Below, piece by piece: positions 1 through 64,000 of a stretch of DNA of 64,000 nucleotides. Made by a program: the position numbers and the translations under genes. The stretch spans positions 242,079 to 306,078 of the forward strand of contig BMVA01000005.1 of the NCBI GenBank assembly GCA_014650475.1. The letters are read 5' to 3'. This stretch comes from Streptomyces albogriseolus. Lineage in GTDB: Bacteria > Actinomycetota > Actinomycetes > Streptomycetales > Streptomycetaceae. The notes under the pieces are model-generated. The model searched no databases, was not told the DNA's origin, and saw nothing but the letters and a program-made list of their open reading frames with translations. The number at the start of each line of letters is the position of its first letter. Within the stretch, counting starts at the first letter, position 1.

Positions 1-2597
1 GCCGGTACTCGATGTGCAGCCGGAAGTCGTCGTAGCTGTCCTTGGTGCGGATGTCACCGCAGCAGACCTCGGCGGCCCCGCCGTCGACCGGCCACTGCAC
101 CGGGCGTCCGTCGGTGTGCTGCCAGCGGTCGAGGTTCCGGCCGTCGAACAGGCTGACCGGGGCGCCGTGCCGGTCGACGGTGAGGAGGTCCAGGTTGACG
201 TGCCCGGTGTCGCCCTCGTCGACCCGGTAGGCGACGGTGTTGTGCCCGGCGCGCAGCCGTACCGTCTCCCGCTGGGTGGACCAGGTGTCCCAGTCGCCGG
301 TGCTGCGCAGCTCGGTCTGCTTGATCTTGCGTCCGTTGACGTACAGGGAGACGGACTTGGTGCCCTGGAAGGGGTTCGGACCGTTGGAGTAGCGCAGGCC
401 CACGTCGTAGGAGCCGGTCCGGTCCACGGTGACGTCGAAGGTGGTGGTGGCGCCCTGGGTGCCGTACCGGTCGACGAAGCCGCTGCCGGAGTAGCCGCGG
501 TGGTCGGTGTTGATGCCGGCCGCCCCGGTGAGGGTGGCCTCCTCCGCCTCGTACACCGGGCCGGGTGCGGGTTCGGCGCCCGGGAGGGCGTTGAGGGTGT
601 ACCAGGCCTCGGTGCTCCACAGGGTCTCGCCGGACGCGGAGCTGAACGGACGCGGGGAGCGCAGGTGCACCACGCGGCCGGGCTTGAGGCCGTCGATGGC
701 CAGGGTGACCTTCCTGCGGTCGGCGGACAGCTTCGCCGAGGTCACCTCGAGGGTCTCCTCGGCGATCTTGGGGCCGCCGTAGTCACGGGTCGGGGTGTAG
801 CGCCACTGCTCGGCCCGGTAGTGGCTCACCAGGTCCTCGGCGGTCTCCTGCGACAGGGGCTGGGTGTACTCGACCTCGAAGCCGCCCTTGCGCACCCGCA
901 TGGCCTGGATGTCGAAGGTGTTGCCGCCGTTGGGCGTGAGCTTCTGCAGGCCGAACTTGAGCTTGCCCTCCTGGCCCCAGTTGCCGTCGGCGCCCAGACC
1001 GCCCACGTAGATCGCGCCGTCGGGACCCATGCTGATGCGGTTCACGCCCGCTTCGAGGCCCTGGGTGAAGCGGAACACGGCGCCCTGGTACTGGCCCTTG
1101 ACCTTCTCCAGGTAGGCACGCTGGAGCCCGCCGTAGGTGACGTCGCCGAACAGCATCTGCCCCTTGAAGCGCCCCTTGGTCAGTTGGAGGGGCGTGCTGG
1201 GCGAGTTGGCGATCTCGTTCTGCGGCAGCCACAGCACCGGCTGGGTCACCGGTTCCTTGTCGAAGGGGCCGGCGGGGTTGGTGTAGTGGTTGAAGAAGCG
1301 GTCCTGCTGGACGTGGACCAGCTTGGACGCGGGCAGCCAGCCGCCCTGGTTGTCGGTGACGAACATGCCGCCCCCGGGCCCCCAGCCGATGCCGTTGGGC
1401 GTGCGCAGCCCGCCGGCCAGGTAACTGACCTTCCCCGTCTTCTTGTTCACCTTGACGGTGACGCCCCGGCCGGGCGCGGGCTGCGGGTCGGTGGTGGCGC
1501 CGCCGTAGTCGATGGCGACGGACAGGTTCAGGTAGAAGTACCCCTTGTCGTAGAGGAGTCCGAAGGCGAACTCGTGGAAGTTGCCGCCGTACGGCCAGGT
1601 GGCGACGGTCCGGGACCGGTCGAGGGAGCCGTCGCCGTCGCTGTCGCGCAGCTCGGTCAGCTCGTGCTTCTGCGAGACGTAGACAGCGTTGTCAACGACC
1701 TTCAGTCCCATGGGCTCCTTGAGCCCGCCCGCGATCTTCGTGGCCGTGACCTTGTCCGGGCCGGTGTTCCCGGTGGCGTGGTCGAGGACGTAGATCTCGC
1801 CGGCCGTGTTGTCGGTGCCTCCCCAGGTGCTCACCAGCAGCCGGCCGTCGGGGAGCCAGTCCATGCCGGTGACCTGCGGTTCGAAGCCCTCGGGACGCAG
1901 GTCGGTGAGGGTGTGGTCGGGGCGTACGGCGTTCAGCGGCAGGCCGTCGCCGGGCGAGTCGGTGATGCCCTCGCACTCCTTGCGGCCCGGCGCGGTCACC
2001 CGCACCACGCCGGCGTCGGTGCTCAGCGCCTCGTTCGGCACGGTCGTGAAGGCGTCGGCGCCCGGCGGGCGCCAGGCCAGGGTGAGCTGCTGGCCGCCGC
2101 CGCGCTCGAAGTGGTCGATGCGCAACGCGTGCATGCCCTCGGTGAGTTCGACGGTGCCGTCCTTGGGTTCGGCGCCGTGCAGCCCGTCGTGGTCGATCAC
2201 CACCTGGCCGTCGATCAGCAGCCGGGAGCCGTCGTCGCTGGTCAGCCGGAAGGTGTACGCACCGGCGGCCGGGACGTGGACGTTGCCGGTGACCTGGCTG
2301 ACGAAGTTGTCGGCGAACCCGCCGAAGTCGTCGGCCGCGCTGAAGTCGACGACCGGGGCCAGCCGGTCGACGTTGGGTGTCTGGCCGGGCTTGAGGGTGC
2401 AGATCTTCTCGAGCGGGACCTGCACGTCGAACACGCGGAGCGTGACGCCCGGTTCCTGGGGCGGTACGTCGGCCTGGGCGGCGGCGCCCGGCCGGGCCGA
2501 GGCGAGGGGCGACCCCCACACGCCGCCGGCCAGGAAGGCGCCGACGAGCAGGCCGGTGAGTGATCTTCGGACATGCCGGTACAGCCGTGCGTCCATG
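1..2597 (-). CDS. Secreted PA14 / sorbosone-dehydrogenase-like propeller / CBM6-like / DUF1080 protein (C-terminus beyond window)
   Basis: A large secreted multidomain protein, read leftwards and cut by the left edge after about 865 codons. The start ATG at 2597 gives a basic N-terminus and a hydrophobic segment ending near Ala-Ala-Ala-Gln-Ala (a signal peptide). In order: a PA14-like domain (about residues 50-170, with SDDGSRLLIDG), a beta-propeller resembling glucose/sorbosone dehydrogenases (about 210-580, with GFEPQVTGMDWLPDGRLLVS and TPNGIGWGPGGGMFVTDN), a carbohydrate-binding CBM6-like module (about 680-790, YEAEEATLTG), and the start of a DUF1080 (3-keto-disaccharide hydrolase-like) domain (SLFDGRNLDRWQ). 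The family links it to extracellular glycan or glycoside turnover. Its substrate cannot be read from the sequence. It is transcribed alone. Confidence 0.85.
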
Positions 2598-2705
2598 CTG
2601 CTGCCTCCTGCTGGGTCGACCGGAGGGCCGGACAACTCCGGTGGGGAATACGCGTGTTCGCGAGTACGCCAACGGTTGCGCCGACACGCTAGGAGACTTC
2701 TGCTC

Positions 2706-2735
2706 AACTCGTCCATACTTTGTCATCGACGAGTT
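2706..2735. promoter_or_regulatory. Inverted repeat upstream of the propeller gene, possible operator
   Basis: Two perfect 8-bp arms, AACTCGTC (2706-2713) and GACGAGTT (2728-2735), flank a 14-bp AT-richer centre, about 110 bp upstream of the start at 2597. The size and placement suit a repressor site for the propeller gene. The binding protein is unknown. Confidence 0.3.
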
Positions 2736-2760
2736 CAAAGTTCTTCACGCGCACAACGAA

Positions 2761-2794
2761 GAGGCGGGTCCCGGGGGTTGCCGGGACCCGCCTC
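2761..2794 (-). terminator. Strong hairpin terminator after the DUF574 methyltransferase gene
   Basis: Perfect 14-bp stem GAGGCGGGTCCCGG / CCGGGACCCGCCTC with a 6-nt loop. It starts 30 bp past the stop of the leftward methyltransferase gene. There is no clear U-tract, as is usual in Streptomyces. Confidence 0.75.
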
Positions 2795-2823
2795 TTCCGG
2801 AACGCCGGACGGCCGGGGCGTGT

Positions 2824-3636
2824 CTAGGGCTTGCGGGCCAGGCCGCCGTGCTCGGCGATGACCTGCGGCTCCGGCGCGTCCTCGTCCGGACGCCACTGCT
2901 GCACGGACACCACACCCGGCTCCACCAGTTCGAGTCCGTCGAAGAAGGAGGTGATCTCCTTCACCGTCCGCAGGTTGTACGGCACCGCGCCGCTGGAGTT
3001 GTACGCCTCCTGCGCGCGCTCGAAGACCGGGTCGATGCCGCGCGAACCGTCGTTGACCGACAGGAAGCTGCCGGACGGCAGGGCGGCCATCAGCCGGTCG
3101 ACGACCGAGCGTGCCTCGTCGTAATCGGCGATGTGGCCGAGGATGTTGCTGAGAATCAGCGCGGTGGGACGCGAGAGGTCCAGGGTGCGGCTCGCGGCCT
3201 CCAGGATGCGCTCGGGCTCCCGGACGTTCGCGTCGACGTACGCCGTCGCGCCCTCGGGCGTGGAGTAGAGCAGCGCGCGGGCGTGGGCCAGGACCATCGG
3301 GTCGTTGTCGACGTAGACGATCCGGGACTCCGGGGCGATCCGCTGGGCGACCTGGTGGGTGTTGTCGGCCGTGGGGAGGCCGGTGCCGATGTCGAGGAAC
3401 TGGCGTATGCCCTGCTCACCGGCGAGGTACGTGATGTTGCGGCGCAGGAAGGCGCGGCTGCTGCGGGCGATGGTGACGATGCCGGGGAAGACGGCGGTGT
3501 AGGCGTCGCCGGCCTCCTCGTCGACGGGGTAGTTGTCCTTCCCTCCCAGCCAGTAGTTCCAGATGCGGGCCGAGTGCGGCACCGAGGTGTCGATCTTCTG
3601 CTGTGTGGATCCGGGCGTCGTCGCGGGGTCGGTCAT
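2824..3636 (-). CDS. SAM-dependent methyltransferase, DUF574 / Methyltransf_19 family
   Basis: A 270-residue protein of the actinobacterial DUF574 (PF04672) family. The N-terminal signature HSARIWNYWLGGKDNYPVD is diagnostic. A Rossmann SAM-binding core follows, with FLDIGTGLPTADN (about residues 75-90) and the acidic strand-2 end VYVDNDPMV. These proteins are numerous in Streptomyces genomes and their substrates are mostly unknown, so no specific reaction can be assigned. ATG at 3636 is the natural start, although no strong Shine-Dalgarno sequence precedes it. It is monocistronic, with a terminator hairpin right after it. Confidence 0.9.
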   Translation of the reverse strand: MTDPATTPGSTQQKIDTSVPHSARIWNYWLGGKDNYPVDEEAGDAYTAVFPGIVTIARSSRAFLRRNITYLAGEQGIRQFLDIGTGLPTADNTHQVAQRIAPESRIVYVDNDPMVLAHARALLYSTPEGATAYVDANVREPERILEAASRTLDLSRPTALILSNILGHIADYDEARSVVDRLMAALPSGSFLSVNDGSRGIDPVFERAQEAYNSSGAVPYNLRTVKEITSFFDGLELVEPGVVSVQQWRPDEDAPEPQVIAEHGGLARKP

Positions 3637-3820
3637 GAGTGCCGTCCGTACTGTTCCGAGAGCTGTTGTCGCCGCTCAATCTACGGTCCCACAGCTCGCC
3701 TGCGCAGGCTTGTCCGAAGGCCGCCGGGCGTGCGTACGGGGCCGCACGTCGCGCTCGACGGCGGCCCCGTGGACGGCATATGCCAAGGGCATGACCCACC
3801 CGCTGATCGGGCGGCTTGGA

Positions 3821-6800
3821 TCAGGTGAGTTCGGCCAGGAGGTCGCCGCCCTCCACCTGCTGGATGCGGTTGATCGCCAGCCGGGACACCGAGCCGGACT
3901 TCGGGGCCGTGATGGCCGCCTCCATCTTCATCGCCTCGATGGTCGCCAGCGTGGCGCCGGCCTCCACCTGGTCCCCCTCGGCGACGGCGAGGGTCACCAC
4001 ACCGGCGAAGGGCGCCGCCACATGGCCCGGGTTGGCGCGGTCGGCCTTCTCGGTGACCGGCACGTCGGAGGCCGCGGCGCGGTCGCGGACCTGGATCGGC
4101 CGCAGCTGGCCGTTCAGGGTGGCCATCACCGTGCGCATGCCGCGCTCGTCCGCGTCGCCGATCGCCTGGAGCTCGATCAGCAGCCGGACGCCCGGGTCGA
4201 GGTCGACGCCGTACTCCTTCCCCGGGCGCAGCCCGTAGAAGAAGTCCTTGCTGTCCAGGACGCTGGTGTCGCCGAACGACTGGCGGTGCGTCTCGAACTC
4301 GCGGGTCGGGCCGGGGAACAGCAGCCGGTTGAGCGTCGGGCGCCGGTCCTTGGCCAGGCCCTCCCGGTCCTCGGCGGACAGCTCCGGCGCCGGCTTGGGC
4401 TCCGCGCGCCCGCGCAGCGCCTTCGTGCGGAAGGGCTCGGGCCAGCCGCCGGGCGGGGTGCCCAGCTCGCCGCGCAGGAAGCCGACGACCGAGTCGGGGA
4501 TGTCGAAGCGGTCGGGCTTCTCCTCGAACTCGCGCGGGTCCACGCCCGCGCCGACCAGGTGCAGGGCGAGGTCGCCGACCACCTTGGACGACGGGGTGAC
4601 CTTCACCAGCCGCCCCAGCATCCGGTCGGCGGCCGCGTACATCGCCTCGATGTCCTCGAAACGGTCGCCGAGGCCCAGCGCGATCGCCTGCGTGCGCAGG
4701 TTGGAGAGCTGGCCGCCGGGGATCTCGTGGTGGTAGACGCGCCCGGTCGGGGAGGCCAGACCCGCCTCGAACGGCGCGTAGACCTTGCGGACGCTCTCCC
4801 AGTACGGCTCCAGGTCGCCGACCGCCTGGAGATCCAGGCCGGTGGGCCGCTCGGAGTGGTCGGTGGCGGCGACCAGCGCCGACAGCGAGGGCTGCGAGGT
4901 CGTGCCGGCCATCGAGGCCACCGCGCCGTCCACCGCGTCCGCGCCCGCCTGGACCGCGGCGAGGTAGGTGGCGAGCTGCCCGCCCGCGGTGTCGTGGGTG
5001 TGCAGGTGCACCGGCAGGTCGAACTCACGGCGCAGCGCCGACACCAGTGTCGCCGCCGCGGGCGCCCGCAGCAGGCCCGCCATGTCCTTCACGGCCAGCA
5101 CGTGCGCGCCCGCCTCGACGATCTGCTCGGCCAGGCGCAGGTAGTAGTCCAGCGTGTAGAGCCGCTCCGACGGGTCGGACAGGTCGGCGGTGTAGCACAG
5201 GGCCACCTCCGCCACGGACGTGCCGGTCGCGCGGACGGCGTCGATGGCCGGCCGCATCTGGGAGACGTCGTTGAGCGCGTCGAAGATGCGGAAGACGTCG
5301 ACGCCGGTGGCCGCCGCCTCCTGCACGAACGCGTCGGTCACCTCCGTCGGGTACGGCGTGTAGCCCACGGTGTTGCGGCCGCGCAGCAGCATCTGGAGGC
5401 AGATGTTCGGCACGGCCTCGCGCAGGGCGGCGAGCCGCTCCCACGGGTCCTCGGCGAGGAAGCGCAGCGCGACGTCGTAGGTGGCGCCGCCCCAGCACTC
5501 CAGGGACAGCAGCCCGGGCAGGGTGTGCGCCACCACCGGGGCGACGGCGAGCAGGTCCTTGGTGCGGACCCGGGTGGCGAGCAGCGACTGGTGGGCGTCG
5601 CGGAAGGTGGTGTCGGTGACGCCGATGGTCGGCGACTCGCGCAGCCAGCGGGCGAAGCCCTCGGGGCCCAGCTCGGCGAGGCGCTGCCGGGAGCCGGCCG
5701 GCGGCTCCCCCGCGGGCACCTCGGGCAGCTTGGTCAGCGGGTCGATCAGCTCCGGCCGCTCTCCGTGCGGCTTGTTCACGGTGACGTCGGCGAGGTAGGT
5801 GAGCAGCTTGGTGCCGCGGTCGGCGGAGTGCCGGGCCGTGAGCAGCTCCGGGCGCTGCTCGATGAACGAGGTGGTGACCCGCCCGGCCTGGAAGTCGGGG
5901 TCGTCCAGCACGGCCTGAAGGAAGGGGATGTTGGTGGCGACGCCGCGGATGCGGAACTCGGCCACCGCGCGCCGGGCGCGGCCCACCGCGGCGGTGAAGT
6001 CACGGCCCCGGCAGGTCAGTTTGACCAGCATGGAGTCGAAGTGGGCGCTGATCTCCGTGCCGGCGTGGGTGGTTCCGCCGTCGAGGCGGATGCCGGAGCC
6101 GCCGGGCGAGCGGTACGCGCTGATCCGGCCGGTGTCCGGGCGGAAGCCGTTGGCCGGGTCCTCGGTGGTGATGCGGCACTGCAGCGCCGCGCCGCGCAGG
6201 GTGACCGACTCCTGCGACAGTCCGAGGTCGGCGAGCGACTCGCCGGCGGCGATGCGCAGCTGGGCCTGCACCAGGTCGACGTCGGTGACCTCCTCGGTGA
6301 CCGTGTGCTCGACCTGGATGCGCGGGTTCATCTCGATGAAGACGTGATGGCCGTCGCGGTCGAGGAGGAACTCCACGGTGCCGGCGTTGCGGTAGCCGAT
6401 GTGCCGGGCGAACCGCACGGCGTCCGCGCAGATCCGGTCGCGCAGCTCCGGGTCGAGGTTGGGCGCCGGGGCGAGCTCGATCACCTTCTGGTGGCGGCGC
6501 TGCACGGAGCAGTCCCGCTCGAAGAGGTGGATGACCTCGCCCTGACCGTCGGCGAGGATCTGCACCTCGATGTGGCGGGGCTCGACGACGGCCTTCTCCA
6601 GGAACACGGTGGGGTCGCCGAACGCGGAGGCGGCCTCCCGGGACGCGGCCTCGACGGCCTCCCGCAGCTGGGCGGGGTCCTCCACACGGCGCATGCCCCG
6701 GCCGCCGCCTCCCGCGACCGCCTTCACGAACACGGGGAAACCGATCGCGTCGGCGGCGCGCACGAGTTCGTCGACGTCGGTGGAGGGCGCGGAGGATCCG

Positions 6801-7195
6801 AGGACGGGGACGCCCGCCTCCCGGGCCGCGGCCACGGCGCGCGCCTTGTTCCCGGTCAGCTCCAGGATGCGGGCGTCGGGGCCGACGAAGGTGATGCCCG
6901 CGTCCGCGCAGGCCTTGGCCAGCTCGGGGTTCTCCGACAGGAATCCGTAGCCCGGGTAGACGGCGTCGGCGCCGGCCCGGCGCGCCGCGCGCACGATCTC
7001 CTCGACGGACAGATAGGCCCGGACCGGGTGTCCCGGTGCGCCGATCTCGTAGGCCTCGTCGGCCTTCAGACGGTGCAGCGAGTTGCGGTCCTCGTACGGG
7101 AAGACGGCAACGGTGCGCGCACCGAGTTCGTAGCCCGCGCGGAACGCCCGGATCGCGATCTCGCCGCGGTTGGCGACGAGCACCTTGCGGAACAT
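3821..7195 (-). CDS. pyc: Pyruvate carboxylase
   Basis: Biotin-dependent, ATP-driven carboxylation of pyruvate to oxaloacetate, the anaplerotic feed of the TCA cycle. The product has 1124 residues, the normal single-chain length. Domain order is complete: biotin carboxylase (residues 1 to about 450; start MFRKVLVANRGEIA, ATP-grasp GGGGRGMRRV), carboxyltransferase (from about 530; DTTFRDAHQSLLATRVRTKD), the PYC/OADA region, and a C-terminal biotinyl domain with the lysine in EAMKMEA. The frame is open further upstream, but ATG at 7195 matches the family N-terminus and has AAGGGA about 5 nt ahead. It is monocistronic, preceded by the terminator of the upstream protease gene. Confidence 0.97.
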   Translation of the reverse strand: MFRKVLVANRGEIAIRAFRAGYELGARTVAVFPYEDRNSLHRLKADEAYEIGAPGHPVRAYLSVEEIVRAARRAGADAVYPGYGFLSENPELAKACADAGITFVGPDARILELTGNKARAVAAAREAGVPVLGSSAPSTDVDELVRAADAIGFPVFVKAVAGGGGRGMRRVEDPAQLREAVEAASREAASAFGDPTVFLEKAVVEPRHIEVQILADGQGEVIHLFERDCSVQRRHQKVIELAPAPNLDPELRDRICADAVRFARHIGYRNAGTVEFLLDRDGHHVFIEMNPRIQVEHTVTEEVTDVDLVQAQLRIAAGESLADLGLSQESVTLRGAALQCRITTEDPANGFRPDTGRISAYRSPGGSGIRLDGGTTHAGTEISAHFDSMLVKLTCRGRDFTAAVGRARRAVAEFRIRGVATNIPFLQAVLDDPDFQAGRVTTSFIEQRPELLTARHSADRGTKLLTYLADVTVNKPHGERPELIDPLTKLPEVPAGEPPAGSRQRLAELGPEGFARWLRESPTIGVTDTTFRDAHQSLLATRVRTKDLLAVAPVVAHTLPGLLSLECWGGATYDVALRFLAEDPWERLAALREAVPNICLQMLLRGRNTVGYTPYPTEVTDAFVQEAAATGVDVFRIFDALNDVSQMRPAIDAVRATGTSVAEVALCYTADLSDPSERLYTLDYYLRLAEQIVEAGAHVLAVKDMAGLLRAPAAATLVSALRREFDLPVHLHTHDTAGGQLATYLAAVQAGADAVDGAVASMAGTTSQPSLSALVAATDHSERPTGLDLQAVGDLEPYWESVRKVYAPFEAGLASPTGRVYHHEIPGGQLSNLRTQAIALGLGDRFEDIEAMYAAADRMLGRLVKVTPSSKVVGDLALHLVGAGVDPREFEEKPDRFDIPDSVVGFLRGELGTPPGGWPEPFRTKALRGRAEPKPAPELSAEDREGLAKDRRPTLNRLLFPGPTREFETHRQSFGDTSVLDSKDFFYGLRPGKEYGVDLDPGVRLLIELQAIGDADERGMRTVMATLNGQLRPIQVRDRAAASDVPVTEKADRANPGHVAAPFAGVVTLAVAEGDQVEAGATLATIEAMKMEAAITAPKSGSVSRLAINRIQQVEGGDLLAELT

Positions 7196-7342
7196 GGTCG
7201 GTCCCTTCAGCCTGCCGGTGACGATCACCATCGTGTCCGCGGCAGGGGCGATACGCCATGTGAGCCGGGCCACTCGTTCCGGCGCGCCGGGGACACGGGG
7301 CCGTCATACCGGGACGTTCGGGGGTACGGGTCGCAGACGTAC

Positions 7343-7376
7343 GGGGCCACAGAGGGAACGTTTCCCCTGTGGCCCC
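7343..7376 (-). terminator. Hairpin terminator after the subtilisin gene
   Basis: Stem GGGGCCACAG / CTGTGGCCCC (7343-7352 and 7367-7376) continues, after a one-base bulge, as GGGAA / TTCCC. It lies 35 bp past the stop of the leftward S8 gene and upstream of pyc, so it should insulate pyc from protease transcription. Confidence 0.7.
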
Positions 7377-7410
7377 GGCGCCCGGTGGGCGCGCGCGTGC
7401 GTGCCGTGTG

Positions 7411-8616
7411 CTACTCGGTGACCTTGAGCAGCTTGTTGGGCGTGCCGGTGGTGGGGTTGCTGATCGCGTCGGCGGTGGCGCCGTCGGTCAGCGCCTTGGC
7501 GACGGCTGCCGGGTCGGCGTCGGGGTGTGCCGCCAGGTGGACGGCGGCGGCGCCGGCCACGTGCGGGGAGGCCATCGAGGTGCCGGAGATGGTCTTGGTG
7601 CCGGTGTCGCTGTCGTTCCAGGCCGAGGTGATGCCGGAGCCGGGCGCGTACAGGTCGACGGACTCGCCGAAGTTGGAGAAGTCCGACTGGGCGTCGTCCT
7701 CGGTGCTGGAGGCGACGGTGAGCGCCTCGGGCACACGGGCGGGCGAGCCCTGGCCGGCGTCGGCGGACTCGTTGCCGGCGGCGACCGCGAAGGTGACGCC
7801 GGAGGCTATGGCCCTCTGCACGGCCGCGTCGAGCGCCGGGTCGGCGGCGCCGCCGAGGCTCATGTTGGCGACGGACGGGCCCGTGTGGTTCTCGGTGACC
7901 CAGTCGATGCCGGCGACGACCTGCTCGGTCGTGCCGGAGCCGTTGTCGTCGAGGACTCTCACGGCGACCACCTTGGCCTTCTTGGCCACGCCGTGGCCGG
8001 CGCCCGCGATGGTGGCGGCGACGTGCGTGCCGTGGCCGTTGCCGTCGTCGGCGCTGTCGTCGTTGTCGACGGCGTCGTAGCCGTGGCTGGCGCGCCCCTC
8101 GAAGTCCTTGTGCGTGATCCGCACGCCGGTGTCGATGACGTACGCGGTGACGCCCTCGCCCGCCTGGTCGGGGTAGGTGTACTTGCTGTCGCCCGCGGTG
8201 TCCTGCTGGTCGATGCGGTCCAGGCCCCAGGAGGGCGGGTTGTCCTGCGTCGCGGTGGTGCGGTACGTGCGGTTGGCGACCACGGCGCCGACGGCCGGGT
8301 CGGCCGCGAGGCGCTTCGCCTCGGTCGCGCTGAGGCCGTCGGCGGAGAAGCCCTCCAGGGCCGCGCCGTACGACCGGCTGAGCGTGCCGCCGTACTCCTG
8401 GGCCAGTTCCCGCTTGTCGGCGGACGTCGTCTCCTCGTCGAGGAGGACGATGTAGCTGCCCTTGACGGCGCCTGCGGCGCCGAGGCCGTGGACCGTGCCC
8501 TCGGCCGGCTGGGCCTGGGCGGACGAAGCCCCGAGCAGGGCTGCCGTGCTCGCGGCGGTCACCGCGCAGGCGGCGGCGGTGACTTTCAGTGCGACGGTGC
8601 GCATCCGTTGCGTCAT
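7411..8616 (-). CDS. Secreted S8 family subtilisin-like serine protease
   Basis: An extracellular endoprotease of 401 residues. ATG at 8616 (AGGAGA 10 nt upstream; a second ATG lies four codons on) begins a signal peptide ending ASSAQA. An I9 inhibitor-type propeptide follows (about residues 45-120, KGSYIVLLDEETTS), then the catalytic domain with Asp162 (AYVIDTGV), His195 (NGHGTHVA) and Ser347 (GTSMASPHVAG). Order and spacing are those of the proteinase K/subtilisin group. No C-terminal P-domain is present. The gene is monocistronic with a terminator behind it. Function in nutrient scavenging is inferred from the family. Confidence 0.95.
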   Translation of the reverse strand: MTQRMRTVALKVTAAACAVTAASTAALLGASSAQAQPAEGTVHGLGAAGAVKGSYIVLLDEETTSADKRELAQEYGGTLSRSYGAALEGFSADGLSATEAKRLAADPAVGAVVANRTYRTTATQDNPPSWGLDRIDQQDTAGDSKYTYPDQAGEGVTAYVIDTGVRITHKDFEGRASHGYDAVDNDDSADDGNGHGTHVAATIAGAGHGVAKKAKVVAVRVLDDNGSGTTEQVVAGIDWVTENHTGPSVANMSLGGAADPALDAAVQRAIASGVTFAVAAGNESADAGQGSPARVPEALTVASSTEDDAQSDFSNFGESVDLYAPGSGITSAWNDSDTGTKTISGTSMASPHVAGAAAVHLAAHPDADPAAVAKALTDGATADAISNPTTGTPNKLLKVTE

Positions 8617-8918
8617 GAAGAGGGGTCTCCTCGTCAGGGTGGTGTGGGGGGTTGGCCTCCGGCGTGACGAGACGCGGAGGCTGACGAGAAGACTGACCAT
8701 GTGTCGCGTTCAGATCAATGGTGGCCGGGGACGGCGGACGTCGCGGTACGGCCGATCTCCACAACGTCCGCCCAAGTCCGAGCCAACCGATCCGTGAAAC
8801 CCGAGCTGAGCGGGGTACTTGAACGCGCCAACCAGCGCGTGGGCGAGATTCGTGACCATCCCGTCACCCGATCCTCACGGGACGGGCGTTTCACGCCCGT
8901 GGGTCAGGGGACCGCCGG
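8617..8918. other. Intergenic region upstream of the subtilisin gene
   Basis: About 300 bp without a convincing gene. It must hold the leftward promoter of the protease gene and contains the hairpin at 8882-8900 that ends the NmrA-like gene. Open frames here lack the expected third-position bias. Confidence 0.6.
8882..8900 (-). terminator. Hairpin after the NmrA-like gene
   Basis: ACGGGCG-TTTCA-CGCCCGT, a 7-bp perfect stem, starts 18 bp past the stop codon of the leftward NAD(P)H-binding gene. Confidence 0.5.
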
Positions 8919-9764
8919 TCAGCGGAACAGGCCGGCGTGACGCCGGGCCCAGTCGGCGAAGGGGCGCGGCGGACGGCCGAGGACGCCCTCGACGCCGAGG
9001 CCGGTGCGCAGTTCGTCCCCGGTGGGCTCGCCCAGGATGCCGAGCGTGGTCCCGACGACCTCCTCGGGCATGAACCGCAGCATCTGCTCCCGGGCCTCGC
9101 CGCGGGGCAGGTCCACGAACCGCACCGGCTCGCCGAGCGCCGCCCCGATCGCCCCGGCCTGCTCGCGCGGGGTGACGAGGGCCGGGCCGGTCAGCTCGAT
9201 CACCCGGCCGCCCGGTCCGCCGTCGCGCAGGACCGTGGCGGCGACCTCGGCGATGTCCGCCGGATCGATCAGCGGCAGCCCCACGTCGCCGAACGGCGCG
9301 GCGACCGTCCGCGCCGACCGCACGGCGCCCGCCCACGCCAGGGAGTTGGAGTGGAAGCCCCCCGGACGCAGGATCGTCCAGTGCGCGTCCGACTCCCGTA
9401 CGGCGTCTTCGACGGCGCGCGCCACCACGCCGTGCGACACCGAACCCGGTCGGGTGGCGACGCCCTGTGAGGACAGCAGCACGATGCGGGTGACGCCGGC
9501 GGTCTTGGCCGTGGCGACGATCTCCCGCGGGTCGATCAGATGCGCGGAGGCGCCGCCGCTCTGCAGGAACAGCGCGTCGGCCCCGTCGAACGCCTCGCGC
9601 AGACTGCCGGCGTCGGTCAGGTCGGCGCGCACCTGCCGTACGCCGTCCGGCACGTGGTCCGCCGTGATCCCCCTCGACGTCGCCGTCACCCGCGCGCCGT
9701 CCGCCGCGAGGGAACGCACCAGTTCCCGGCCGACGTTCCCCGTTGCCCCGGTCACCACAAACAT
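8919..9764 (-). CDS. NmrA-like NAD(P)H-binding protein (atypical SDR)
   Basis: A 281-residue atypical short-chain dehydrogenase/NmrA-type protein. The N-terminal nucleotide-binding motif is TGATGNVG (residues 6-13), followed by a Rossmann fold and the NmrA-like segment RIVLLSSQGVATRPG. There is no classical YxxxK pair, so it may be a redox sensor or quinone reductase of the QorB type rather than a normal SDR enzyme. ATG at 9764 is preferred because GGGGAG lies 6 nt upstream; a TTG two codons earlier is less likely. It diverges from an HxlR regulator gene, the usual arrangement for an HxlR-controlled reductase. Confidence 0.85.
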   Translation of the reverse strand: MFVVTGATGNVGRELVRSLAADGARVTATSRGITADHVPDGVRQVRADLTDAGSLREAFDGADALFLQSGGASAHLIDPREIVATAKTAGVTRIVLLSSQGVATRPGSVSHGVVARAVEDAVRESDAHWTILRPGGFHSNSLAWAGAVRSARTVAAPFGDVGLPLIDPADIAEVAATVLRDGGPGGRVIELTGPALVTPREQAGAIGAALGEPVRFVDLPRGEAREQMLRFMPEEVVGTTLGILGEPTGDELRTGLGVEGVLGRPPRPFADWARRHAGLFR

Positions 9765-9818
9765 GAACAACTCCCCTGTTGTCTCGGTGTGGTGGGGACG
9801 CTAACAGCCTGAATATAG

Positions 9819-9828
9819 TAGGTACCTA
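9819..9828. promoter_or_regulatory. Palindrome TAGGTACCTA between the divergent NmrA-like and HxlR genes
   Basis: A perfect 10-bp palindrome in an AT-rich patch (9812-9839) of the 94-bp divergent intergenic region. Flanking ATAG and GATA extend it imperfectly. It is the best candidate operator for the adjacent HxlR regulator, acting on both promoters. This is inferred from symmetry and position. Confidence 0.5.
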
Positions 9829-9858
9829 GAAGATAGTGACTTCCCCGAAGGGGTGCGC

Positions 9859-10251
9859 ATGGCCGGAACGAAGCAGGCGGCGACCACGGGGAGCGAGCCC
9901 GCGTTCGCCTGTCCCGTCAGCCCGGTGGTGGACATCGTGTTCAGCCGCTGGACCACGCCGGTGCTGTGGGCGCTGCACGCGTACGGACGGCAGCGGTTCG
10001 TCGAGCTGGAGCGGCGCATCGGCACGATCACGCCGAAGGTGCTGACCCAGCGGCTGCGGCAGCTGGAGCGGGACGGACTGGTGGTGCGCACGTACCACCC
10101 CGAGGTGCCGCCCCGGGTGGAGTACGAGATCAGCGAGCTGGGCCTCAGCCTGGCGCCGCTCTTCGCGCATCTCAGCGAGTGGGGCGCGGCCCATCTGGGC
10201 CAAGTCGAGGAGGCACGGCGGGCGTACGACGCGGACCCTGCCCGTCGGTGA
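9859..10251 (+). CDS. HxlR family winged-helix transcriptional regulator
   Basis: A 130-residue HxlR-type DNA-binding protein. The family core is clear: the Cys-containing segment FACPVSPVVDIVFSRWTTPV near the N-terminus, then the winged helix-turn-helix (LERRIGTITPKVLTQRLRQL, LERDGLVVRTYHPEVPPRVE). Such proteins sense electrophiles or redox state and usually control a divergent reductase, here the NmrA-like gene. ATG at 9859 has GAAGGGG ending 5 nt upstream and is preferred to the GTG two codons earlier. The stop codon lies inside a short 11-bp tandem repeat. Confidence 0.9.
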   Translation: MAGTKQAATTGSEPAFACPVSPVVDIVFSRWTTPVLWALHAYGRQRFVELERRIGTITPKVLTQRLRQLERDGLVVRTYHPEVPPRVEYEISELGLSLAPLFAHLSEWGAAHLGQVEEARRAYDADPARR

Positions 10252-10272
10252 GACGTCGGTGAGACGTCGGTG
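10244..10272. repeat. Short tandem repeat, 11-bp unit x 2.6
   Basis: GTCGGTGAGAC is repeated exactly (10244-10254, 10255-10265) and followed by a partial copy GTCGGTG. The first copy contains the TGA stop of the HxlR gene, so unit gain or loss would not alter the protein. Confidence 0.8.
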
Positions 10273-10291
10273 CGGCGCGCCTGGCGGGCCG

Positions 10292-10618
10292 TCAGGCCTG
10301 GCCGGTCTCGAAGCGGGTGATGCGGCCGTCGTCGTCGACGGTGAAGGACCAGGTGGTGCGCATCTCGCCGTAGGTGTCGTTGGTGTAGCGGGCGATGAGG
10401 CGGCGGCCGCCGTCCGACTCGTTCTCGACATCCATGTGACCGTGGGAGGAGAAGATCTCCCGGTCGGTCCAGTCGGCGAGGTCCCGTTCGGTGCCGTCGT
10501 CCGCCATGGTGGCCCCGGGCGCCAGCAGGGCCATGAAGCCCTCCCGGTCGTGGTTGTTGACGGCCGTGACGAAGGCGCGTACGGCCGGGTCGCTGAGGCG
10601 GGTGATCTGAATGGGCAT
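10292..10618 (-). CDS. SnoaL-like / NTF2-fold small protein
   Basis: A 108-residue single-domain protein of the SnoaL-like nuclear transport factor 2 superfamily. The pattern is VRAFVTAVNNHDREGFMALL then APGATMADDGTERDLADW, with DDDGRITRFETGQA at the end. Members are small cone-shaped proteins that can be isomerases, hydrolases or ligand carriers; none of these is settled here. ATG at 10618 is the only sensible start. It diverges from the DoxX gene, and the shared intergenic region contains a 24-bp perfect palindrome. Confidence 0.8.
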   Translation of the reverse strand: MPIQITRLSDPAVRAFVTAVNNHDREGFMALLAPGATMADDGTERDLADWTDREIFSSHGHMDVENESDGGRRLIARYTNDTYGEMRTTWSFTVDDDGRITRFETGQA

Positions 10619-10707
10619 GCCTGTCAGGTTCGTACCGGTGCCGGGCCCCCGCCACCCGCGTCACCCGTTCGGCGTCGGCGACGGGCCGGGCCCGCGGCGG
10701 CGGTGCG

Positions 10708-10731
10708 ACGGTGGTCGGGCCCGACCACCGT
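10708..10731. promoter_or_regulatory. 24-bp perfect palindrome in a divergent intergenic region
   Basis: Left arm ACGGTGGTCGGG is followed directly by its exact reverse complement. The site sits 16 bp before the DoxX start and about 90 bp before the SnoaL-like start. It resembles a TetR- or MarR-type operator more than a terminator, since no gene ends here. No regulator gene for it is evident nearby apart from the HxlR protein. Confidence 0.6.
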
Positions 10732-10746
10732 TCACGGGGAGACGAC

Positions 10747-11289
10747 GTGACCTGTTACGACCGACGCGATCTGGGACTGCTGCTGCTCCGGCTGGGAACC
10801 GGCGGGGTGCTCGCGGCGCACGGTACGCAGAAGCTGTTCGGCTGGTTCGGCGGGGGCGGCATCGAGGGCACCGGCCAGTTCATGGACTCCATCGGGTACG
10901 CGCCCGGCAAGGTCAGCGCCACGGCGGCCGGTGTCGCGGAGACCGGCGGCGGGCTGCTGCTGGCGCTCGGCCTCGCCACCCCGGCGGCGGGTGCGGCCGC
11001 CGCCGGGGCGATGGCGGGCGCGTCGGCGGTGCACGCGCCCAACGGCTTCTTCAACCAGGAGGGCGGGTTCGAGTACGCGGCGTCGCTGGGGCTGACGGCG
11101 GCGGGGCTCGCCGTCACCGGGCCGGGACGGCTCTCCCTCGACCATCTGCTCCGGCATGCCGTCGACCGGGGCTGGATGGTCCCGGCGGCCCTCGGGGTGA
11201 CGGCGGCGGCCACGGCGTTGGCGGTGGGGGCGCGGACCCGGCGGCTGCGGAAGGCGCGGGAGGGGCAGCAGGGGACGCTGTTCGAGTAG
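10747..11289 (+). CDS. DoxX family membrane protein
   Basis: A 180-residue integral membrane protein of the DoxX family. It opens with the conserved first helix GLLLLRLGTGGVLAAHGTQK and the loop LFGWFGGGGIEGTGQF, followed by three more helices rich in Ala and Gly. The charged C-terminal tail is cytoplasmic by prediction. DoxX-like proteins occur in oxidative-stress and quinone-linked contexts, but their activity is poorly defined. GTG at 10747 is chosen because GGGGAG ends 5 nt upstream. An earlier GTG at 10711 lies inside the palindrome and has no Shine-Dalgarno sequence. Confidence 0.85.
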   Translation: MTCYDRRDLGLLLLRLGTGGVLAAHGTQKLFGWFGGGGIEGTGQFMDSIGYAPGKVSATAAGVAETGGGLLLALGLATPAAGAAAAGAMAGASAVHAPNGFFNQEGGFEYAASLGLTAAGLAVTGPGRLSLDHLLRHAVDRGWMVPAALGVTAAATALAVGARTRRLRKAREGQQGTLFE

Positions 11290-11327
11290 CGGAGGGCTGT
11301 CAGTGGGCTGTGCGAGGCTCCTCGCTC

Positions 11328-11660
11328 ATGAGCGAGCACGAGGATGTGGACCTCTGGCGGTCCGTCGAGGAGTTGTACGGGTGGCTGGACGCGAACCGGG
11401 TCGTCGACGGGCCGGACGAGGTTCTGCTGCGGATTCTGAAGCTGTCGGAGGAGGTGGGCGAGGTCGCCCAGGCGGTGGTGGGGGCGACGGGGCAGAATCC
11501 GCGGAAGGGGGTGACGCATACGTGGGACGACGTGAGTGCGGAGTTGTGTGACGTCGCCGTCACCGCTCTTGTGGCGTTGCGGACGCTTACGCCTGAGGCG
11601 CGGGATGTCTTTGCGGGGCATCTTCGGCGGGTTCGTGAGCGGTCGCTGGGGGCGGGGTGA
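11328..11660 (+). CDS. MazG-like nucleotide pyrophosphohydrolase family protein
   Basis: A 110-residue all-alpha NTP pyrophosphohydrolase-like protein. It has the MazG-type metal-binding helix pair: KLSEEVGEVAQAVVGATG (E-x2-E motif) and DVSAELCDVAVTALVAL (E-x3-D type). Members hydrolyse non-canonical or excess NTPs to NMP and pyrophosphate; the substrate here is unknown. The start ATG lies in a 16-bp palindrome CTCGCTCATGAGCGAG with no good Shine-Dalgarno sequence upstream, so translation may be structure-limited. It starts 38 bp after the DoxX gene in the same direction and may be co-transcribed. Confidence 0.85.
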   Translation: MSEHEDVDLWRSVEELYGWLDANRVVDGPDEVLLRILKLSEEVGEVAQAVVGATGQNPRKGVTHTWDDVSAELCDVAVTALVALRTLTPEARDVFAGHLRRVRERSLGAG

Positions 11661-11696
11661 CGGCCCGGCGGGCGGGTGCGGGTTGTCCTGGGCTGG

Positions 11697-11725
11697 TCGC
11701 GCAGTTCCCCGCGCCCCTGAGGGGG
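11697..11725. repeat. Streptomyces-type intergenic repeat, copy 1
   Basis: TCGCGCAGTTCCCCGCGCCC followed by CTGAGGGGG, in the gap between convergent genes. From general knowledge this TCGCGCAGTTCCCCGCGCCCCT element recurs in intergenic DNA of many Streptomyces. The 3' part can pair as CCCC-TGA-GGGG. Confidence 0.7.
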
Positions 11726-11770
11726 TCGGCCGTGACGCCTGCTTGCAGGTGCCGGCTGTCCGCCGGGGGG

Positions 11771-11799
11771 TCGCGCAGTTCCCCGCGTCCCTAAGGGGT
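11771..11799. repeat. Streptomyces-type intergenic repeat, copy 2
   Basis: A second copy 74 bp downstream, TCGCGCAGTTCCCCGCGTCC followed by CTAAGGGGT. The TAG stop codon of the leftward response-regulator gene lies inside this copy, so the repeat forms the last codons and 3' end of that gene. Confidence 0.7.
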
Positions 11800-12453
11800 C
11801 TGGCGGCGGGCGTTCTCGAGGAAGTGGAGGACTGCTGCCACGCGGCGGTCCGTGCGGTCCGTGGGGGGCAGGTCGAGCTTGGCGAAGATGCTGCGGATGT
11901 GCTTGTGCACGGCCCCGTCGCTGACCACGAGGCGTTCCGCGACGGCCGCGTTGCCCAGGCCTTCCGCCATCAGCGCGAGCACGTCCCGCTCGCGAGGGCT
12001 CAGCCGCTCCAGGCGGGTGTCGGGCCTGCTGCGGGTGAGCAGCTGGGCGACGACCTCCGGGTCGATCGCGGTGCCGCCGTCCGCCACCCGGTGCAGCGCC
12101 TCCAGGAACTCCTCGACCCTCCCCACCCGCTCCTTCAGCAGATAGCCGAGCCGGGCGCTGCCCTGCGCGAGCAGGTCGGTGGCGAAGGCCTGCTCGACGT
12201 AGGCGGACAGCACGAGCACCGCGAGGCCGGGCAGCCGCCGCCGCGCCTCCACGGCGGCGGTGATCCCCTCGTCGGTGTGGGTGGGCGGCATCCGTACGTC
12301 GACGATGGCGACGTCCGGCCGTTCCGCGTCGACGGCGTCGAGGAAGGCGCCGGGCTCCTCGGCAGTCGCCACCACGTCCAGGGACTCGGCGCGCAGCAGC
12401 AGCGCCAGCCCCTCGCGCAGCAGGGCGTCGTCCTCGGCGATCACGATCCGCAT
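11791..12453 (-). CDS. LuxR/NarL family two-component response regulator
   Basis: A 220-residue response regulator: receiver domain (acidic pair Glu7-Asp8-Asp9, phospho-acceptor Asp52 in VAIVDVRMPP, Lys in YLLKERV) and a C-terminal LuxR helix-turn-helix (LSPRERDVLALMAEGLGNAA, HKHIRSIFAKL). It is the last gene of a leftward ABC transporter/two-component operon and overlaps the kinase gene by 13 bp, so translation is coupled. It probably activates the transporter genes in response to the kinase's signal, as in antibiotic- or envelope-stress export modules. The 3' end falls in a repeated intergenic element. Confidence 0.92.
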   Translation of the reverse strand: MRIVIAEDDALLREGLALLLRAESLDVVATAEEPGAFLDAVDAERPDVAIVDVRMPPTHTDEGITAAVEARRRLPGLAVLVLSAYVEQAFATDLLAQGSARLGYLLKERVGRVEEFLEALHRVADGGTAIDPEVVAQLLTRSRPDTRLERLSPRERDVLALMAEGLGNAAVAERLVVSDGAVHKHIRSIFAKLDLPPTDRTDRRVAAVLHFLENARRQTP

Positions 12454-14270
12454 GGCAGGGTCACCTTCAGGGTGGTGGGGCCGCCGGGAGGGCTGGCCAG
12501 CTCCAGTGTTCCGTCGTGGGCCTCGACACGGCGTCGGATGCCGGTGATCCCGGTCCCGCCGTGCTCGCCGGCGCCGCCGTGGCCGTCGTCGCGGACCTCC
12601 ACGTGCAGCAGCCCGTCGGCCACGCGGACGGCGACCCGCGCCTCGCCCGCGCCGCTGTGCCGGGCGATGTTGGTGAGGGCCTCGGCGACCGCGAAGTACG
12701 CCGTCGCCTCGACCGCCGCCGGGCACCGCGCGGGCAGGTCGGCATCGACCCGGCACGGCACCGGACAGCCGGCCGCGAGCGCGGTGAGCGCGTCGGGCAG
12801 GCTGCGGTCGGCCAGGACCGGCGGGAGGATGCCGCGCACGACCGCCCGCAGTTCGGTGAGCGCCTGCTCGGCGGCGTCCTGGGCGCGGTCCAGCAGGGCC
12901 GCGGCCTCCTCCGGGTCGCGGGCGAGGGCACGGCGGGCGGCGCCGAGCAGCACGGTGACGGCGACGACCCGGTTCTGCGTGCCGTCGTGCAACGCCCGCT
13001 CCACGCGACGGAGTTCGGTGACGTGGGCGTCCAGGGCGGCGGCGCGCGTGGCGGTCAGCTCCGCGACCCGCAAAACCAGGTCGGTGCCCGGGTCGGGGCT
13101 GAGCAGGCGGCGTCCGGGCCAGGTCTGGAGCCGGGTGAGGGCGGGCGCGCACAGCAGGGTGACGCCGACCAGGGCCACGCCGATCGCGCTGACGGCGAGG
13201 GCGCCGGGCCAGTCACGGACGGTCCACCAGCCCACGGCGGACGTGGCCTCGCTCTCCGGCAGAACGGTCCAGTACAGCGGGAAGGTGACGTCGTGGGCCG
13301 CGCTCAGCGGCAGCGTCGCCCCGACCAGACCGAGGAACAGGCCGAGGAACGCGTGCGTGACCACCCAGCGGACCTCCCGGCGGACGGTGCGGTCGGCGAG
13401 CATCGCCCGCAGCCCGTCGGGCGGCGGCGCCGGGCCGACGATCTCCGGGCCCCAGCGGGAGAGCCTGCCGCGTTCCCGGTCGGCGACCGCGCGCACCGCG
13501 TGCAGGGCGGACGGCAGCAGCCACAGGCCCACGCCGACGACGCAGGCCGCCGTGGTGAGGGCCAGCCACAGCGTGGCGAGCAGGGCGAGCAGGGCGGTGC
13601 CCAGTCCCCCGATCAGGTGCTCCAGCGCGTCCAGCGCGGTCCGGGCACGGACGGCCACCGCCCGGCGCCGCCCCGGCCGTACGCCCGCCGGGCGGTCGTG
13701 GGTCACCACCATCCGCACCTCCCAGGCACGGAGGATAGAACGCCGCCCCGCCGCCCCGCCCGGCCGCCCGCCCTGCGGACGCCCGGGGCCGGGGCCCATT
13801 GCCCGGGCGCGGGCACGGGAGCGGGAGGGCGCGCCGGAGGCGGCGGGTTTGCGGGAAGTGGCGGGTTTGCGGGAAGTGGCGGGTTTGCCAGGGTAGACGC
13901 CCGCGCCAGACCTGTCCGGTGCGCCGGAGCGGACGGGCACGCGGACGACGGCAGGCGTGCCAGAGCCGACAGACGCGCCGGAACCAACGGGCATGCGAGA
14001 CCCGGCGGATGCGCGAGAGCGGACAGGCACGCCGGAACCGGTTGGCGCACCGATGTCGACAGATACCCCGGCACCGGCCGGCACGCCGGAACCAGCAGAC
14101 GCGCGACAACCGGCAGACCCACCGGAGCCGACAGACGCGCCGGAACCAACGGGCACGCGAGAACCGGCCGCCGTGCCAGAACCGGCAGGCCCGCCAGAGC
14201 CGACAGGCGTACCGGAACCGGCAGGCGTGTCAGAAGCGGCGGGCGGGCCTGTGCTGTCAGGCGTGGTCAC
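12441..14270 (-). CDS. Two-component sensor histidine kinase with hexapeptide-repeat N-terminal extension (core from 13712)
   Basis: The conserved core (423 residues from ATG 13712) has membrane-spanning segments, a HisKA_3 dimerisation region with phospho-accepting His in RALHDGTQ (core residue 242) and an HATPase_c domain (AEALTNIARHSGAG, DDGHGGAG, GTGITGIRRRVEAHDG). It pairs with the downstream regulator. The frame stays open upstream to a GTG at 14270 that overlaps the permease stop as GTGA, which would add 186 residues. Most of these come from 18-bp units encoding [PS]-[AV]-G-S-G-x hexapeptides. Against the longer form, GGGAGG lies 5 nt before ATG 13712, and the array's third codon positions are only about half G/C. 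The core assignment is firm; the extended start is uncertain. Confidence 0.8.
   Translation of the reverse strand: MTTPDSTGPPAASDTPAGSGTPVGSGGPAGSGTAAGSRVPVGSGASVGSGGSAGCRASAGSGVPAGAGVSVDIGAPTGSGVPVRSRASAGSRMPVGSGASVGSGTPAVVRVPVRSGAPDRSGAGVYPGKPATSRKPATSRKPAASGAPSRSRARARAMGPGPGRPQGGRPGGAAGRRSILRAWEVRMVVTHDRPAGVRPGRRRAVAVRARTALDALEHLIGGLGTALLALLATLWLALTTAACVVGVGLWLLPSALHAVRAVADRERGRLSRWGPEIVGPAPPPDGLRAMLADRTVRREVRWVVTHAFLGLFLGLVGATLPLSAAHDVTFPLYWTVLPESEATSAVGWWTVRDWPGALAVSAIGVALVGVTLLCAPALTRLQTWPGRRLLSPDPGTDLVLRVAELTATRAAALDAHVTELRRVERALHDGTQNRVVAVTVLLGAARRALARDPEEAAALLDRAQDAAEQALTELRAVVRGILPPVLADRSLPDALTALAAGCPVPCRVDADLPARCPAAVEATAYFAVAEALTNIARHSGAGEARVAVRVADGLLHVEVRDDGHGGAGEHGGTGITGIRRRVEAHDGTLELASPPGGPTTLKVTLPCGS
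13813..14262. repeat. Tandem array of about 25 degenerate 18-bp units
   Basis: A 450-bp minisatellite-like array with exact 18-bp period and no indels. Plus-strand units resemble GCGCCGGAACCGGCAGGC; identical neighbours occur at 13849-13866 and 13867-13884, others differ at several positions. Because 18 is a multiple of three, every frame encodes a hexapeptide repeat; in the kinase frame it is PAGSGT/PVGSGA-like. It fills the gap between the ABC permease stop and the kinase core. Confidence 0.9.
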
Positions 14271-16813
14271 TCGCGGACGCCCATGCCCTCGACCGGCGTC
14301 GTGCGCAGGATGCGGCCGACCGGGACCATCGTGGCGAGCAGGGCCAGCGCCGCCGTGCCGCCGAGGAGGGCCGCCCAGCCGGCGGCCGGGACGTGGGGCA
14401 CGGTGGCTCCGGTGACCGCGCGGACGATCGTGGTGAGGGTGACGCCGGCGATCACGGCGCCGATCAGCAGCGCCACGCCCAGCAGGCCGGCCTGTTCGGC
14501 GTGGACCATCCGCTTCACCTGGCCGCGGGTGACGCCGACCAGGCGGAGCAGGGCCAGCTCCCGGGTGCGGGCGAGCGCGGCCATGACGAGGGTGTTGGCC
14601 GCGGCCAGCACCGCGTAGCCGACCAGGACGGCGACGAGCATCTTGTTGAGCCAGCCGCTCACCGCGACGTCCTCGGCGAGTTCGCCGGTCAGGCGGGCGG
14701 TGTCGACCACCTGACCGCCCGGGTGACGGCGGGCCAGCTCGGCGAGGGCACGCTCGGCGCCCGCGTCCGGGGCGGTGCGGATCAGCACCCGGTCGTCGAG
14801 CCCGGTGACGGTGTGCCCGTCGAGGGTCCGCCGGTGCAGGGTGACGTCGCCGAAGCCCCAGCCGCGCTCGTAGAGGGCGACGACGCGCAGGGTGACGGGC
14901 GTGCCGTCGCCGAGCCACAGCCGCGCCCTGTCCCCCAGCCGCCAGCCCGCCGCGTCCGCGCGTGCGGTGGAGACGGCCACGGTGTCCTCGCGCAGGGCGT
15001 CGAGGCTGCCGGAGCGGACCCGCAGGTCCAGGGTGCGGTCCGCGCCCAGCGGGTCGATGCCCTGCGCGGGCACCGTCTGCGGTTCGAGCCGGTCGGGCAC
15101 GACCACGGAGGTGCGGCGCACGCCGGTCGCGGCGACCACCCCGGGGACGCGGCGCGCCTCGGCCGCGGCGGAGGCGGGCAGTCCGGCGCCGGAGGTGAGC
15201 GCGTGCTGGGCGAGGACGCCCTCACGGCTCTGCACGACCGTCTGCCGCTCCAGGTTGTCCTGGAGGAACCACACCGTGCCGCCGAGGCCCACGGACAGCA
15301 CGAGCGCCGTGAGCACGGCGACCATGCCGCGGGCGTTGGCGCGCAGGTTGGCGGCGGCGAGGTAGCCGCTGCTGCCCCACACGGCGCGCAGCGCGGGCCC
15401 GAGCAGCCGGGCCGCGGCCTGGTTGATCCAGGGCGCGAGCAGGGCGACGCCCAGGACGAACAGGTAGAGCATGCCCATGGCGGCGCCGAGCGCGGTCTGC
15501 CCGTCGGTGGCGCCGGTGAGCCCGGTCAGCGAGACGGCGCCGCCGAGACAGGCGAGTCCGGAGATCAGGCGCACCCTGCCGCCGGTGGCGGGTTCCACGG
15601 CCGCCTCGCCGAGCGCCTCGGTGGGCCGGATGCGGGTGACGCGCAGCGCGGCGGTCCAGGCGGAGAGCAGCGCCACGACGGCGACGGTCACGACGACGGC
15701 CGCGGCGGACAGGGCGCCGCCCCGGACGGCGAAGTCGTCCGGGAGGAAGCCGCGGGAGACGAGCGCGTCGCGGACCAGGCGGACGGCGAGCAGCCCGGAG
15801 GGGACGCCCACGGTGCCGGCGAGCAGGGCGAGCAGCCCGACCTCGGCGAGGAGCATCGACCGGACCTGGCCCGGGGTGGCGGCGACGGCCCGCAGCAGGG
15901 CGAGGTCGCGGCGCCGGTGCCGTACGGACAGTCCGACGGTGCCGGCGACGACGAAGCCGACGACGGCCGCCGCGTATCCGGCGAACGCGGCCCCGGCGCC
16001 GAGGGTGAGGGAGCGGGCGGCGGCGCTCTCGGGCTCGGCGGCGAGCCCGCGGTCGTCGCCGGTGTACGCGGTGGCGCCGGCGGCGTCCGCGATCCGGCGG
16101 ACCCCGGCGAGGACGGCGTCCCGGTCGGCGTCCGGCGCCGTGAGCACGCCGACGGCGTCGTAGCGGCCGGGGTGCGGGTCGAGGGCGGCGGCGTGCGCGT
16201 CGGTGAAGAACACCGCCGCGCGCCCGCCCGGCGTGCCGTCCGCGTCGACCACGCCGCTCACCCGGTAGGCGTGGCTCACCCCGCCGGTGACCACCTCGGT
16301 GGTGGTGCCGGGTGTGAGGCCCGTGGAGCCGGCGAGCCGGGCGTCGACGGCGATCTCCCGGTCGGAACGCGGCGGCTGTCCGGACACCAGGCGGTACGGG
16401 GCGAGGGCGGTGCTCGACCAGCCGTGGCCCGTGGCGGGCAGCTCGGGAGCCGCGGTCGTGGTGACGACGAGCCGCCGGTCGCCGACCGCGCGCTCGACGC
16501 CGGGCACGTCGGCCAGTTCACCGGCCAGTTCCGCGGGGACGCTGCCCCGCTCGGGCAGGAGGACGGTGGTGCGCTCGGTCTCGCCGAGCACCGTCGGCCC
16601 GTCGACGGTCAGGTCGCGGTCGGCGACCACGGCGAGGGCCGCGCCGTAGCGGTGCGGGTCGCCCTGGTGCCGCCATCCGGACTCGACGAGCAGGGCGCAG
16701 GTCATGAGGACGGCGACGCCCGCGGCGAGCGCGACGAACGTGGCGAGCGCGACGAACGTGGCGAGGAAGCCGCCCTTGTGGTGGCGCAGCGTCTGCGCCG
16801 CGAGCCGGAGCAC
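14267..16813 (-). CDS. ABC transporter permease, FtsX/MacB-like, two-FtsX-domain type
   Basis: An 848-residue permease with an N-terminal transmembrane helix after LRLAAQTLRHHKGG, a large extracytoplasmic region, a first FtsX bundle (about residues 265-400), a second extracytoplasmic region, and a final FtsX bundle ending in GRILRTTPVEGMGVRE. This layout fits antibiotic/peptide efflux or lipoprotein-type transporters partnered with a separate ATPase. The GTG start at 16813 is 3 nt after the ATPase stop; its own stop overlaps GTG 14270 of the kinase frame. The first helix carries an exact duplication of TFVALA caused by an 18-bp tandem repeat (16725-16760). Confidence 0.9.
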   Translation of the reverse strand: MLRLAAQTLRHHKGGFLATFVALATFVALAAGVAVLMTCALLVESGWRHQGDPHRYGAALAVVADRDLTVDGPTVLGETERTTVLLPERGSVPAELAGELADVPGVERAVGDRRLVVTTTAAPELPATGHGWSSTALAPYRLVSGQPPRSDREIAVDARLAGSTGLTPGTTTEVVTGGVSHAYRVSGVVDADGTPGGRAAVFFTDAHAAALDPHPGRYDAVGVLTAPDADRDAVLAGVRRIADAAGATAYTGDDRGLAAEPESAAARSLTLGAGAAFAGYAAAVVGFVVAGTVGLSVRHRRRDLALLRAVAATPGQVRSMLLAEVGLLALLAGTVGVPSGLLAVRLVRDALVSRGFLPDDFAVRGGALSAAAVVVTVAVVALLSAWTAALRVTRIRPTEALGEAAVEPATGGRVRLISGLACLGGAVSLTGLTGATDGQTALGAAMGMLYLFVLGVALLAPWINQAAARLLGPALRAVWGSSGYLAAANLRANARGMVAVLTALVLSVGLGGTVWFLQDNLERQTVVQSREGVLAQHALTSGAGLPASAAAEARRVPGVVAATGVRRTSVVVPDRLEPQTVPAQGIDPLGADRTLDLRVRSGSLDALREDTVAVSTARADAAGWRLGDRARLWLGDGTPVTLRVVALYERGWGFGDVTLHRRTLDGHTVTGLDDRVLIRTAPDAGAERALAELARRHPGGQVVDTARLTGELAEDVAVSGWLNKMLVAVLVGYAVLAAANTLVMAALARTRELALLRLVGVTRGQVKRMVHAEQAGLLGVALLIGAVIAGVTLTTIVRAVTGATVPHVPAAGWAALLGGTAALALLATMVPVGRILRTTPVEGMGVRE
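16725..16760. repeat. 18-bp tandem duplication inside the permease gene
   Basis: GCGAGCGCGACGAACGTG occurs twice in a row (16725-16742, 16743-16760). It duplicates six residues in the first transmembrane helix of the permease. The unit length equals that of the array in the same operon, but the sequence is unrelated. Confidence 0.85.
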
Positions 16814-16816
16814 GCG

Positions 16817-17581
16817 TCAGCCCTCCCGGCTCGCGACGGGCTGCCGGTGGCCCGGCAGGGCGAGTTGTTCGGCGATCCGCTCGGCGCCGGAGCGTTCCAT
16901 GTCCCGGACGATCCGCCCGTCGGCCAGGATCAGGACGCGGTCGGCGTAGGAGGCGGCGACCGGGTCGTGGGTGACCATGACGACGGTCTGCCCGTATGCG
17001 TCGACCGCCGACCGCAGCAGGTCCAGGACGGCCGCCGCGGACCGGGTGTCGAGCGCGCCGGTGGGTTCGTCGCAGAAGATCACCTCGGGGCGGGTGACCA
17101 GCGCCCTGGCGATGGCGACGCGCTGCTGCTGGCCGCCGGAGAGCTGGGCGGGCCGGTGCCGCAGCCGCTCACCGAGGCCGACCCGCCCGACGACCTCGTC
17201 GACCCAGGCGGGGTCGGGGCGCAGGCCCGCGAGCCGGGACGGCAGCAGGATGTTCTGCTCCACGTTCAGCGCGCCCACCAGGTTGAACGCCTGGAAGACG
17301 AAGCCGACGCGGGCGCGCCGGAGTTCGGTGAGCTTCTTCTCGGACAGGGACGACAGGTCGGTGGCGCCGATCCGCACCCGCCCGGAGTCCGGCCGGTCGA
17401 GTCCGGCCGCGCAGTGCAGCAGGGTGCTCTTGCCGGATCCGGAAGGTCCCATCACGGCGGTCGCCGTGCCGCGCGGGAACTCGGCGCTCACGTCGTCGAG
17501 CGCCACGACGGGCTGTTCGCCGCCGTACGTCCTGCGCACGCGCTCGAGGGCGACGGCGCTGCCGTCCGGGATCAGGGGCAT
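16817..17581 (-). CDS. ABC transporter ATP-binding protein
   Basis: A 254-residue nucleotide-binding subunit of the MacB/LolD-like group. It has Walker A GPSGSGKST, Q-loop FVFQAFNL, signature LSGGQQQRVAIARAL, Walker B VIFCDEPTGALD and switch His in MVTHDP. It energises the FtsX permease encoded 3 nt downstream and is the first gene of a four-gene leftward operon with kinase and regulator. ATG at 17581 is the start. Export of an antimicrobial or envelope-active compound is inferred from the family and context, not demonstrated. Confidence 0.95.
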   Translation of the reverse strand: MPLIPDGSAVALERVRRTYGGEQPVVALDDVSAEFPRGTATAVMGPSGSGKSTLLHCAAGLDRPDSGRVRIGATDLSSLSEKKLTELRRARVGFVFQAFNLVGALNVEQNILLPSRLAGLRPDPAWVDEVVGRVGLGERLRHRPAQLSGGQQQRVAIARALVTRPEVIFCDEPTGALDTRSAAAVLDLLRSAVDAYGQTVVMVTHDPVAASYADRVLILADGRIVRDMERSGAERIAEQLALPGHRQPVASREG

Positions 17582-17797
17582 GGTCGGGGGCCTTCCGGGT
17601 GCGGTTCCTCGGGACCCTCCCGACGCTAGGGCGGCGGCGGGCCGCCGCCCATGCAGCCAGCGACCGGCTTGTGGTGGTGCAGGCGCTACCTGACGCGTGC
17701 GCCGTCCGGGCGGAGCGCGGGCCGCCGGTGATCGAGTGGTGTCCGGTGAGGGGCGCGCGTACGGTCGAACGGTGGACTCCCGGAAGGGGGACCCGAT

Positions 17798-19351
17798 ATG
17801 ACCAGCAGTCCGCGACCGGCCTCCACACAGGACGTCGCGCGGGACGGCCGCGGCGGCGGCAACGCGATGGCCCTGTTCGTCATCGCCTCGTGCCAGCTGA
17901 TGGTGGTGCTGGACATCACCATCGTGAACATCGCGCTGCCGCACATCCAGCGCTCCCTGGACTTCTCGACCGCCAGTCTGTCGTGGGTGGTCAACGCCTA
18001 CACCCTCACGTTCGGCGGGCTGTTGCTGCTGGGCGGCAGGGCCGGTGACATCCTCGGCAGACGGCGGGTGTTCATCTTCGGCGTGCTGTTGTTCGTGCTG
18101 GCGTCCCTGCTGGGCGGGCTCGCGCAGAACGCGGGTCAGCTGCTCGCCGCCCGTGCGCTGCAGGGCGTGGGCGGCGCGATCGCCTCCCCGACGTCGCTGG
18201 CGCTGATCAGCACGACCTTCCGCGAGGGGCCGGAACGCAACCGCGCGTTCGGGGTGTTCGCGGCGGTCTCGGCGGGCGGCGGCGCGATCGGGCTGCTGGC
18301 CGGCGGCATGCTCGTCGAGTGGCTGAACTGGCGGTGGGTGCTGTTCGTCAACGTGCCCATCGGCCTGCTCATCGCCCTCGCCACCCCGCGGTACATCAAG
18401 GAGTCCGAGCGCCATCCGGGCCGCTTCGACGTGACCGGCGCGCTGACCTCCACGGCCGGCATGGTGCTCTTGGTGTACGGCTTCATCCGGGCCGCGCAGG
18501 ACGGCTGGCGGGACCCGCTGACGCTGGCGTCGTTCGCGGCGGCGGTGGTCGTGCTGGTGACGTTCGTGCTGCTGGAACGGCGGTCGCCGCAGCCGATCAC
18601 ACCGCTGCACATGTTCGCGGACCGCAACAGAGCGGGCACGTACGGCATCATGCTGTGCCTGGCCGCCGCGATGTTCGGCATGTTCTTCTTCCTGACCCTG
18701 TTCGTGCAGAACGTGCTGGGCTTCAGCCCCCTCCAGGCGGGCCTCGCCTTCCTGCCGGTGAGCGCGGTCATCGCGGTCGGCGCCGGGCTGGCCTCGCGGT
18801 TCCTGCCGGTGTACGGGCCGAAGCCGTTCATGGTGGCGGGCGGTCTGTTCGCGGCCGCGGGCCTGGCGTGGCTGACCCTGACCGATGTGCACTCCACCTA
18901 CGCGGGCAGCGTGCTCGGTCCGATGCTGGTGTTCAGCTTCGGCATGGGCATGGAGTTCGTGTCGCTGACCTTGATGGCGCTGTCCAACGTGCCCGTGCCG
19001 GAGACGGGCGCCGCCTCCGGTCTGCTCAACACCACGCAGCAGGTGGGCGGCTCGCTCGGCCTGTCGATCCTGGTGACGATCTACGGCACGGCCAGCACGA
19101 ACGAGGCCGAGAAGCAGGTGACGCGGTTCCTGCAGCAGGCGACCCCGGCCGAGCGGCTGGAGTTCCGGCGCACGGGGGAACTCCCCGGGGAGTGGGGCGC
19201 CCAGGTCCTCACCGCCGGCGTGTCCGCCGCGTTCGTCATGGCGGCCGTTTTCGCCGGGCTCGCCGCCCTGATCGCGATGGTGGCGATCCAGGTCCGTCCG
19301 TCGGACCTGGAACGTCTCCAGGGCGGCGGTCCGGGTGGCCCGCCGGGGTGA
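17798..19351 (+). CDS. MFS multidrug exporter, DHA2 (EmrB/QacA) family
   Basis: A 517-residue drug:H+ antiporter with about 14 predicted membrane helices. TM1 carries the DHA2 signature VVLDITIVNIALPHIQRSL and TM2-3 the MFS motif GRAGDILGRRRVF. The ATG at 17798 follows GGAAGGGGG by a suitable distance. It diverges from the ABC transporter operon across about 215 bp, so the two exporters may share a control region, though no regulator of the TetR/MarR type is adjacent. It converges with the endonuclease gene, leaving only 10 bp between stops. Confidence 0.92.
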   Translation: MTSSPRPASTQDVARDGRGGGNAMALFVIASCQLMVVLDITIVNIALPHIQRSLDFSTASLSWVVNAYTLTFGGLLLLGGRAGDILGRRRVFIFGVLLFVLASLLGGLAQNAGQLLAARALQGVGGAIASPTSLALISTTFREGPERNRAFGVFAAVSAGGGAIGLLAGGMLVEWLNWRWVLFVNVPIGLLIALATPRYIKESERHPGRFDVTGALTSTAGMVLLVYGFIRAAQDGWRDPLTLASFAAAVVVLVTFVLLERRSPQPITPLHMFADRNRAGTYGIMLCLAAAMFGMFFFLTLFVQNVLGFSPLQAGLAFLPVSAVIAVGAGLASRFLPVYGPKPFMVAGGLFAAAGLAWLTLTDVHSTYAGSVLGPMLVFSFGMGMEFVSLTLMALSNVPVPETGAASGLLNTTQQVGGSLGLSILVTIYGTASTNEAEKQVTRFLQQATPAERLEFRRTGELPGEWGAQVLTAGVSAAFVMAAVFAGLAALIAMVAIQVRPSDLERLQGGGPGGPPG

Positions 19352-19361
19352 GGAGGCCGGT

Positions 19362-20246
19362 TCAGCGGCCTTCGCGGGGCAGCCGCAGGTCGGCGACGAC
19401 CGGCCGGTGGTCCGACGCGTCGGTGGCGTGCGTGCGGGCGCCGGTCACGGTGATCCCGTGCGAGACGGTGATCAGGTCGATGCGCTTGTGCGGTGCGATC
19501 GCCGGGTAGGTGGGGCCGGCGTCCGGCGCCGCGTCGCGCAGGGTGTGCCACAGGGGCGCCAACTCGGGTGCGGACGGCTCGGCGTTGAAGTCGCCGACCA
19601 GAATGTTCGGCCCCCGGTCGTCCGCGAGGACGTCGAGCATGTCGCCGACCTGGGCGGCGCGGATCGACGGGTCGGCACGGTAGTCCAGGTGCGTGGAGTA
19701 GACGTGGGTCCGTACGCCCTTGACGCGGATCACGATCTCGGCGAAGCCGGGCGCCGGGGCGGGCACCGGGTCGGGGGTCTGGGTGGAGAGCCGGGTGATC
19801 TCGTGGTTCTCGGCGTGCAGCACGGGGTGGCGGCTGAGCACGGCCACGCCGTACTGCCGGCGCTCGCCGCCCTCGCCGGCCGGGTCGAGGTCGTAGATGG
19901 GCGCGAAGAAGACCCGCATACGGAGCTTCTCGGCGAGGGCGCGGGCCTCGTCCGCGAAGGCGCTGCGCTCGCCCCAGTGGACGTCGACCTCCTGCAGCCC
20001 GATGACGTCGGCGCGCAGGGCGCGCAGGGCGGCGGCGGTGCGGTCGAGGTCGAAGACCTGGTCCTCCCCCGCGCCCGCGTGGATGTTGTACGTGGCCACG
20101 CGGAGCGGCACGGCGGGGGCGCGGGAGCCGGACGGGGAGGCGCCCTCCGCCGCTGTGGCCGGGGCCGCGGTGAGCGACAGGACGGCGGCGAGGAGGGCGG
20201 CGGCGACACGGGCGGTGCGGGCGGGACGTCTGAGTCCTGGCGGCAT
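19362..20246 (-). CDS. Secreted endonuclease/exonuclease/phosphatase (EEP) family protein
   Basis: A 294-residue exported EEP-fold hydrolase. A cleavable signal peptide ends about TAAPATAAEG. Metal and catalytic motifs follow: VATYNIHAGAG, IGLQEVD (metal-binding Glu), YSTHLDYRADP, LVGDFNAEP (Asp/Asn) and the terminal SDHRPVVADL (catalytic His). Family members cleave nucleic acids or phosphodiesters/phospholipids (DNase I- or sphingomyelinase-like); the substrate here cannot be named. The start at 20246 has AGGAGAAGG just upstream. A 17-bp hairpin lies immediately before that Shine-Dalgarno sequence. Confidence 0.88.
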   Translation of the reverse strand: MPPGLRRPARTARVAAALLAAVLSLTAAPATAAEGASPSGSRAPAVPLRVATYNIHAGAGEDQVFDLDRTAAALRALRADVIGLQEVDVHWGERSAFADEARALAEKLRMRVFFAPIYDLDPAGEGGERRQYGVAVLSRHPVLHAENHEITRLSTQTPDPVPAPAPGFAEIVIRVKGVRTHVYSTHLDYRADPSIRAAQVGDMLDVLADDRGPNILVGDFNAEPSAPELAPLWHTLRDAAPDAGPTYPAIAPHKRIDLITVSHGITVTGARTHATDASDHRPVVADLRLPREGR

Positions 20247-20264
20247 GCCTTCTCCTGTGTGCGG

Positions 20265-20303
20265 ATGCGGTGGTGACGCACGGTCAGTGCGTCACCACCG
20301 CAT
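20265..20303 (-). terminator. 17-bp perfect hairpin between hydrolase and EEP genes
   Basis: Arms ATGCGGTGGTGACGCAC and GTGCGTCACCACCGCAT with a 5-nt loop. It lies 77 bp past the stop of the leftward hydrolase operon and 19 bp before the EEP start codon. Terminator is the simplest reading; its closeness to the next ribosome-binding site also allows a role as operator or mRNA stabiliser. Confidence 0.6.
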
Positions 20304-20379
20304 GGAAGCACAGGCGGGGCCGGCGGCCGGGCGCCTTGGCCGTTCCTTTTCCCGCCGGCCCGCTCCCGGTCACCGCGGC

Positions 20380-21303
20380 TCATGGCGGCGCGTCGGCCGC
20401 GGTGACCGTGCGGACGAGCGCGAGCACGGTGTCGGTGGTGTGCTCCAGGTGGCTGCGGCCGTCGGGCCGGCGGGTGTGCGGGCTGATGTAGCTGCGGCGG
20501 CCCAGGTGGGTGGCGGGGTCCAGGCGGTGCACGGTGATCTTCCCGGCGCGGCGCGCCCGGTTCCATCCGCTGCCCTGCAGCAGCGGCCACCGCTGCGGGA
20601 AGAGCCAGGCGCCGACCCGTTCGATCCGGTCGTGGGCGCTGGTGAGCTGGTGGAGGTGCAGGGCGCGGGTGAGGTCGTTGGCGCCGTTGTGGAAGCCGCC
20701 GAGCGTGATCAGCAGCAGCGGGGCGCCCAGCTGGGCGTGGAGTTCCGCGACCGCTCCGGTGGCGACCTGGGCGCCGCCGCTGTAGCTGAGCAGCACGACG
20801 GGGACACCGCTGTCCGGCCGGTAGCCGGCGCGCCGGAGCTGGCCGGCGATCTGGGCGCCGACGGCACGGTTGTAGAGGGGGCGGTAGCGGCGGTCGGCGG
20901 CGACGAAGATCTGCATGACGTTGTGCAGGAACAGCAGCAGCCCGGCGTGCCGGCGGATCCGCACCCACACCGGCCGGTCGGCGAGCGGGGCGGCCAGCGG
21001 TGAGTACGGCTGCACCTGTCCCAGCACCCGCAGGTCCGGCGCGGCGGCGATCAGCGCCTTGACGAGCTGTCCGCCGTCGCGGGTGTCCGTGAAGCGCCGC
21101 TTGCCGATGCCGTCCAGGTAGACCAGGTAGGCGGCCGGCGGGCGGTCGGGGCCGGCGCCCCGGGCGTAGGGCACGCCGGGCGGGAGATCGGCGCCGGGGC
21201 TGCGCCAGCCGGCGGTGTAGAGCATCACCTCGTAGCGGGCGAGCAGCGCCTCGACGAGGAGGACCGGGCCCAGCACGAGGGCGACGAGCGGGAACCAGGT
21301 CAT
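20380..21303 (-). CDS. Membrane-anchored alpha/beta-hydrolase-like protein
   Basis: A 307-residue protein with one N-terminal membrane segment (MTWFPLVALVLGPVLLVEAL) and a lipase-like body. The nucleophile elbow is probably SYSGGAQVATGAVAEL. Asp and His candidates (DRIERVGAW, THLGRRSYISPHTRR) follow. An active hydrolase acting at the membrane face is plausible but not shown. It is the last gene of a three-gene operon; its ATG overlaps the stop of the preceding membrane-protein gene as ATGA, so they are translationally coupled. I do not recognise a characterised homologue. Confidence 0.7.
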   Translation of the reverse strand: MTWFPLVALVLGPVLLVEALLARYEVMLYTAGWRSPGADLPPGVPYARGAGPDRPPAAYLVYLDGIGKRRFTDTRDGGQLVKALIAAAPDLRVLGQVQPYSPLAAPLADRPVWVRIRRHAGLLLFLHNVMQIFVAADRRYRPLYNRAVGAQIAGQLRRAGYRPDSGVPVVLLSYSGGAQVATGAVAELHAQLGAPLLLITLGGFHNGANDLTRALHLHQLTSAHDRIERVGAWLFPQRWPLLQGSGWNRARRAGKITVHRLDPATHLGRRSYISPHTRRPDGRSHLEHTTDTVLALVRTVTAADAPP

Positions 21304-21785
21304 GCCGCCGCCCTCCGGGTCCGCGTGGTGCCGATCCGTCCGACGAGGCGCCGTACGGCCTCGACGGCCGCGGCGAGGCCGACCCCGGCGGCGGTCACGC
21401 AGGCCGCGGCGGACCAGCCGCCCACGCCGCTCGCGGCGGCGACCGGCCCGGCCAGTCCGGCGCCGACCCCGGTCAGCAGCATCAGGTGCAGCGCGGGGCC
21501 GAGCAGCGGGAAGGCGATGACGGCGCCGAGCAGCATCGGGGCGACCTGTCCGGCGGTCCAGCCGGGCGCGGCCCCGGACGCGGCGGCGTGCGGCAGCAGC
21601 TCGGCGAGGGTGTACGCGGTCAGCGGCCACAGGGCGATGACGGCGCTCTCGACGGCGGTGCCGGTGAGCAGCAGCCCGGCCACGACGGGCGGCGACACCC
21701 GGGGGCGGCGGGCGACGAGGGGCAGGATGCGCCCGGCCGCTTCGGACAGCCCGGCGAGCAGCACGAGGGCGACGACGGAGGGCAT
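21300..21785 (-). CDS. Small integral membrane protein of unknown function
   Basis: A 161-residue protein with about four hydrophobic helices (for example VVALVLLAGLSEAAG, VAGLLLTGTAVESAVIALW, MLLGAVIAFPLLGPALHLML) and a basic C-terminus GRIGTTRTRRAAA. No enzymatic motif is visible. It lies between a glycosyltransferase (3-nt gap upstream) and a membrane-anchored hydrolase (ATGA overlap downstream). It may therefore be the scaffold or transport component of a glycolipid- or glycoconjugate-handling unit, an inference from operon structure only. Confidence 0.7.
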   Translation of the reverse strand: MPSVVALVLLAGLSEAAGRILPLVARRPRVSPPVVAGLLLTGTAVESAVIALWPLTAYTLAELLPHAAASGAAPGWTAGQVAPMLLGAVIAFPLLGPALHLMLLTGVGAGLAGPVAAASGVGGWSAAACVTAAGVGLAAAVEAVRRLVGRIGTTRTRRAAA

Positions 21786-21788
21786 GCT

Positions 21789-22991
21789 TCAGTGCTCCCG
21801 CTTCTCGTGGGGTCCGGTGCGGCGCAGGAGAGCCTCGATCTCGTCGGCCGCGCGGAGGTGTCCGCCCGCCTGCCGCTGGGCGGTCCGCAGGGCGCCGGCC
21901 GCCTCCCGGAAGCGGGGCTCGGTGAGCAGGCGTCGGGCAAGGGCGTGCACGGCGGCCTCGGTGGCGGCCTCGGGGCGGACGGTCAGCCCGGCGCCGAGTT
22001 CCGTGACCCTGCGCGCCACCTGGGGCTGGTCGGCCCCCTGCGGTACGACCAGCACGGGCACGCCCGCGTACAGCGCCTCGTTGACGCTGTTCATGCCCCC
22101 GTGCGTCACGAACAGCGAGGCGCGCTCCAGCAGTTCGGGCTGCGGGACGAACCGGCGGGCGAGCACGTTGTCCGGGAGCGCGCCGAGCGCGGCGGGGTCG
22201 GTGTGTCCGGTGGCGACGACGACGGTGCCGCCGAGCGGCGCCAGGGCGGCGGCGAAGGCGCGCAGCGCCGACGGTCCGGCGTCGAACACCGTGCCCAGGG
22301 AGACGTACAGCACCGGCGGCCGCAGGAGGCCGAAGGGGAACGACGGGTCGTGCGGCCGGGCGCCGACGCTGGGGCCGACGAACCGGTACGTCCGGTCGAA
22401 GGAGGCGGCCTCGGGCTGGAAGGCGCGGGAGGTGAAGACCAGGTTGAGCGGCTGACGCGCGTTCACCAGGTCGACCAGGGGCAGCCCGCGGGTGCGGTGG
22501 CGGCGGGCGAGCAGCAGGCGCGCGCGGACGTAGCCGAGGAGGCTGCGGGGCCGTGTGACCGCCTCGGCCAGCAGTGTCCAGGAGGCGCGGGCGGGGCTGG
22601 GGACCCGGCGGCCGAACGCCATGGTGGTGAACAACGACACGGCGGGCACGCCGAGTTCGGCCGCGGTGACCGGCCCCCAGGGGCACGCGGCGCCGTGCAC
22701 GACCACGTCGGGCCGGGCGCGCCGCAGGTCGGCCAGCACGGCCGGCAGCGTCTCCAGGGCGGTGCGGGCGAGCTGTTCCAGCAGGGTGACGGGCGTCGGC
22801 GGACCGGCGAGCGGCGGACCGTCCCCGGGGTAGCGGTGCACGGTGGCGCCGGCGGCGGCCACGTCCGGCTCGAACGCGACGGTGGTGTGGTAGGTGACGG
22901 TGTGCCCGCGGCGCACCAGCTCGGCGACGACGGGCAGCGTCGGGTTGATGTGGCCGCGCAGGGCGACGTTGACGAACGCGACGGTGCTCAC
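21789..22991 (-). CDS. MGT-type glycosyltransferase (GT1 family)
   Basis: A 400-residue UDP-sugar-dependent glycosyltransferase of the macrolide-glycosyltransferase type. The acceptor half begins VSTVAFVNVALRGHINPTLP, with the conserved GHINP. The donor half has FVTHGGMNSVNEALYAGVP and VVPQGADQPQVARRV, the nucleotide-sugar signature. Relatives glycosylate macrolides or lipids such as diacylglycerol. GTG at 22991 is chosen because it places the first beta strand directly at the N-terminus; upstream in-frame sequence looks non-coding. It leads the operon with the membrane protein and hydrolase. Confidence 0.88.
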   Translation of the reverse strand: MSTVAFVNVALRGHINPTLPVVAELVRRGHTVTYHTTVAFEPDVAAAGATVHRYPGDGPPLAGPPTPVTLLEQLARTALETLPAVLADLRRARPDVVVHGAACPWGPVTAAELGVPAVSLFTTMAFGRRVPSPARASWTLLAEAVTRPRSLLGYVRARLLLARRHRTRGLPLVDLVNARQPLNLVFTSRAFQPEAASFDRTYRFVGPSVGARPHDPSFPFGLLRPPVLYVSLGTVFDAGPSALRAFAAALAPLGGTVVVATGHTDPAALGALPDNVLARRFVPQPELLERASLFVTHGGMNSVNEALYAGVPVLVVPQGADQPQVARRVTELGAGLTVRPEAATEAAVHALARRLLTEPRFREAAGALRTAQRQAGGHLRAADEIEALLRRTGPHEKREH

Positions 22992-23413
22992 CGTACGGCC
23001 CCCGTGGCGGAGGCGGGGCGGCGCCGCGTCAGGCCGCACCCTCTGCTGTCGGTCACGGCCCCTGGCGGTGCTGTCACGGGCCGGGGAAGGTCGTGCGGAC
23101 CCGAGCCACTCATCGTTCGTCCTCTCCTGTCACTCGGTCGACGCGGTCGCGTTCCCCTCACCGACCGCACAGCCCTCCGGTCTGTGACAGGGCGGGCTCT
23201 CAACGGCCGGGGATGTAACGAGCGTCACTCCACCCCCTGTCACCCTGGAACGGCGGCCAGGGTCCGTGCCCGGTACGGACGGGAGGGCTGATCCGCGGGG
23301 CCCGGGCGGCCCGCTGTACGGTGCGCGTAGGGGCCGTGGGCCCGTCCGGCTCCCGGACGCGCACGGTGGAGGCCGCTTGTAGCATGGTGAGCGCGGAGCC
23401 GGAAGGGGCGACC
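22992..23413. other. Divergent intergenic region with repeated TGTCAC motifs
   Basis: A 422-bp gene-free region between the leftward glycosyltransferase and the rightward sigma factor. CTGTCAC occurs at about 23070, 23127 and 23237, and as its reverse complement at about 23182 (CTGTGACAG). These resemble the -35 element of ECF41 promoters and may serve sigma-factor autoregulation or the glycosyltransferase promoter. No small gene is convincing. Confidence 0.45.
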
Positions 23414-24310
23414 ATGGACGCTCGGGACGCATCCGATGCCCTGGACCGGGCGACGGACGATTTCCTCGCGGCCCGTCCGCAGCTGTTCGGGATCGCGTAC
23501 CGGGTGCTCGGCAGTGCCGCGGAGGCGGAGGACGTCCTCCAGGAGACCTGGGTGCGGTGGCAGAACACCGACCGCTCCGGCGTCAGGGAACCGGCCGCCT
23601 TCCTCACCACGATCACCGCGCGCCTCGCCGTCAACGTCGCGCAGTCCGCGCGCGTACGGCGCGAGTCGTACGTCGGACCGTGGCTGCCCGAGCCTGTCGA
23701 CACCCGGCACGACCCGCAGCTGGGCGCCGAACGCGCCGAGGCGCTGGAGATGGCGGTGCTGCTCCTGTTGGAGAAGCTCAACCCGGTGGAACGGGCGGCG
23801 TACGTGCTGCGGGAGGCGTTCGACTACCCGTACAAGCAGGTCGCGGAGATCCTCGAGACGAGCGAGGCGAACACCCGGCAGCTGGTGAGCCGCGCCCGCA
23901 AGCATCTGTCGGCCGAGCGGAAGGAGCCGGTCAGCCCGGCCGATCACCGGCGGCTGCTCGAGGTGTTCCTGGCGGCGGCGCAGAACGGCGACATGCGGGT
24001 GCTGGAGAACGTCCTGGCCGCCGACGTGGTCAGTTATGCCGACGGCGGCGGCATCCGCGGCGCCTCGCGCGTCCCGGTGGTCGGACGGCTGCGCGTCTCC
24101 AAGTACCTGGCCGCCTTCGCGCCGCGCTTCTGGCCGCCGGCCGAGACCCGGTGGGTGGAGGCGAACGGGAACCCCGCCGTCCTTGTCACGGCCGGCGGGA
24201 ACCCGGTGGCGCTGCTGTCGGTCGACGCGTCCCGGGACGGCATCCACCGCGTCATGTGGGTGATGAACCCGCAGAAGCTGTCGCCGTACGTGGCGTCCCT
24301 GACCGCCTGA
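23414..24310 (+). CDS. ECF41-type RNA polymerase sigma factor with SnoaL-like C-terminal domain
   Basis: A 298-residue ECF sigma factor, longer than normal ECFs because of a fused regulatory domain. Sigma-2 region: QLFGIAYRVLGSAAEAEDVL; sigma-4 region: ALEMAVLLLLEKLNPVERAA and KQVAEILETSEANTRQLVSR. The SnoaL-like C-terminal domain (about 175-298) carries DGGG near residue 210 and the terminal motif NPQKL, matching the ECF41 DGGGK and NPDKL signatures. In ECF41 this domain replaces an anti-sigma factor. ATG at 23414 follows GGAAGGGG by 5 nt. Downstream oxidoreductase genes are the likely regulon, as is usual for this group. Confidence 0.92.
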   Translation: MDARDASDALDRATDDFLAARPQLFGIAYRVLGSAAEAEDVLQETWVRWQNTDRSGVREPAAFLTTITARLAVNVAQSARVRRESYVGPWLPEPVDTRHDPQLGAERAEALEMAVLLLLEKLNPVERAAYVLREAFDYPYKQVAEILETSEANTRQLVSRARKHLSAERKEPVSPADHRRLLEVFLAAAQNGDMRVLENVLAADVVSYADGGGIRGASRVPVVGRLRVSKYLAAFAPRFWPPAETRWVEANGNPAVLVTAGGNPVALLSVDASRDGIHRVMWVMNPQKLSPYVASLTA

Positions 24311-24423
24311 CGGCCCGGTTCCGGCGCCCGGCCCGGCGGCCGCGCTGCCCGGTGCAGCGCCGCGCGGGGTCGCCCGCCCCGCGTGGGGAGCGCATGCTGG
24401 GAGGTACCCGCGCGGCGTCGAGG

Positions 24424-24430
24424 TGTCACA
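24424..24430 (+). promoter_or_regulatory. TGTCACA motif, candidate ECF41 promoter -35 element
   Basis: An exact TGTCACA, the -35 motif described for ECF41 sigma factors, lies 56 bp before the GTG of the flavoprotein gene. A CGTC at 24442-24445 or CGTG at 24450-24453 could be the -10 element. The spacings (11 or 19 nt) are not ideal, so the -10 assignment is uncertain. Confidence 0.5.
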
Positions 24431-24485
24431 ACCCGAGCGGCCGTCCGGTCGTGGTCGGTGAGTCACCTCGACGATCGGAGCAATC

Positions 24486-26216
24486 GTGGCTGCCACCGAA
24501 CAACTTCTCTCCACCACGGTGCTGGTCATCGGCACCGGCGGGGCCGGCCTGCGGGCGTCCGTCGAACTGGCCGAGGCCGGTGTCGACGTCCTCGCCGTCG
24601 GCAAGCGCCCCAAGAACGACGCGCACACCTCCCTCGCCGCCGGCGGCATCAACGCGGCCCTGGCCACGATGGATCCCGAGGACAGCTGGCAGCAGCACGC
24701 GGCGGACACGCTCAAGGAGAGCTACCTGCTGGGCGACCCCCGCACCACCGAGATCGTCACCCGCGGCGCCGCCCGGGGCATCGACGACCTGGAGCGCTAC
24801 GGCATGGCCTTCGCGCGGGAGCAGGACGGCCGTATCTCGCAGCGCTTCTTCGGCGCGCACAAGTTCCGCCGTACCGCCTTCGCCGGCGACTACACGGGCC
24901 TGGAGATCCAGCGCACCCTCGTCCGGCGCGCGGAACAGCTGCGGATACCGGTGCTGGAGGGTGTGTACATCACGCGGATCCTCACCCACGAAGGCGCGGT
25001 GTTCGGGGCGTACGGCTTCGATCTGAAGGACGGCACGCGCTACCGGGTGCACGCGGACGCGGTGATCCTGGCGGCGGGCGGGCACACCCGGATCTGGCGG
25101 CGCACGTCGTCGCGGCGGGACGAGAACACCGGGGACTCCTTCCGGCTCGCCGTGGAGGCGGGGGCGCGGCTGCGCGACCCGGAGCTGGTGCAGTTCCACC
25201 CGTCGGGGATCATCGAGCCGGAGAACGCGGCCGGCACCCTCGTCAGCGAGGCCGCGCGCGGCGAGGGCGGCATCCTGCGCAACGCCCTCGGCGAGCGGTA
25301 CATGAGCCGCTACGACCCCGAGCGCATGGAGCTGTCCACCCGAGACCGGGTCGCCCTGGCCTCCTACACGGAGATCAAGGAGGGCCGCGGCACGGAGAAG
25401 GGCGGGGTGTGGCTGGACGTCTCCCACCTGCCCCGGCAGACGATCATGAACCGGCTCCCCCGGGTGTACCAGACGCTGCTGGACCTTCAGATGCTGGACA
25501 TCACCCGCGACCCGATCGAGGTCGCGCCCACGGCGCACTACTCGATGGGCGGGGTGTGGGTGCGCCCGGAGGACCACAGCACCGACGTGCGCGGCCTGTA
25601 CGCGATCGGCGAGGCGTCCAGCGGCCTGCACGGCGCCAACCGGCTCGGCGGGAACAGCCTCATCGAGCTGCTGGTGTACGGCCGTATCACCGGCCGGGCG
25701 GCCGCCGCGTACGCCGAGTCGCTGACCGCGCAGCCCCGTTCGGCCGCGGCCGTCGCACAGGCGCGGGCGGAGGTGGACGGGCTGCTCGCGGCGGACGGTC
25801 CGGAGAACGTCCGCGCCCTGCAGCGCGCCGTCCGGAACACGATGACGGAACACGCCGGCGTCGTCCGCGACGAGGAGGGGCTGCGCACCGGACTGGCCGA
25901 ACTCGGCGCGATCGAGAAGCGGATGGAGGACGTCGGGGTCCACCCGGACATCGCCGGCTTCCAGGATCTCGCCCACGCCTTCGACCTCAAGGCGGCGGTG
26001 CTGGCCGCGCGGGCCACGCTCGAGGCGGCGCTGGAACGGCGGGAGACGCGCGGCTGTCACAACCGCGGCGACTACCCGGACATGGATGAGGAACTGCGGG
26101 TCAACCTCGTGTGGTCGCCGGCGACCGGCATCACCCGGGAGAGTATCCCGCCGGTTCCCGAGGAGATCGCCTCCTTGATGGAGGAGATGCCGACGGACGG
26201 CAGGTTGCAGGAGTGA
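24486..26216 (+). CDS. Stand-alone fumarate reductase/succinate dehydrogenase-type flavoprotein
   Basis: A 576-residue FAD-binding oxidoreductase of the FrdA/SdhA/L-aspartate-oxidase superfamily. Seen: FAD-binding VLVIGTGGAGLRASVELAEA, substrate-domain SLAAGGINAALATMDPEDSW, the conserved HPSGI segment, AHYSMGGVWV, and EASSGLHGANRLGGNSLIEL; then the helical C-terminal domain. Length and order match the flavoprotein subunit. No iron-sulfur or membrane-anchor subunit gene is adjacent, so it may work alone (aspartate-oxidase-like) or with distant partners. GTG at 24486 has GGAG 5 nt upstream. A TGTCACA element suggests control by the adjacent ECF41 sigma factor. Confidence 0.88.
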   Translation: MAATEQLLSTTVLVIGTGGAGLRASVELAEAGVDVLAVGKRPKNDAHTSLAAGGINAALATMDPEDSWQQHAADTLKESYLLGDPRTTEIVTRGAARGIDDLERYGMAFAREQDGRISQRFFGAHKFRRTAFAGDYTGLEIQRTLVRRAEQLRIPVLEGVYITRILTHEGAVFGAYGFDLKDGTRYRVHADAVILAAGGHTRIWRRTSSRRDENTGDSFRLAVEAGARLRDPELVQFHPSGIIEPENAAGTLVSEAARGEGGILRNALGERYMSRYDPERMELSTRDRVALASYTEIKEGRGTEKGGVWLDVSHLPRQTIMNRLPRVYQTLLDLQMLDITRDPIEVAPTAHYSMGGVWVRPEDHSTDVRGLYAIGEASSGLHGANRLGGNSLIELLVYGRITGRAAAAYAESLTAQPRSAAAVAQARAEVDGLLAADGPENVRALQRAVRNTMTEHAGVVRDEEGLRTGLAELGAIEKRMEDVGVHPDIAGFQDLAHAFDLKAAVLAARATLEAALERRETRGCHNRGDYPDMDEELRVNLVWSPATGITRESIPPVPEEIASLMEEMPTDGRLQE

Positions 26217-26270
26217 GCGCGCAGGCGCACGCCCCCAATCATCCATCCACACCATGAAGGGAATCCAGTC

Positions 26271-27020
26271 ATGAAGGTCGTAGTGATCGGCGGCACCGGG
26301 CTCATCGGCTCGAAGGTCGTCACCCAGCTCCGGGCCGAGGGCCACGAGGCGGTGCCGGCCGCGCCCAACACCGGCGTCAACACCCTGACCGGTGAGGGCC
26401 TGGCCGAGGTCCTGGACGGCGCGTCGGTCGTCGTCGACGTGTCGAACTCGCCGTCGTTCGCGGACGACGCCGTCATGGAGTTCTTCCGCACGTCGACCAC
26501 CAACCTCCTCAAGGCGGAGTCGGACGCCGGCGTGGCCCACCATGTCGCCCTGTCCGTGGTCGGGACGGACCGGCTCCAGGAGAGCGGCTACTTCCGCGCC
26601 AAGCAGGCGCAGGAGGACCTGATCCGGGACTCCGGCATGCCGTACTCCATCGTGCACGCCACGCAGTTCTTCGAGTTCATGAAGGGACTGGCGGACCTGT
26701 CGACCGTCGACGGCACGGTGCGGGTGCCTCCGGCGAAGTTCCAGCCGATGGCCTCGGACGACGTGGCCGCGGCGGTGTGCCGCACGGCGGTCGCCTCCCC
26801 GCTCGACGGCATGGTTGAGGTCGGCGGCCCCGAGGCCCTCTTCCTGGAGGACCCCCTCCGCACGGCGCTCTCCGCCGCGGGCGACCCGCGCGAGGTGGTG
26901 ACGGATCCCGAGGCGGGCTACTCGGGCGCCCCGGTGGACGAGTCGACGCTCCTCCCGGGCCCGGACGCGGAGCTCGCGACCACGCGGTACGCGGACTGGC
27001 TGGCCGCCCAGCAGCGGTGA
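26271..27020 (+). CDS. NAD(P)-binding atypical SDR (NmrA/epimerase-like)
   Basis: A 249-residue Rossmann-fold protein with MKVVVIGGTGLIGSKVVTQL at the N-terminus. ALSVVGTDRLQESGYFRAKQ occupies the position of an SDR active-site strand, including a YxxxK-like YFRAK. The C-terminal part is typical of NmrA/epimerase-like proteins such as those found beside ECF41 sigma factors. The start has GAAGGGA 8 nt upstream. It follows the flavoprotein gene by about 54 bp and may be in the same transcript; a hairpin lies just after its stop. Confidence 0.85.
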   Translation: MKVVVIGGTGLIGSKVVTQLRAEGHEAVPAAPNTGVNTLTGEGLAEVLDGASVVVDVSNSPSFADDAVMEFFRTSTTNLLKAESDAGVAHHVALSVVGTDRLQESGYFRAKQAQEDLIRDSGMPYSIVHATQFFEFMKGLADLSTVDGTVRVPPAKFQPMASDDVAAAVCRTAVASPLDGMVEVGGPEALFLEDPLRTALSAAGDPREVVTDPEAGYSGAPVDESTLLPGPDAELATTRYADWLAAQQR

Positions 27021-27032
27021 CGCGCCCCGGAG

Positions 27033-27064
27033 CCGTGGCCCTCGCCTGCGGGCGGGGGCCACGG
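27033..27064 (+). terminator. Hairpin after the NAD(P)-binding protein gene
   Basis: CCGTGGCCC / GGGCCACGG (27033-27041, 27056-27064) with an inner CGCC/GGCG stem. It begins 12 bp past the stop codon at 27020 and overlaps the leader of the next gene. Confidence 0.6.
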
Positions 27065-27087
27065 ACTGCCTGTGCTATGAACGGGCG

Positions 27088-27825
27088 ATGCGACTGACGA
27101 CCGAGAAGACCGGTGCGCGCCCGTGGGACGAGGCGCACCTGAAGGAGCTCTTCGGCGAGGGGTTCCCGGAGTTCGTCACGGCCGACCGGCTGGTGAAGAA
27201 CTACATAGGCCGGGTGCGGGAGTTCTTCGCCGACCTGGACCTCATGCTGGTGGACGAGGACGGCGTGCCGGTGGCGTCGGGGTGGGGTGTCCCGGTCCGC
27301 TGGGACGGCCGTCCCGAGTCCCTGCCGTCGGGCTACACCGAGGCGCTCGTCCGCGCCGTGGAGGGCCATGAGCAGGGCGTCGCACCGGACACCCTGGTGA
27401 TCTGCGGGGCGGTCGTCACCCCGTCGCTGAAGGGCCGCGGGCTGGCGGGACAGACGCTCATGTCACTGCGTGCGGCGGCGAAGGACGCGGGCTGGGAGCG
27501 GGTGATCGCCCCGGTCCGCCCGACGGCCAAGGCGCGGTACCCGCTGACCCCGATCGAGACCTACATGCGCTGGACCCGCGAGGACGGCTCGCCCCTCGAC
27601 CCGTGGATCCGCACGCATCGACGCCTGGGCGCCACGGTGGTGTCGGCCGCACCGGCGTCCCAGACCATGACCGGCACGGTCGCGGAGTGGGAACGCTGGA
27701 CGGGCCTGGCCTTCCCGGAGACGGGCGACTACGTGATCCCCGAGGGCCTCACCCTGCTGCACGTCGACCGGGAGTCGGACGAGGGCGTGTACAGGGAGCC
27801 GAACGTGTGGATGCGGCACTGCTGA
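27088..27825 (+). CDS. GNAT-fold acetyltransferase-like protein
   Basis: A 245-residue protein with a GNAT-like acetyl-CoA-binding core: ICGAVVTPSLKGRGLAGQTL (the RGxG/A pyrophosphate loop) followed by helix SLRAAAKDAGW. The N- and C-terminal extensions are longer than in minimal GNATs, and the C-terminal strand EWERWTGLAFPETGDYVIP is conserved in streptomycete relatives. The substrate is unknown. ATG at 27088 is the only start that keeps the N-terminal helix. It converges on the LPMO gene with a strong shared terminator. Confidence 0.8.
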   Translation: MRLTTEKTGARPWDEAHLKELFGEGFPEFVTADRLVKNYIGRVREFFADLDLMLVDEDGVPVASGWGVPVRWDGRPESLPSGYTEALVRAVEGHEQGVAPDTLVICGAVVTPSLKGRGLAGQTLMSLRAAAKDAGWERVIAPVRPTAKARYPLTPIETYMRWTREDGSPLDPWIRTHRRLGATVVSAAPASQTMTGTVAEWERWTGLAFPETGDYVIPEGLTLLHVDRESDEGVYREPNVWMRHC

Positions 27826-27844
27826 CGTCGTTCGCACGGGGCGA

Positions 27845-27880
27845 CGGCCCGGACGGGTGAGGGACCACCCGTCCGGGCCG
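27845..27880. terminator. Bidirectional terminator between the GNAT and LPMO genes
   Basis: Perfect 15-bp stem CGGCCCGGACGGGTG / CACCCGTCCGGGCCG with a 6-nt loop, centred between two convergent stop codons (27825 and 27917). Confidence 0.85.
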
Positions 27881-27916
27881 CGCCGTTCGGTGCTGTGCAG
27901 TGCCGCGCTGTGTGGC

Positions 27917-28591
27917 TCAGCCGAAGTCCACGTCGCTGCACATCAGGTAGGCCTGGTCGAGGTGCGAGGCCTGCCAGATGGTGAAGACGATGTGGTGTCC
28001 GGAGTAGCCGGAGGTCTGCACCGGGAAGGTGATGTCCTTCGCCGGGGCGAAGCGGCCGGTCTGGGTGATGAAGTCCAGGTCGTCCCAGCCGAGGGCCTCG
28101 GTCTTCGGGTCGAAGCCCTGCTTGCTCACGTAGACCTTGAAGTAGTCCGCGCCGTGCGACGCCTGGTCGTACAGGTGGATGGTGAAGTTGTCACCGACGG
28201 ACGTCGTCTTCCACGGACCCGGTTTGTTGAGGCTCTCGAAGTTCGGGTGGTTGTTGCTGCAGAGCTTGCCGTTCGGGATCCGCGCCTCGAACTGGCCGCC
28301 GAGGCCGTCCTGGAGCATGCTCATCCAGTTCCACATGGTGTTGGGGTTGGCCTGGTAGGCCTGCCAACACATGGGGTCCTCCTGCGCCATGGCGGGGTTC
28401 ATGTGGTCGCTGCCCCACTCCTCCCAGCAGTGGTACGCACGGGAGGGGGGACCGACGACGGAACCGTGCGCCTGGGCGGTGCCGGAGAACGTCAGCGCGC
28501 CGGCCACCACGGCGAACAGCATCAGGAACGCCTGGAAGAGACGGCGCCCGGCCGGCCGGGAAGTACCGGCGGATAAACGCGAGTTGTGCAT
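27917..28591 (-). CDS. Lytic polysaccharide monooxygenase, AA10 family, single domain
   Basis: A secreted copper monooxygenase of 224 residues. The signal peptide ends FSGTAQA, so the mature protein begins with His42, the first ligand of the copper histidine brace (HGSVVGPPSRAYHCW). The second brace His is probably in SHGADYFKVYVS, and the axial Phe in the final SDVDFG. There is no carbohydrate-binding module. A perfect CebR-type operator 36 bp upstream of the start implies induction by cello-oligosaccharides and hence cellulose oxidation. Codon 6 is TTA (28576-28574), making translation dependent on the bldA tRNA. A bidirectional terminator follows. Confidence 0.95.
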   Translation of the reverse strand: MHNSRLSAGTSRPAGRRLFQAFLMLFAVVAGALTFSGTAQAHGSVVGPPSRAYHCWEEWGSDHMNPAMAQEDPMCWQAYQANPNTMWNWMSMLQDGLGGQFEARIPNGKLCSNNHPNFESLNKPGPWKTTSVGDNFTIHLYDQASHGADYFKVYVSKQGFDPKTEALGWDDLDFITQTGRFAPAKDITFPVQTSGYSGHHIVFTIWQASHLDQAYLMCSDVDFG

Positions 28592-28626
28592 GGGGGGATG
28601 ACTCCAATCCTGTGGGTGAAACGTGA

Positions 28627-28640
28627 TGGGAGCGCTCCCA
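28627..28640. promoter_or_regulatory. CebR-type operator TGGGAGCGCTCCCA
   Basis: A perfect 14-bp palindrome identical to the consensus box of CebR, the LacI-family repressor of cellulose/cello-oligosaccharide use in Streptomyces. It lies 36 bp upstream of the LPMO start, where it would block transcription. Confidence 0.9.
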
Positions 28641-28888
28641 AAGGTAGAAGGTGCGCGTGCAGGTTTCGTGGAGCGAAAGGAATGGTTTCGGGGAGACGTT
28701 CGGTTGGATCCAGCGGTTAACACGGCCGACATGAATGATCTGCACACTCTGGAACCACAATGTGCCTGGCCAGGCCGTCGGCTTTGCGGCGTCGAAACAT
28801 TCGACCGGCTTCCGGTCGACGCCCGGCGCGCGACGTGCGGTGCCGCCGGCCCGGGGTGGGGCGGCGGCACCGCGTGCACAGTGGTCCG

Positions 28889-29623
28889 CTACGCCTTCAC
28901 GGAAGCCGCCGCCGCCGTCACCACGCGCGTGACCTCGCGGGGATGCGAGACAGCCGCCGCGTGTGACGCCTGGACCTCCGTCACCTGCGCACCGGCGCGC
29001 TCCGCCATGTAACGCTGCGCGGTTGCCGGGATGTTCAGGTCCTCCGTGGCGACCACGGCCCAGGACGGCAGCGTCCGCCATCCCGGCTCGGGGGCCGGCT
29101 CCTCCAGTGCCGCGCCGGTCACCGGCCGCTGGGTGACGGCCATCAGCCGGGCCACGCCCTCCGGGACGTCCGCTGCGAACTGGTGCGGGAACCTCGCCCG
29201 GTCGATGGTGAACTCCACCCCCGGCGCCCCGCCCGGCAGCGTGACCGGCACCGGGTGCAGTGCCTCGCCGAGGCTGCTGCCCGGGAAGCGCGCCGCCAGG
29301 TCGAGCGCGCTCTCGCCCTTGTCCGGGATGAACGCGGCGACGTACACCAGCGCCCGCACGTTGTCCGCGCCCACCGCCGCGGCGGTGATGACCGAGCCGC
29401 CGTAGGAGTGGCCGACGAGGACGACCGGTCCCTCGATGCCGGCGAGGACTTCACGGACGTACGCCGCGTCGCTGCTCAGTCCGCGCAGGGGGTTCGCGGC
29501 GGCCACCACGGGGTGGCCCTCGTCCAGCAGTTCGCGTGCCACGTCGTTCCAGCTGGTCGAGTCGGCGAAGGCGCCGTGGACGAGGACCACGGTGGGCTTG
29601 GGAGAGCGGGAACGGTGGAACAT
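28889..29623 (-). CDS. Alpha/beta-fold hydrolase
   Basis: A 244-residue soluble alpha/beta hydrolase. It shows the oxyanion strand TVVLVHGAFADSTSW, nucleophile elbow VLVGHSYGGSV (Ser), an acidic residue in VVATEDLNIP and the catalytic His in VQASHAAAVSHPREV. It resembles the esterase/haloperoxidase-like hydrolases common in actinobacteria; the substrate is unknown. ATG at 29623 directly precedes the conserved core; the open frame upstream looks non-coding. It stands alone, reading leftwards like the LPMO gene but about 300 bp before it. Confidence 0.88.
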   Translation of the reverse strand: MFHRSRSPKPTVVLVHGAFADSTSWNDVARELLDEGHPVVAAANPLRGLSSDAAYVREVLAGIEGPVVLVGHSYGGSVITAAAVGADNVRALVYVAAFIPDKGESALDLAARFPGSSLGEALHPVPVTLPGGAPGVEFTIDRARFPHQFAADVPEGVARLMAVTQRPVTGAALEEPAPEPGWRTLPSWAVVATEDLNIPATAQRYMAERAGAQVTEVQASHAAAVSHPREVTRVVTAAAASVKA

Positions 29624-29821
29624 GGCCGGTCCTTTCGTCGGAAGGCGGTGCCGCCGGGGTGGCGGAACGTCGTCGCCTTTCGCTTCGTTGACCGGGCCGC
29701 GGACCCGTATGTGACAGAAGGGGCGAACGGAACGGCGTGTCATGGACGGTCCGGCCTGCCGGCGAGCGGCCCGTGGACCGCGAGGCCTGCCACGAGCGCG
29801 GGAACGGCACCGGGCCGGAGG

Positions 29822-31348
29822 TCAGACCTTCTCCGTGACGCGCTCCTCCGTCGCCACCGGGGCGGGAGCGGCCGGCGCCGGCGCGTCGGGCGCCACGTTC
29901 AGCTCCGCGAGCATCGTCTTCGTGAAGCCGAACCAGTACGTCGCCACGAAGCCCGCCACATAGCCGACGAGCAGGCCGGCCGCGTAAACGGCGATCGTCT
30001 GCGCCAGGCCGTGGTTGCCGTCGAGGAGGGGGAACAGCGCCCAGCCGGAGGGGCCGATCGCCGTGGAGCCCACGTCCGTGCCGAGCTGGTTGAACAGGCC
30101 GACGAACGCGCCGCCGAAGGCGCCGCCCGCGCAGGCGGTGACGAACGGGCGGCCGAGCGGCAGGGAGACGCCGTAGATCAGCGGCTCGCCGACCCCCAGG
30201 AAGCCCGGCCACAGCGCGGACTTGATCGTCGTGCGGATCGAGGTGTTGCGGGGCAGCCGGAGGTAGATCGCGAGGGCCGCGCCGACCTGGCCCGCGCCCG
30301 CCATGGCGAGGATCGGCAGCAGCACCGTGAAGCCCGCGCCCTCGATCAGCGTGGTGTGGATGGGGATGAGTGCCTGGTGCAGGCCCAGCATGACCAGCGG
30401 GAGGAACAGACCGCCGAGAAGGAGACCGGCGCCCGCGCCGCCGTGCGCGAGCAGCCAGTCCGCGGCGTCGCCGATCCAGGACGACACCTCACCGGCCAGG
30501 AACATCAGCCCGAACAGCGTCGCCAGGCCGGAGACCAGGACGGTGACGGTGGGCGTGACCAGCACGTCGACGGACTCCGGGACCCAGCGGCGGCACCGCT
30601 TCTCCACGTAGACGCCGAGGCAGGCCGCGGCGAGCGCGCCGAGCACACCGCCCTGGCCGGGCGAGAGGTGCTGGCCGAACGCCTCGACGTCGGCCACCTT
30701 GGCGTAGACGATGATCGACGCGACGGCGCCGCCGAGAATCGGGGTGCCGCCGAACTCCTTGGCCGTGTTGTAGCCGACGAAGACGGCGATCAGCGCCATG
30801 AAGCCGGAGGCGATGGCGGCGAGGGCAGGGGTGAGGCCGGGCAGCCGGCCGAGGTTGACCAGCAGGCCGTTGAGGCCGGCGATGATGCCGCAGCCGATGA
30901 GCGCGGGGATGAGCGGCACGAAGATGTTCGCGATGCGCCGCAGGAACAGCTTGAACGGGGTGGCGTTCCTCGCCTTCCGCTCCGCCCGGAGCGCCGCGCC
31001 CTGCGCCGCCAGCTCCTCGGCGGTCACGGGGTCGGACCCGCCCGCGGGGGCGGCGGAAGCGGCGGGCTCCTCCGGGGCGCCGGCCCGCTCCGCCGCGACC
31101 AGGGCCTCGAACTCCGGGGTGACACGGGCGACGGCGCCCGGGCCCAGCACGATCTGGTAGGTGTCGTCCTCGACGACCCCCATGACCGCGGGCAGTGCCG
31201 TGAGTGCCTCCTCCTGGACGAGGGAGCGGTCGCGCAGGCCCAGCCGGAGCCGGGTCATGCAGTGGGCCACCGACGTCACGTTCGCCGCGCCTCCGACCAG
31301 GGGGAGGATGGCGGCAGCAGTGGCGCGATGCTTGTTCTCTTCGCTCAT
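29822..31348 (-). CDS. PTS EIIBC permease, MurP-like (N-acetylmuramate/sucrose-type group)
   Basis: A 508-residue phosphotransferase-system permease. The N-terminal EIIB domain has the phospho-cysteine Cys30 in HCMTRLRLGLRD. An Ala/Pro-rich linker leads to the EIIC domain of about ten helices, with the sugar-binding motif GVGEPLIYGVSLPLG. No EIIA domain is attached, as in E. coli MurP, which borrows a glucose-type EIIA. The EIIB sequence resembles MurP, so N-acetylmuramate is the best guess, but trehalose/sucrose/beta-glucoside relatives are possible. No etherase gene adjoins it. Two GAAA-N5-TTTC repeats lie upstream. Confidence 0.85.
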   Translation of the reverse strand: MSEENKHRATAAAILPLVGGAANVTSVAHCMTRLRLGLRDRSLVQEEALTALPAVMGVVEDDTYQIVLGPGAVARVTPEFEALVAAERAGAPEEPAASAAPAGGSDPVTAEELAAQGAALRAERKARNATPFKLFLRRIANIFVPLIPALIGCGIIAGLNGLLVNLGRLPGLTPALAAIASGFMALIAVFVGYNTAKEFGGTPILGGAVASIIVYAKVADVEAFGQHLSPGQGGVLGALAAACLGVYVEKRCRRWVPESVDVLVTPTVTVLVSGLATLFGLMFLAGEVSSWIGDAADWLLAHGGAGAGLLLGGLFLPLVMLGLHQALIPIHTTLIEGAGFTVLLPILAMAGAGQVGAALAIYLRLPRNTSIRTTIKSALWPGFLGVGEPLIYGVSLPLGRPFVTACAGGAFGGAFVGLFNQLGTDVGSTAIGPSGWALFPLLDGNHGLAQTIAVYAAGLLVGYVAGFVATYWFGFTKTMLAELNVAPDAPAPAAPAPVATEERVTEKV

Positions 31349-31401
31349 GGTGCGGTCATGCCTTGCTGTGAGGTGGGGCAGGCCGCGTCGGGCGGCTGCG
31401 G

Positions 31402-31416
31402 CGAAATTTACTTTCG
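31402..31416. promoter_or_regulatory. Inverted repeat CGAAATTTACTTTCG upstream of the PTS gene
   Basis: Five-bp arms CGAAA/TTTCG around a 5-bp centre, 54-68 bp upstream of the PTS start. With its partner at 31433-31447 it probably forms a dual operator. Confidence 0.5.
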
Positions 31417-31432
31417 GTTGATCACTTGAGTG

Positions 31433-31447
31433 TGAAAGATATTTTCA
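31433..31447. promoter_or_regulatory. Inverted repeat TGAAAGATATTTTCA upstream of the PTS gene
   Basis: Five-bp arms TGAAA/TTTCA around GATAT. Its centre lies 31 bp (three helical turns) from that of the repeat at 31402-31416, in an unusually AT-rich patch. The GAAA-N5-TTTC form resembles operators of RpiR-family sugar-phosphate regulators. Confidence 0.5.
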
Positions 31448-31563
31448 GCCATCGCGTGCGTCAAGGGTCGTCGCGCAAAGGTCCGATCACGACTTCGGCG
31501 GGACCCCCGGTGACGTGCGTCGCCTCATACCGGGGCATGCCCGTGACCGTGTAGAAGGGACCG

Positions 31564-32058
31564 GTGAACAGCACCGGACACCTCACCTCAGAGCGCCCCG
31601 AGCGCGCCCGCCCCACACCGCACAGCCTGACGGGGGTCGGCGTCGCCGTCCTCGACGACTCCGGCCGCGTCCTCCTCGGACTCGGCCACGACGGCCGCTG
31701 GGAGCTGCCGGGCGGCAAGGTGGACCCGGGCGAGAGCTTCGAGACGGCGGCGGCGCGGGAGCTGGCGGAGGAGACCGGGCTGTCGGTGCCGGCCACGGCC
31801 GTACGGGTGCTGGCGGTCGTGGTGGACGGTCTGCGCGGGCTCACCCGGGTGACGGCCGCCGCGGTCACCGAGGGGGCGGAGGGCACACCCGGGGTGACGG
31901 AACCGGACAAGATCGTGCGCTGGGAGTGGTTCGCGCGGGACGCGGTGCCGTCCGCGCTGTTCGGTCCGTCGGCGTCGGTGCTGGACTGCGTGTGGCCGGA
32001 GACGGCGCCGCGTGGGGCGGCGGAGACGCACCACTACCCGGTCCGCCCGGCCGGCTGA
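31564..32058 (+). CDS. NUDIX hydrolase
   Basis: A 164-residue NUDIX protein. The complete Nudix box GGKVDPGESFETAAARELAEETG (23-residue signature pattern G-x5-E-x7-RE-x2-EE-x-G) lies at about residues 50-72, preceded by the strand LTGVGVAVLDDSGRVLLGLG. Members hydrolyse nucleoside diphosphates linked to another group; the VRWEWFARDAVP segment is like that of MutT/CTP-pyrophosphatase relatives. GTG at 31564 has GAAGGGA 4 nt upstream. It is transcribed divergently from the PTS gene. Confidence 0.9.
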   Translation: MNSTGHLTSERPERARPTPHSLTGVGVAVLDDSGRVLLGLGHDGRWELPGGKVDPGESFETAAARELAEETGLSVPATAVRVLAVVVDGLRGLTRVTAAAVTEGAEGTPGVTEPDKIVRWEWFARDAVPSALFGPSASVLDCVWPETAPRGAAETHHYPVRPAG

Positions 32059-32191
32059 GGGCAACGCCGTTTCCGCCACGCCGTGTTGAAGGCCGGGGCG
32101 GCGGGGTGCCGCTGCACTACGATGCAGACGTTGCCGCCCCGGCCTTGCGCGACTCCGTCAACTGCCCTGTGTGACGGGGAAGTTGAAGTGA

Positions 32192-33457
<1,266 letters not shown>

Positions 33458-33474
33458 TCCGAGGGGCTGACGGG

Positions 33475-33513
33475 CGCGGGTCCCGGCCGGGCGCCGTCCG
33501 GCCGGGACCCGCG
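33475..33513. terminator. Bidirectional terminator between the serine hydrolase and DevR-like genes
   Basis: Perfect 16-bp stem CGCGGGTCCCGGCCGG / CCGGCCGGGACCCGCG with a 7-nt loop, between convergent stops at 33457 and 33518. Confidence 0.85.
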
Positions 33514-33517
33514 GCTG

Positions 33518-34219
33518 TCAGCGGCCGTTGTTGTCGTGCCGCAGGCGGTCCCGGGCCTCCGTGGCGATCACCGCGGCCTGGATACGGCGCTCCACGCCGA
33601 GCTTGGCGAGCAGGCGGGAGATGTGGTTCTTCACCGTCTTCTCGGCGAGGTAGAGCCGCTGGCCGATCTGGCGGTTGGTGAGCCCCTCGCCGATCAGTTC
33701 GAGGATCTCCCTCTCCCGCTCGGTGAGGCCGGGCAGGACGTCCGGCTCCTGCTGCTCCTTCCGCGGGCCGCCGCGCAGGCGCTGCATCAGCTTGGCGGTG
33801 GCGCTCGGGTCGAGCAGCGACTGGCCGCGCGCGACCGTGCGGACGGCCTCGACGAGGTCGGAGCCGCGGATCTGCTTGAGGACGTAGCCGGACGCGCCGG
33901 CCATGATCGAGTCCAGCAGGGCCTCCTCGTCGTCGAACGAGGTGAGCATCAGACACACCAGGTCCGGCATCCGGGAGCGCAGTTCCCGGCACACGGTCAC
34001 GCCGTCGCCGTCGGGCAGCCGGACGTCGAGGACCGCGACGCGCGGGCGCAGGGCGGGGACGCGCACCAGGGCCTGCTCGACGGTGGCGGCCTCGCCGACC
34101 ACCGTGATGTCCGGCTCGTCGTTCAGCAGGTCGTGCACCCCGCGCCGGACGACTTCGTGGTCGTCCAGGAGGAAGACCTGGATCGGACCGTCGGGGCCGG
34201 GCTGTTCGCCGTCCGCCAT
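33518..34219 (-). CDS. NarL/FixJ response regulator, DevR/DosR-like
   Basis: A 233-residue response regulator: receiver with acidic Asp19-Asp20, phospho-acceptor Asp65 in [13 protein letters not shown], Thr/Lys in [11 protein letters not shown] and [11 protein letters not shown], then LuxR-type DNA-binding domain [20 protein letters not shown] and [19 protein letters not shown]. The receiver strongly resembles DevR (DosR), the hypoxia/NO regulator of actinobacteria. No partner kinase gene is next to it here, so its signal is open. ATG at 34219 follows AAGGAGC with good spacing. The upstream region is gene-free and extremely GC-rich. Confidence 0.9.
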
Positions 34220-34889
34220 CGAATGCTCCTTGTGTGCGCGTGGCGTGTTCCACCAGGATCCTCGCCCGTCCCCGGCCGGCCTGCCAGGGCCGTTCGGCCC
34301 TGATCGCCGACGGGGTCGGCCGGCCCCCGGCCCGCTCGTGTGCGTGTCTGCGGCACGGACGCGCGCTCCGGGCACCTCTCCCGCCAGCCTCGCCCCGGCC
34401 GACGGCCGGGGCAACCCCCTGCGGACGCCGCGGCCGCGGATTTCAGCCGGAAGGCCGACGCCCGGGCGCACCCGGGCGCGCGCAGCACACGGGCGGACGC
34501 AGGGGCAGCCCCCGGCACGCGGAGGACCCACGCCGGCTCCCCCCGGCGTGCGGCCGCCGGACATGACCGGCTCCCGCGTGCCGGCGGCGCAACCCTGGGC
34601 GCCCCGGCCCGCCGGCTGCCGGAACAGGCCCCGGCCGCCCGCTGCCCGGCCCGGCGTTGCGCCGGTCCCCGCGGGCGGCCGCGGACACAGGGTTCGGCCG
34701 GACGGCCGAACCCGGTCCGCGTCCGGGCACGCGGGCCGCGCGCCCGGGCGTCGGACCACCGTGGCCGCCCGGCCGCCGAGCTCGGCGGGCACCAGCCGGC
34801 ATCACCCGGCCCACGCCCGGTGACCCGACGGCGTACGGCGGGCGCACCCCGCCTCACCCACCCGCGGCCCCGCCGCACAGCCCGCGTCG
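34220..34889. other. Gene-free, very GC-rich stretch
   Basis: About 670 bp without a believable gene: frames are open on both strands only because AT-containing stops are rare, and none shows coding-type third-position bias. It contains a 24-bp inverted repeat at 34690-34713. It may be eroded 3' sequence of the adjacent protease pseudogene plus the promoter of the DevR-like gene. Confidence 0.55.
34690..34713. repeat. Inverted repeat GGGTTCGGCCG / CGGCCGAACCC
   Basis: Perfect 11-bp arms separated by GA, in the GC-rich gene-free stretch. Function unknown; possibly a terminator of a lost gene. Confidence 0.5.
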
Positions 34890-35454
34890 GACCGCCGTGG
34901 CCGCGGTGCCGCCGAAGGCGACGGTGGTGGTGCGCCGCGCGAGGCGGTTGGGAGACGACCTTGAGCCGGTGCGCGGGACCGCGGACGGACAGGCTGAGCG
35001 TGGTGTGCACGGTGACCGAGCCGTCGGCTGCGGTGGCCGTCAGGTGGCCGTAGTGGGCGCCCCGTTCGGCGCGGGCCGCGTCGACGGTCGTAGCCCCGGG
35101 CGATGAGCGTGGTCACGTCGAACTGCCGCGGTCCACCCGTCCGGCGGTGACGAGTCCGGCCGCGTCGGACGGGAGGACCGTGAGGTGTCCGTCCTCCTCG
35201 ACGGTGCGGAAGAGGAGGTGCCGCCGGCCCTCCCCCGGTGTCACCGAGGCGGTGCGGCGGCCGGTCACGTCCGTGCGGACGGTGACCCGGTCGCCGGTGA
35301 TCAGGCGCACGGTGGCGCCGCTGCCGGCCGCCGGCGCGGCGGCCCGTGCCGGGGTGCCGGCCGCGGCAGGACCGGCCGCGATCGGTGTCACGGCGCCCGC
35401 GGACAGGGTCAGCCCCGCCGCGACGGCGGCCGCGATGCGCATCCGTTGTCTCAC
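34890..35454 (-). pseudogene. Decayed S8 (subtilisin-like) protease gene lacking its catalytic core
   Basis: From GTG 35454 (GAAGGG 6 nt upstream) the frame encodes a signal peptide and the S8 prosegment (VRLITGDRVTVRT, TVEEDGHLTVLPSDAAGLV) typical of the roughly 1100-residue Streptomyces proteases. The frame ends at 35113. A shifted frame continues the prosegment (RQFDVTTLIARGYD, about 35135-35093). It is then joined directly to a post-catalytic beta domain (ERGAHYGHLTATAADGSVTV, then TTLSLSVRGPAHRLKVV, to about 34950). The Asp, His and Ser catalytic blocks are absent, so a large internal deletion plus frameshifts destroyed the gene. Confidence 0.75.
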
Positions 35455-35837
35455 TCTGTGCCCTTCGTCGTACGCGTCGTGCGACACGTCCCGTCCTTCT
35501 GCTGTTCACCCGGCCCGCGGTGCCGTGGGTGCTGCACAGGCTCGGTCGCCGGCGCGGGCCGTGTCACCGTTTCGCCGTGGCACAGGTGGGACATGGCGCA
35601 ACGGCGACACCGGCGCGGCAAGGCGCGGGCGACGGCGGGAGGTTCGCGGGCGGGGCGCCCGCCGCGGTCCGCCGCCCTCCGTGTGAACTTCTCGTAAGGA
35701 ATGTCAAGTGCCACCGGCACCACGCGTGTTGCCCACGGGAGACTGATACGATCAACGGACTTTCAGCAGGCTGGCGACGCGTCATGAACGCGTACGGGGG
35801 ACAGTCTCTAAGGCCCCATCGCTGAGGAGTTGAGGTT
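35455..35837. other. Intergenic region between the protease pseudogene and the conservon
   Basis: About 380 bp. No convincing gene. It must hold the rightward promoter of the conservon: an AT-richer segment at 35690-35765 contains TACGAT (35747-35752) as a possible -10. A small hairpin GCGGGCG-GGG-CGCCCGC lies at 35646-35662. The direct repeat ACGCGT (about 35777 and 35788) flanks a CATGA. Confidence 0.4.
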
Positions 35838-35942
35838 GTGTCCCGCCGTGGGTCCGCGCCGCTCGTCGGCCCGGACCGGTCTTCCGCGTGCGCCGGCATT
35901 CTCGTGCTTCCGACGCGATGCGACTTGAAGAGAGTCTCATGA
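35838..35942 (+). CDS. Possible 34-residue leader peptide overlapping cvnA
   Basis: GTG at 35838 follows GAGGAG (35824-35829) by 8 nt and opens a 34-codon frame (VSRRGSAPLVGPDRSSACAG, then ILVLPTRCDLKRVS). Its TGA overlaps the ATG of cvnA as ATGA. The ribosome-binding site and overlap suggest a coupled leader peptide for the conservon. Codon usage is too short to judge, and no homologue is recognised. It could be chance. Confidence 0.35.
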   Translation: MSRRGSAPLVGPDRSSACAGILVLPTRCDLKRVS

Positions 35943-37153
35943 CGTCATTGATCAAGGATCCGCTGCTGTGGATCCTGCTGGTGGTGCTCGCCGCTGCGGT
36001 CCTCGCAGTGCTGCGGGCCCGGAGAACCAATCTGGCGCTCCGAAGAACGAGGAAGGATCTGGAGGCACGCCTGGGCCAGACCCAGGGTCGGATCGGGCAA
36101 CTGGAAGCCCACATCGACACGCTGGACACCCGGCACCGGGGTGAGCTGGCCGATGTGCGGGCGGACGCCGAGTCGGCGACCAAGGCCGTGCTCAAGTCGG
36201 CCATGGGCACACTCCAGTCGCTCGCCGAGGAGCAGCAACTGCTCCTGGACCAACTGCTGAAGAAGTACGGCAACGACAGCGAGGTGCTGGCCGACCTGAT
36301 GTCGGTGGACCACACCGGCAGCCAGTTCGGCCGCCGGGCCAAGGGCATCTCGGTGCTCTGCGGCGGCTGGCTCGGCCGCCGCGAGGGGGCGGCGACCGTC
36401 TACGACGTCACCCGCAGCGCCCAGGGCCGCATCAAGGACTTCAACCGGGTGAGCATCCACGCCCAGGCCAGCGTGGCCGTGGTCGGCAAGGCGGTCGAGC
36501 CGGTGGCCGTGGTGCTGGCGGAGCTGCTGGACAACGCGACGACCTACAGCGCGCCGGGCACCCCGGTGGAGGTCAACATCCAGGCCGTGCCCACGGGTGT
36601 GTGCTTCATCGTGGACGACGCCGGTCTGGGCATGGACCAGGAGACCAAGGACCGTGCGGCGGCCCTGCTGTCCGCCGACGGCCCGGTCGACATCACCGGT
36701 CTCGGCGACCCGCCCCGGTTCGGCTTCGCGGTGTGCGGCATGCTCGCCAACCGCTACGGCTTCCACGTCTCCGTCGGCTCGGTCTCGCCGTACGGCGGTG
36801 TGCGCGCGGTGATCCGGGTGCCGGAGAGCCTCCTCTCGGCCGACGTGGTCGCGCCCGCCGAGCCGGAGCAGCAGGAGCCTGTCGAGGCGGGACAGGAGGA
36901 CGCTCCGCAGCGCCTGGCGCCGGTGCCCGTGGGCCCGTCGCGCGTGGTGGGCACGACGTCCGGCGGGCTGCCCAAGCGGCGGCGCCGTCAGGGCCCCATC
37001 GCGGTGGTGCCGTCCCCGCCGGACCCGGCCGCCCTCGAAGAGGAGACCTCCGAGTCGTCCGGCGAGGTCACCGCGTCGCGCCTGGGGGCGTTCGCACGCG
37101 GCACCCAGCTCGGACGGACCACGAACACCACGGAAGGACCTGACCACCAGTGA
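35939..37153 (+). CDS. cvnA: Conservon protein CvnA, sensor-kinase-like membrane ATPase-domain protein
   Basis: A 404-residue protein with one N-terminal membrane helix (DPLLWILLVVLAAAVLAVL), a coiled-coil-like segment, and a histidine-kinase-type ATP-binding domain: N-box AVVLAELLDNATTYSAPGTP and G1 box DDAGLGMD. A conserved phospho-His box is not obvious, as in other CvnA proteins. The C-terminal tail is Pro/Ser-rich. Conservon CvnA-D proteins form a membrane-associated complex resembling a eukaryotic G-protein-coupled system. ATG at 35939 has GAAGAGAG upstream. It heads the cvnABCD set; the stop overlaps cvnB by GTGA. Confidence 0.92.
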   Translation: MTSLIKDPLLWILLVVLAAAVLAVLRARRTNLALRRTRKDLEARLGQTQGRIGQLEAHIDTLDTRHRGELADVRADAESATKAVLKSAMGTLQSLAEEQQLLLDQLLKKYGNDSEVLADLMSVDHTGSQFGRRAKGISVLCGGWLGRREGAATVYDVTRSAQGRIKDFNRVSIHAQASVAVVGKAVEPVAVVLAELLDNATTYSAPGTPVEVNIQAVPTGVCFIVDDAGLGMDQETKDRAAALLSADGPVDITGLGDPPRFGFAVCGMLANRYGFHVSVGSVSPYGGVRAVIRVPESLLSADVVAPAEPEQQEPVEAGQEDAPQRLAPVPVGPSRVVGTTSGGLPKRRRRQGPIAVVPSPPDPAALEEETSESSGEVTASRLGAFARGTQLGRTTNTTEGPDHQ

Positions 37154-37548
37154 AGACCGACCTGTCGTGGGTGCTGAACGACGTGCTCGAGGTGCGCGGC
37201 GCCCGCCACGCGATCCTCGTCTCGGGCGACGGCCTGCTGCTCCAGCGTTCGGACGACATCTCGCGCGACGACGCGGAGACCAACGCGGCCGCGATGAGCT
37301 CCATGCAGTCGCTGAGCCGGGCGGTCGCCGGTTTCGTCGGCGCCGGGCACGGCATCTGGAAGCAGACGCTGCTGGAGTACGACGGTGGCTGGATCTTCCT
37401 CATCGCGGCCGGGCAGGGCTCCTACCTGGCGGTCTCGGCGGCGGTGGACGTCGACATGGAGGCCGTGTCGTTCCGTATGCAGAAGACGGTGACGGCGCTG
37501 AACAAGGCCATGAGCGTGGCGCCCCGCTCGGACAACGGTGTCGGCTGA
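37150..37548 (+). CDS. cvnB: Conservon protein CvnB, roadblock/LC7 domain
   Basis: A 132-residue single roadblock/LC7 domain (LSWVLNDVLEVRGARHAILV, SGDGLLLQRSDDI, GWIFLIAAGQGSYLAVSAAV). Roadblock proteins dimerise and regulate small GTPases; CvnB is expected to link CvnA to the GTPase CvnD. GTG at 37150 overlaps the cvnA stop, and its own TGA shares one base with the cvnC ATG, so all are translationally coupled. Confidence 0.95.
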   Translation: MKTDLSWVLNDVLEVRGARHAILVSGDGLLLQRSDDISRDDAETNAAAMSSMQSLSRAVAGFVGAGHGIWKQTLLEYDGGWIFLIAAGQGSYLAVSAAVDVDMEAVSFRMQKTVTALNKAMSVAPRSDNGVG

Positions 37549-37922
37549 TGACGGGTCCCGGCGAGGAATCACCCGTCACCAGTGACTTCGTCCGCTCCTA
37601 CGTCATCACCGGCGGCCGGAGCCTGCCGTCCTCGGACGAACTGGCGCTGCACACCCTCGTCACGCTGGCCCCCGGGCGGACGCTGCCGCTCGGGGCCGGC
37701 CCCGAGGTGAGGGCGATCTGGGAGCTGTGCTCGGGTGGCTACCTGTCGGTGGCCGAGGTGGCCGGCCACCTCGGCCTGCCCGTCGGGGTGGCCCGGCTGC
37801 TGCTCACCGATTTATCGGAACAGGGGCATCTGCTCCGCCGGGCCGAGCCGCCCCGGGCCCAGAACGTTGACAGAGCGACCCTCGAGAAGGTTCTGAATGG
37901 ACTCCAATCCCTCATCGGCTGA
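37548..37922 (+). CDS. cvnC: Conservon protein CvnC, DUF742, with a TTA codon
   Basis: A 124-residue DUF742 protein. The core VRSYVITGGRSLPSSDELAL and a winged-helix-like half (GGYLSVAEVAGHLGLPVGVA, LLLTDLSEQGHLL) match the family. Codon 89 is TTA (37812-37814), the leucine codon read only by the bldA tRNA in Streptomyces, so full expression should be developmentally limited. It overlaps cvnD by 26 bp. CvnC is a component of the conservon complex without known enzymatic activity. Confidence 0.93.
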   Translation: MTGPGEESPVTSDFVRSYVITGGRSLPSSDELALHTLVTLAPGRTLPLGAGPEVRAIWELCSGGYLSVAEVAGHLGLPVGVARLLLTDLSEQGHLLRRAEPPRAQNVDRATLEKVLNGLQSLIG

Positions 37923-38499
37923 GACGGCCCAGAAGTCCATCTACGTCTCCAGCGCGGTGACCAACGCCGCAAAGATCCTCGTCGTCGGGCACTTCGCCGT
38001 GGGCAAGACGACCTTCATCGGTTCGCTGTCGGAGATCACGCCGCTGCGCACCGAGGAGAAGATGACCCAGGCGTCGGAACACGTCGACGACCTCAGGGGG
38101 GTCACCGGCAAGACCACCACCACGGTCGCCCTGGACTTCGGCCGTCTCACCCTCAGCGACGACCTGGTGCTGTACCTCTTCGGCACACCGGGGCAGCAGC
38201 GGTTCATGCAGCTCTGGGAGGACATGGCCCGCGGGGCGCTGGGGGCACTGCTGCTGGTCGACCCGACGCGGCTGGAGGAGACCTTCCCGGTCATCGACCT
38301 CATCGAGGGCTACGGCCTGGAGTACGCCATCGCCGTCAACTGCTTCGACTCCGCCCCCGTGTACGAGGAGGCGGAGGTGCGTGAGGCGCTCGACCTGCTG
38401 CCGGACACCCCGGTCGTCCACTGCGACGCCCGGGACCAGCAGTCGTCCGCGAAGGCGCTGATCGCGCTGGTGCGGCACCTGCTCGACCGCACGTCCTGA
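37897..38499 (+). CDS. cvnD: Conservon protein CvnD, small GTPase-like ATP/GTP-binding protein
   Basis: A 200-residue Ras-superfamily-like GTPase. P-loop GHFAVGKT at residues 31-38, switch-II-type LFGTPGQQRF, and an NCFD motif (NKxD-like, Lys replaced by Cys-Phe spacing) in YAIAVNCFDSAP. In conservons CvnD cycles between GDP and GTP and is thought to signal downstream of CvnA/B. ATG at 37897 lies inside cvnC, so translation is coupled. An imperfect hairpin separates it from the P450 genes. Confidence 0.93.
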   Translation: MDSNPSSAETAQKSIYVSSAVTNAAKILVVGHFAVGKTTFIGSLSEITPLRTEEKMTQASEHVDDLRGVTGKTTTTVALDFGRLTLSDDLVLYLFGTPGQQRFMQLWEDMARGALGALLLVDPTRLEETFPVIDLIEGYGLEYAIAVNCFDSAPVYEEAEVREALDLLPDTPVVHCDARDQQSSAKALIALVRHLLDRTS

Positions 38500-38519
38500 C
38501 CTCCTCGCGTCCGCCCGGC

Positions 38520-38561
38520 CCGGGGGCCGGGGGCCTCGGCCTTCCGACCCCCGGCTCCCGG
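38520..38561 (+). terminator. Imperfect hairpin between cvnD and the first P450 gene
   Basis: CCGGGGGCCGGGGG (38520-38533) pairs with CCCCCGGCTCCCGG (38548-38561), one G-T pair in 14. It may partly terminate transcription and so set a lower level of the P450 genes. Confidence 0.5.
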
Positions 38562-38607
38562 TCACCGGATCACGGTCCCCGGTCCACGGTTCACTAAGGA
38601 AGACCTC

Positions 38608-39957
38608 ATGGAATCCCACTCCCCGTCCGCGTCGGGTGCGGGCAGATGCCCCATGCACGACGCCGGCTTCGCCACCGATCCGCACCAGGTCTACGACCGG
38701 CTGCGGGAGCAGGCCCCGGCCGGTCCGGTCGAGCTGGCCCCCGGTGTGGACGCCACGCTGGTCGTCGGGCACGAGATGGCGCTGCGGGTGCTGCAGAACA
38801 CGGAGCTGTTCGCCCGCGACGCCCGCCGCTGGAAGGACCTGAACGAGGGCCGTATCGCCCTGGACAGCCCGGTGCTGCCGATGATGGCGTACCGGCCGAG
38901 CTGTCTGTTCACCGACGGCGCGGTGCACCTGCGGCTGCGCAAGGCCGTGGTGGACAGTCTGGCGCGGCTCAACACCACGCGGATCCGGCGTGACGTCGAG
39001 CCGATCGCCGACTACCTGATCGACCGGTTCAGCGAGCTGGGCCGGGCCGACCTGCTGGGCGACTACGCCAAGCTGCTGCCGCTGCTGCTGTTCAACAAGC
39101 TGTTCGGCTGCCCGGCCGAGATCGGCGACACCGTCACCGCCGCCGTGTCGGCGATCTTCGACGGCCAGGACGCGGTGCGCGCCAACGAGGAACTGACCGC
39201 GGCCCTCATGGAGTTGATCGCGCTCAAGCGCCGCAGGCCGGACGACGACGTCACCTCGTGGCTGATCCAGCACCCCGCCGGGCTGACCGACGAGGAACTC
39301 AAGGACCAGCTGGTGCTGTTGATGGGCGCCGGCATCGAGCCGGAGCGGAACCTCATCGGCAGTTCGCTGATGCTGCTGCTGTCCGGGACGGGTGTCCGGG
39401 ACAGCGGCATGCTGATCGAGGAGGCGCTGGACCACGTGCTGTGGAACCAGACGCCGATAGCCAACTACGCCACGCACTACCCGGTGCGGGACGTGGACCT
39501 GGGCGGCCATGTGGCCGAGGCGAACACCCCGGTGGTCATCTCCTTCGCGGGCGCCAACGCCGACCCGGCGCTGGAGGAGGCCCGCCGCGCGCACAGCAAG
39601 GGCGCCCATCTGGCGTGGGGCGCGGGCCCGCACGCCTGTCCCGCGAAGGACCCGGCGCAGGTCATCGCGACCACCGCGATCGAGCGGCTGCTCAACGCGC
39701 TGCCCGATCTGACGCTCGCCGTGCCGGAGAAGGAACTGGAGTGGCGGCCGGGGCCGTTCCACCGCGCGCTGGTGTCGCTGCCCGTGACGTTCAGCCGCAC
39801 GCCGGCCACCCGGACGGCCACCACCCTGCGCGAGCGGGTCGCCGCGATGCCCGAGGCGGAGCGGCCGGCGTCCCTTCCGTCGTCCCAGCCGGCCCGCCAG
39901 GCCCCGACGCGCAGGAAGGGGTTCTGGAGCAGCTTCCTGGACGTCTTCCGTGTCTGA
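38608..39957 (+). CDS. cvnE: Conservon-associated cytochrome P450, CYP157-like, ExxR motif absent
   Basis: A 449-residue P450-fold protein with heme-thiolate Cys344 in WGAGPHACPAKDPA, where the usual Phe is Trp. The K-helix, normally ExxR, reads DHVLW (Asp275-Trp279), like the CYP157 family known from Streptomyces conservons, which lacks ExxR. The I-helix reads LMGAGIEPERNLIG, with Glu-Pro-Glu-Arg in place of the acid-Thr pair, so ordinary oxygen activation is doubtful. A Ser/Arg-rich C-terminal tail ends KGFWSSFLDVFRV. ATG at 38608 has AAGGAAG upstream. A signalling or partner role with the next P450 is possible. Confidence 0.88.
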   Translation: MESHSPSASGAGRCPMHDAGFATDPHQVYDRLREQAPAGPVELAPGVDATLVVGHEMALRVLQNTELFARDARRWKDLNEGRIALDSPVLPMMAYRPSCLFTDGAVHLRLRKAVVDSLARLNTTRIRRDVEPIADYLIDRFSELGRADLLGDYAKLLPLLLFNKLFGCPAEIGDTVTAAVSAIFDGQDAVRANEELTAALMELIALKRRRPDDDVTSWLIQHPAGLTDEELKDQLVLLMGAGIEPERNLIGSSLMLLLSGTGVRDSGMLIEEALDHVLWNQTPIANYATHYPVRDVDLGGHVAEANTPVVISFAGANADPALEEARRAHSKGAHLAWGAGPHACPAKDPAQVIATTAIERLLNALPDLTLAVPEKELEWRPGPFHRALVSLPVTFSRTPATRTATTLRERVAAMPEAERPASLPSSQPARQAPTRRKGFWSSFLDVFRV

Positions 39958-40093
39958 CACAACCACGGCTACGAAAAAGGAAGTTGGCAAGGCCTCGGCA
40001 TGTGACAGGTGCAACACTCAACGACACATGACATACAAGGTCGGAAGGGTAGGTTCCGTCGGTAACGGTAGCGTCCAGCCGAAGGAGCACCAC

Positions 40094-41362
40094 GTGACCG
40101 CCGTTGGCGACATAAGCGGCCCCACCATCAGTGACCGCCGAGCCGTCATATCCCTTCTCCGCCATCTTCGTTCGCCGGAGGGACAGGCCGACCCCCTGCC
40201 CGTCTGGGAAGGGCTGCGCTCCCTGGGTGACGTGGTACGCGCCCCCTGGGGCGCCTACTTCGTCACCTCGTTCGAGGCATGCAGCCAGGTCCTGCGCTCC
40301 AGGAACTGGCTGGTGCCGGACTTCGCCTGGCAGGAGCGGCAGCCCGACCCGCGGCGCTGGCAGGAGCTCGCCACCCAGGAGCTCACGGGCACCCTGTCCC
40401 GTATCAACGCCCCGTCGCACACCTGCCAGCGCCGCGCGCTCGGCAACCCCTTCGACCGCTCCACCTTGGAGGGCCTGCGTCCGGCGATCGCCCGCATCGT
40501 CACCGGGCTGCTGGACGACCTGGAGGAGCGCCTGCGGACGGACGGGGAGGCCGACTTCGTGCAGACGGTCGCCGAACTGCTCCCCGTCCGCACGGTCGGC
40601 GAGTGGCTGGGCATCCCCGAGGAGCACCACGCGCACATCCTGGACTTCGCCCACCGGCAGGCGTACGCGCAGGAACTCTTCCCGACCAAGGAGCAGCTGG
40701 CGCAGGCGGGGCAGGCCACGCTGGAGATGCGGGCCTTCTTCGGCGAGCTGATCCGCGAGCGGCGGGCGCACCCTGGCAACGATGTCCTCACCGGCTGGAT
40801 CCACCACTGGGACGCCCACTTCGCGGACGACCCGGAGGCCGCGGCGCGGGTGATCTACCACCTGACCATGTTCATCACCATCGCCTCGCTGGAGACCAGC
40901 GCGGTGCTGCTGACGAACGCGGTGCGCTTCGCGACGGAGGAACCGGCCCGCGCGGAGTGGCTGCGGGCGCACCCGGAGCACATCGACGACCTGATCGAGG
41001 AGACGCTGCGCTACGACCCGCCGGTGTGGCTCAACTCCCATGTGGCAGCCGACGACACGGTCCTGGCCGGCACCCCGCTCGCCAAGGACACCACCGTGCA
41101 CATCCTGTACGGGGCGGCGGCCCACGACCCGCGGCGCAACCCGGACCCGCACGTCTTCGACATCCTGCGCGACGGCGGTCACATCACGTTCGGCAGCGGC
41201 CCGCACTACTGCCTCGGCGCCCCCCTCGCCCGGTTCGAGGCGCGGGAGGCGGTCGCGCGGATCCTGGAACGCTTCCCCACGCTCCGCCCGGCCGGACCGC
41301 CCTCCTACGACAACTCCCGTCTCGTCTTCCGCCGCATCACGTCCCTGAAGGTGACCGCATGA
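40094..41362 (+). CDS. Cytochrome P450 (conservon-linked, CYP154-like by context)
   Basis: A 422-residue P450 with all standard motifs: I-helix with acid-Thr pair (TIASLETSAVLL), K-helix EETLRYDPPVW (ExxR) and heme loop FGSGPHYCLGAPLARFE with Cys373. GTG at 40094 is chosen because GAAGGAG ends 6 nt upstream; the frame is open back to 39950, but that part looks non-coding. A 136-bp AT-richer gap after the first P450 suggests its own promoter. CYP157/CYP154 pairs are typical of conservons; the CYP154 assignment rests on context. Its stop overlaps the crotonase ATG. Confidence 0.88.
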   Translation: MTAVGDISGPTISDRRAVISLLRHLRSPEGQADPLPVWEGLRSLGDVVRAPWGAYFVTSFEACSQVLRSRNWLVPDFAWQERQPDPRRWQELATQELTGTLSRINAPSHTCQRRALGNPFDRSTLEGLRPAIARIVTGLLDDLEERLRTDGEADFVQTVAELLPVRTVGEWLGIPEEHHAHILDFAHRQAYAQELFPTKEQLAQAGQATLEMRAFFGELIRERRAHPGNDVLTGWIHHWDAHFADDPEAAARVIYHLTMFITIASLETSAVLLTNAVRFATEEPARAEWLRAHPEHIDDLIEETLRYDPPVWLNSHVAADDTVLAGTPLAKDTTVHILYGAAAHDPRRNPDPHVFDILRDGGHITFGSGPHYCLGAPLARFEAREAVARILERFPTLRPAGPPSYDNSRLVFRRITSLKVTA

Positions 41363-42150
41363 CCGCATCGCCCCTCGCCGGACTCCCCGCCGAACAGGTG
41401 CTCAAGACCGTCCGCACCTACCGGCAGGGGCCCCTGCTCACGGTCGAACTGCACCTTCCCGAGGAGGGGAACGCGGTCGGCGACGCCATGCTGGACGACC
41501 TCCTCACCGTCCTGGACCAGCAGGACCCCGGGGTACGGGTCCTGGTGCTGTCGGCGGCGGGGGACGCGTTCTGCCTCGGCGGTGACCGGCGCGAGTTCCC
41601 TCAGCACCTGGACGCCGATCCCACCGGCGACGGGATCCGCGTCTCCGGCAAGAAGGCGCTGCGGGTGTGCGAGGCCCTCACCGCCAATCCCGCCGTCACC
41701 ATCGCCCGGGTCCAGGGCAGGGCGGTCGGCGCGGGCGTGGGTCTGCTGCTCGCCTGCGACCTCAGGGTGGGAGTGGACACGGCCACCTTCCGGCTGCCCG
41801 AGCTGGCCCTGGGGGTGCCGCCCGCGTGGGGCGGGCTGCTCCCCCGGCTGATCAGCGAGGTGGGGGTGGCGCGCGTGCGGGAACTCATCCTCACGGCGCG
41901 GGTCTTCGACGCCCAGGAGGCCCTGGGTCTGTCGGTGCTGCACAAGGTGGTGCCGGCGGACGCGCTCGACGACGCGGTGATGGCGTGGGCGAAGCCCGTG
42001 CTGCGGCGTCCGGCGTCGGCGGTGCGGGTCACCAAGGCGATGCTCGATGCCCTCTCCGCCCCGACCCGGCTCGCCGACGTGTCCCTGTTCGACCCGGAAC
42101 TGCTGACGGCGGTCCTCACCGGCCGGCGCGCGGCGGGCGACGGGCGCTGA
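41359..42150 (+). CDS. Enoyl-CoA hydratase/isomerase (crotonase) family protein
   Basis: A 263-residue crotonase-fold protein. It has the oxyanion segments DAFCLGGDRREF and VQGRAVGAGVGLLLACDLRV and the core RLPELALGVPPAWGGLLPRL. The Glu in PEL is retained; the second catalytic Glu is not obvious, so it may be an isomerase or other crotonase. ATG overlaps the P450 stop as ATGA, giving tight coupling. This suggests the P450 and crotonase act on the same acyl substrate. No other fatty-acid genes adjoin. Confidence 0.85.
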   Translation: MTASPLAGLPAEQVLKTVRTYRQGPLLTVELHLPEEGNAVGDAMLDDLLTVLDQQDPGVRVLVLSAAGDAFCLGGDRREFPQHLDADPTGDGIRVSGKKALRVCEALTANPAVTIARVQGRAVGAGVGLLLACDLRVGVDTATFRLPELALGVPPAWGGLLPRLISEVGVARVRELILTARVFDAQEALGLSVLHKVVPADALDDAVMAWAKPVLRRPASAVRVTKAMLDALSAPTRLADVSLFDPELLTAVLTGRRAAGDGR

Positions 42151-42258
42151 TTCGGGCACACACGGCGGCATCCGCCTCGGCGGGTGCCGCCGTGGTCGTG
42201 CGCGCGTGCGGGGAAAAGCCGTTGCGCCGGGCGGGCCGCCGCCCGACGCTTGGTGCCC

Positions 42259-43185
42259 ATGCCCACCTCGATGAGGCCGGCGACCCCGGCCGACGCCGTC
42301 GCCGTCACCGCGCTGATGAACCAGGTCGACGAGCTGGAGATCGGCCGTCCCGAGACCGATCCGCACACCGTGCTGGCCGACCTGGAGCACCCCGGCACCG
42401 ACCTGGAGCGGGACTCCTGGCTGGTGGAGGCCGGCGGACAACTCCTGGCCTTCGGCCTGTTGTGGGACCCGTCGGGCGGTGAGCGCATCGACGTGGACCT
42501 CTACGCGCTGCCCTCCCACCGGGCGGAAACGGACCGGATCCTGGCCGCCATGGAGGCCAGGGCGCCGGCGAAGGCCCGGGCCAACGGGGCCACGCGGGCC
42601 GTGGTGCATCTGCACCTCAACGCGGCGCCCACCCTCGACACCGGGCTGCTGAAGGAGCGGGGCTGGCGGGTGGTCCGCCGCTACCACGTGCTGCACCGCC
42701 CCCTCGACCCCGCGCGGGACCCGCTCCCGGAGCCTCCCGCCGGTGTCCGCGTACGCGGCTGCGTCACCGAGGAGGACCGGGTCCGGGTCCACGCGCTGTA
42801 CCAGGAGTCCTTCGCCGGGCACTTCGGCTTCCAGCCGCGCTCCTACGAGATGTGGCTGCACGATCTCGGCGTCCGGGGGCTGGACTGGAACCTGGTGTGG
42901 ATCGTCACCGCCGACGGCCTGGGCGACTGCGGTTTCCTCATCGCGCGCGACGACCGCGAGGCGATGGGGTGGATCCGCAGCGTCGGCGTCCTGCCCGCCG
43001 CCCGCGGCCGGGGTCTGGGCGGTTTCCTGCTGCGCCACGCGTTCGGCGCCTTCGCCGCGCGCGGCCGGGACACGGTGGGGCTCGGCGTGGACACGCGCAA
43101 CGCCACCGGTGCGCCCCGCCTGTACGAGCGGCACGGGCTCACCCTCCACTACGCGGTCGACACCTGGGAGACGGTGGTGCGGTGA
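42259..43185 (+). CDS. Tandem-GNAT acetyltransferase
   Basis: A 308-residue protein with two GNAT folds. The N-terminal half is degenerate (MRPATPADAVAVTALMNQVD). The C-terminal half is canonical with the acetyl-CoA loop SVGVLPAARGRGLGGFLLRH followed by NATGAPRLYERHGLTLHYAV. The layout is like mycothiol synthase and related two-domain GNATs, but the substrate is not identifiable. ATG at 42259 gives the conserved N-terminus. It converges on the SDR gene with only 20 bp between stops. Confidence 0.85.
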   Translation: MPTSMRPATPADAVAVTALMNQVDELEIGRPETDPHTVLADLEHPGTDLERDSWLVEAGGQLLAFGLLWDPSGGERIDVDLYALPSHRAETDRILAAMEARAPAKARANGATRAVVHLHLNAAPTLDTGLLKERGWRVVRRYHVLHRPLDPARDPLPEPPAGVRVRGCVTEEDRVRVHALYQESFAGHFGFQPRSYEMWLHDLGVRGLDWNLVWIVTADGLGDCGFLIARDDREAMGWIRSVGVLPAARGRGLGGFLLRHAFGAFAARGRDTVGLGVDTRNATGAPRLYERHGLTLHYAVDTWETVVR

Positions 43186-43205
43186 CCGCGGGCCGGTGAG
43201 ACCGT

Positions 43206-43898
43206 TCAGGCCACCGCGAGTCCCTCGACGGGGCCGGACAGCGCGGCCTTGAAGTGCCGGGTCACCTCGTCGGCGAGCACCTCGTTCCCGCCCTTGAGGA
43301 GGGCTTCCACCACCTGGGCGGCGACGTCACGCGGGTCGTTCTTCGGGACGTCCAGGGCGCGCACCATGTCGGTGTCGGTGTAGCCGAGGTGGACGCCGAC
43401 GACCTGGGTGCCCTGGTCCGCGAGCTCGTGGCGCAGCGAGTTGGTGAGCGACCACAGGGCGGCCTTGCTCACGCCGTACGCGCCCGCGCCGGAGGCCCAC
43501 GACAGCACCGAGTGCACGTTCACCACCGCTCCCCCGCCCCTGCGGGCGAGCACCGGGGCGAAGGCCTGGGTGACGCGCAGGGCGCCCAGGACGTTGATGT
43601 CGAGGAGGTGCGCGACGTCGGCCACGTCGTTGCGCAGCAGGCCGTTGGGAATCGTCGCCCCCGCGTTGTTGACCACGATGTCGACGTCCGGCGCCTGCTC
43701 CGCCAGCCGGGCCACGGACGCCTCGTCGGTGACCTCCAGGGCCAGCGGCACCAGCCGCGGGTCCGTCTCCGGCTCGGGGCGGCGCGCGGTGACGTACACC
43801 GTCCCGGCGCCGGCCTCCAGCAGCGCGGCGGCGAGCGCCTTGCCCAGACCTCGCTGGCCGCCGGTCACCAGCACCCGGGCTCCCTTGATCTCGGTCAT
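43206..43898 (-). CDS. Short-chain dehydrogenase/reductase (classical SDR)
   Basis: A 230-residue classical SDR: cofactor motif TGGQRGLGKAL (TGxxxGxG), NNAGA, and the catalytic set Ser (NVHSVLSW), Tyr-Lys in YGVSKAA. Arg-Arg after the second strand (TARRPEPE) favours NADP(H). It is close to the SDRs often placed divergently from regulators in Streptomyces. The start at 43898 follows AGGAGCAGGGATC. It diverges from a CGNR-type regulator across 111 bp rich in GCGAC/GTCGC half-sites, suggesting it is that regulator's target. Confidence 0.92.
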   Translation of the reverse strand: MTEIKGARVLVTGGQRGLGKALAAALLEAGAGTVYVTARRPEPETDPRLVPLALEVTDEASVARLAEQAPDVDIVVNNAGATIPNGLLRNDVADVAHLLDINVLGALRVTQAFAPVLARRGGGAVVNVHSVLSWASGAGAYGVSKAALWSLTNSLRHELADQGTQVVGVHLGYTDTDMVRALDVPKNDPRDVAAQVVEALLKGGNEVLADEVTRHFKAALSGPVEGLAVA

Positions 43899-43920
43899 GA
43901 TCCCTGCTCCTCGTATCGGT

Positions 43921-43966
43921 GCGACACCATGTCGCGACGCAAGTGAAAGCGTTTTGCTTATGTCGC
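43921..43966. promoter_or_regulatory. Cluster of GCGAC/GTCGC inverted half-sites between SDR and CGNR genes
   Basis: GCGAC-ACCAT-GTCGC (43921-43935) overlaps a second GCGAC (43934-43938) paired with GTCGC at 43962-43966. Between them is AAGC-GTTTT-GCTT (43947-43959). A plausible operator for the divergent CGNR regulator; inferred from symmetry only. Confidence 0.4.
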
Positions 43967-44009
43967 CAGAGTGCGCCGGGATCGCGACAGAGTCAAGTAC
44001 GATTGACCT

Positions 44010-44603
44010 ATGTCTTGGCCGTCGACCGAGCGCTACCTCATCCGCCCCGCCCCGGGCGGCCTCGCTCTGGTGCAGGAACTCCTCAACACCCGCGCCATCC
44101 CGCCGTACGGCGAGGACGTGCTCGCCGACGAGGAGAGCGGCGGCCGGTGGCTGCGGGAGGTGACCGCCGCGTCGGCCGAGGCCCAGGGCTGGCCGGGTCC
44201 CTCCGGGGAGCCGCGCGCCGGGGACCTGGAGCGGGTGAGGGCGCTGCGGGAGCGGCTCGCCGCCCTGGTGAGCGGCGAGGCGGAGCCGGTCCGGGCGCCC
44301 ATCGACGTCTCCCTGCGGCCGGGCCTGGACGAGGAGGGCCGGGTGGCCCTGGAACCGGTCGGAAGCCCCGGCGCGTGGCTGGAGGCGTCCGTGTGGGCCC
44401 AGGTCCTGCTCGCGCAGACGGACGGCACCTGGCAGCGGCTCAAGCTGTGCCGGGAGCCGGCCTGCCGGTCCGCGTTCTACGACCGCTCGCGCAACAACAG
44501 CGGCGTCTGGCACGACGTCCGCCGGTGCGGGAACGCCGCCAATCTCCGGGCGTCCCGGGCCCGCCGCAGGCAACGGGCCGGCGAGGCGCCCGCCGGGGAG
44601 TGA
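44010..44603 (+). CDS. CGNR zinc-finger transcriptional regulator (ABATE domain)
   Basis: A 197-residue regulator. The N-terminal part (FLIRP-like YLIRPAPGGLALVQELLNTR) is the ABATE ligand-binding domain. The C-terminus is the CGNR zinc finger: LCREPACRSAFYDRSRNNSG then CGNAANLRASRARRR, with four ordered Cys/His ligands. Such proteins are poorly characterised DNA-binding regulators of neighbouring genes, here most likely the divergent SDR. ATG at 44010; the nearby ATTGACCTATG suggests a very short leader. Confidence 0.88.
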   Translation: MSWPSTERYLIRPAPGGLALVQELLNTRAIPPYGEDVLADEESGGRWLREVTAASAEAQGWPGPSGEPRAGDLERVRALRERLAALVSGEAEPVRAPIDVSLRPGLDEEGRVALEPVGSPGAWLEASVWAQVLLAQTDGTWQRLKLCREPACRSAFYDRSRNNSGVWHDVRRCGNAANLRASRARRRQRAGEAPAGE

Positions 44604-44692
44604 CCCGGCGGGGATGATCGCGCCGTCTGCGAGAATGGGCGGCGTCCACAGGGCACCGGGGGGTGCCCGCCGTCGGCCCAGGAGCGTGCACG

Positions 44693-45628
44693 GTGTCGCC
44701 ACAGCAGGGAGACCGCCCGTCCGGGCAGGGCGGCGGACGGCCCCGGCGGCACGACCGGACAACACCCCGCCCGGACCGCGAGCCCGCCGTCGTGAAGCGC
44801 GAGGATCTGCGCGCCGACTGCTCGGCCTGCTTCGGGCTGTGCTGCGTGGCCCTGCCGTTCGCCCGCTCCGCCGACTTCGCGCGGGACAAGCCCGCCGGAC
44901 GGCCGTGCGGCCATCTGCGGGACGACTTCGGCTGCGGCATCCACGCCCGGCTGCGCGACGAGGGGTACCGGGGCTGCACCGTCTTCGACTGCTTCGGCGC
45001 CGGGCAGAAGGTCTCGCAGGTCACCTTCGGCGGCACCGACTGGCGGCGGGATCCGGAATCGGCGTCCGCGATGTTCGCGGTGTTCCCGGTCATGCGGCAG
45101 CTGCACGAACTGCTCGCGTACACCGCCGAGGCGCTGGACCTTCCGGCGGCCCGTCCCGTCCACCGCGAGCTGCGCCGGGCGCTGGCGCGGATCGAGAAGC
45201 TGACCCGGGGCGACGCCGAGTCGGTCGCCGCGCTCGACGTGAACGCGCTGCGCGGGGAGGTCAACCCGCTGCTGCTGCGGGCCAGTGAGCTGACGCGGGC
45301 CCGGCTGCCGGGCCGCAGGAGGGACCACCGCGGCGCCGACCTGATGGGCGCGCGGCTGTCCGGGGCGGATCTGCGCGGGGCGAGTCTGCGCGGCGCGCTG
45401 CTCGTCGGCGCCGACCTCACGGGGGCGGACCTGCGCGGCGCGGACCTGGTCGGCGCCGATCTACGCGGCGCGGACCTGTCCGGTGCCGATCTCACCGGCG
45501 CCCTGTTCCTCACCCAGGCGCAGCTGAACGCGGCGCGCGGCGACGCGGCGACCACGCTGCCGCCGTCGCTGGGACGCCCCGCCCACTGGGCGCGTGAGGG
45601 ATCAGCCGGCAGCGTTGTCGACGCGTAG
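44693..45628 (+). CDS. Cys-rich (YkgJ-like) domain fused to pentapeptide repeats
   Basis: A 311-residue protein in two parts. About residues 45-110 hold a Cys cluster ([30 protein letters not shown]) of the YkgJ/UPF0153 kind, probably binding Zn or Fe-S. About residues 215-285 are pentapeptide repeats of A(D/S)L-x-G type ([20 protein letters not shown] and onward), which form a right-handed quadrilateral beta-helix. Some pentapeptide proteins mimic DNA and protect gyrase, but function here is unknown. GTG at 44693 is chosen for AGGAGC just upstream. The basic, low-complexity N-terminus is probably disordered. Confidence 0.82.
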
Positions 45629-45750
45629 CCGCCCCGCTCCCGTGTGCCCCACTCGATGCGTATCTGGTCCCGCTCGGCCCGCAGCAGGGCGGAGATGTCC
45701 TCGTCGGTGCGGTCCTCGTGCACGGTCACGGCGGGCAGCCAGTCACCCAT
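45605..45750 (-). pseudogene. Possible coding remnant, antisense to the end of the pentapeptide gene
   Basis: From ATG 45750 leftwards about 45 codons have the strong G/C third-position bias of real Streptomyces genes (MGDWLPAVTVHEDRTDEDIS, then ALLRAERDQIRIEWG). They run into the 3' end of the convergent pentapeptide gene. The bias then stops although the frame stays open. It may be the N-terminal remnant of a lost gene or a small overlapping gene. No family is recognised. Confidence 0.3.
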
Positions 45751-45841
45751 CTGGCCGACGTTCGCATTGGTGCACCGCCTCGGTCGGTCACGGGCGTCCG
45801 GGGCCGGCCCATGGGGGCGGGCGACGGCCCCGGCACGCGGG

Positions 45842-46036
45842 TCATTCGTTGCCGAAGACGGCCTTCTGCACCTCGTTGGGACCGTCGAACCGCTTGGTCC
45901 CGGTCTCCGACAGCTTCTTCACGAGGCCGTCGTCGGCGCCGTTGCTCCTCGCGACCGAGACGAGATCGTCCTTGGCGGCGGGGTACTCGGCGCCTTTGAG
46001 CGCCTTCTGCAGGTCGATCGGGCTGAGGTCGGCCAT
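45842..46036 (-). CDS. DUF2795 small protein
   Basis: A 64-residue DUF2795-type protein (MADLSPIDLQKALKGAEYPA, NGADDGLVKKLSETGTKRFD, NEVQKAVFGNE). The family is small, helical and common in actinobacteria, often near stress genes; function unknown. ATG at 46036 follows GGGAGG by 6 nt. It stands alone and reads away from the SRPBCC gene. Confidence 0.85.
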   Translation of the reverse strand: MADLSPIDLQKALKGAEYPAAKDDLVSVARSNGADDGLVKKLSETGTKRFDGPNEVQKAVFGNE

Positions 46037-46233
46037 GGCGAGCCTCCCGTGGTGCTTCCGGCGCGGCTGGTCCGCGCGAGGACCGGCCGGGTACCCGGCG
46101 CCCGGCGGGCCGATTCAGCTCTCCTCGCAGGTGCGGCTCCCGGCACATGGGTACCGATGACTTTTCGCGTGCGCCCCCGTCTACCTCGCACACGCCCCGC
46201 ACGGGGCCCGGCACGAGAGACGAGGATCCCGCC

Positions 46234-46662
46234 ATGAGCGACGGCTGCTCCTACACCCTGACCCGCACCCTGGACGCCCCCGCCGCCACGGTCTTCCAGG
46301 CCTGGACCACGCCCGACGCGTACGCCCGCTGGGCGTACGCCGCGCCCGGCTCGGTCCAGATGGACGTACGGCCGGGAGGCGCCTGGAAGGCCGCCATGGT
46401 CACGCCCGACGGCACCGAGGTCCCGCTCACCGGGACCTACCTGGACGTCGACGAGAACCGCCTGCTGGTCGTCGGCATGGACGTGCCCGGGCGCGCCGAG
46501 CCCTCCGTGATGACGGTGGAGCTGGACGGGGACGGGCCGGCGACCCGGATCGAGCTGCGGCAGACCTGCGACACCGAGGAGGAGCGGGACATGGCCGAGC
46601 AGGGCAGCACCATGCTGCTGGACAGCCTGACCCGGTTCCTCGCGGAGGGTCCCACGGGCTGA
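46234..46662 (+). CDS. SRPBCC / AHSA1-like (START fold) protein
   Basis: A 142-residue single-domain SRPBCC protein of the activator-of-Hsp90 C-terminal-like group. Typical pieces are LTRTLDAPAATVFQAWTTPD, YARWAYAAPGSVQMDVRPGG, TGTYLDVDENRLLV and a C-terminal helix MLLDSLTRFLAEG. The fold binds hydrophobic ligands; no specific function is known. ATG at 46234 gives the full domain. The next gene starts 80 bp later in the same direction. Confidence 0.87.
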   Translation: MSDGCSYTLTRTLDAPAATVFQAWTTPDAYARWAYAAPGSVQMDVRPGGAWKAAMVTPDGTEVPLTGTYLDVDENRLLVVGMDVPGRAEPSVMTVELDGDGPATRIELRQTCDTEEERDMAEQGSTMLLDSLTRFLAEGPTG

Positions 46663-46742
46663 CGGACTCACGTGGTCGCGGACGCCCACCGGTGCGACGC
46701 TGGGGTGGTCAGGTTCCCGACGAACAGCCTGGAGGGAGTCCG

Positions 46743-48221
46743 ATGGGACGGGACGTCCCGGCGCTCACCTTCACCCGCGAGGACCGCCGCCGCTACCGGA
46801 TCAAGATGCAGCAGTGCCTCGACGCGCTCGCGCAGATGCTGCGCGAGTCGCGTTTCGAGGCCGAGCGGCCCCAGGTGGGGCTCGAGATCGAGCTGAACCT
46901 GGTCGACGACCGGGCCGAGCCCGCGATGCGCAACACCGACGCCCTGGAGGCGATCGCGGACCCGGCCTGGGACACCGAGCTGGGCCGGTTCAACCTCGAG
47001 ATCAACATCGCGCCCCGGCGGCTCACCGAGGGCGGTCCCGACGCGTGGGAGTCCGAGATCCGCTCCGCCCTGAACCACGCGGAGCAGCGCGCCCGTTCCA
47101 TCGGCACGCATCTGATCATGACGGGCATCCTCCCCACCCTGCGCCACGAGGACGTCGGGGAGGGCGCCCTGTCGGAGAACCCGCGCTACCGGCTGCTCAA
47201 CGACCAGATCTTCGCGGCGCGCGGCGAGGACCTGCACATCGAGGTGACCGGCATCGACCGGCTGCGCACCTACGCGGACACCATCACCCCGGAGGCCGCC
47301 TGCACCAGCACGCAGTTCCACCTCCAGGTCGACCCGGAGGACTTCGCGGCGTACTGGAACGCGGCCCAGGCGATCGCCGGGGTGCAGGTGGCCCTCGCGG
47401 CCAACTCGCCCTTCCTGTTCGGCAAGGAACTCTGGCACGAGACGCGGATCCCGCTGTTCGAGCAGGCCACCGACACCCGCCCCCAGGAGATCAAGGTGCA
47501 GGGGGTGCGGCCCCGGGTGTGGTTCGGGGAGCGGTGGATCACCAGCGTGTTCGACCTCTTCGAGGAGAACCTGCGCTACTTCCCCGCCCTGCTCCCCCTG
47601 TGCGACGACCAGGACCCCGCGGAGACCCTGCTGCGGGGCGACATCCCGGACCTCGGCGAGCTGACGCTGCACAACGGCACCATCTACCGCTGGAACCGCC
47701 CGGTGTACGCCGTCTCCCGCGACAAGCCGCACGTCCGCGTGGAGAACCGGGTGCTGCCGGCCGGCCCGACCGTCGCGGACACGCTGGCCAACGGCGCCTT
47801 CTACTACGGACTCACCCGCGCACTGGTGGAGGAGGACCGGCCGGTGTGGTCGCGGATGTCCTTCTCCGCCGCCGAGGACAACCTGCGCACGGCGGCCCGG
47901 TACGGCATCGACGCGCGGCTGTACTGGCCCGGGATGGGCGAGGTGCCGGCGGCCGAGCTGGTCCTGCGGCGGCTGCTGCCGCTGGCGCACCGGGGCCTGG
48001 AGCTCTCCGGCATGGACGACGCGTGGCGGGAGCCGCTGCTCGGCATCATCGAGCAGCGCTGTGTGACGGGACGCAACGGCGCGGTGTGGCAGAAGGAGAT
48101 GTTCCACCACATCGACGCGACCGCGCACTGCGGGCGGCACGAGGCGCTGCGCCGCATGACGCAGCAGTACATCGACTACATGCACCTGAACGCGCCGGTG
48201 CACACCTGGCCCGTGGAGTGA
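46743..48221 (+). CDS. Glutamate-cysteine ligase-like (GCS2/carboxylate-amine ligase) protein
   Basis: A 492-residue ATP-dependent ligase-like protein. The glutamate-cysteine ligase fold is indicated by VGLEIELNLVDD (metal-binding acid cluster), NLEINIAPRRL, TSTQFHLQVDPEDF and the RVENRVLPAGPTVAD segment. Streptomyces uses mycothiol rather than glutathione, so the product may be another gamma-glutamyl compound; EgtA-like or YbdK-like roles are possible. ATG at 46743 follows GGAGGGAG by 4 nt. The neighbours give no pathway clue. Confidence 0.85.
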   Translation: MGRDVPALTFTREDRRRYRIKMQQCLDALAQMLRESRFEAERPQVGLEIELNLVDDRAEPAMRNTDALEAIADPAWDTELGRFNLEINIAPRRLTEGGPDAWESEIRSALNHAEQRARSIGTHLIMTGILPTLRHEDVGEGALSENPRYRLLNDQIFAARGEDLHIEVTGIDRLRTYADTITPEAACTSTQFHLQVDPEDFAAYWNAAQAIAGVQVALAANSPFLFGKELWHETRIPLFEQATDTRPQEIKVQGVRPRVWFGERWITSVFDLFEENLRYFPALLPLCDDQDPAETLLRGDIPDLGELTLHNGTIYRWNRPVYAVSRDKPHVRVENRVLPAGPTVADTLANGAFYYGLTRALVEEDRPVWSRMSFSAAEDNLRTAARYGIDARLYWPGMGEVPAAELVLRRLLPLAHRGLELSGMDDAWREPLLGIIEQRCVTGRNGAVWQKEMFHHIDATAHCGRHEALRRMTQQYIDYMHLNAPVHTWPVE

Positions 48222-48240
48222 GGCGGGCCGTCCCGTGCGC

Positions 48241-48960
48241 TCAGCCGTCGGCACGCCCCAGGATGTCCGTCACCTCCCGCCGCACCACGTCCCGCGTCTC
48301 TCCGGGCAGGCGGCCCAGGGCCGTGCCTTCCAGGGCGTCGAGCACCCGGCCCGGGTCCGCTGTCGCGGGGACGCTCCCGCTGACGACGTCGTCGCCGTCC
48401 CGTACGGCGGTGAACAGCCGCCGCCCGCCGTCCTGCTCGGCGTGCACGGCGGTGGCGACCACCAGCGGCGGCGGGCCGCCCACGTCTCCGGGCGCCTTGC
48501 GGTAGGCGCTGACGAGGGGGCGGCGCCAGCGGATGCCCAGCATCAGGGGGCGCTTGGCCACCACCTCCGCCAGTTCGGCCTCGTACGTGCCGTCCCCGTC
48601 CATGACGGTCGCCCGGGCGTCCAGGACCAGCGCCGGGGGCAGCAGACAGCGCAGGGTGCTGCCCACGATGTTGCCGCCGACGGTGGCCGTCCGACGCACG
48701 GCTCCGGTGCCGATGGAGGCGGCCGCACGGCGCAGCACCTCCGGCACGCGGTCGTCGATCTGGTGCAGCAGCACGGCGGCGCCCAGGGTCTCCCCGTCCA
48801 CCACGGTGGCCTCGGGCAGCCGGCGCAGGGACATCGCCTGTTCCGGGAAGCCGTCGCGCTGCCACTGGGCCCACACGAGCGTGGCCCCGCCGACGGGCAC
48901 CGCGCCCTCGGCCAGACACCGCCGGGCTTCGGACAGGGACGTGGGCAGACGCAGCAACAC
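48241..48960 (-). CDS. FAD-binding subunit of molybdenum hydroxylase type (CoxM/XdhB-like), orphan
   Basis: A 239-residue protein with the FAD_binding_5 and CO_deh_flav_C layout: VPVGGATLVWAQWQRDGFPE, the FAD-contact segment RTATVGGNIVGSTLRC, and a C-terminal domain around RRPLVSAYRKAPGD. In complete xanthine/CO dehydrogenase-type enzymes it transfers electrons from Fe-S centres to an acceptor. No molybdopterin or Fe-S subunit gene lies beside it, so it is either an orphan or pairs with distant subunits. GTG at 48960 starts MLLRLPTSLSEA; 243 bp separate it from the M15 gene. Confidence 0.8.
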   Translation of the reverse strand: MLLRLPTSLSEARRCLAEGAVPVGGATLVWAQWQRDGFPEQAMSLRRLPEATVVDGETLGAAVLLHQIDDRVPEVLRRAAASIGTGAVRRTATVGGNIVGSTLRCLLPPALVLDARATVMDGDGTYEAELAEVVAKRPLMLGIRWRRPLVSAYRKAPGDVGGPPPLVVATAVHAEQDGGRRLFTAVRDGDDVVSGSVPATADPGRVLDALEGTALGRLPGETRDVVRREVTDILGRADG

Positions 48961-49203
48961 GGCGATCGACCTGCTTTCCTCGGCGAAGGGTCCAACAGGG
49001 GCGGAACGTAAGGCACTTCACTGGGAGGGGAGGACCGGCACCGCATTCTCCGCAGCCACCCGGGGGCGCGTACAGGGCTCACGCGCGAGGGGCGTGCTCC
49101 GATCCGGGACACCTTGCGCTCGGCCGTGTGTGTGCCCCATGGTTGACGCGCGTCACACGGCTCGTTGCCCACCTCGATCTCTCGTACCGGAAGCGGAGAC
49201 CGC

Positions 49204-49941
49204 ATGCTGAAACGCGCACTGAGACTCGTGCTGTCCGTTGTCATGCTCATGGCCGGATTGGCGGCGGGTTCCCTGGCCACCGCCGGGACCGCGCACGCCG
49301 ACGGCTGCTACACGTGGAACCGCACCCTGTCCCAGGGTGCGTCCGGCGCCGACGTCACCCAGCTCCAGATCCGGCTGAGCGGCTACCCCGGCTACGGCGC
49401 CGTGCTGGCCGTCGACGGCGAGTTCGGTCCGGCCACCACCGCCGCCCTCAAGCGCTTCCAGTCCGCCTACGGCCTCGCCGCCGACGGCGTGGCCGGTCCC
49501 AACACCTTCAGCAAGCTGTACGCCCTCCAGGACGACGACTGCACTCCGGTCCACTTCGACTACTCCGAGCTGAACCGCTGCAACTCGACCTGGTCGGGCG
49601 GTGCGGTGAGCGCCGCGACGGCGAAGGCGAACGCCCTGCGCACCATGTGGAAGCTGGAGGCGCTGCGGCACGCGCTCGGCGACCAGCCGATCCGGGTCAC
49701 CAGCGGCTTCCGCTCCCAGTCCTGCAACAGCGCGGTGGGCGGCGCGAGCAACAGCCGCCATCTCTACGGCGACGCGGCCGACCTCGGCGCCGGGTCGCAC
49801 TCGCTGTGCACCCTGGCCCGGCAGGCCCGCAACCACGGCTTCAACGGGATCCTCGGCCCCGGCTACCCGGGCCACGACGACCACACGCACGTCGACCACC
49901 GAAGCAGCCGCTACTGGTCGGCCCCGACCTGCGGCATCTGA
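49204..49941 (+). CDS. Secreted zinc D-Ala-D-Ala carboxypeptidase, M15 family, with peptidoglycan-binding domain
   Basis: A 245-residue exported wall hydrolase. A signal peptide ends GTAHADG. A PG_binding_1 domain follows (GASGADVTQLQIRLSGYPGY, VDGEFGPATTAALKRFQSAY). The M15A peptidase domain comes next, with zinc ligands His/Asp in SRHLYGDAADLG and His in HDDHTHVDHR. It closely matches the domain plan of the Streptomyces albus G Zn D,D-carboxypeptidase. It removes the terminal D-Ala of muropeptides. ATG at 49204 follows GGAAGCGGAG. A strong bidirectional terminator follows. Confidence 0.95.
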   Translation: MLKRALRLVLSVVMLMAGLAAGSLATAGTAHADGCYTWNRTLSQGASGADVTQLQIRLSGYPGYGAVLAVDGEFGPATTAALKRFQSAYGLAADGVAGPNTFSKLYALQDDDCTPVHFDYSELNRCNSTWSGGAVSAATAKANALRTMWKLEALRHALGDQPIRVTSGFRSQSCNSAVGGASNSRHLYGDAADLGAGSHSLCTLARQARNHGFNGILGPGYPGHDDHTHVDHRSSRYWSAPTCGI

Positions 49942-49968
49942 CGCCCGCGCGTACGCCTGGAAGACGCC

Positions 49969-49994
49969 GAGGGGGTCCCGCGCGGGACCCCCTC
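49969..49994. terminator. Bidirectional terminator between M15 peptidase and membrane-protein genes
   Basis: A perfect 26-bp palindrome; each arm is GAGGGGGTCCCGC or its complement, with no spacer. It sits between convergent stops at 49941 and 50014. Confidence 0.8.
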
Positions 49995-50013
49995 ACCGTC
50001 GAGTGCGCCGTGA

Positions 50014-50427
50014 TCACGGGCGACCGGACTCGGCCCGCCGTTCCCGCCACAGGGCCGTACCGGTCGCGAGGGCGCCCAGGCCCTCCCAGGCCGCGACGCC
50101 GAGGAACGCCTCCGGCGCCCTGCCGGCGACCACGGCGACCGTGAACACCGTGCAGGTCAGCAGCCGGAACGGCACCGTCCAGCGGAAGAACGCCCGCCAG
50201 TCGGCGAGCGCGGCCAGGACGTAGTACACGCCCATGTTGAGCGCCGCCATCGACGACGCCGTCACGAACGCGGACGTGTGGTCACCGCTCCCCCGCTCAC
50301 CCGGCGCCGTCAGTCCCAGCAGCGACAGCTGGGCGTCCGGCGAGAGCAGTCCCACGGCGCCGAGCGCGGCGGCGAGCACGCCGAACACGGCCATGGTCCA
50401 GCCCGAGGACGAGCGGGGCAGGGTCAC
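50014..50427 (-). CDS. Four-helix membrane protein, unknown function
   Basis: A 137-residue protein with four hydrophobic segments (MAVFGVLAAALGAVGLL, AALNMGVYYVLAALADW, LLTCTVFTVAVVAGR, WEGLGALATGTALW). It is a common actinobacterial hypothetical with no catalytic motif. GTG at 50427 lies 4 nt after the GH16 stop, so it is probably the second gene of a two-gene operon with the glucanase, and ends at a strong terminator. Confidence 0.75.
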   Translation of the reverse strand: MTLPRSSSGWTMAVFGVLAAALGAVGLLSPDAQLSLLGLTAPGERGSGDHTSAFVTASSMAALNMGVYYVLAALADWRAFFRWTVPFRLLTCTVFTVAVVAGRAPEAFLGVAAWEGLGALATGTALWRERRAESGRP

Positions 50428-50431
50428 GGGC

Positions 50432-51685
50432 TCAGCCCACCGTCCACTTCTGGTTGGCGGTGCCCGCGCAGGTCCAGATCTGCAGCCGGGTGCCGTTGGC
50501 GGAGTTGTTGCCGGTCACGTCCAGGCACTTGTCGGCCTGGGGGTTGACGATGTCACGGGCGGCGGTGACCACCCAGCGCTGGGCGGCCGTGCCGTTGCAG
50601 TCCCACAGCTGCACGGGCGTGCCGTCGGCCGTGCCGCCCGAGGCCACGTCCAGGCACTTGCCCAGCGCCCGGATCGTACCGTCGGAACCGACCGTCCAGC
50701 GCTGCGCGGCGGTGCCGTTGCAGTCGTAGAGCTGGACGGGGGTGCCGTTGGCGGTGTCGGCCCCCGCGACGTCCACGCACTTGCCGGCGAGGCCGCGGAT
50801 CGCGCCGCCGGTCGAGGTGTCACCGGCCGTCACCGTCACGTGGTCGACGAGGAGTTGCTGCGGGAAGACGGTGGAGCCGTCCGGGTCGCCGGGCCAGTAT
50901 CCGCCGACCGCCAGGTTGAGGATGAGGAAGAACGGCTTGTTGAACACCCACTGCCGGCCGCCCAGGTCGGCGGGCGTGCGGGTCTGGTAGACGTTGCCGT
51001 CCACGGACCAGGTGATGCGGTCCGGCGCCCAGTCGACGGCGAAGGTGTGGAAGGCGTCCGCGAAGGCCTGTCCGCCGGGGAGCGTGTAGGCCGCGCCGAT
51101 GCCGCCGGACCCGAAGTAGCCGGGGCCGTGGATCGTGCCGTGCACGGTGGACGGCTCGAAGCCGACGTTCTCCATGATGTCGATCTCGCCCGAGTCCGGC
51201 CAGTTGACCGGGGTGCCGAGCATCCAGAACGCGGGCCACATGCCCTGCCCGCGCGGGATCTTCATCCGCGCCTCGATGTGCCCGTACTGCGCGGTGAACG
51301 TGCCGGAGGTGTTGAGCCGGGCCGAGGTGTACTGGCAGGTGCCGTACCAGCACTGGTAGTTGGCCGGGTTCTCCTTGCGGGCGGTGATGACCAGATGGCC
51401 CTGGCCGTCGAGCGCCGCGTTGTTGTTCCCCGCGGTGTAGTACTGCCGTTCGTGGTTGTTGACGTTGTCGCCGGTCTCGATGCGCCACTTCGACGAGTCG
51501 ACCGCCGCGCCGGCGGGCCCGTCGAAGGTGTCCGAGAAGACGACGGCCGCGGCGGAGACGTCCGAGGCCGGTGCGGTGGAGCGGGCGGGTCCCGCCTGCG
51601 CGGTCGTGCCGGCCACGCCGGAGGCGAGGAGCGCGGCGGACAGGGCGGCGACCAGCCATCCGCGGCGCGTGCGCGGAGAGGACAT
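50432..51685 (-). CDS. Secreted GH16 glucanase with C-terminal ricin B-type (CBM13) lectin domain
   Basis: A 417-residue extracellular endo-beta-glucanase, probably laminarinase (beta-1,3). A signal peptide ends TTAQAG. The GH16 domain (about 48-290) has catalytic Glu167, Asp169 and Glu172 in GEIDIMENVG and the substrate-cleft segment MWPAFWMLGTPVNWPDSG. A CBM13 trefoil follows with three QxW-type repeats (VQLYDCNGTAAQRW, VQLWDCNGTAAQRW, LQIWTCAGTANQKW). ATG at 51685 follows GGAAGGGAGAG. No CebR box is visible upstream. The target is likely fungal or algal beta-glucan. Confidence 0.94.
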   Translation of the reverse strand: MSSPRTRRGWLVAALSAALLASGVAGTTAQAGPARSTAPASDVSAAAVVFSDTFDGPAGAAVDSSKWRIETGDNVNNHERQYYTAGNNNAALDGQGHLVITARKENPANYQCWYGTCQYTSARLNTSGTFTAQYGHIEARMKIPRGQGMWPAFWMLGTPVNWPDSGEIDIMENVGFEPSTVHGTIHGPGYFGSGGIGAAYTLPGGQAFADAFHTFAVDWAPDRITWSVDGNVYQTRTPADLGGRQWVFNKPFFLILNLAVGGYWPGDPDGSTVFPQQLLVDHVTVTAGDTSTGGAIRGLAGKCVDVAGADTANGTPVQLYDCNGTAAQRWTVGSDGTIRALGKCLDVASGGTADGTPVQLWDCNGTAAQRWVVTAARDIVNPQADKCLDVTGNNSANGTRLQIWTCAGTANQKWTVG

Positions 51686-51850
51686 GGCTCTCCCTTCCGT
51701 ACGGCGGCCCGTGGGGACGGGCGCGCCGACCGTGGTGGGGGGTGAAGGTTCAACCACTTGATTCAAGATGTGAGATAAGAAGGCGTCAACCCCCTGGTAC
51801 AGACCAGGAATTCACATCGGGCCGAACCCCCGCCCTCCGTGGGAAGGAGA

Positions 51851-52207
51851 TCAGGCCGTGGTGCCCCAGGAGGTGCGGTGGGCGCAGTTCGGGTCGTGCT
51901 CGGTCGCGCACGACGTCCACCAGCGCTCGCAGCACGCCGCCTCCACCTCGGCCCGGGCCACCGCCGCGGCGGCCGCGTCCCGCCATGCCGCCCGGCGCCC
52001 CTCACGCTCCCGCAGCACGGCCACGGCCCGCCGTTCGTCGGCGATGACGGTCTCACGGACGACGCCCAGCACGGGCGCGAGGGAGGCGGCGGCCATGGCG
52101 AGGGTGGTCCAGGCGGGCACCGCACCCCAGGTGCGTACGGTGCAGAAGGCGAGCCAGAGGGCGACGGCGATGTACATGACGGTGAGTACCCGGCTGCCCC
52201 TGCTCAT
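51851..52207 (-). CDS. Small membrane protein, unknown function
   Basis: A 118-residue protein with two adjacent hydrophobic helices (VLTVMYIAVALWLAFCTVRT, TTLAMAAASLAPVLGVV) and a charged helical C-terminal half ending in a Cys/His-bearing tail (EAACCERWW, CATEHDPNCAH). No family is recognised. ATG at 52207 is preferred to the longer open frame because the coding pattern begins there. It diverges from the DUF350 gene. Confidence 0.6.
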   Translation of the reverse strand: MSRGSRVLTVMYIAVALWLAFCTVRTWGAVPAWTTLAMAAASLAPVLGVVRETVIADERRAVAVLREREGRRAAWRDAAAAAVARAEVEAACCERWWTSCATEHDPNCAHRTSWGTTA

Positions 52208-52389
52208 GCTCGTCTCCCCTGCGGTCCGTCGTCCGACGGACATCTGATGCCCCGGAAGCGCCCGCGCATGACACCGAGTTGGCGCGGACGCCGATGCGGG
52301 CCGGTCCGGCCGAAGGGGGTGCGCTAGATTTTGCTCGCCCTTGACCGCGATCATTCACGATCCCTCACCCCTACGGAGCCGGCGCACCC

Positions 52390-52812
52390 ATGAACGACAT
52401 CGTCAACGGACTCGGCCGGGCCGGCGCCTACGGCGCACTCGGCCTGGTCCTTCTGGTCCTCGGCATCTTCCTGGTCGACCTGCTGCTGCCCGGCAGGCTC
52501 GGCCGGCAGATCTGGCAGGAGCGCAACCGCAACGCGGCGGTGGTGCTCAGCTCCTCGCTGCTCGGCATCGGCGGCATCGTGTTCACCTCGATCTGGACGA
52601 CCTACGACGACTTCGGCAAGGGCCTGGTCTCCACGGCGGCGTTCGGCGTGCTGGGGCTGGTGATGATGGCCGTGGCGTTCTTCGTGATCGACCTGGTCAC
52701 CCCCGGACGGCTGGGGGCCACGCTGGTGGAGGCCGAGCCCCACCCGGCGGTCTGGGTGACCGCCTCCTGCAACATCGCGGTGTCCGCCGTCATCTCCGCG
52801 TCCATAGCCTGA
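52390..52812 (+). CDS. DUF350 family membrane protein
   Basis: A 140-residue protein with four helices in two homologous pairs (YGALGLVLLVLGIFLVDLLL and VLGLVMMAVAFFVIDLV, each followed by a PGRLG loop), the DUF350 internal duplication. DUF350 proteins often accompany membrane-stress or spermidine synthase-like genes; their role is unknown. ATG at 52390 starts the first helix pair directly. Confidence 0.85.
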   Translation: MNDIVNGLGRAGAYGALGLVLLVLGIFLVDLLLPGRLGRQIWQERNRNAAVVLSSSLLGIGGIVFTSIWTTYDDFGKGLVSTAAFGVLGLVMMAVAFFVIDLVTPGRLGATLVEAEPHPAVWVTASCNIAVSAVISASIA

Positions 52813-53037
52813 CGGCTCCTCAACACGCCCCGACGTCCGCGCGTCACCGCGCGGGCGTCGCGGCGGGCGGACGGTGTGCGCGCCGGGTCGGCCGCCGGCG
52901 AAGTTGTCTCTTTCGAAGCGTTACCGGAAAGTACACAGCGTCGTTCGCCTGCGCCGACGCGCACGGCCGGACGTCGAGACAGCACGTCCGGACCGACAGG
53001 GGGCCGCAGCTTTCGCCCGCCGACGCCGCGGCGGCCG

Positions 53038-53454
53038 TCAGGCCACCCGGCGCCGCTCCGGGGCGACCGCCGGGCGGGCGGGCGCCTGGGGGACACGGGC
53101 GGCCGTACGGACGCGGTACGTCGTGCGGTTGGGGTCGACGACCGGCTCGCCGAGCGTGATCCGGCCGCTCGCCTGCAGCTCGTCGCACTCGGCGGTGGGC
53201 AGCGCGGCGTAGCAGCCGCCGGTGCCCGTGGCCGGGTCGATCGGCCGCCAGTAGCTGTACCGGCGGCGGCCGCTCGCGAACACGGTGACATACGTCGGGG
53301 TGCGCGGGTCCGCGATGATGCGCAGCACGTCGGCCGTGGTCCCGGGCGACGCGGGCGCGGCGGCCGGGGACGGGGCGGCGGCCGCCCGGGCGCGCCGTCT
53401 GCGGACGGTCGGCAGGTCGACGAGGGTGGTCGAGCGGTCGACGGTGGCAAGCAT
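53038..53454 (-). CDS. Hypothetical protein with an Ala/Pro-rich N-terminal segment
   Basis: A 138-residue protein with strong coding bias. A basic Ala/Pro-rich segment (TVRRRRARAAAAPSPAAAPA) is followed by a compact region (TADVLRIIADPRTPTYVTVF, GRRRYSYWRPIDPATGTGGC, ELQASGRITLGEPVVDPNRT). No family, signal peptide or membrane helix is recognised. ATG at 53454 has a weak AAGGTCC upstream. It stands alone and converges on the DUF350 gene. Function unknown. Confidence 0.6.
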   Translation of the reverse strand: MLATVDRSTTLVDLPTVRRRRARAAAAPSPAAAPASPGTTADVLRIIADPRTPTYVTVFASGRRRYSYWRPIDPATGTGGCYAALPTAECDELQASGRITLGEPVVDPNRTTYRVRTAARVPQAPARPAVAPERRRVA

Positions 53455-53612
53455 CTGAAGGACCTTTCCGGAGCCGGACACGAGACCGTCTACCCAGCAC
53501 CGCGCCGGAGTTGATCTCCTTTTCCGATCATTGTGCAACCTCACACCGACAACGCGCGACGGTTTTCGGACGTTCCCGGTCGACGTGTCGACATGACGAC
53601 CGTGACGAGCCG

Positions 53613-53957
53613 TCAGTCGCCGACGAGCGGGTCGTGTCCCCAGTTCATCAGCGAGTGCCGCCAGCGCGTGTCGGTGACGTCGCCGGACGGGCGCTGTGCG
53701 AGGTGGCGGTGGATGTAGCCGACGACCTTGCGCATATGGGCGTAGTCGTCCTCCGTGAGGTCGGCGCGCCGGGTCCGCAGCAGTTCGACGATGCGCCGTC
53801 CCGAGGCGTGCCCGGTCGACTCGCCGCCGTCCTTGTGCTGTCCCGCGCTCCGCGACTCGTCGGTCCCGAGCCACTTCTCCAGGTCGCCGGGGGTCATGGT
53901 CACCAGCTTCCGGAACTCGTTCCAGGTCTCCTCGTCGTCCGCCGCCACGGCGCTCAC
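53613..53957 (-). CDS. DUF3140 protein
   Basis: A 114-residue DUF3140 protein (ETWNEFRKLVTMTPGDLEKW, ADLTEDDYAHMRKVVGYIHR, DTRWRHSLMNWGHDPL). The family has a conserved helical pattern ending in a WGHDP motif; function unknown. GTG at 53957 overlaps the stop of the upstream DUF2945 gene as GTGA, a coupling commonly seen for these two families, which suggests they act together. Confidence 0.88.
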   Translation of the reverse strand: MSAVAADDEETWNEFRKLVTMTPGDLEKWLGTDESRSAGQHKDGGESTGHASGRRIVELLRTRRADLTEDDYAHMRKVVGYIHRHLAQRPSGDVTDTRWRHSLMNWGHDPLVGD

Positions 53958-54187
53958 TTCTTCTTCTTGAGCGCGGACGGCTTGTGGACCGCGGTCTTCC
54001 CGGACTTGTCGCTGCGCACCTCGTACTGCGGCTCCTCCTCGGAGGCCGCGACGGTGCGTCCGGCCGCCTCGGTCCGCTCGGTGATCTTCTGCTCGACCTC
54101 GCCCGTCGTCTCGCTGCCGTGGCTGCTCCAGGCGACGTGGTCGCCCTTGTGAAGGTCCTCCCCGGACTTCTTGCCGTCCTTCGCCAT
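53954..54187 (-). CDS. DUF2945 (Tudor-like, hypervirulence-associated) small protein
   Basis: A 77-residue basic protein with the DUF2945 core KGDHVAWSSHGSETTGEVEQ and VRSDKSGKTAVHKPSALKKK. The Tudor-like beta barrel is known as a hypervirulence-associated domain in some fungi and bacteria; the bacterial role is unknown. ATG at 54187 has GGAGGCGCCGGAG upstream. It is the first gene of a coupled pair with DUF3140. Confidence 0.88.
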   Translation of the reverse strand: MAKDGKKSGEDLHKGDHVAWSSHGSETTGEVEQKITERTEAAGRTVAASEEEPQYEVRSDKSGKTAVHKPSALKKKK

Positions 54188-54271
54188 CTCCGGCGCCTCC
54201 TTCGTGTGAACCGTCGGGCCGCTCTCCACCCTGGTGGCAACGGCGGCCGCGCGCATCTCGGGCGGACAGCC

Positions 54272-54307
54272 GTCCGGGCCGGCCCCGTGGAGGGGACCGG
54301 CCCGGAC
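54272..54307 (-). terminator. Hairpin terminator after katG
   Basis: Perfect 11-bp stem GTCCGGGCCGG / CCGGCCCGGAC, strengthened by CCCC/GGGG inside the loop. It starts about 43 bp past the katG stop. Confidence 0.75.
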
Positions 54308-54349
54308 AGGTGGATCAGCGCGCCGGGGGGACCGGGCGGGTGGTGCGGA

Positions 54350-57047
<2,698 letters not shown>

Positions 57048-57201
57048 GGACCTGAAGTTACCGCCGAAGACGCGAACAATTCCAGAGAACGAACGGATCC
57101 ATTCTTGGGGCGTGTCCGGTAACGGCGGGTGGCTCCCGGGTTGCGCACGGCACCGGGTACGGAACGCCGTCCGTCCGGCCGGTCCGGGCGTGACCGGAGG
57201 C

Positions 57202-58083
57202 TCAGTGCAGGACGCCGAGCGCCCCCGGAAGGATTCTCGCCGTGACGGGCAGGGTCGCGTCGACCTCTCCGTCCGTGCCGTACGGGATCGCCCGGTCGGC
57301 CTCGATGCGTATCTCGCGGCCGCGCAGTACGCGCACCTGGGGGCGGTGCACGTGGGCGCCGGTGCGCAGTTCGTTCATCAGGGCGAAGAACAGCAGGCGG
57401 GGCGCGTGGCGGATCATGACGACATCGAGGAGGCCGTCGTCCAGCCGGGCGTCCGGGGCGATGAGACGGCCGGATCCGTAGGTGCCCGAGTTGGCCGCGA
57501 CCACGGTGTAGCCCGTGTGGGTGTGTTCCGCGCCGTCGACGGTGACCCGGTAGCGGGCCGGGCGCCAGGTGGTGACGGCCCGCAGGCCGCCCGCGTAGTA
57601 GGACGCCGAACCCCGGAGCAGGCGGGAGCGGTTGGCGTGCCGGTTGGCGAGGGCGTCCACCCCGGCGTAGACGCTGCCGAGCACGACGACGCGGTCGTGC
57701 GTGGCCGAGGTGACCTCGATCGTGTCGACGGGGCGCGGTTCGGCGCGCAGCAGGAGGCCGGCCAGGGACTCCGGGTCCCGGGGCAGGCCGAGCGCCCGGG
57801 CGAAGTCGTTGCCCCGGCCGGCCGGGACCAGGCCGAGCGTGGCGCCGGTGCCGCTGAGGGCGCCGCCGACACAGCCGGCCATGCCGTCCCCGCCGACGGC
57901 CAGCACGGTGCGGCCCGCCGTGCCGGCGGCGACCGCGAGCTCCCTGGCGTGCGCCAGACTCCGGCTGTACTCGGTCACCAGCTCCGCACCCGCCTCACGC
58001 AGATGCCGGGCGACGGCGAGCAACGCGGCCGCGGAACCGGCCGCGCCCGCGGTGGGGTTGACGACGGCGGTGAACTGTCGCAT
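57202..58083 (-). CDS. Diacylglycerol kinase family lipid kinase
   Basis: A 293-residue DagK/LCB5-type lipid kinase. It shows the nucleotide-binding VNPTAGAAGS, the GGDG motif as AVGGDGMAGC (Met where Thr is usual), AGRGNDFARALGLP and the C-terminal LDVVMI strand. It phosphorylates diacylglycerol or a related lipid to a phosphatidate-like product. It lies downstream of an AGPS-like flavoprotein gene with an 85-bp gap, a linkage also seen in mycobacteria, where the homologue feeds phosphoinositide-lipid synthesis. Confidence 0.88.
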   Translation of the reverse strand: MRQFTAVVNPTAGAAGSAAALLAVARHLREAGAELVTEYSRSLAHARELAVAAGTAGRTVLAVGGDGMAGCVGGALSGTGATLGLVPAGRGNDFARALGLPRDPESLAGLLLRAEPRPVDTIEVTSATHDRVVVLGSVYAGVDALANRHANRSRLLRGSASYYAGGLRAVTTWRPARYRVTVDGAEHTHTGYTVVAANSGTYGSGRLIAPDARLDDGLLDVVMIRHAPRLLFFALMNELRTGAHVHRPQVRVLRGREIRIEADRAIPYGTDGEVDATLPVTARILPGALGVLH

Positions 58084-58168
58084 CGGGATGCCTCCGGGGT
58101 ACGGGCCGAGGGGGTGGGGTGGGTGTGCGGGGCGCCTGGGCGGGGGCAGTGAGCAGGGGTCCGGTCCG

Positions 58169-59764
58169 TCAGTCGGAGGGCAGCAGCACGCCCGGGTTCA
58201 GTACGCCCCCCGGGTCCAGTCGGCTCTTCACCGCGCGGAGCGCCTCCGCGCCGAGGGGGCCGACCTCGCGGAGGTACCAGTCGCGGTGGTCCGTGCCCAC
58301 GCCGTGGTGGTGGCTGATGGTGCCGCCCGCGGCGAGGATCGCCTCGTTGGCGGCGTGCTTGGCGCGCGTCCAGTGGGCCACGGGGTCCTCGCCCTGGGCG
58401 GAGACCACCGTGAAGTAGAGGGACGCGCCGTTCTCGTAGACGTGGGAGATGTGGCACATCACCAGCGGCGGGGTCCCGGCGTCGGTGAGGGTGGCGGTGA
58501 GCGCGTCACGGACGGCCGTGTACAGCCCGGGGAGGCCGGACCAGAACGTCGCCGTCTCCAGCGTCTCGGCGAAGGCTCCGGCGTCGAGAAGCGCGTCCCG
58601 CAGATAGGGCGCCGCGTAGCGGCCGTGGGCCCAGCGCCGTCCCGGCTCCTCGCCGAGCGGGGTGCCGCCGCACTCCCGCAGGACGGCGGAGGCCCGCTCG
58701 CGCCGGTACGCCGTGTCCTCCTCGGTGCCCTCGTACCCGGCGACGGCGGTGCAGCCGTCGGCCTTGAGCTCGCCGGAGCCGATCGCCTCGGGGTGGGCGA
58801 GGCCGACGAGGGTCTCGGTCTCGTCGGACAGGCGCAGCACGGTGGGCCGGGGTCCGTCCTGGGCGAGCCGGCGCAGGGCGGCGGTCCCCGCGTCGAAGGT
58901 GGGAAAGCTCCAGCCCTCGTAGACGCGGGTCCGCGGCACGGGCCGGACGCGCACGGTCACCGAGGTGATGACGCCGAAGGCGCCCTCCGAGCCGAGGACG
59001 AGCTGGCGCAGGTCGGGGCCGGCCGCCGAGCGCGGGGCGCGGCCGGTGTCGAGCGTGCCCTCGGGGGTGGCGAGGGTGAGGGAGAGGACCATCTCGTCGA
59101 AGCGCCCGTACCCGGCGGACGCCTGGCCGCTGGAGCGGGTCGCGGCGAAGCCGCCGATGGTGGCCCATTCGTAGGACTGCGGGAAGTGCCCGAGGGTGAA
59201 GCCGTGTCCGGCGAGGAGCGCCTCGGCCTGCGGGGCCCGCAGACCGGGCTGCAGGGTGGCGGTGCGGGAGACCGGGTCGAGGTCGAGCAGGCGGTTCATG
59301 CGCCGCAGATCGAGGGCGGCGAACGTGCCGCGCGCCTGCGGGGCGAGACCGCCGACGACGGAGGTGCCGCCGCCGAACGGGACGACCGCCAGGCCGTGTT
59401 CGGCGCACAGACGGAGCACGGCCCGCACCTCGTCGTGCGTGGCGGGCAGCAGCACGGCCGCGGGGAGCGCGGCGGCGAGGTCGCCGCCGCGCATGCGCAG
59501 CAGGTCGGGGGTGGACTTGCCGCGGGTGTGCCGCACGCGGGTCCCGGCGTCGGTGCGGACGTGGTCCTCGTCGCCCAGCGCGGCGGCCAGGGCGCGGTGC
59601 GCCTCGGGGGCGAGCGGGCTCGCGGGGACGGTCAGGTCCTCGAGGGCGACGGTCGCCGTCTCGCGCGGCTTGACGCCGAGCAGGTCGCGCAGCAGCCCCG
59701 TCACCGCGTCGGGCAGCGGGGCCGCCCGCTCCGGGTCGCCCCAGCCGCTCCAGAGCATGTCCAT
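58169..59764 (-). CDS. FAD-binding oxidase, alkyl-dihydroxyacetonephosphate synthase-like
   Basis: A 531-residue VAO-type flavoprotein close to AGPS. The FAD-binding domain has VVPFGGGTSVVGGL and the segment SSGQASAGYGRFDEM; the C-terminal domain ends with SHHHGVGTDHRDWY, which contains the histidine cluster used in AGPS catalysis, and LDPGGVLNPGVL. AGPS makes the ether bond of alkyl-DHAP; in bacteria related enzymes may do this or oxidise other alpha-hydroxy acids. The ATG at 59764 is chosen; a GTG at 59779 is possible. It diverges from the TetR gene. Confidence 0.85.
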   Translation of the reverse strand: MDMLWSGWGDPERAAPLPDAVTGLLRDLLGVKPRETATVALEDLTVPASPLAPEAHRALAAALGDEDHVRTDAGTRVRHTRGKSTPDLLRMRGGDLAAALPAAVLLPATHDEVRAVLRLCAEHGLAVVPFGGGTSVVGGLAPQARGTFAALDLRRMNRLLDLDPVSRTATLQPGLRAPQAEALLAGHGFTLGHFPQSYEWATIGGFAATRSSGQASAGYGRFDEMVLSLTLATPEGTLDTGRAPRSAAGPDLRQLVLGSEGAFGVITSVTVRVRPVPRTRVYEGWSFPTFDAGTAALRRLAQDGPRPTVLRLSDETETLVGLAHPEAIGSGELKADGCTAVAGYEGTEEDTAYRRERASAVLRECGGTPLGEEPGRRWAHGRYAAPYLRDALLDAGAFAETLETATFWSGLPGLYTAVRDALTATLTDAGTPPLVMCHISHVYENGASLYFTVVSAQGEDPVAHWTRAKHAANEAILAAGGTISHHHGVGTDHRDWYLREVGPLGAEALRAVKSRLDPGGVLNPGVLLPSD

Positions 59765-59839
59765 GTCTGTCGTCCTCACGGGTTCGTCCTGACGGGTCGG
59801 AAGAGAGCGATGCCGTCGCCCGACGGCCTCACGTGGCGT

Positions 59840-59845
59840 TACACT
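59840..59845 (+). promoter_or_regulatory. Candidate -10 element just before the TetR start, leaderless
   Basis: TACACT lies 7 nt before the ATG at 59853, within the imperfect palindrome TTACAC-T-GTGACA. No Shine-Dalgarno sequence is present, so transcription probably starts at or next to the ATG. The same repeat could be the TetR autoregulatory operator. Confidence 0.4.
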
Positions 59846-59852
59846 GTGACAC

Positions 59853-60461
59853 ATGACGCCTATTCGTCACAACGGCTCGGCAGGTTCGGACAACGACGCG
59901 GTGCTCGACGCGGTGCGCGACTGCGTGCTCGCCGTCGGGGTCCGCCGCACCACGCTCACCGACGTGGCCCGCCGCGCCGGTGTCTCCCGCATGACGCTGT
60001 ACCGGCGCTGGCCGGACGTGCGGTCACTGGTCGGCGACCTGATGACGCGGGAGTGGATCGGGGTGGCCACCGGGGCCATGCCCGTGCGCAGACCCGGCAT
60101 GACCGCGCGGGAACTGCTCACCGAGGGACTCGTGGACGCGGTGCGGGACTTCGTCGCCCACCCGCTCTTCCGCAAGATCCTCGACGTCGACCCCGAACTG
60201 CTCCTCCCCTACGTGCTGGACCGCCGCGGCGCGAGCCAGGAGGCCCTCCTCGGACTGCTGGCCGACGTGCTGCGCGAAGGGCACACCGACGGTTCGGTGC
60301 GCCGCGCGCCCGTCGAACGGCAGGCGCGCTCGGTGCTTCTGATCGTGCAGTCCTTCACCCTGTCCCTGCGGACCATGACCGACGAGGACGACCCCGAGCT
60401 GTCCGCCGAGGCGTTCCTCGGCGAGCTGCGCGGCATTCTGGAGAGGACCCTCACGCCATGA
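59853..60461 (+). CDS. TetR family transcriptional regulator
   Basis: A 202-residue TetR regulator with helix-turn-helix TLTDVARRAGVSRMTLYRRW and an alpha-helical ligand domain. It lies between the divergent AGPS-like gene and glpD, whose ATG overlaps its stop (ATGA). It therefore most likely controls these lipid genes in response to a lipid or acyl ligand. The ATG has no ribosome-binding site and sits immediately after a promoter-like TACACT. Confidence 0.92.
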   Translation: MTPIRHNGSAGSDNDAVLDAVRDCVLAVGVRRTTLTDVARRAGVSRMTLYRRWPDVRSLVGDLMTREWIGVATGAMPVRRPGMTARELLTEGLVDAVRDFVAHPLFRKILDVDPELLLPYVLDRRGASQEALLGLLADVLREGHTDGSVRRAPVERQARSVLLIVQSFTLSLRTMTDEDDPELSAEAFLGELRGILERTLTP

Positions 60462-62023
60462 CCCCCCTCAGCGGCTCGTCCCTGTCCGCCGCCCGGCGCG
60501 CCCGCGAACTGACCGACGCGGTGAACGGCGACACCGTGGACGTGCTGGTCGTCGGACTCGGCGTGACCGGCGCGGGCGCCGCCCTGGACGCCGCGGCGCG
60601 CGGACTGCGGGTGGTGGCGGTCGACGCCCACGACCTGGCGTTCGGCACCTCCCGCTTCAGCAGCAAGCTGGTCCACGGCGGGCTGCGCTACCTGGCCTCC
60701 GGCCGCCTCGACGTCGCGCACGAGAGCGCGGTGGAGCGCGGGATCCTGATGGAGCGCACGGCGCCCCATCTGGTCCACGCCCAGCCGTTCGTCCTGCCGC
60801 TCACCCCGCTGGTGTCGCGCGGGCAGGCCGCCCTCGCGCGGGCCGGGTTCCATGCCGGGGACACGCTGCGGCTCGCCGCGCACACGGCCCGGGCCACGCT
60901 CCCGGCGCCGCGCCGGCTGTCCGTGGTGGAGACCCGCCATCTCGCGCCCGCGCTGCGGCTGGACGGGCTGCGCGGCGGTCTGCTGTCGTGGGACGGCCGG
61001 CTCACCGACGACGCCCGGCTGGTGACCGCACTGGCCCGTACGGCAGCCGCGCGCGGCGCGCGGGTCCTCACCCGCGTCCGGGCGCTGGAGCTGACCGGGA
61101 CCGGCGCCCTGGTCCGCGACGAACGGACCGGCGAGGAGGGCGAGATCCGCGCCCGTGCGGTGATCAACGCCGCCGGGGTGTGGGCGGGCGGCCTCGTCGA
61201 CGGGGTCCGCATCCGCCCCTCCCGCGGCACGCATCTGGTGCTGCGCCCGGAGAGCCTCGGCCCGCTCACCGCCGGACTGCACATCCCCGTCCCCGGGGAG
61301 ACCAACCGCTTCGTGCTGGTGCTCCCCCAGGACGACGGCCGGGTCTACGTCGGCCTCACGGACGAGCCCGTGGACGGAGACATCCCCGACGTCACCGAGC
61401 CCCCGGAGACGGACATCGGCTTCCTCCTGGACGTCCTCTGCTCGGTCCTGCACGTGCCGGTGCACCGCGACGACGTGGTGGGCGCGTTCGCCGGGCTGCG
61501 GCCCCTGCTGGACACCACGCCGGACCACGCGGACGCGCCGCCCAGGACCGCCGACGTCTCCCGGCGGCACGCCGTGCTGACCTCGCCGGAGGGTGTCGTC
61601 ACGGTCGTCGGCGGCAAGCTGACCACGTACCGGCGGATGGCCGAGGACGCCGTCGACGCGGCCGTACGGCTCCGGGGCCTGGCCGCCGGTCCGTCCCGCA
61701 CCGCGTCGCTGCCCCTGGTGGGCGCGGCGGCGCCGCACGTCCTCGCCGGGCTGGCCGCGCCCCGCCGCCTGGTGCGGCGCCACGGCACCGAGGCGCCGGC
61801 GGTCCTGGCGCTCGCCGGGCGGGACCCCCGCCTCGCCGAGCCGGTGCTGCCCGGGTATCCGGTCACGGCGGCCGAGGTGCTGTGGGCGGTGCGCCACGAG
61901 GGCGCGCTGGACGAGGAGGACGTCCTGGACCGCCGCACCCGCATCGGTCTGGTCCCGGCCGATCGGACGGCGGCGCTGGACGCGGTGCGCGCGCTCCTGG
62001 ACGCCGCGGCGGCGAGCGGCTGA
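60458..62023 (+). CDS. glpD: FAD-dependent glycerol-3-phosphate dehydrogenase
   Basis: A 521-residue membrane-associated flavoenzyme oxidising glycerol-3-phosphate to DHAP with electrons passed to quinone. FAD-binding VLVVGLGVTGAGAALDAAAR, the conserved FSSKLVHGGLRYLASG and INAAGVWAG segments, and the C-terminal GlpO-type domain are all present. DHAP is the precursor that AGPS-type enzymes use, linking it to the adjacent cluster. ATG overlaps the TetR stop as ATGA, so the two are translated together. Confidence 0.93.
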   Translation: MTPLSGSSLSAARRARELTDAVNGDTVDVLVVGLGVTGAGAALDAAARGLRVVAVDAHDLAFGTSRFSSKLVHGGLRYLASGRLDVAHESAVERGILMERTAPHLVHAQPFVLPLTPLVSRGQAALARAGFHAGDTLRLAAHTARATLPAPRRLSVVETRHLAPALRLDGLRGGLLSWDGRLTDDARLVTALARTAAARGARVLTRVRALELTGTGALVRDERTGEEGEIRARAVINAAGVWAGGLVDGVRIRPSRGTHLVLRPESLGPLTAGLHIPVPGETNRFVLVLPQDDGRVYVGLTDEPVDGDIPDVTEPPETDIGFLLDVLCSVLHVPVHRDDVVGAFAGLRPLLDTTPDHADAPPRTADVSRRHAVLTSPEGVVTVVGGKLTTYRRMAEDAVDAAVRLRGLAAGPSRTASLPLVGAAAPHVLAGLAAPRRLVRRHGTEAPAVLALAGRDPRLAEPVLPGYPVTAAEVLWAVRHEGALDEEDVLDRRTRIGLVPADRTAALDAVRALLDAAAASG

Positions 62024-62028
62024 CGCGG

Positions 62029-64000
62029 TCAGCGTGCGTGGACGCCGACCTCGTGCAGCGAGTAGCCGTACCCGGTCCCGCGTTTCAGGCCGGCGACGCG
62101 CACGTGCCGGGCCTCGACGGGGGTGAACACCGCGGTGTCCAGCCCGCCGTCGCCCGCTGTCGTGGACCACACGGTGCGCCAGTCCGTGCCGTCGGCGGAC
62201 ACGTCGACGCGGTACGCACTCCCGTACGCGCGTTCCCAGTCGAGGGTGACGCGTCCGACCCGGTGGACGGCGCCGAGGTCGAGGCGCAGCCACTGGTCGT
62301 CGCTCCGGTCGCTGGCCCACCGGGTGCCCTGGTCCCCGTCGGCGGCCCGGGCGGGGGCGTAGCTGGTGAACGGGTTCCACTCGGTGGAGGAGGCCGTCGC
62401 CCGGGCGCCCAGGGCGAGGTTCGCCGCCGGGCGGTGGCGTTCGGTCACGCCCCAGGTGGTGAGGTAGGACTCGGCGCCGCGGAAGAGGTCGTCCACGACG
62501 TGCTGTCCTCCGACGCGCCGGATGTCCTCGATCCAGTCGGGCACCAGGCCGTAGTGCGCGGCTCCGTCGGTGTTGAGGTCCCAGGTGCGCTGCCCGGTGG
62601 TCTGCCGGTCGAGGAGGGAGCCGCCGTCGACGCTGCGGTAGGGGTAGGTGACGGGGTCGGGCGCGTCCGCGCCGCGCGGGGCGGGCCAGCCGCCGACGCC
62701 GTTCATGTCGGTGCCGAAGCCGTAGCCGACGCCGTAGGTGTCCCGCAGCCGCTCGGTGCGGCCGGCCTCGGTGACGAACTGCTCGGAGCCGTTCATGTAC
62801 TGGGCGGTGAACCCGCCGAGCCGGTAGACGCGTTCGGTCCAGTTCAGGTCCATCCAGCTGTGCGAGGACAGGACGCCCGGGTAGGACGCGGACTCGAAGA
62901 GGTCGAGGACCCGGCCGGCGGCCTTGACGCTCATGTGGTCGATCTCGAGCATCATTCCGCGCTGCATCATGCCGCGCACCGCGTACTCGCCCAGCCCGGT
63001 CAGCCCCCGCACGTTGCACCGGGCGTCCGCGTCGTACGACGGGACCTCCACGCCTGCCGGGAGGTGCTTCTCGGCCTCGGGGGCGGAGGCGAGGCCGATG
63101 GGGTTGTCGTGCTGCGGGCCGGTGCAGGTCTCGGTCCGCCAGAAGGTGCCGGTGGACAGGAACTGCCCGACGTTGACGGCGGTGCCGAGCGCCCCGGAGT
63201 CGAAGCGCACGCCGCACAGCGCGTTGTCGAACTTGTGGCACAGGAACATGCTGCGCACGCCCAGGTCGTACAGCTCGTCGAGGCCCGCGTCGATGTCGTC
63301 CCGGTCGCACTGGGCGACGTCCAGGATCATCTTGCAGCCGAAGGGTTCCGACGTCTCGACGCCCAGCACCACGGCCAGCTTGCCCTGCTCGATCACCTCA
63401 CGTGCCTGCGCGCTGTCGGTGACGACGCGGAACCATCCCTTGCCCGGCCCGCCGTACATGGCGTCGACGTAGTCCTGCATCCGGTAGGTCAGCCGGGCCT
63501 GGAGGCGGATGGAGGTCATCTCGTCGCAGCCGCGGTCCTTGAAGAAGTACACCGAGCAGATCACGCCGTTGGTGACGAGGTCGTTGACCAGCACGCGCTG
63601 GCCGCCGCGCCAGGCGCGCTCGATCCAGGCGTAGTAGTTCTGCTGGTGGGTCAGCGAGTCGTGGGCGGGCCAGTCGGCGAAGGTGGGCCAGCCGTCCGGG
63701 TCGTGGCGGCCGTCGCCTCCGTTGGTGAGGAAGTCGAAGACGGCGAGGGAGCCGTCGGGATAGTGCTCGGGGCAGTCCTTGAGCGCGTCGGCGATGCCCT
63801 CCTCGGAGAACGCCTTGCCGCAGATGAGCCGGCCTCCGAAGGCCTCGTTGGACATGATGTGGTTGTGCGCGTCGACGAAACCGCGCACCCGCCCGGCGGC
63901 GTCGGTGCCCTTGAACGGCTCGCCGGTGACCCCGATCCGGGAGTCCGGCGCGGGCCGGGCGACCGGGTCCCACCAGTCGCCGTCGGCGGCGGAGCTGGAC
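62029..64000 (-). CDS. Amidohydrolase-like protein with C-terminal F5/8 (discoidin) domain (N-terminus beyond window)
   Basis: At least 656 residues, entering from the right edge. The catalytic part begins with metal-binding VDAHNHIMSNEAF and includes VVLGVETSEPFGCKMILDVA, FLCHKFDNALCG, LEIDHMSVKAAGRVLD and LSSHSWMDLNW, resembling membrane-dipeptidase/amidohydrolase barrels with two metals. The last about 140 residues are an F5/8 type C (galactose-binding) domain (LALGARATASSTEWNPFTSY, TRWASDRSDDQWLRLDLG). A secreted, surface-binding hydrolase is likely. It converges on glpD with 5 bp between stops. Confidence 0.82.
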   Translation of the reverse strand, partial: SSSAADGDWWDPVARPAPDSRIGVTGEPFKGTDAAGRVRGFVDAHNHIMSNEAFGGRLICGKAFSEEGIADALKDCPEHYPDGSLAVFDFLTNGGDGRHDPDGWPTFADWPAHDSLTHQQNYYAWIERAWRGGQRVLVNDLVTNGVICSVYFFKDRGCDEMTSIRLQARLTYRMQDYVDAMYGGPGKGWFRVVTDSAQAREVIEQGKLAVVLGVETSEPFGCKMILDVAQCDRDDIDAGLDELYDLGVRSMFLCHKFDNALCGVRFDSGALGTAVNVGQFLSTGTFWRTETCTGPQHDNPIGLASAPEAEKHLPAGVEVPSYDADARCNVRGLTGLGEYAVRGMMQRGMMLEIDHMSVKAAGRVLDLFESASYPGVLSSHSWMDLNWTERVYRLGGFTAQYMNGSEQFVTEAGRTERLRDTYGVGYGFGTDMNGVGGWPAPRGADAPDPVTYPYRSVDGGSLLDRQTTGQRTWDLNTDGAAHYGLVPDWIEDIRRVGGQHVVDDLFRGAESYLTTWGVTERHRPAANLALGARATASSTEWNPFTSYAPARAADGDQGTRWASDRSDDQWLRLDLGAVHRVGRVTLDWERAYGSAYRVDVSADGTDWRTVWSTTAGDGGLDTAVFTPVEARHVRVAGLKRGTGYGYSLHEVGVHAR

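Follow-up and report, generated by a model that had tools for sequence, protein, structure and literature searches.

The spacer between an FtsX-type ABC permease gene and a sensor histidine kinase gene of Streptomyces albogriseolus contains a tandem array of 18-bp units that is present beyond chance. This array is probably a neutral intercistronic minisatellite, located before a kinase that is normally started at ATG 13712. The window, by which we mean the whole stretch of 64,000 nucleotides that was analysed, carries on its minus strand, in this order, the genes for an ABC ATPase, the FtsX-type permease, the sensor histidine kinase behind a 554-nt spacer, and a LuxR-type response regulator (Table 1). 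The ATPase gene belongs to the same operon as the permease gene. According to the preferred explanation, an essentially neutral 18-bp minisatellite would have expanded between two cistrons of an ABC transporter/two-component operon, within one small Streptomyces clade, and the length of the array would shift as units are gained and lost. The kinase would be made mainly from ATG 13712 using its own GGAGG, possibly with its own promoter at TATCCT, and the open frame across the spacer would be largely a by-product of G+C-rich repeats with little A on their coding strand and a unit length divisible by three.

Table 1. Features of the transporter/two-component locus, in window coordinates
Feature	Position	Strand	Basis or remark
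ABC transporter ATPase gene	16817..17584	(-)	Start codon approximate; ORF list; PF00005 E 1.6e-32 on 16817-17779
FtsX-type ABC permease gene	14267..16813	(-)	PF02687 E 5.5e-17; terminal GAG TGA
Candidate GTG start on permease stop (GTGA)	14268..14270	(-)	Sequence
Permease-kinase spacer, 554 nt, from permease stop to kinase codon 1	13713..14266	(-)	Open in kinase frame
Minisatellite, 24 units of 18 bp, consensus TCCGGCGCGCCTGCCGGT	13821..14252	(-)	TRF, unit profile
Conserved block TATCCTCC	13730..13737	(-)	Spacer comparison; function inferred only
Shine-Dalgarno GGAGG of kinase	13718..13722	(-)	Kept in 13/13 close relatives
Sensor histidine kinase gene (Sensor, HisKA_3, HATPase_c)	12441..13712	(-)	Most likely start ATG 13712
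LuxR-type response regulator gene	11791..12453	(-)	PF00072, PF00196

The initial annotation had counted about 25 units of exact period without indels, and this description holds: 24 units scoring at least 5 lie in exact 18-bp register from 14252 to 13821, with no indel, when scored with a profile that was built from the first 21 units (threshold 5). Shuffled spacers of the same length contain a mean of 1.4 unit matches at this threshold, and at most 5. TRF rows at periods 18, 36, 54 and 72 span 13842-14249 with scores from 94 to 182, and the self-identity of the array is 0.56-0.58 at lags of 18, 36 and 54, whereas the average for lags 3-60 is 0.335. The consensus peptide in the kinase frame is S-G-A-P-A-G, not the [PS]-[AV]-G-S-G-x that had been read from the units. 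Their third positions, thought to be about half A/T, are 32% A/T, and third-position G+C in the array is 0.68 against at least 0.944 in any 144-codon stretch of three neighbouring genes. A recent expansion inside or beside the sensor gene had also been suggested. The array does lie beside the gene, in a spacer that ranges from 104 to 839 nt across 11 species, but since its units are well diverged the expansion is not a very recent one.

A DNA search gave the window itself as the sole match. In the window's own genome a pattern of two units, allowing 3 mismatches at most, has 7 matches, all within the array, compared with 1 for the reversed control pattern, and a dispersed repeat family was rejected on these grounds. 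With up to 2 mismatches, the pattern matches in 2 of 150 genomes of the genus, the window's own and G132, where the match is in the same spacer; the reversed control pattern matches in 18 of the 150. When 3 mismatches are permitted, three of seven relatives have 7 matches between them, of which 2 fall in the G132 spacer and the other 5 outside it. The plasmid records searched contain no match, and the array is not described in the titles and abstract openings, partially covered, of the literature on minisatellite or tandem repeats in Streptomyces. The window has other short-period repeats. A short 18-bp repeat (16713-16765, 2.9 copies by TRF), in which ATFVAL is repeated, lies close to the beginning of the permease gene and probably within the first membrane segment it encodes. 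At 45329-45502 there is a repeat with a period of 15 bp and higher periods of 30 and 45 bp, which we take to resemble a pentapeptide-repeat gene.

A role for the array at the DNA or RNA level, such as that of a structured leader or of a series of protein-binding sites controlling how much kinase is made, is extremely unlikely. Its fold is slightly better than that of shuffled sequences (z -1.59), but 7 of 100 shuffles fold equally well and the difference is not significant. A scan for sigma-70 consensus sequences and terminators, which misses most Streptomyces promoters, found no match in 13500-14500, and the array is not seen in eight of the 11 species with the same layout.

These 11 distinct species, the window included, have a collinear permease and kinase and an alignable kinase codon 1; they come from genome searches of samples of 150, 61, 392 and 394 genomes and of the best 80 of 168 relatives. 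The counts exclude same-species copies (L001, L002, L003, L005, L112, L113, L114 and L124), loci without a collinear upstream permease (14 rows with kinase identity above 66%), loci with the permease downstream, and S. prasinopilosus, where the N-terminus of the kinase cannot be aligned to codon 1. The array is found in three of the 11: the window (spacer of 554 nt), S. griseoincarnatus (17 units, 548 nt) and S. althioticus (20 units, 839 nt). The remaining spacers measure 116 nt in G027, 164 nt in S. cellulosae, 104 nt in CB02400, 110 nt in S. caelestis, 137 nt in S. pilosus, 143 nt in AC558, 565 nt in CHD11 and 166 nt in WC-3626. At threshold, the unit profile finds no unit in the spacers of S. 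cellulosae, G027, CB02400, S. caelestis and AC558, and one match each in CHD11, S. pilosus and WC-3626, where about 1.4 matches per spacer of the window's length are expected by chance. One unit-like stretch can be seen by eye in S. cellulosae, with a profile score of 4.3, which is under the threshold. The midpoint-rooted tree built from the DNA of the permease end and the kinase is (G027,(window,(cellulosae,(griseoincarnatus,althioticus)))), with strong support. Since the array-free S. cellulosae is nested among the three array species, the array was either gained and then lost in S. cellulosae or gained twice, a minimum of two changes. Two further relatives, S. calvus (L038) and S. pseudogriseolus (L097), have no permease match within 4,000 bases ahead of the kinase. 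In S. pseudogriseolus, the DNA ahead of the kinase (upstream of 4001) resembles by eye the window region ahead of the ATPase gene, as after loss of the transporter genes by deletion.

The initial annotation had proposed that the units encode a 186-residue N-terminal extension of the kinase. In this reading translation restarts at GTGA and passes through the array, giving the kinase a disordered tail of variable length, rich in G, S, P and A, in addition to a short form from 13712. The frame is indeed open, as had been stated, from the GTG at 14270 that overlaps the permease stop through the kinase end (609 codons). In S. griseoincarnatus, 16 of 17 units are in the kinase frame even though some inter-unit distances are 33 and 45 nt, multiples of 3 and not of 18. 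The array, however, does not have the codon usage of its neighbours. Its G+C at codon positions 1, 2 and 3 is 0.72, 0.83 and 0.68, while the lowest third-position G+C in any 144-codon window is 0.944 in the permease and the kinase and 0.951 in the regulator. In S. althioticus, six of the 20 scored units are in other frames, five of them the 5′-most, and the frame of the first four units hits a stop 628 nt before kinase codon 1. A Pfam search of the 186 residues encoded upstream of 13712 gave no match, and the GTG at 14270 has no well-placed Shine-Dalgarno sequence, the nearest GAGGG ending 15 nt upstream. On this evidence the extended kinase is unlikely.

The substitutions in the spacer point in the same direction, with some reservations. 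Summed over four pairs of species, two of which share a short branch, there are 39, 27 and 34 changes at codon positions 1, 2 and 3 of the spacer, compared with 123, 79 and 244 in the kinase (Fisher p 2e-4), so that the third position takes 34 of 100 changes in the spacer and 244 of 446 in the kinase. The sum includes the full spacers for CB02400-caelestis, pilosus-AC558 and window-G027, and the proximal 75 nt for griseoincarnatus-althioticus because the arrays of that pair do not align reliably (49/44/43 changes over the full spacer, with 63 columns out of phase). In the pairs outside the sum, the changes are 12/17/13 for griseoincarnatus-cellulosae, 14/16/11 for althioticus-cellulosae, 59/60/79 for window-griseoincarnatus, 8/3/10 for CB02400-AC558, 6/2/6 for caelestis-AC558 and 7/8/14 for AC558-CHD11 (28 columns out of phase). 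In favour of an extension, the accepted first 40 codons of the kinase are themselves loose, with 24/16/32 changes in the same four pairs, and the spacer pattern is not significantly unlike theirs (third-position changes are 34 of 100 in the spacer and 32 of 72 in these codons, p 0.20). The changes in the CB02400-caelestis spacer, 7/1/6, are few at position 2, as coding DNA can show. Pooled over the 11 species, the kinase G+C by position is 0.74/0.52/0.92 in codons 1-10 and 0.87/0.85/0.79 in codons 11-20, where the coding profile does not surpass that of the spacer; from codon 21 onwards the profile is clear. Because it is patchy over codons 1-20, composition is not enough by itself to place the start at 13712. 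The kinase frames of S. hirsutus (L043) and S. prasinopilosus (L044) begin with low-complexity stretches rich in Ala, Ser and Pro, and loose N-terminal tails therefore do occur among these kinases.

The site ahead of ATG 13712 is conserved in the close relatives. GGAGG precedes the kinase start in all 13 close relatives, including S. pseudogriseolus and S. calvus, at -10 in 12 of them and at -13 in WC-3626, while in the more distant S. hirsutus and S. prasinopilosus it is not kept. Together with the third-position composition of the array and the even spacer substitutions, this conservation speaks against the functional extension first proposed. Upstream of GGAGG, TATCCTCC is present in 10 of 11 spacers. 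Its TATCCT, which is also found at an apparently matching place in S. hirsutus and S. prasinopilosus and is absent in S. pseudogriseolus and S. calvus, may, judged by its sequence, be a candidate -10 element. The CCTCC of the same block, which sits 7 nt before GGAGG in 11 of the 13 close relatives, may pair with the Shine-Dalgarno sequence in a folding model.

Such pairing is central to a different explanation, a translational-coupling relay in which the open spacer keeps permease ribosomes moving so that they open up a CCTCC:GGAGG hairpin that covers the kinase site; the peptide would be irrelevant. The review PMC12548453 gives RNA unfolding by upstream ribosomes as one of two proposed models of coupling, and no stop interrupts the GTG frame before the kinase start in any of the 11 species. 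In CHD11 and WC-3626, the two species that are off frame, the GTG frame closes with a TGA that overlaps the start of the kinase, at +7 (GTGA) and +4 (ATGA) respectively. However, 16 of 22 control frames also run through to the kinase start (p 0.07), and a TGA at +1 or +7 occurs in the +1 control frame of five other species as well, since GTG ACC or a similar sequence is a common beginning of the kinase. Pairing of CCTCC with GGAGG is predicted at 0.02 for the window and reaches 0.44 or more in only 7 of the 13 close relatives, and the block reads CCTCA in S. hirsutus and S. prasinopilosus. Coupling is also described, in the same review, as most efficient over short distances. The hairpin relay is thus very unlikely.

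The open frame by itself was rejected as proof of coding. In dinucleotide shuffles of the window spacer a given frame is open 40% of the time, so the open frame alone says little, and for the 11 spacers taken individually this value ranges from 21% to 91%; the 16 open control frames of 22 agree with this. The coding strand of the array region is scarce in A (plus-strand A/T skew of 0.46-0.74 over 13900-14299), and the GTGA overlap exists because the last codon of the permease is GAG before TGA. The alignment of orthologous operons, which the initial annotation had called for, gave a divided answer. The GTG and the kinase are in phase in nine of the 11 species, with nine different spacer lengths (naive binomial p 0.0014, weakened by shared ancestry and by steps of 18 bp). 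Since several of the length differences are not multiples of 18, this phase-keeping is not wholly due to gain and loss of units. In the four long spacers the GTG frame is open in 4/4, against 2/8 control frames (p 0.03). The permease-kinase frame is broken in CHD11 and WC-3626, and in a twelfth species, S. prasinopilosus, GTAG replaces GTGA and the permease TAG is in the kinase frame. Orthologues with an interrupted frame were half of what the initial annotation had named as speaking against it, the other half being proof of initiation at 13712 alone; the interrupted frames exist, in CHD11 and WC-3626, and the kinases of S. calvus and S. pseudogriseolus have no permease match within the 4,000 bases ahead of them. 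The off-frame spacer of CHD11 (L035) has, as read by eye, a long perfect inverted repeat, GAACGCTCCCCGC...GCGGGGAGCGTTC.

These frame statistics, with the loose N-terminus of the kinase, are what leave the extension and the relay some probability. A further reading is a translated, sequence-neutral relay, in which selection would hold the frame open all the way between the permease stop and the start of the kinase while the sequence drifts and a minisatellite is allowed. We consider this quite unlikely; if it were true, the kinase dose or the share of extended kinase would vary with repeat number and frame.

The neutral minisatellite is preferred because the array has no codon usage, the spacer substitutions are even, GGAGG is kept in 13/13 and the frame is broken in 2/11. 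It is also favoured by the kinases without a permease match in S. calvus and S. pseudogriseolus, the out-of-frame units of S. althioticus and the nested, array-free S. cellulosae. The nine of 11 species in phase, the GTG frame open in 11/11 and in the long spacers, the CB02400-caelestis changes, the likeness to the first 40 codons and the unclean profile after 13712 count against it. If the array is ordinary, it provides a clean case of an 18-bp minisatellite in G+C-rich DNA yielding a long open frame, one that could mislead start-site annotation by 186 codons. If a relay or an extension is true, repeat number could tune the two-component system with the kinase core unaltered. The clade holds natural variants with the frame kept, with the frame broken and with no permease in front.

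Minisatellites, or VNTR loci, in intercistronic spacers are a recognised class in bacteria. The present array resembles this class in its short head-to-tail unit, in a copy number that varies among relatives and in its presence in only some members of the clade. Its 24 units of 18 bp fall within the head-to-tail unit size of roughly 10-60 bp, and the unit number differs among relatives (24 in the window, 17 in S. griseoincarnatus, 20 in S. althioticus and 0 in S. cellulosae and G027). The class is also marked by length differences between strains of one species; the variation compared here is between species, with one genome each. The units of the array are well diverged. Coupling at NTGA overlaps, as presented in the review PMC12548453, has a counterpart in the permease stop of the window, which likewise overlaps an in-frame GTG (GTGA); in contrast to that system, 554 nt separate the overlap from the conserved kinase frame, which has a GGAGG of its own in front. 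The locus as a whole is similar to those of PF13796-type sensor histidine kinases beside FtsX-type ABC permeases, with which it has in common the Sensor, HisKA_3 and HATPase domains of the kinase and the LuxR-type regulator and ABC genes alongside. Its distinctive feature is the 18-bp array ahead of the kinase, which is present in three species only.
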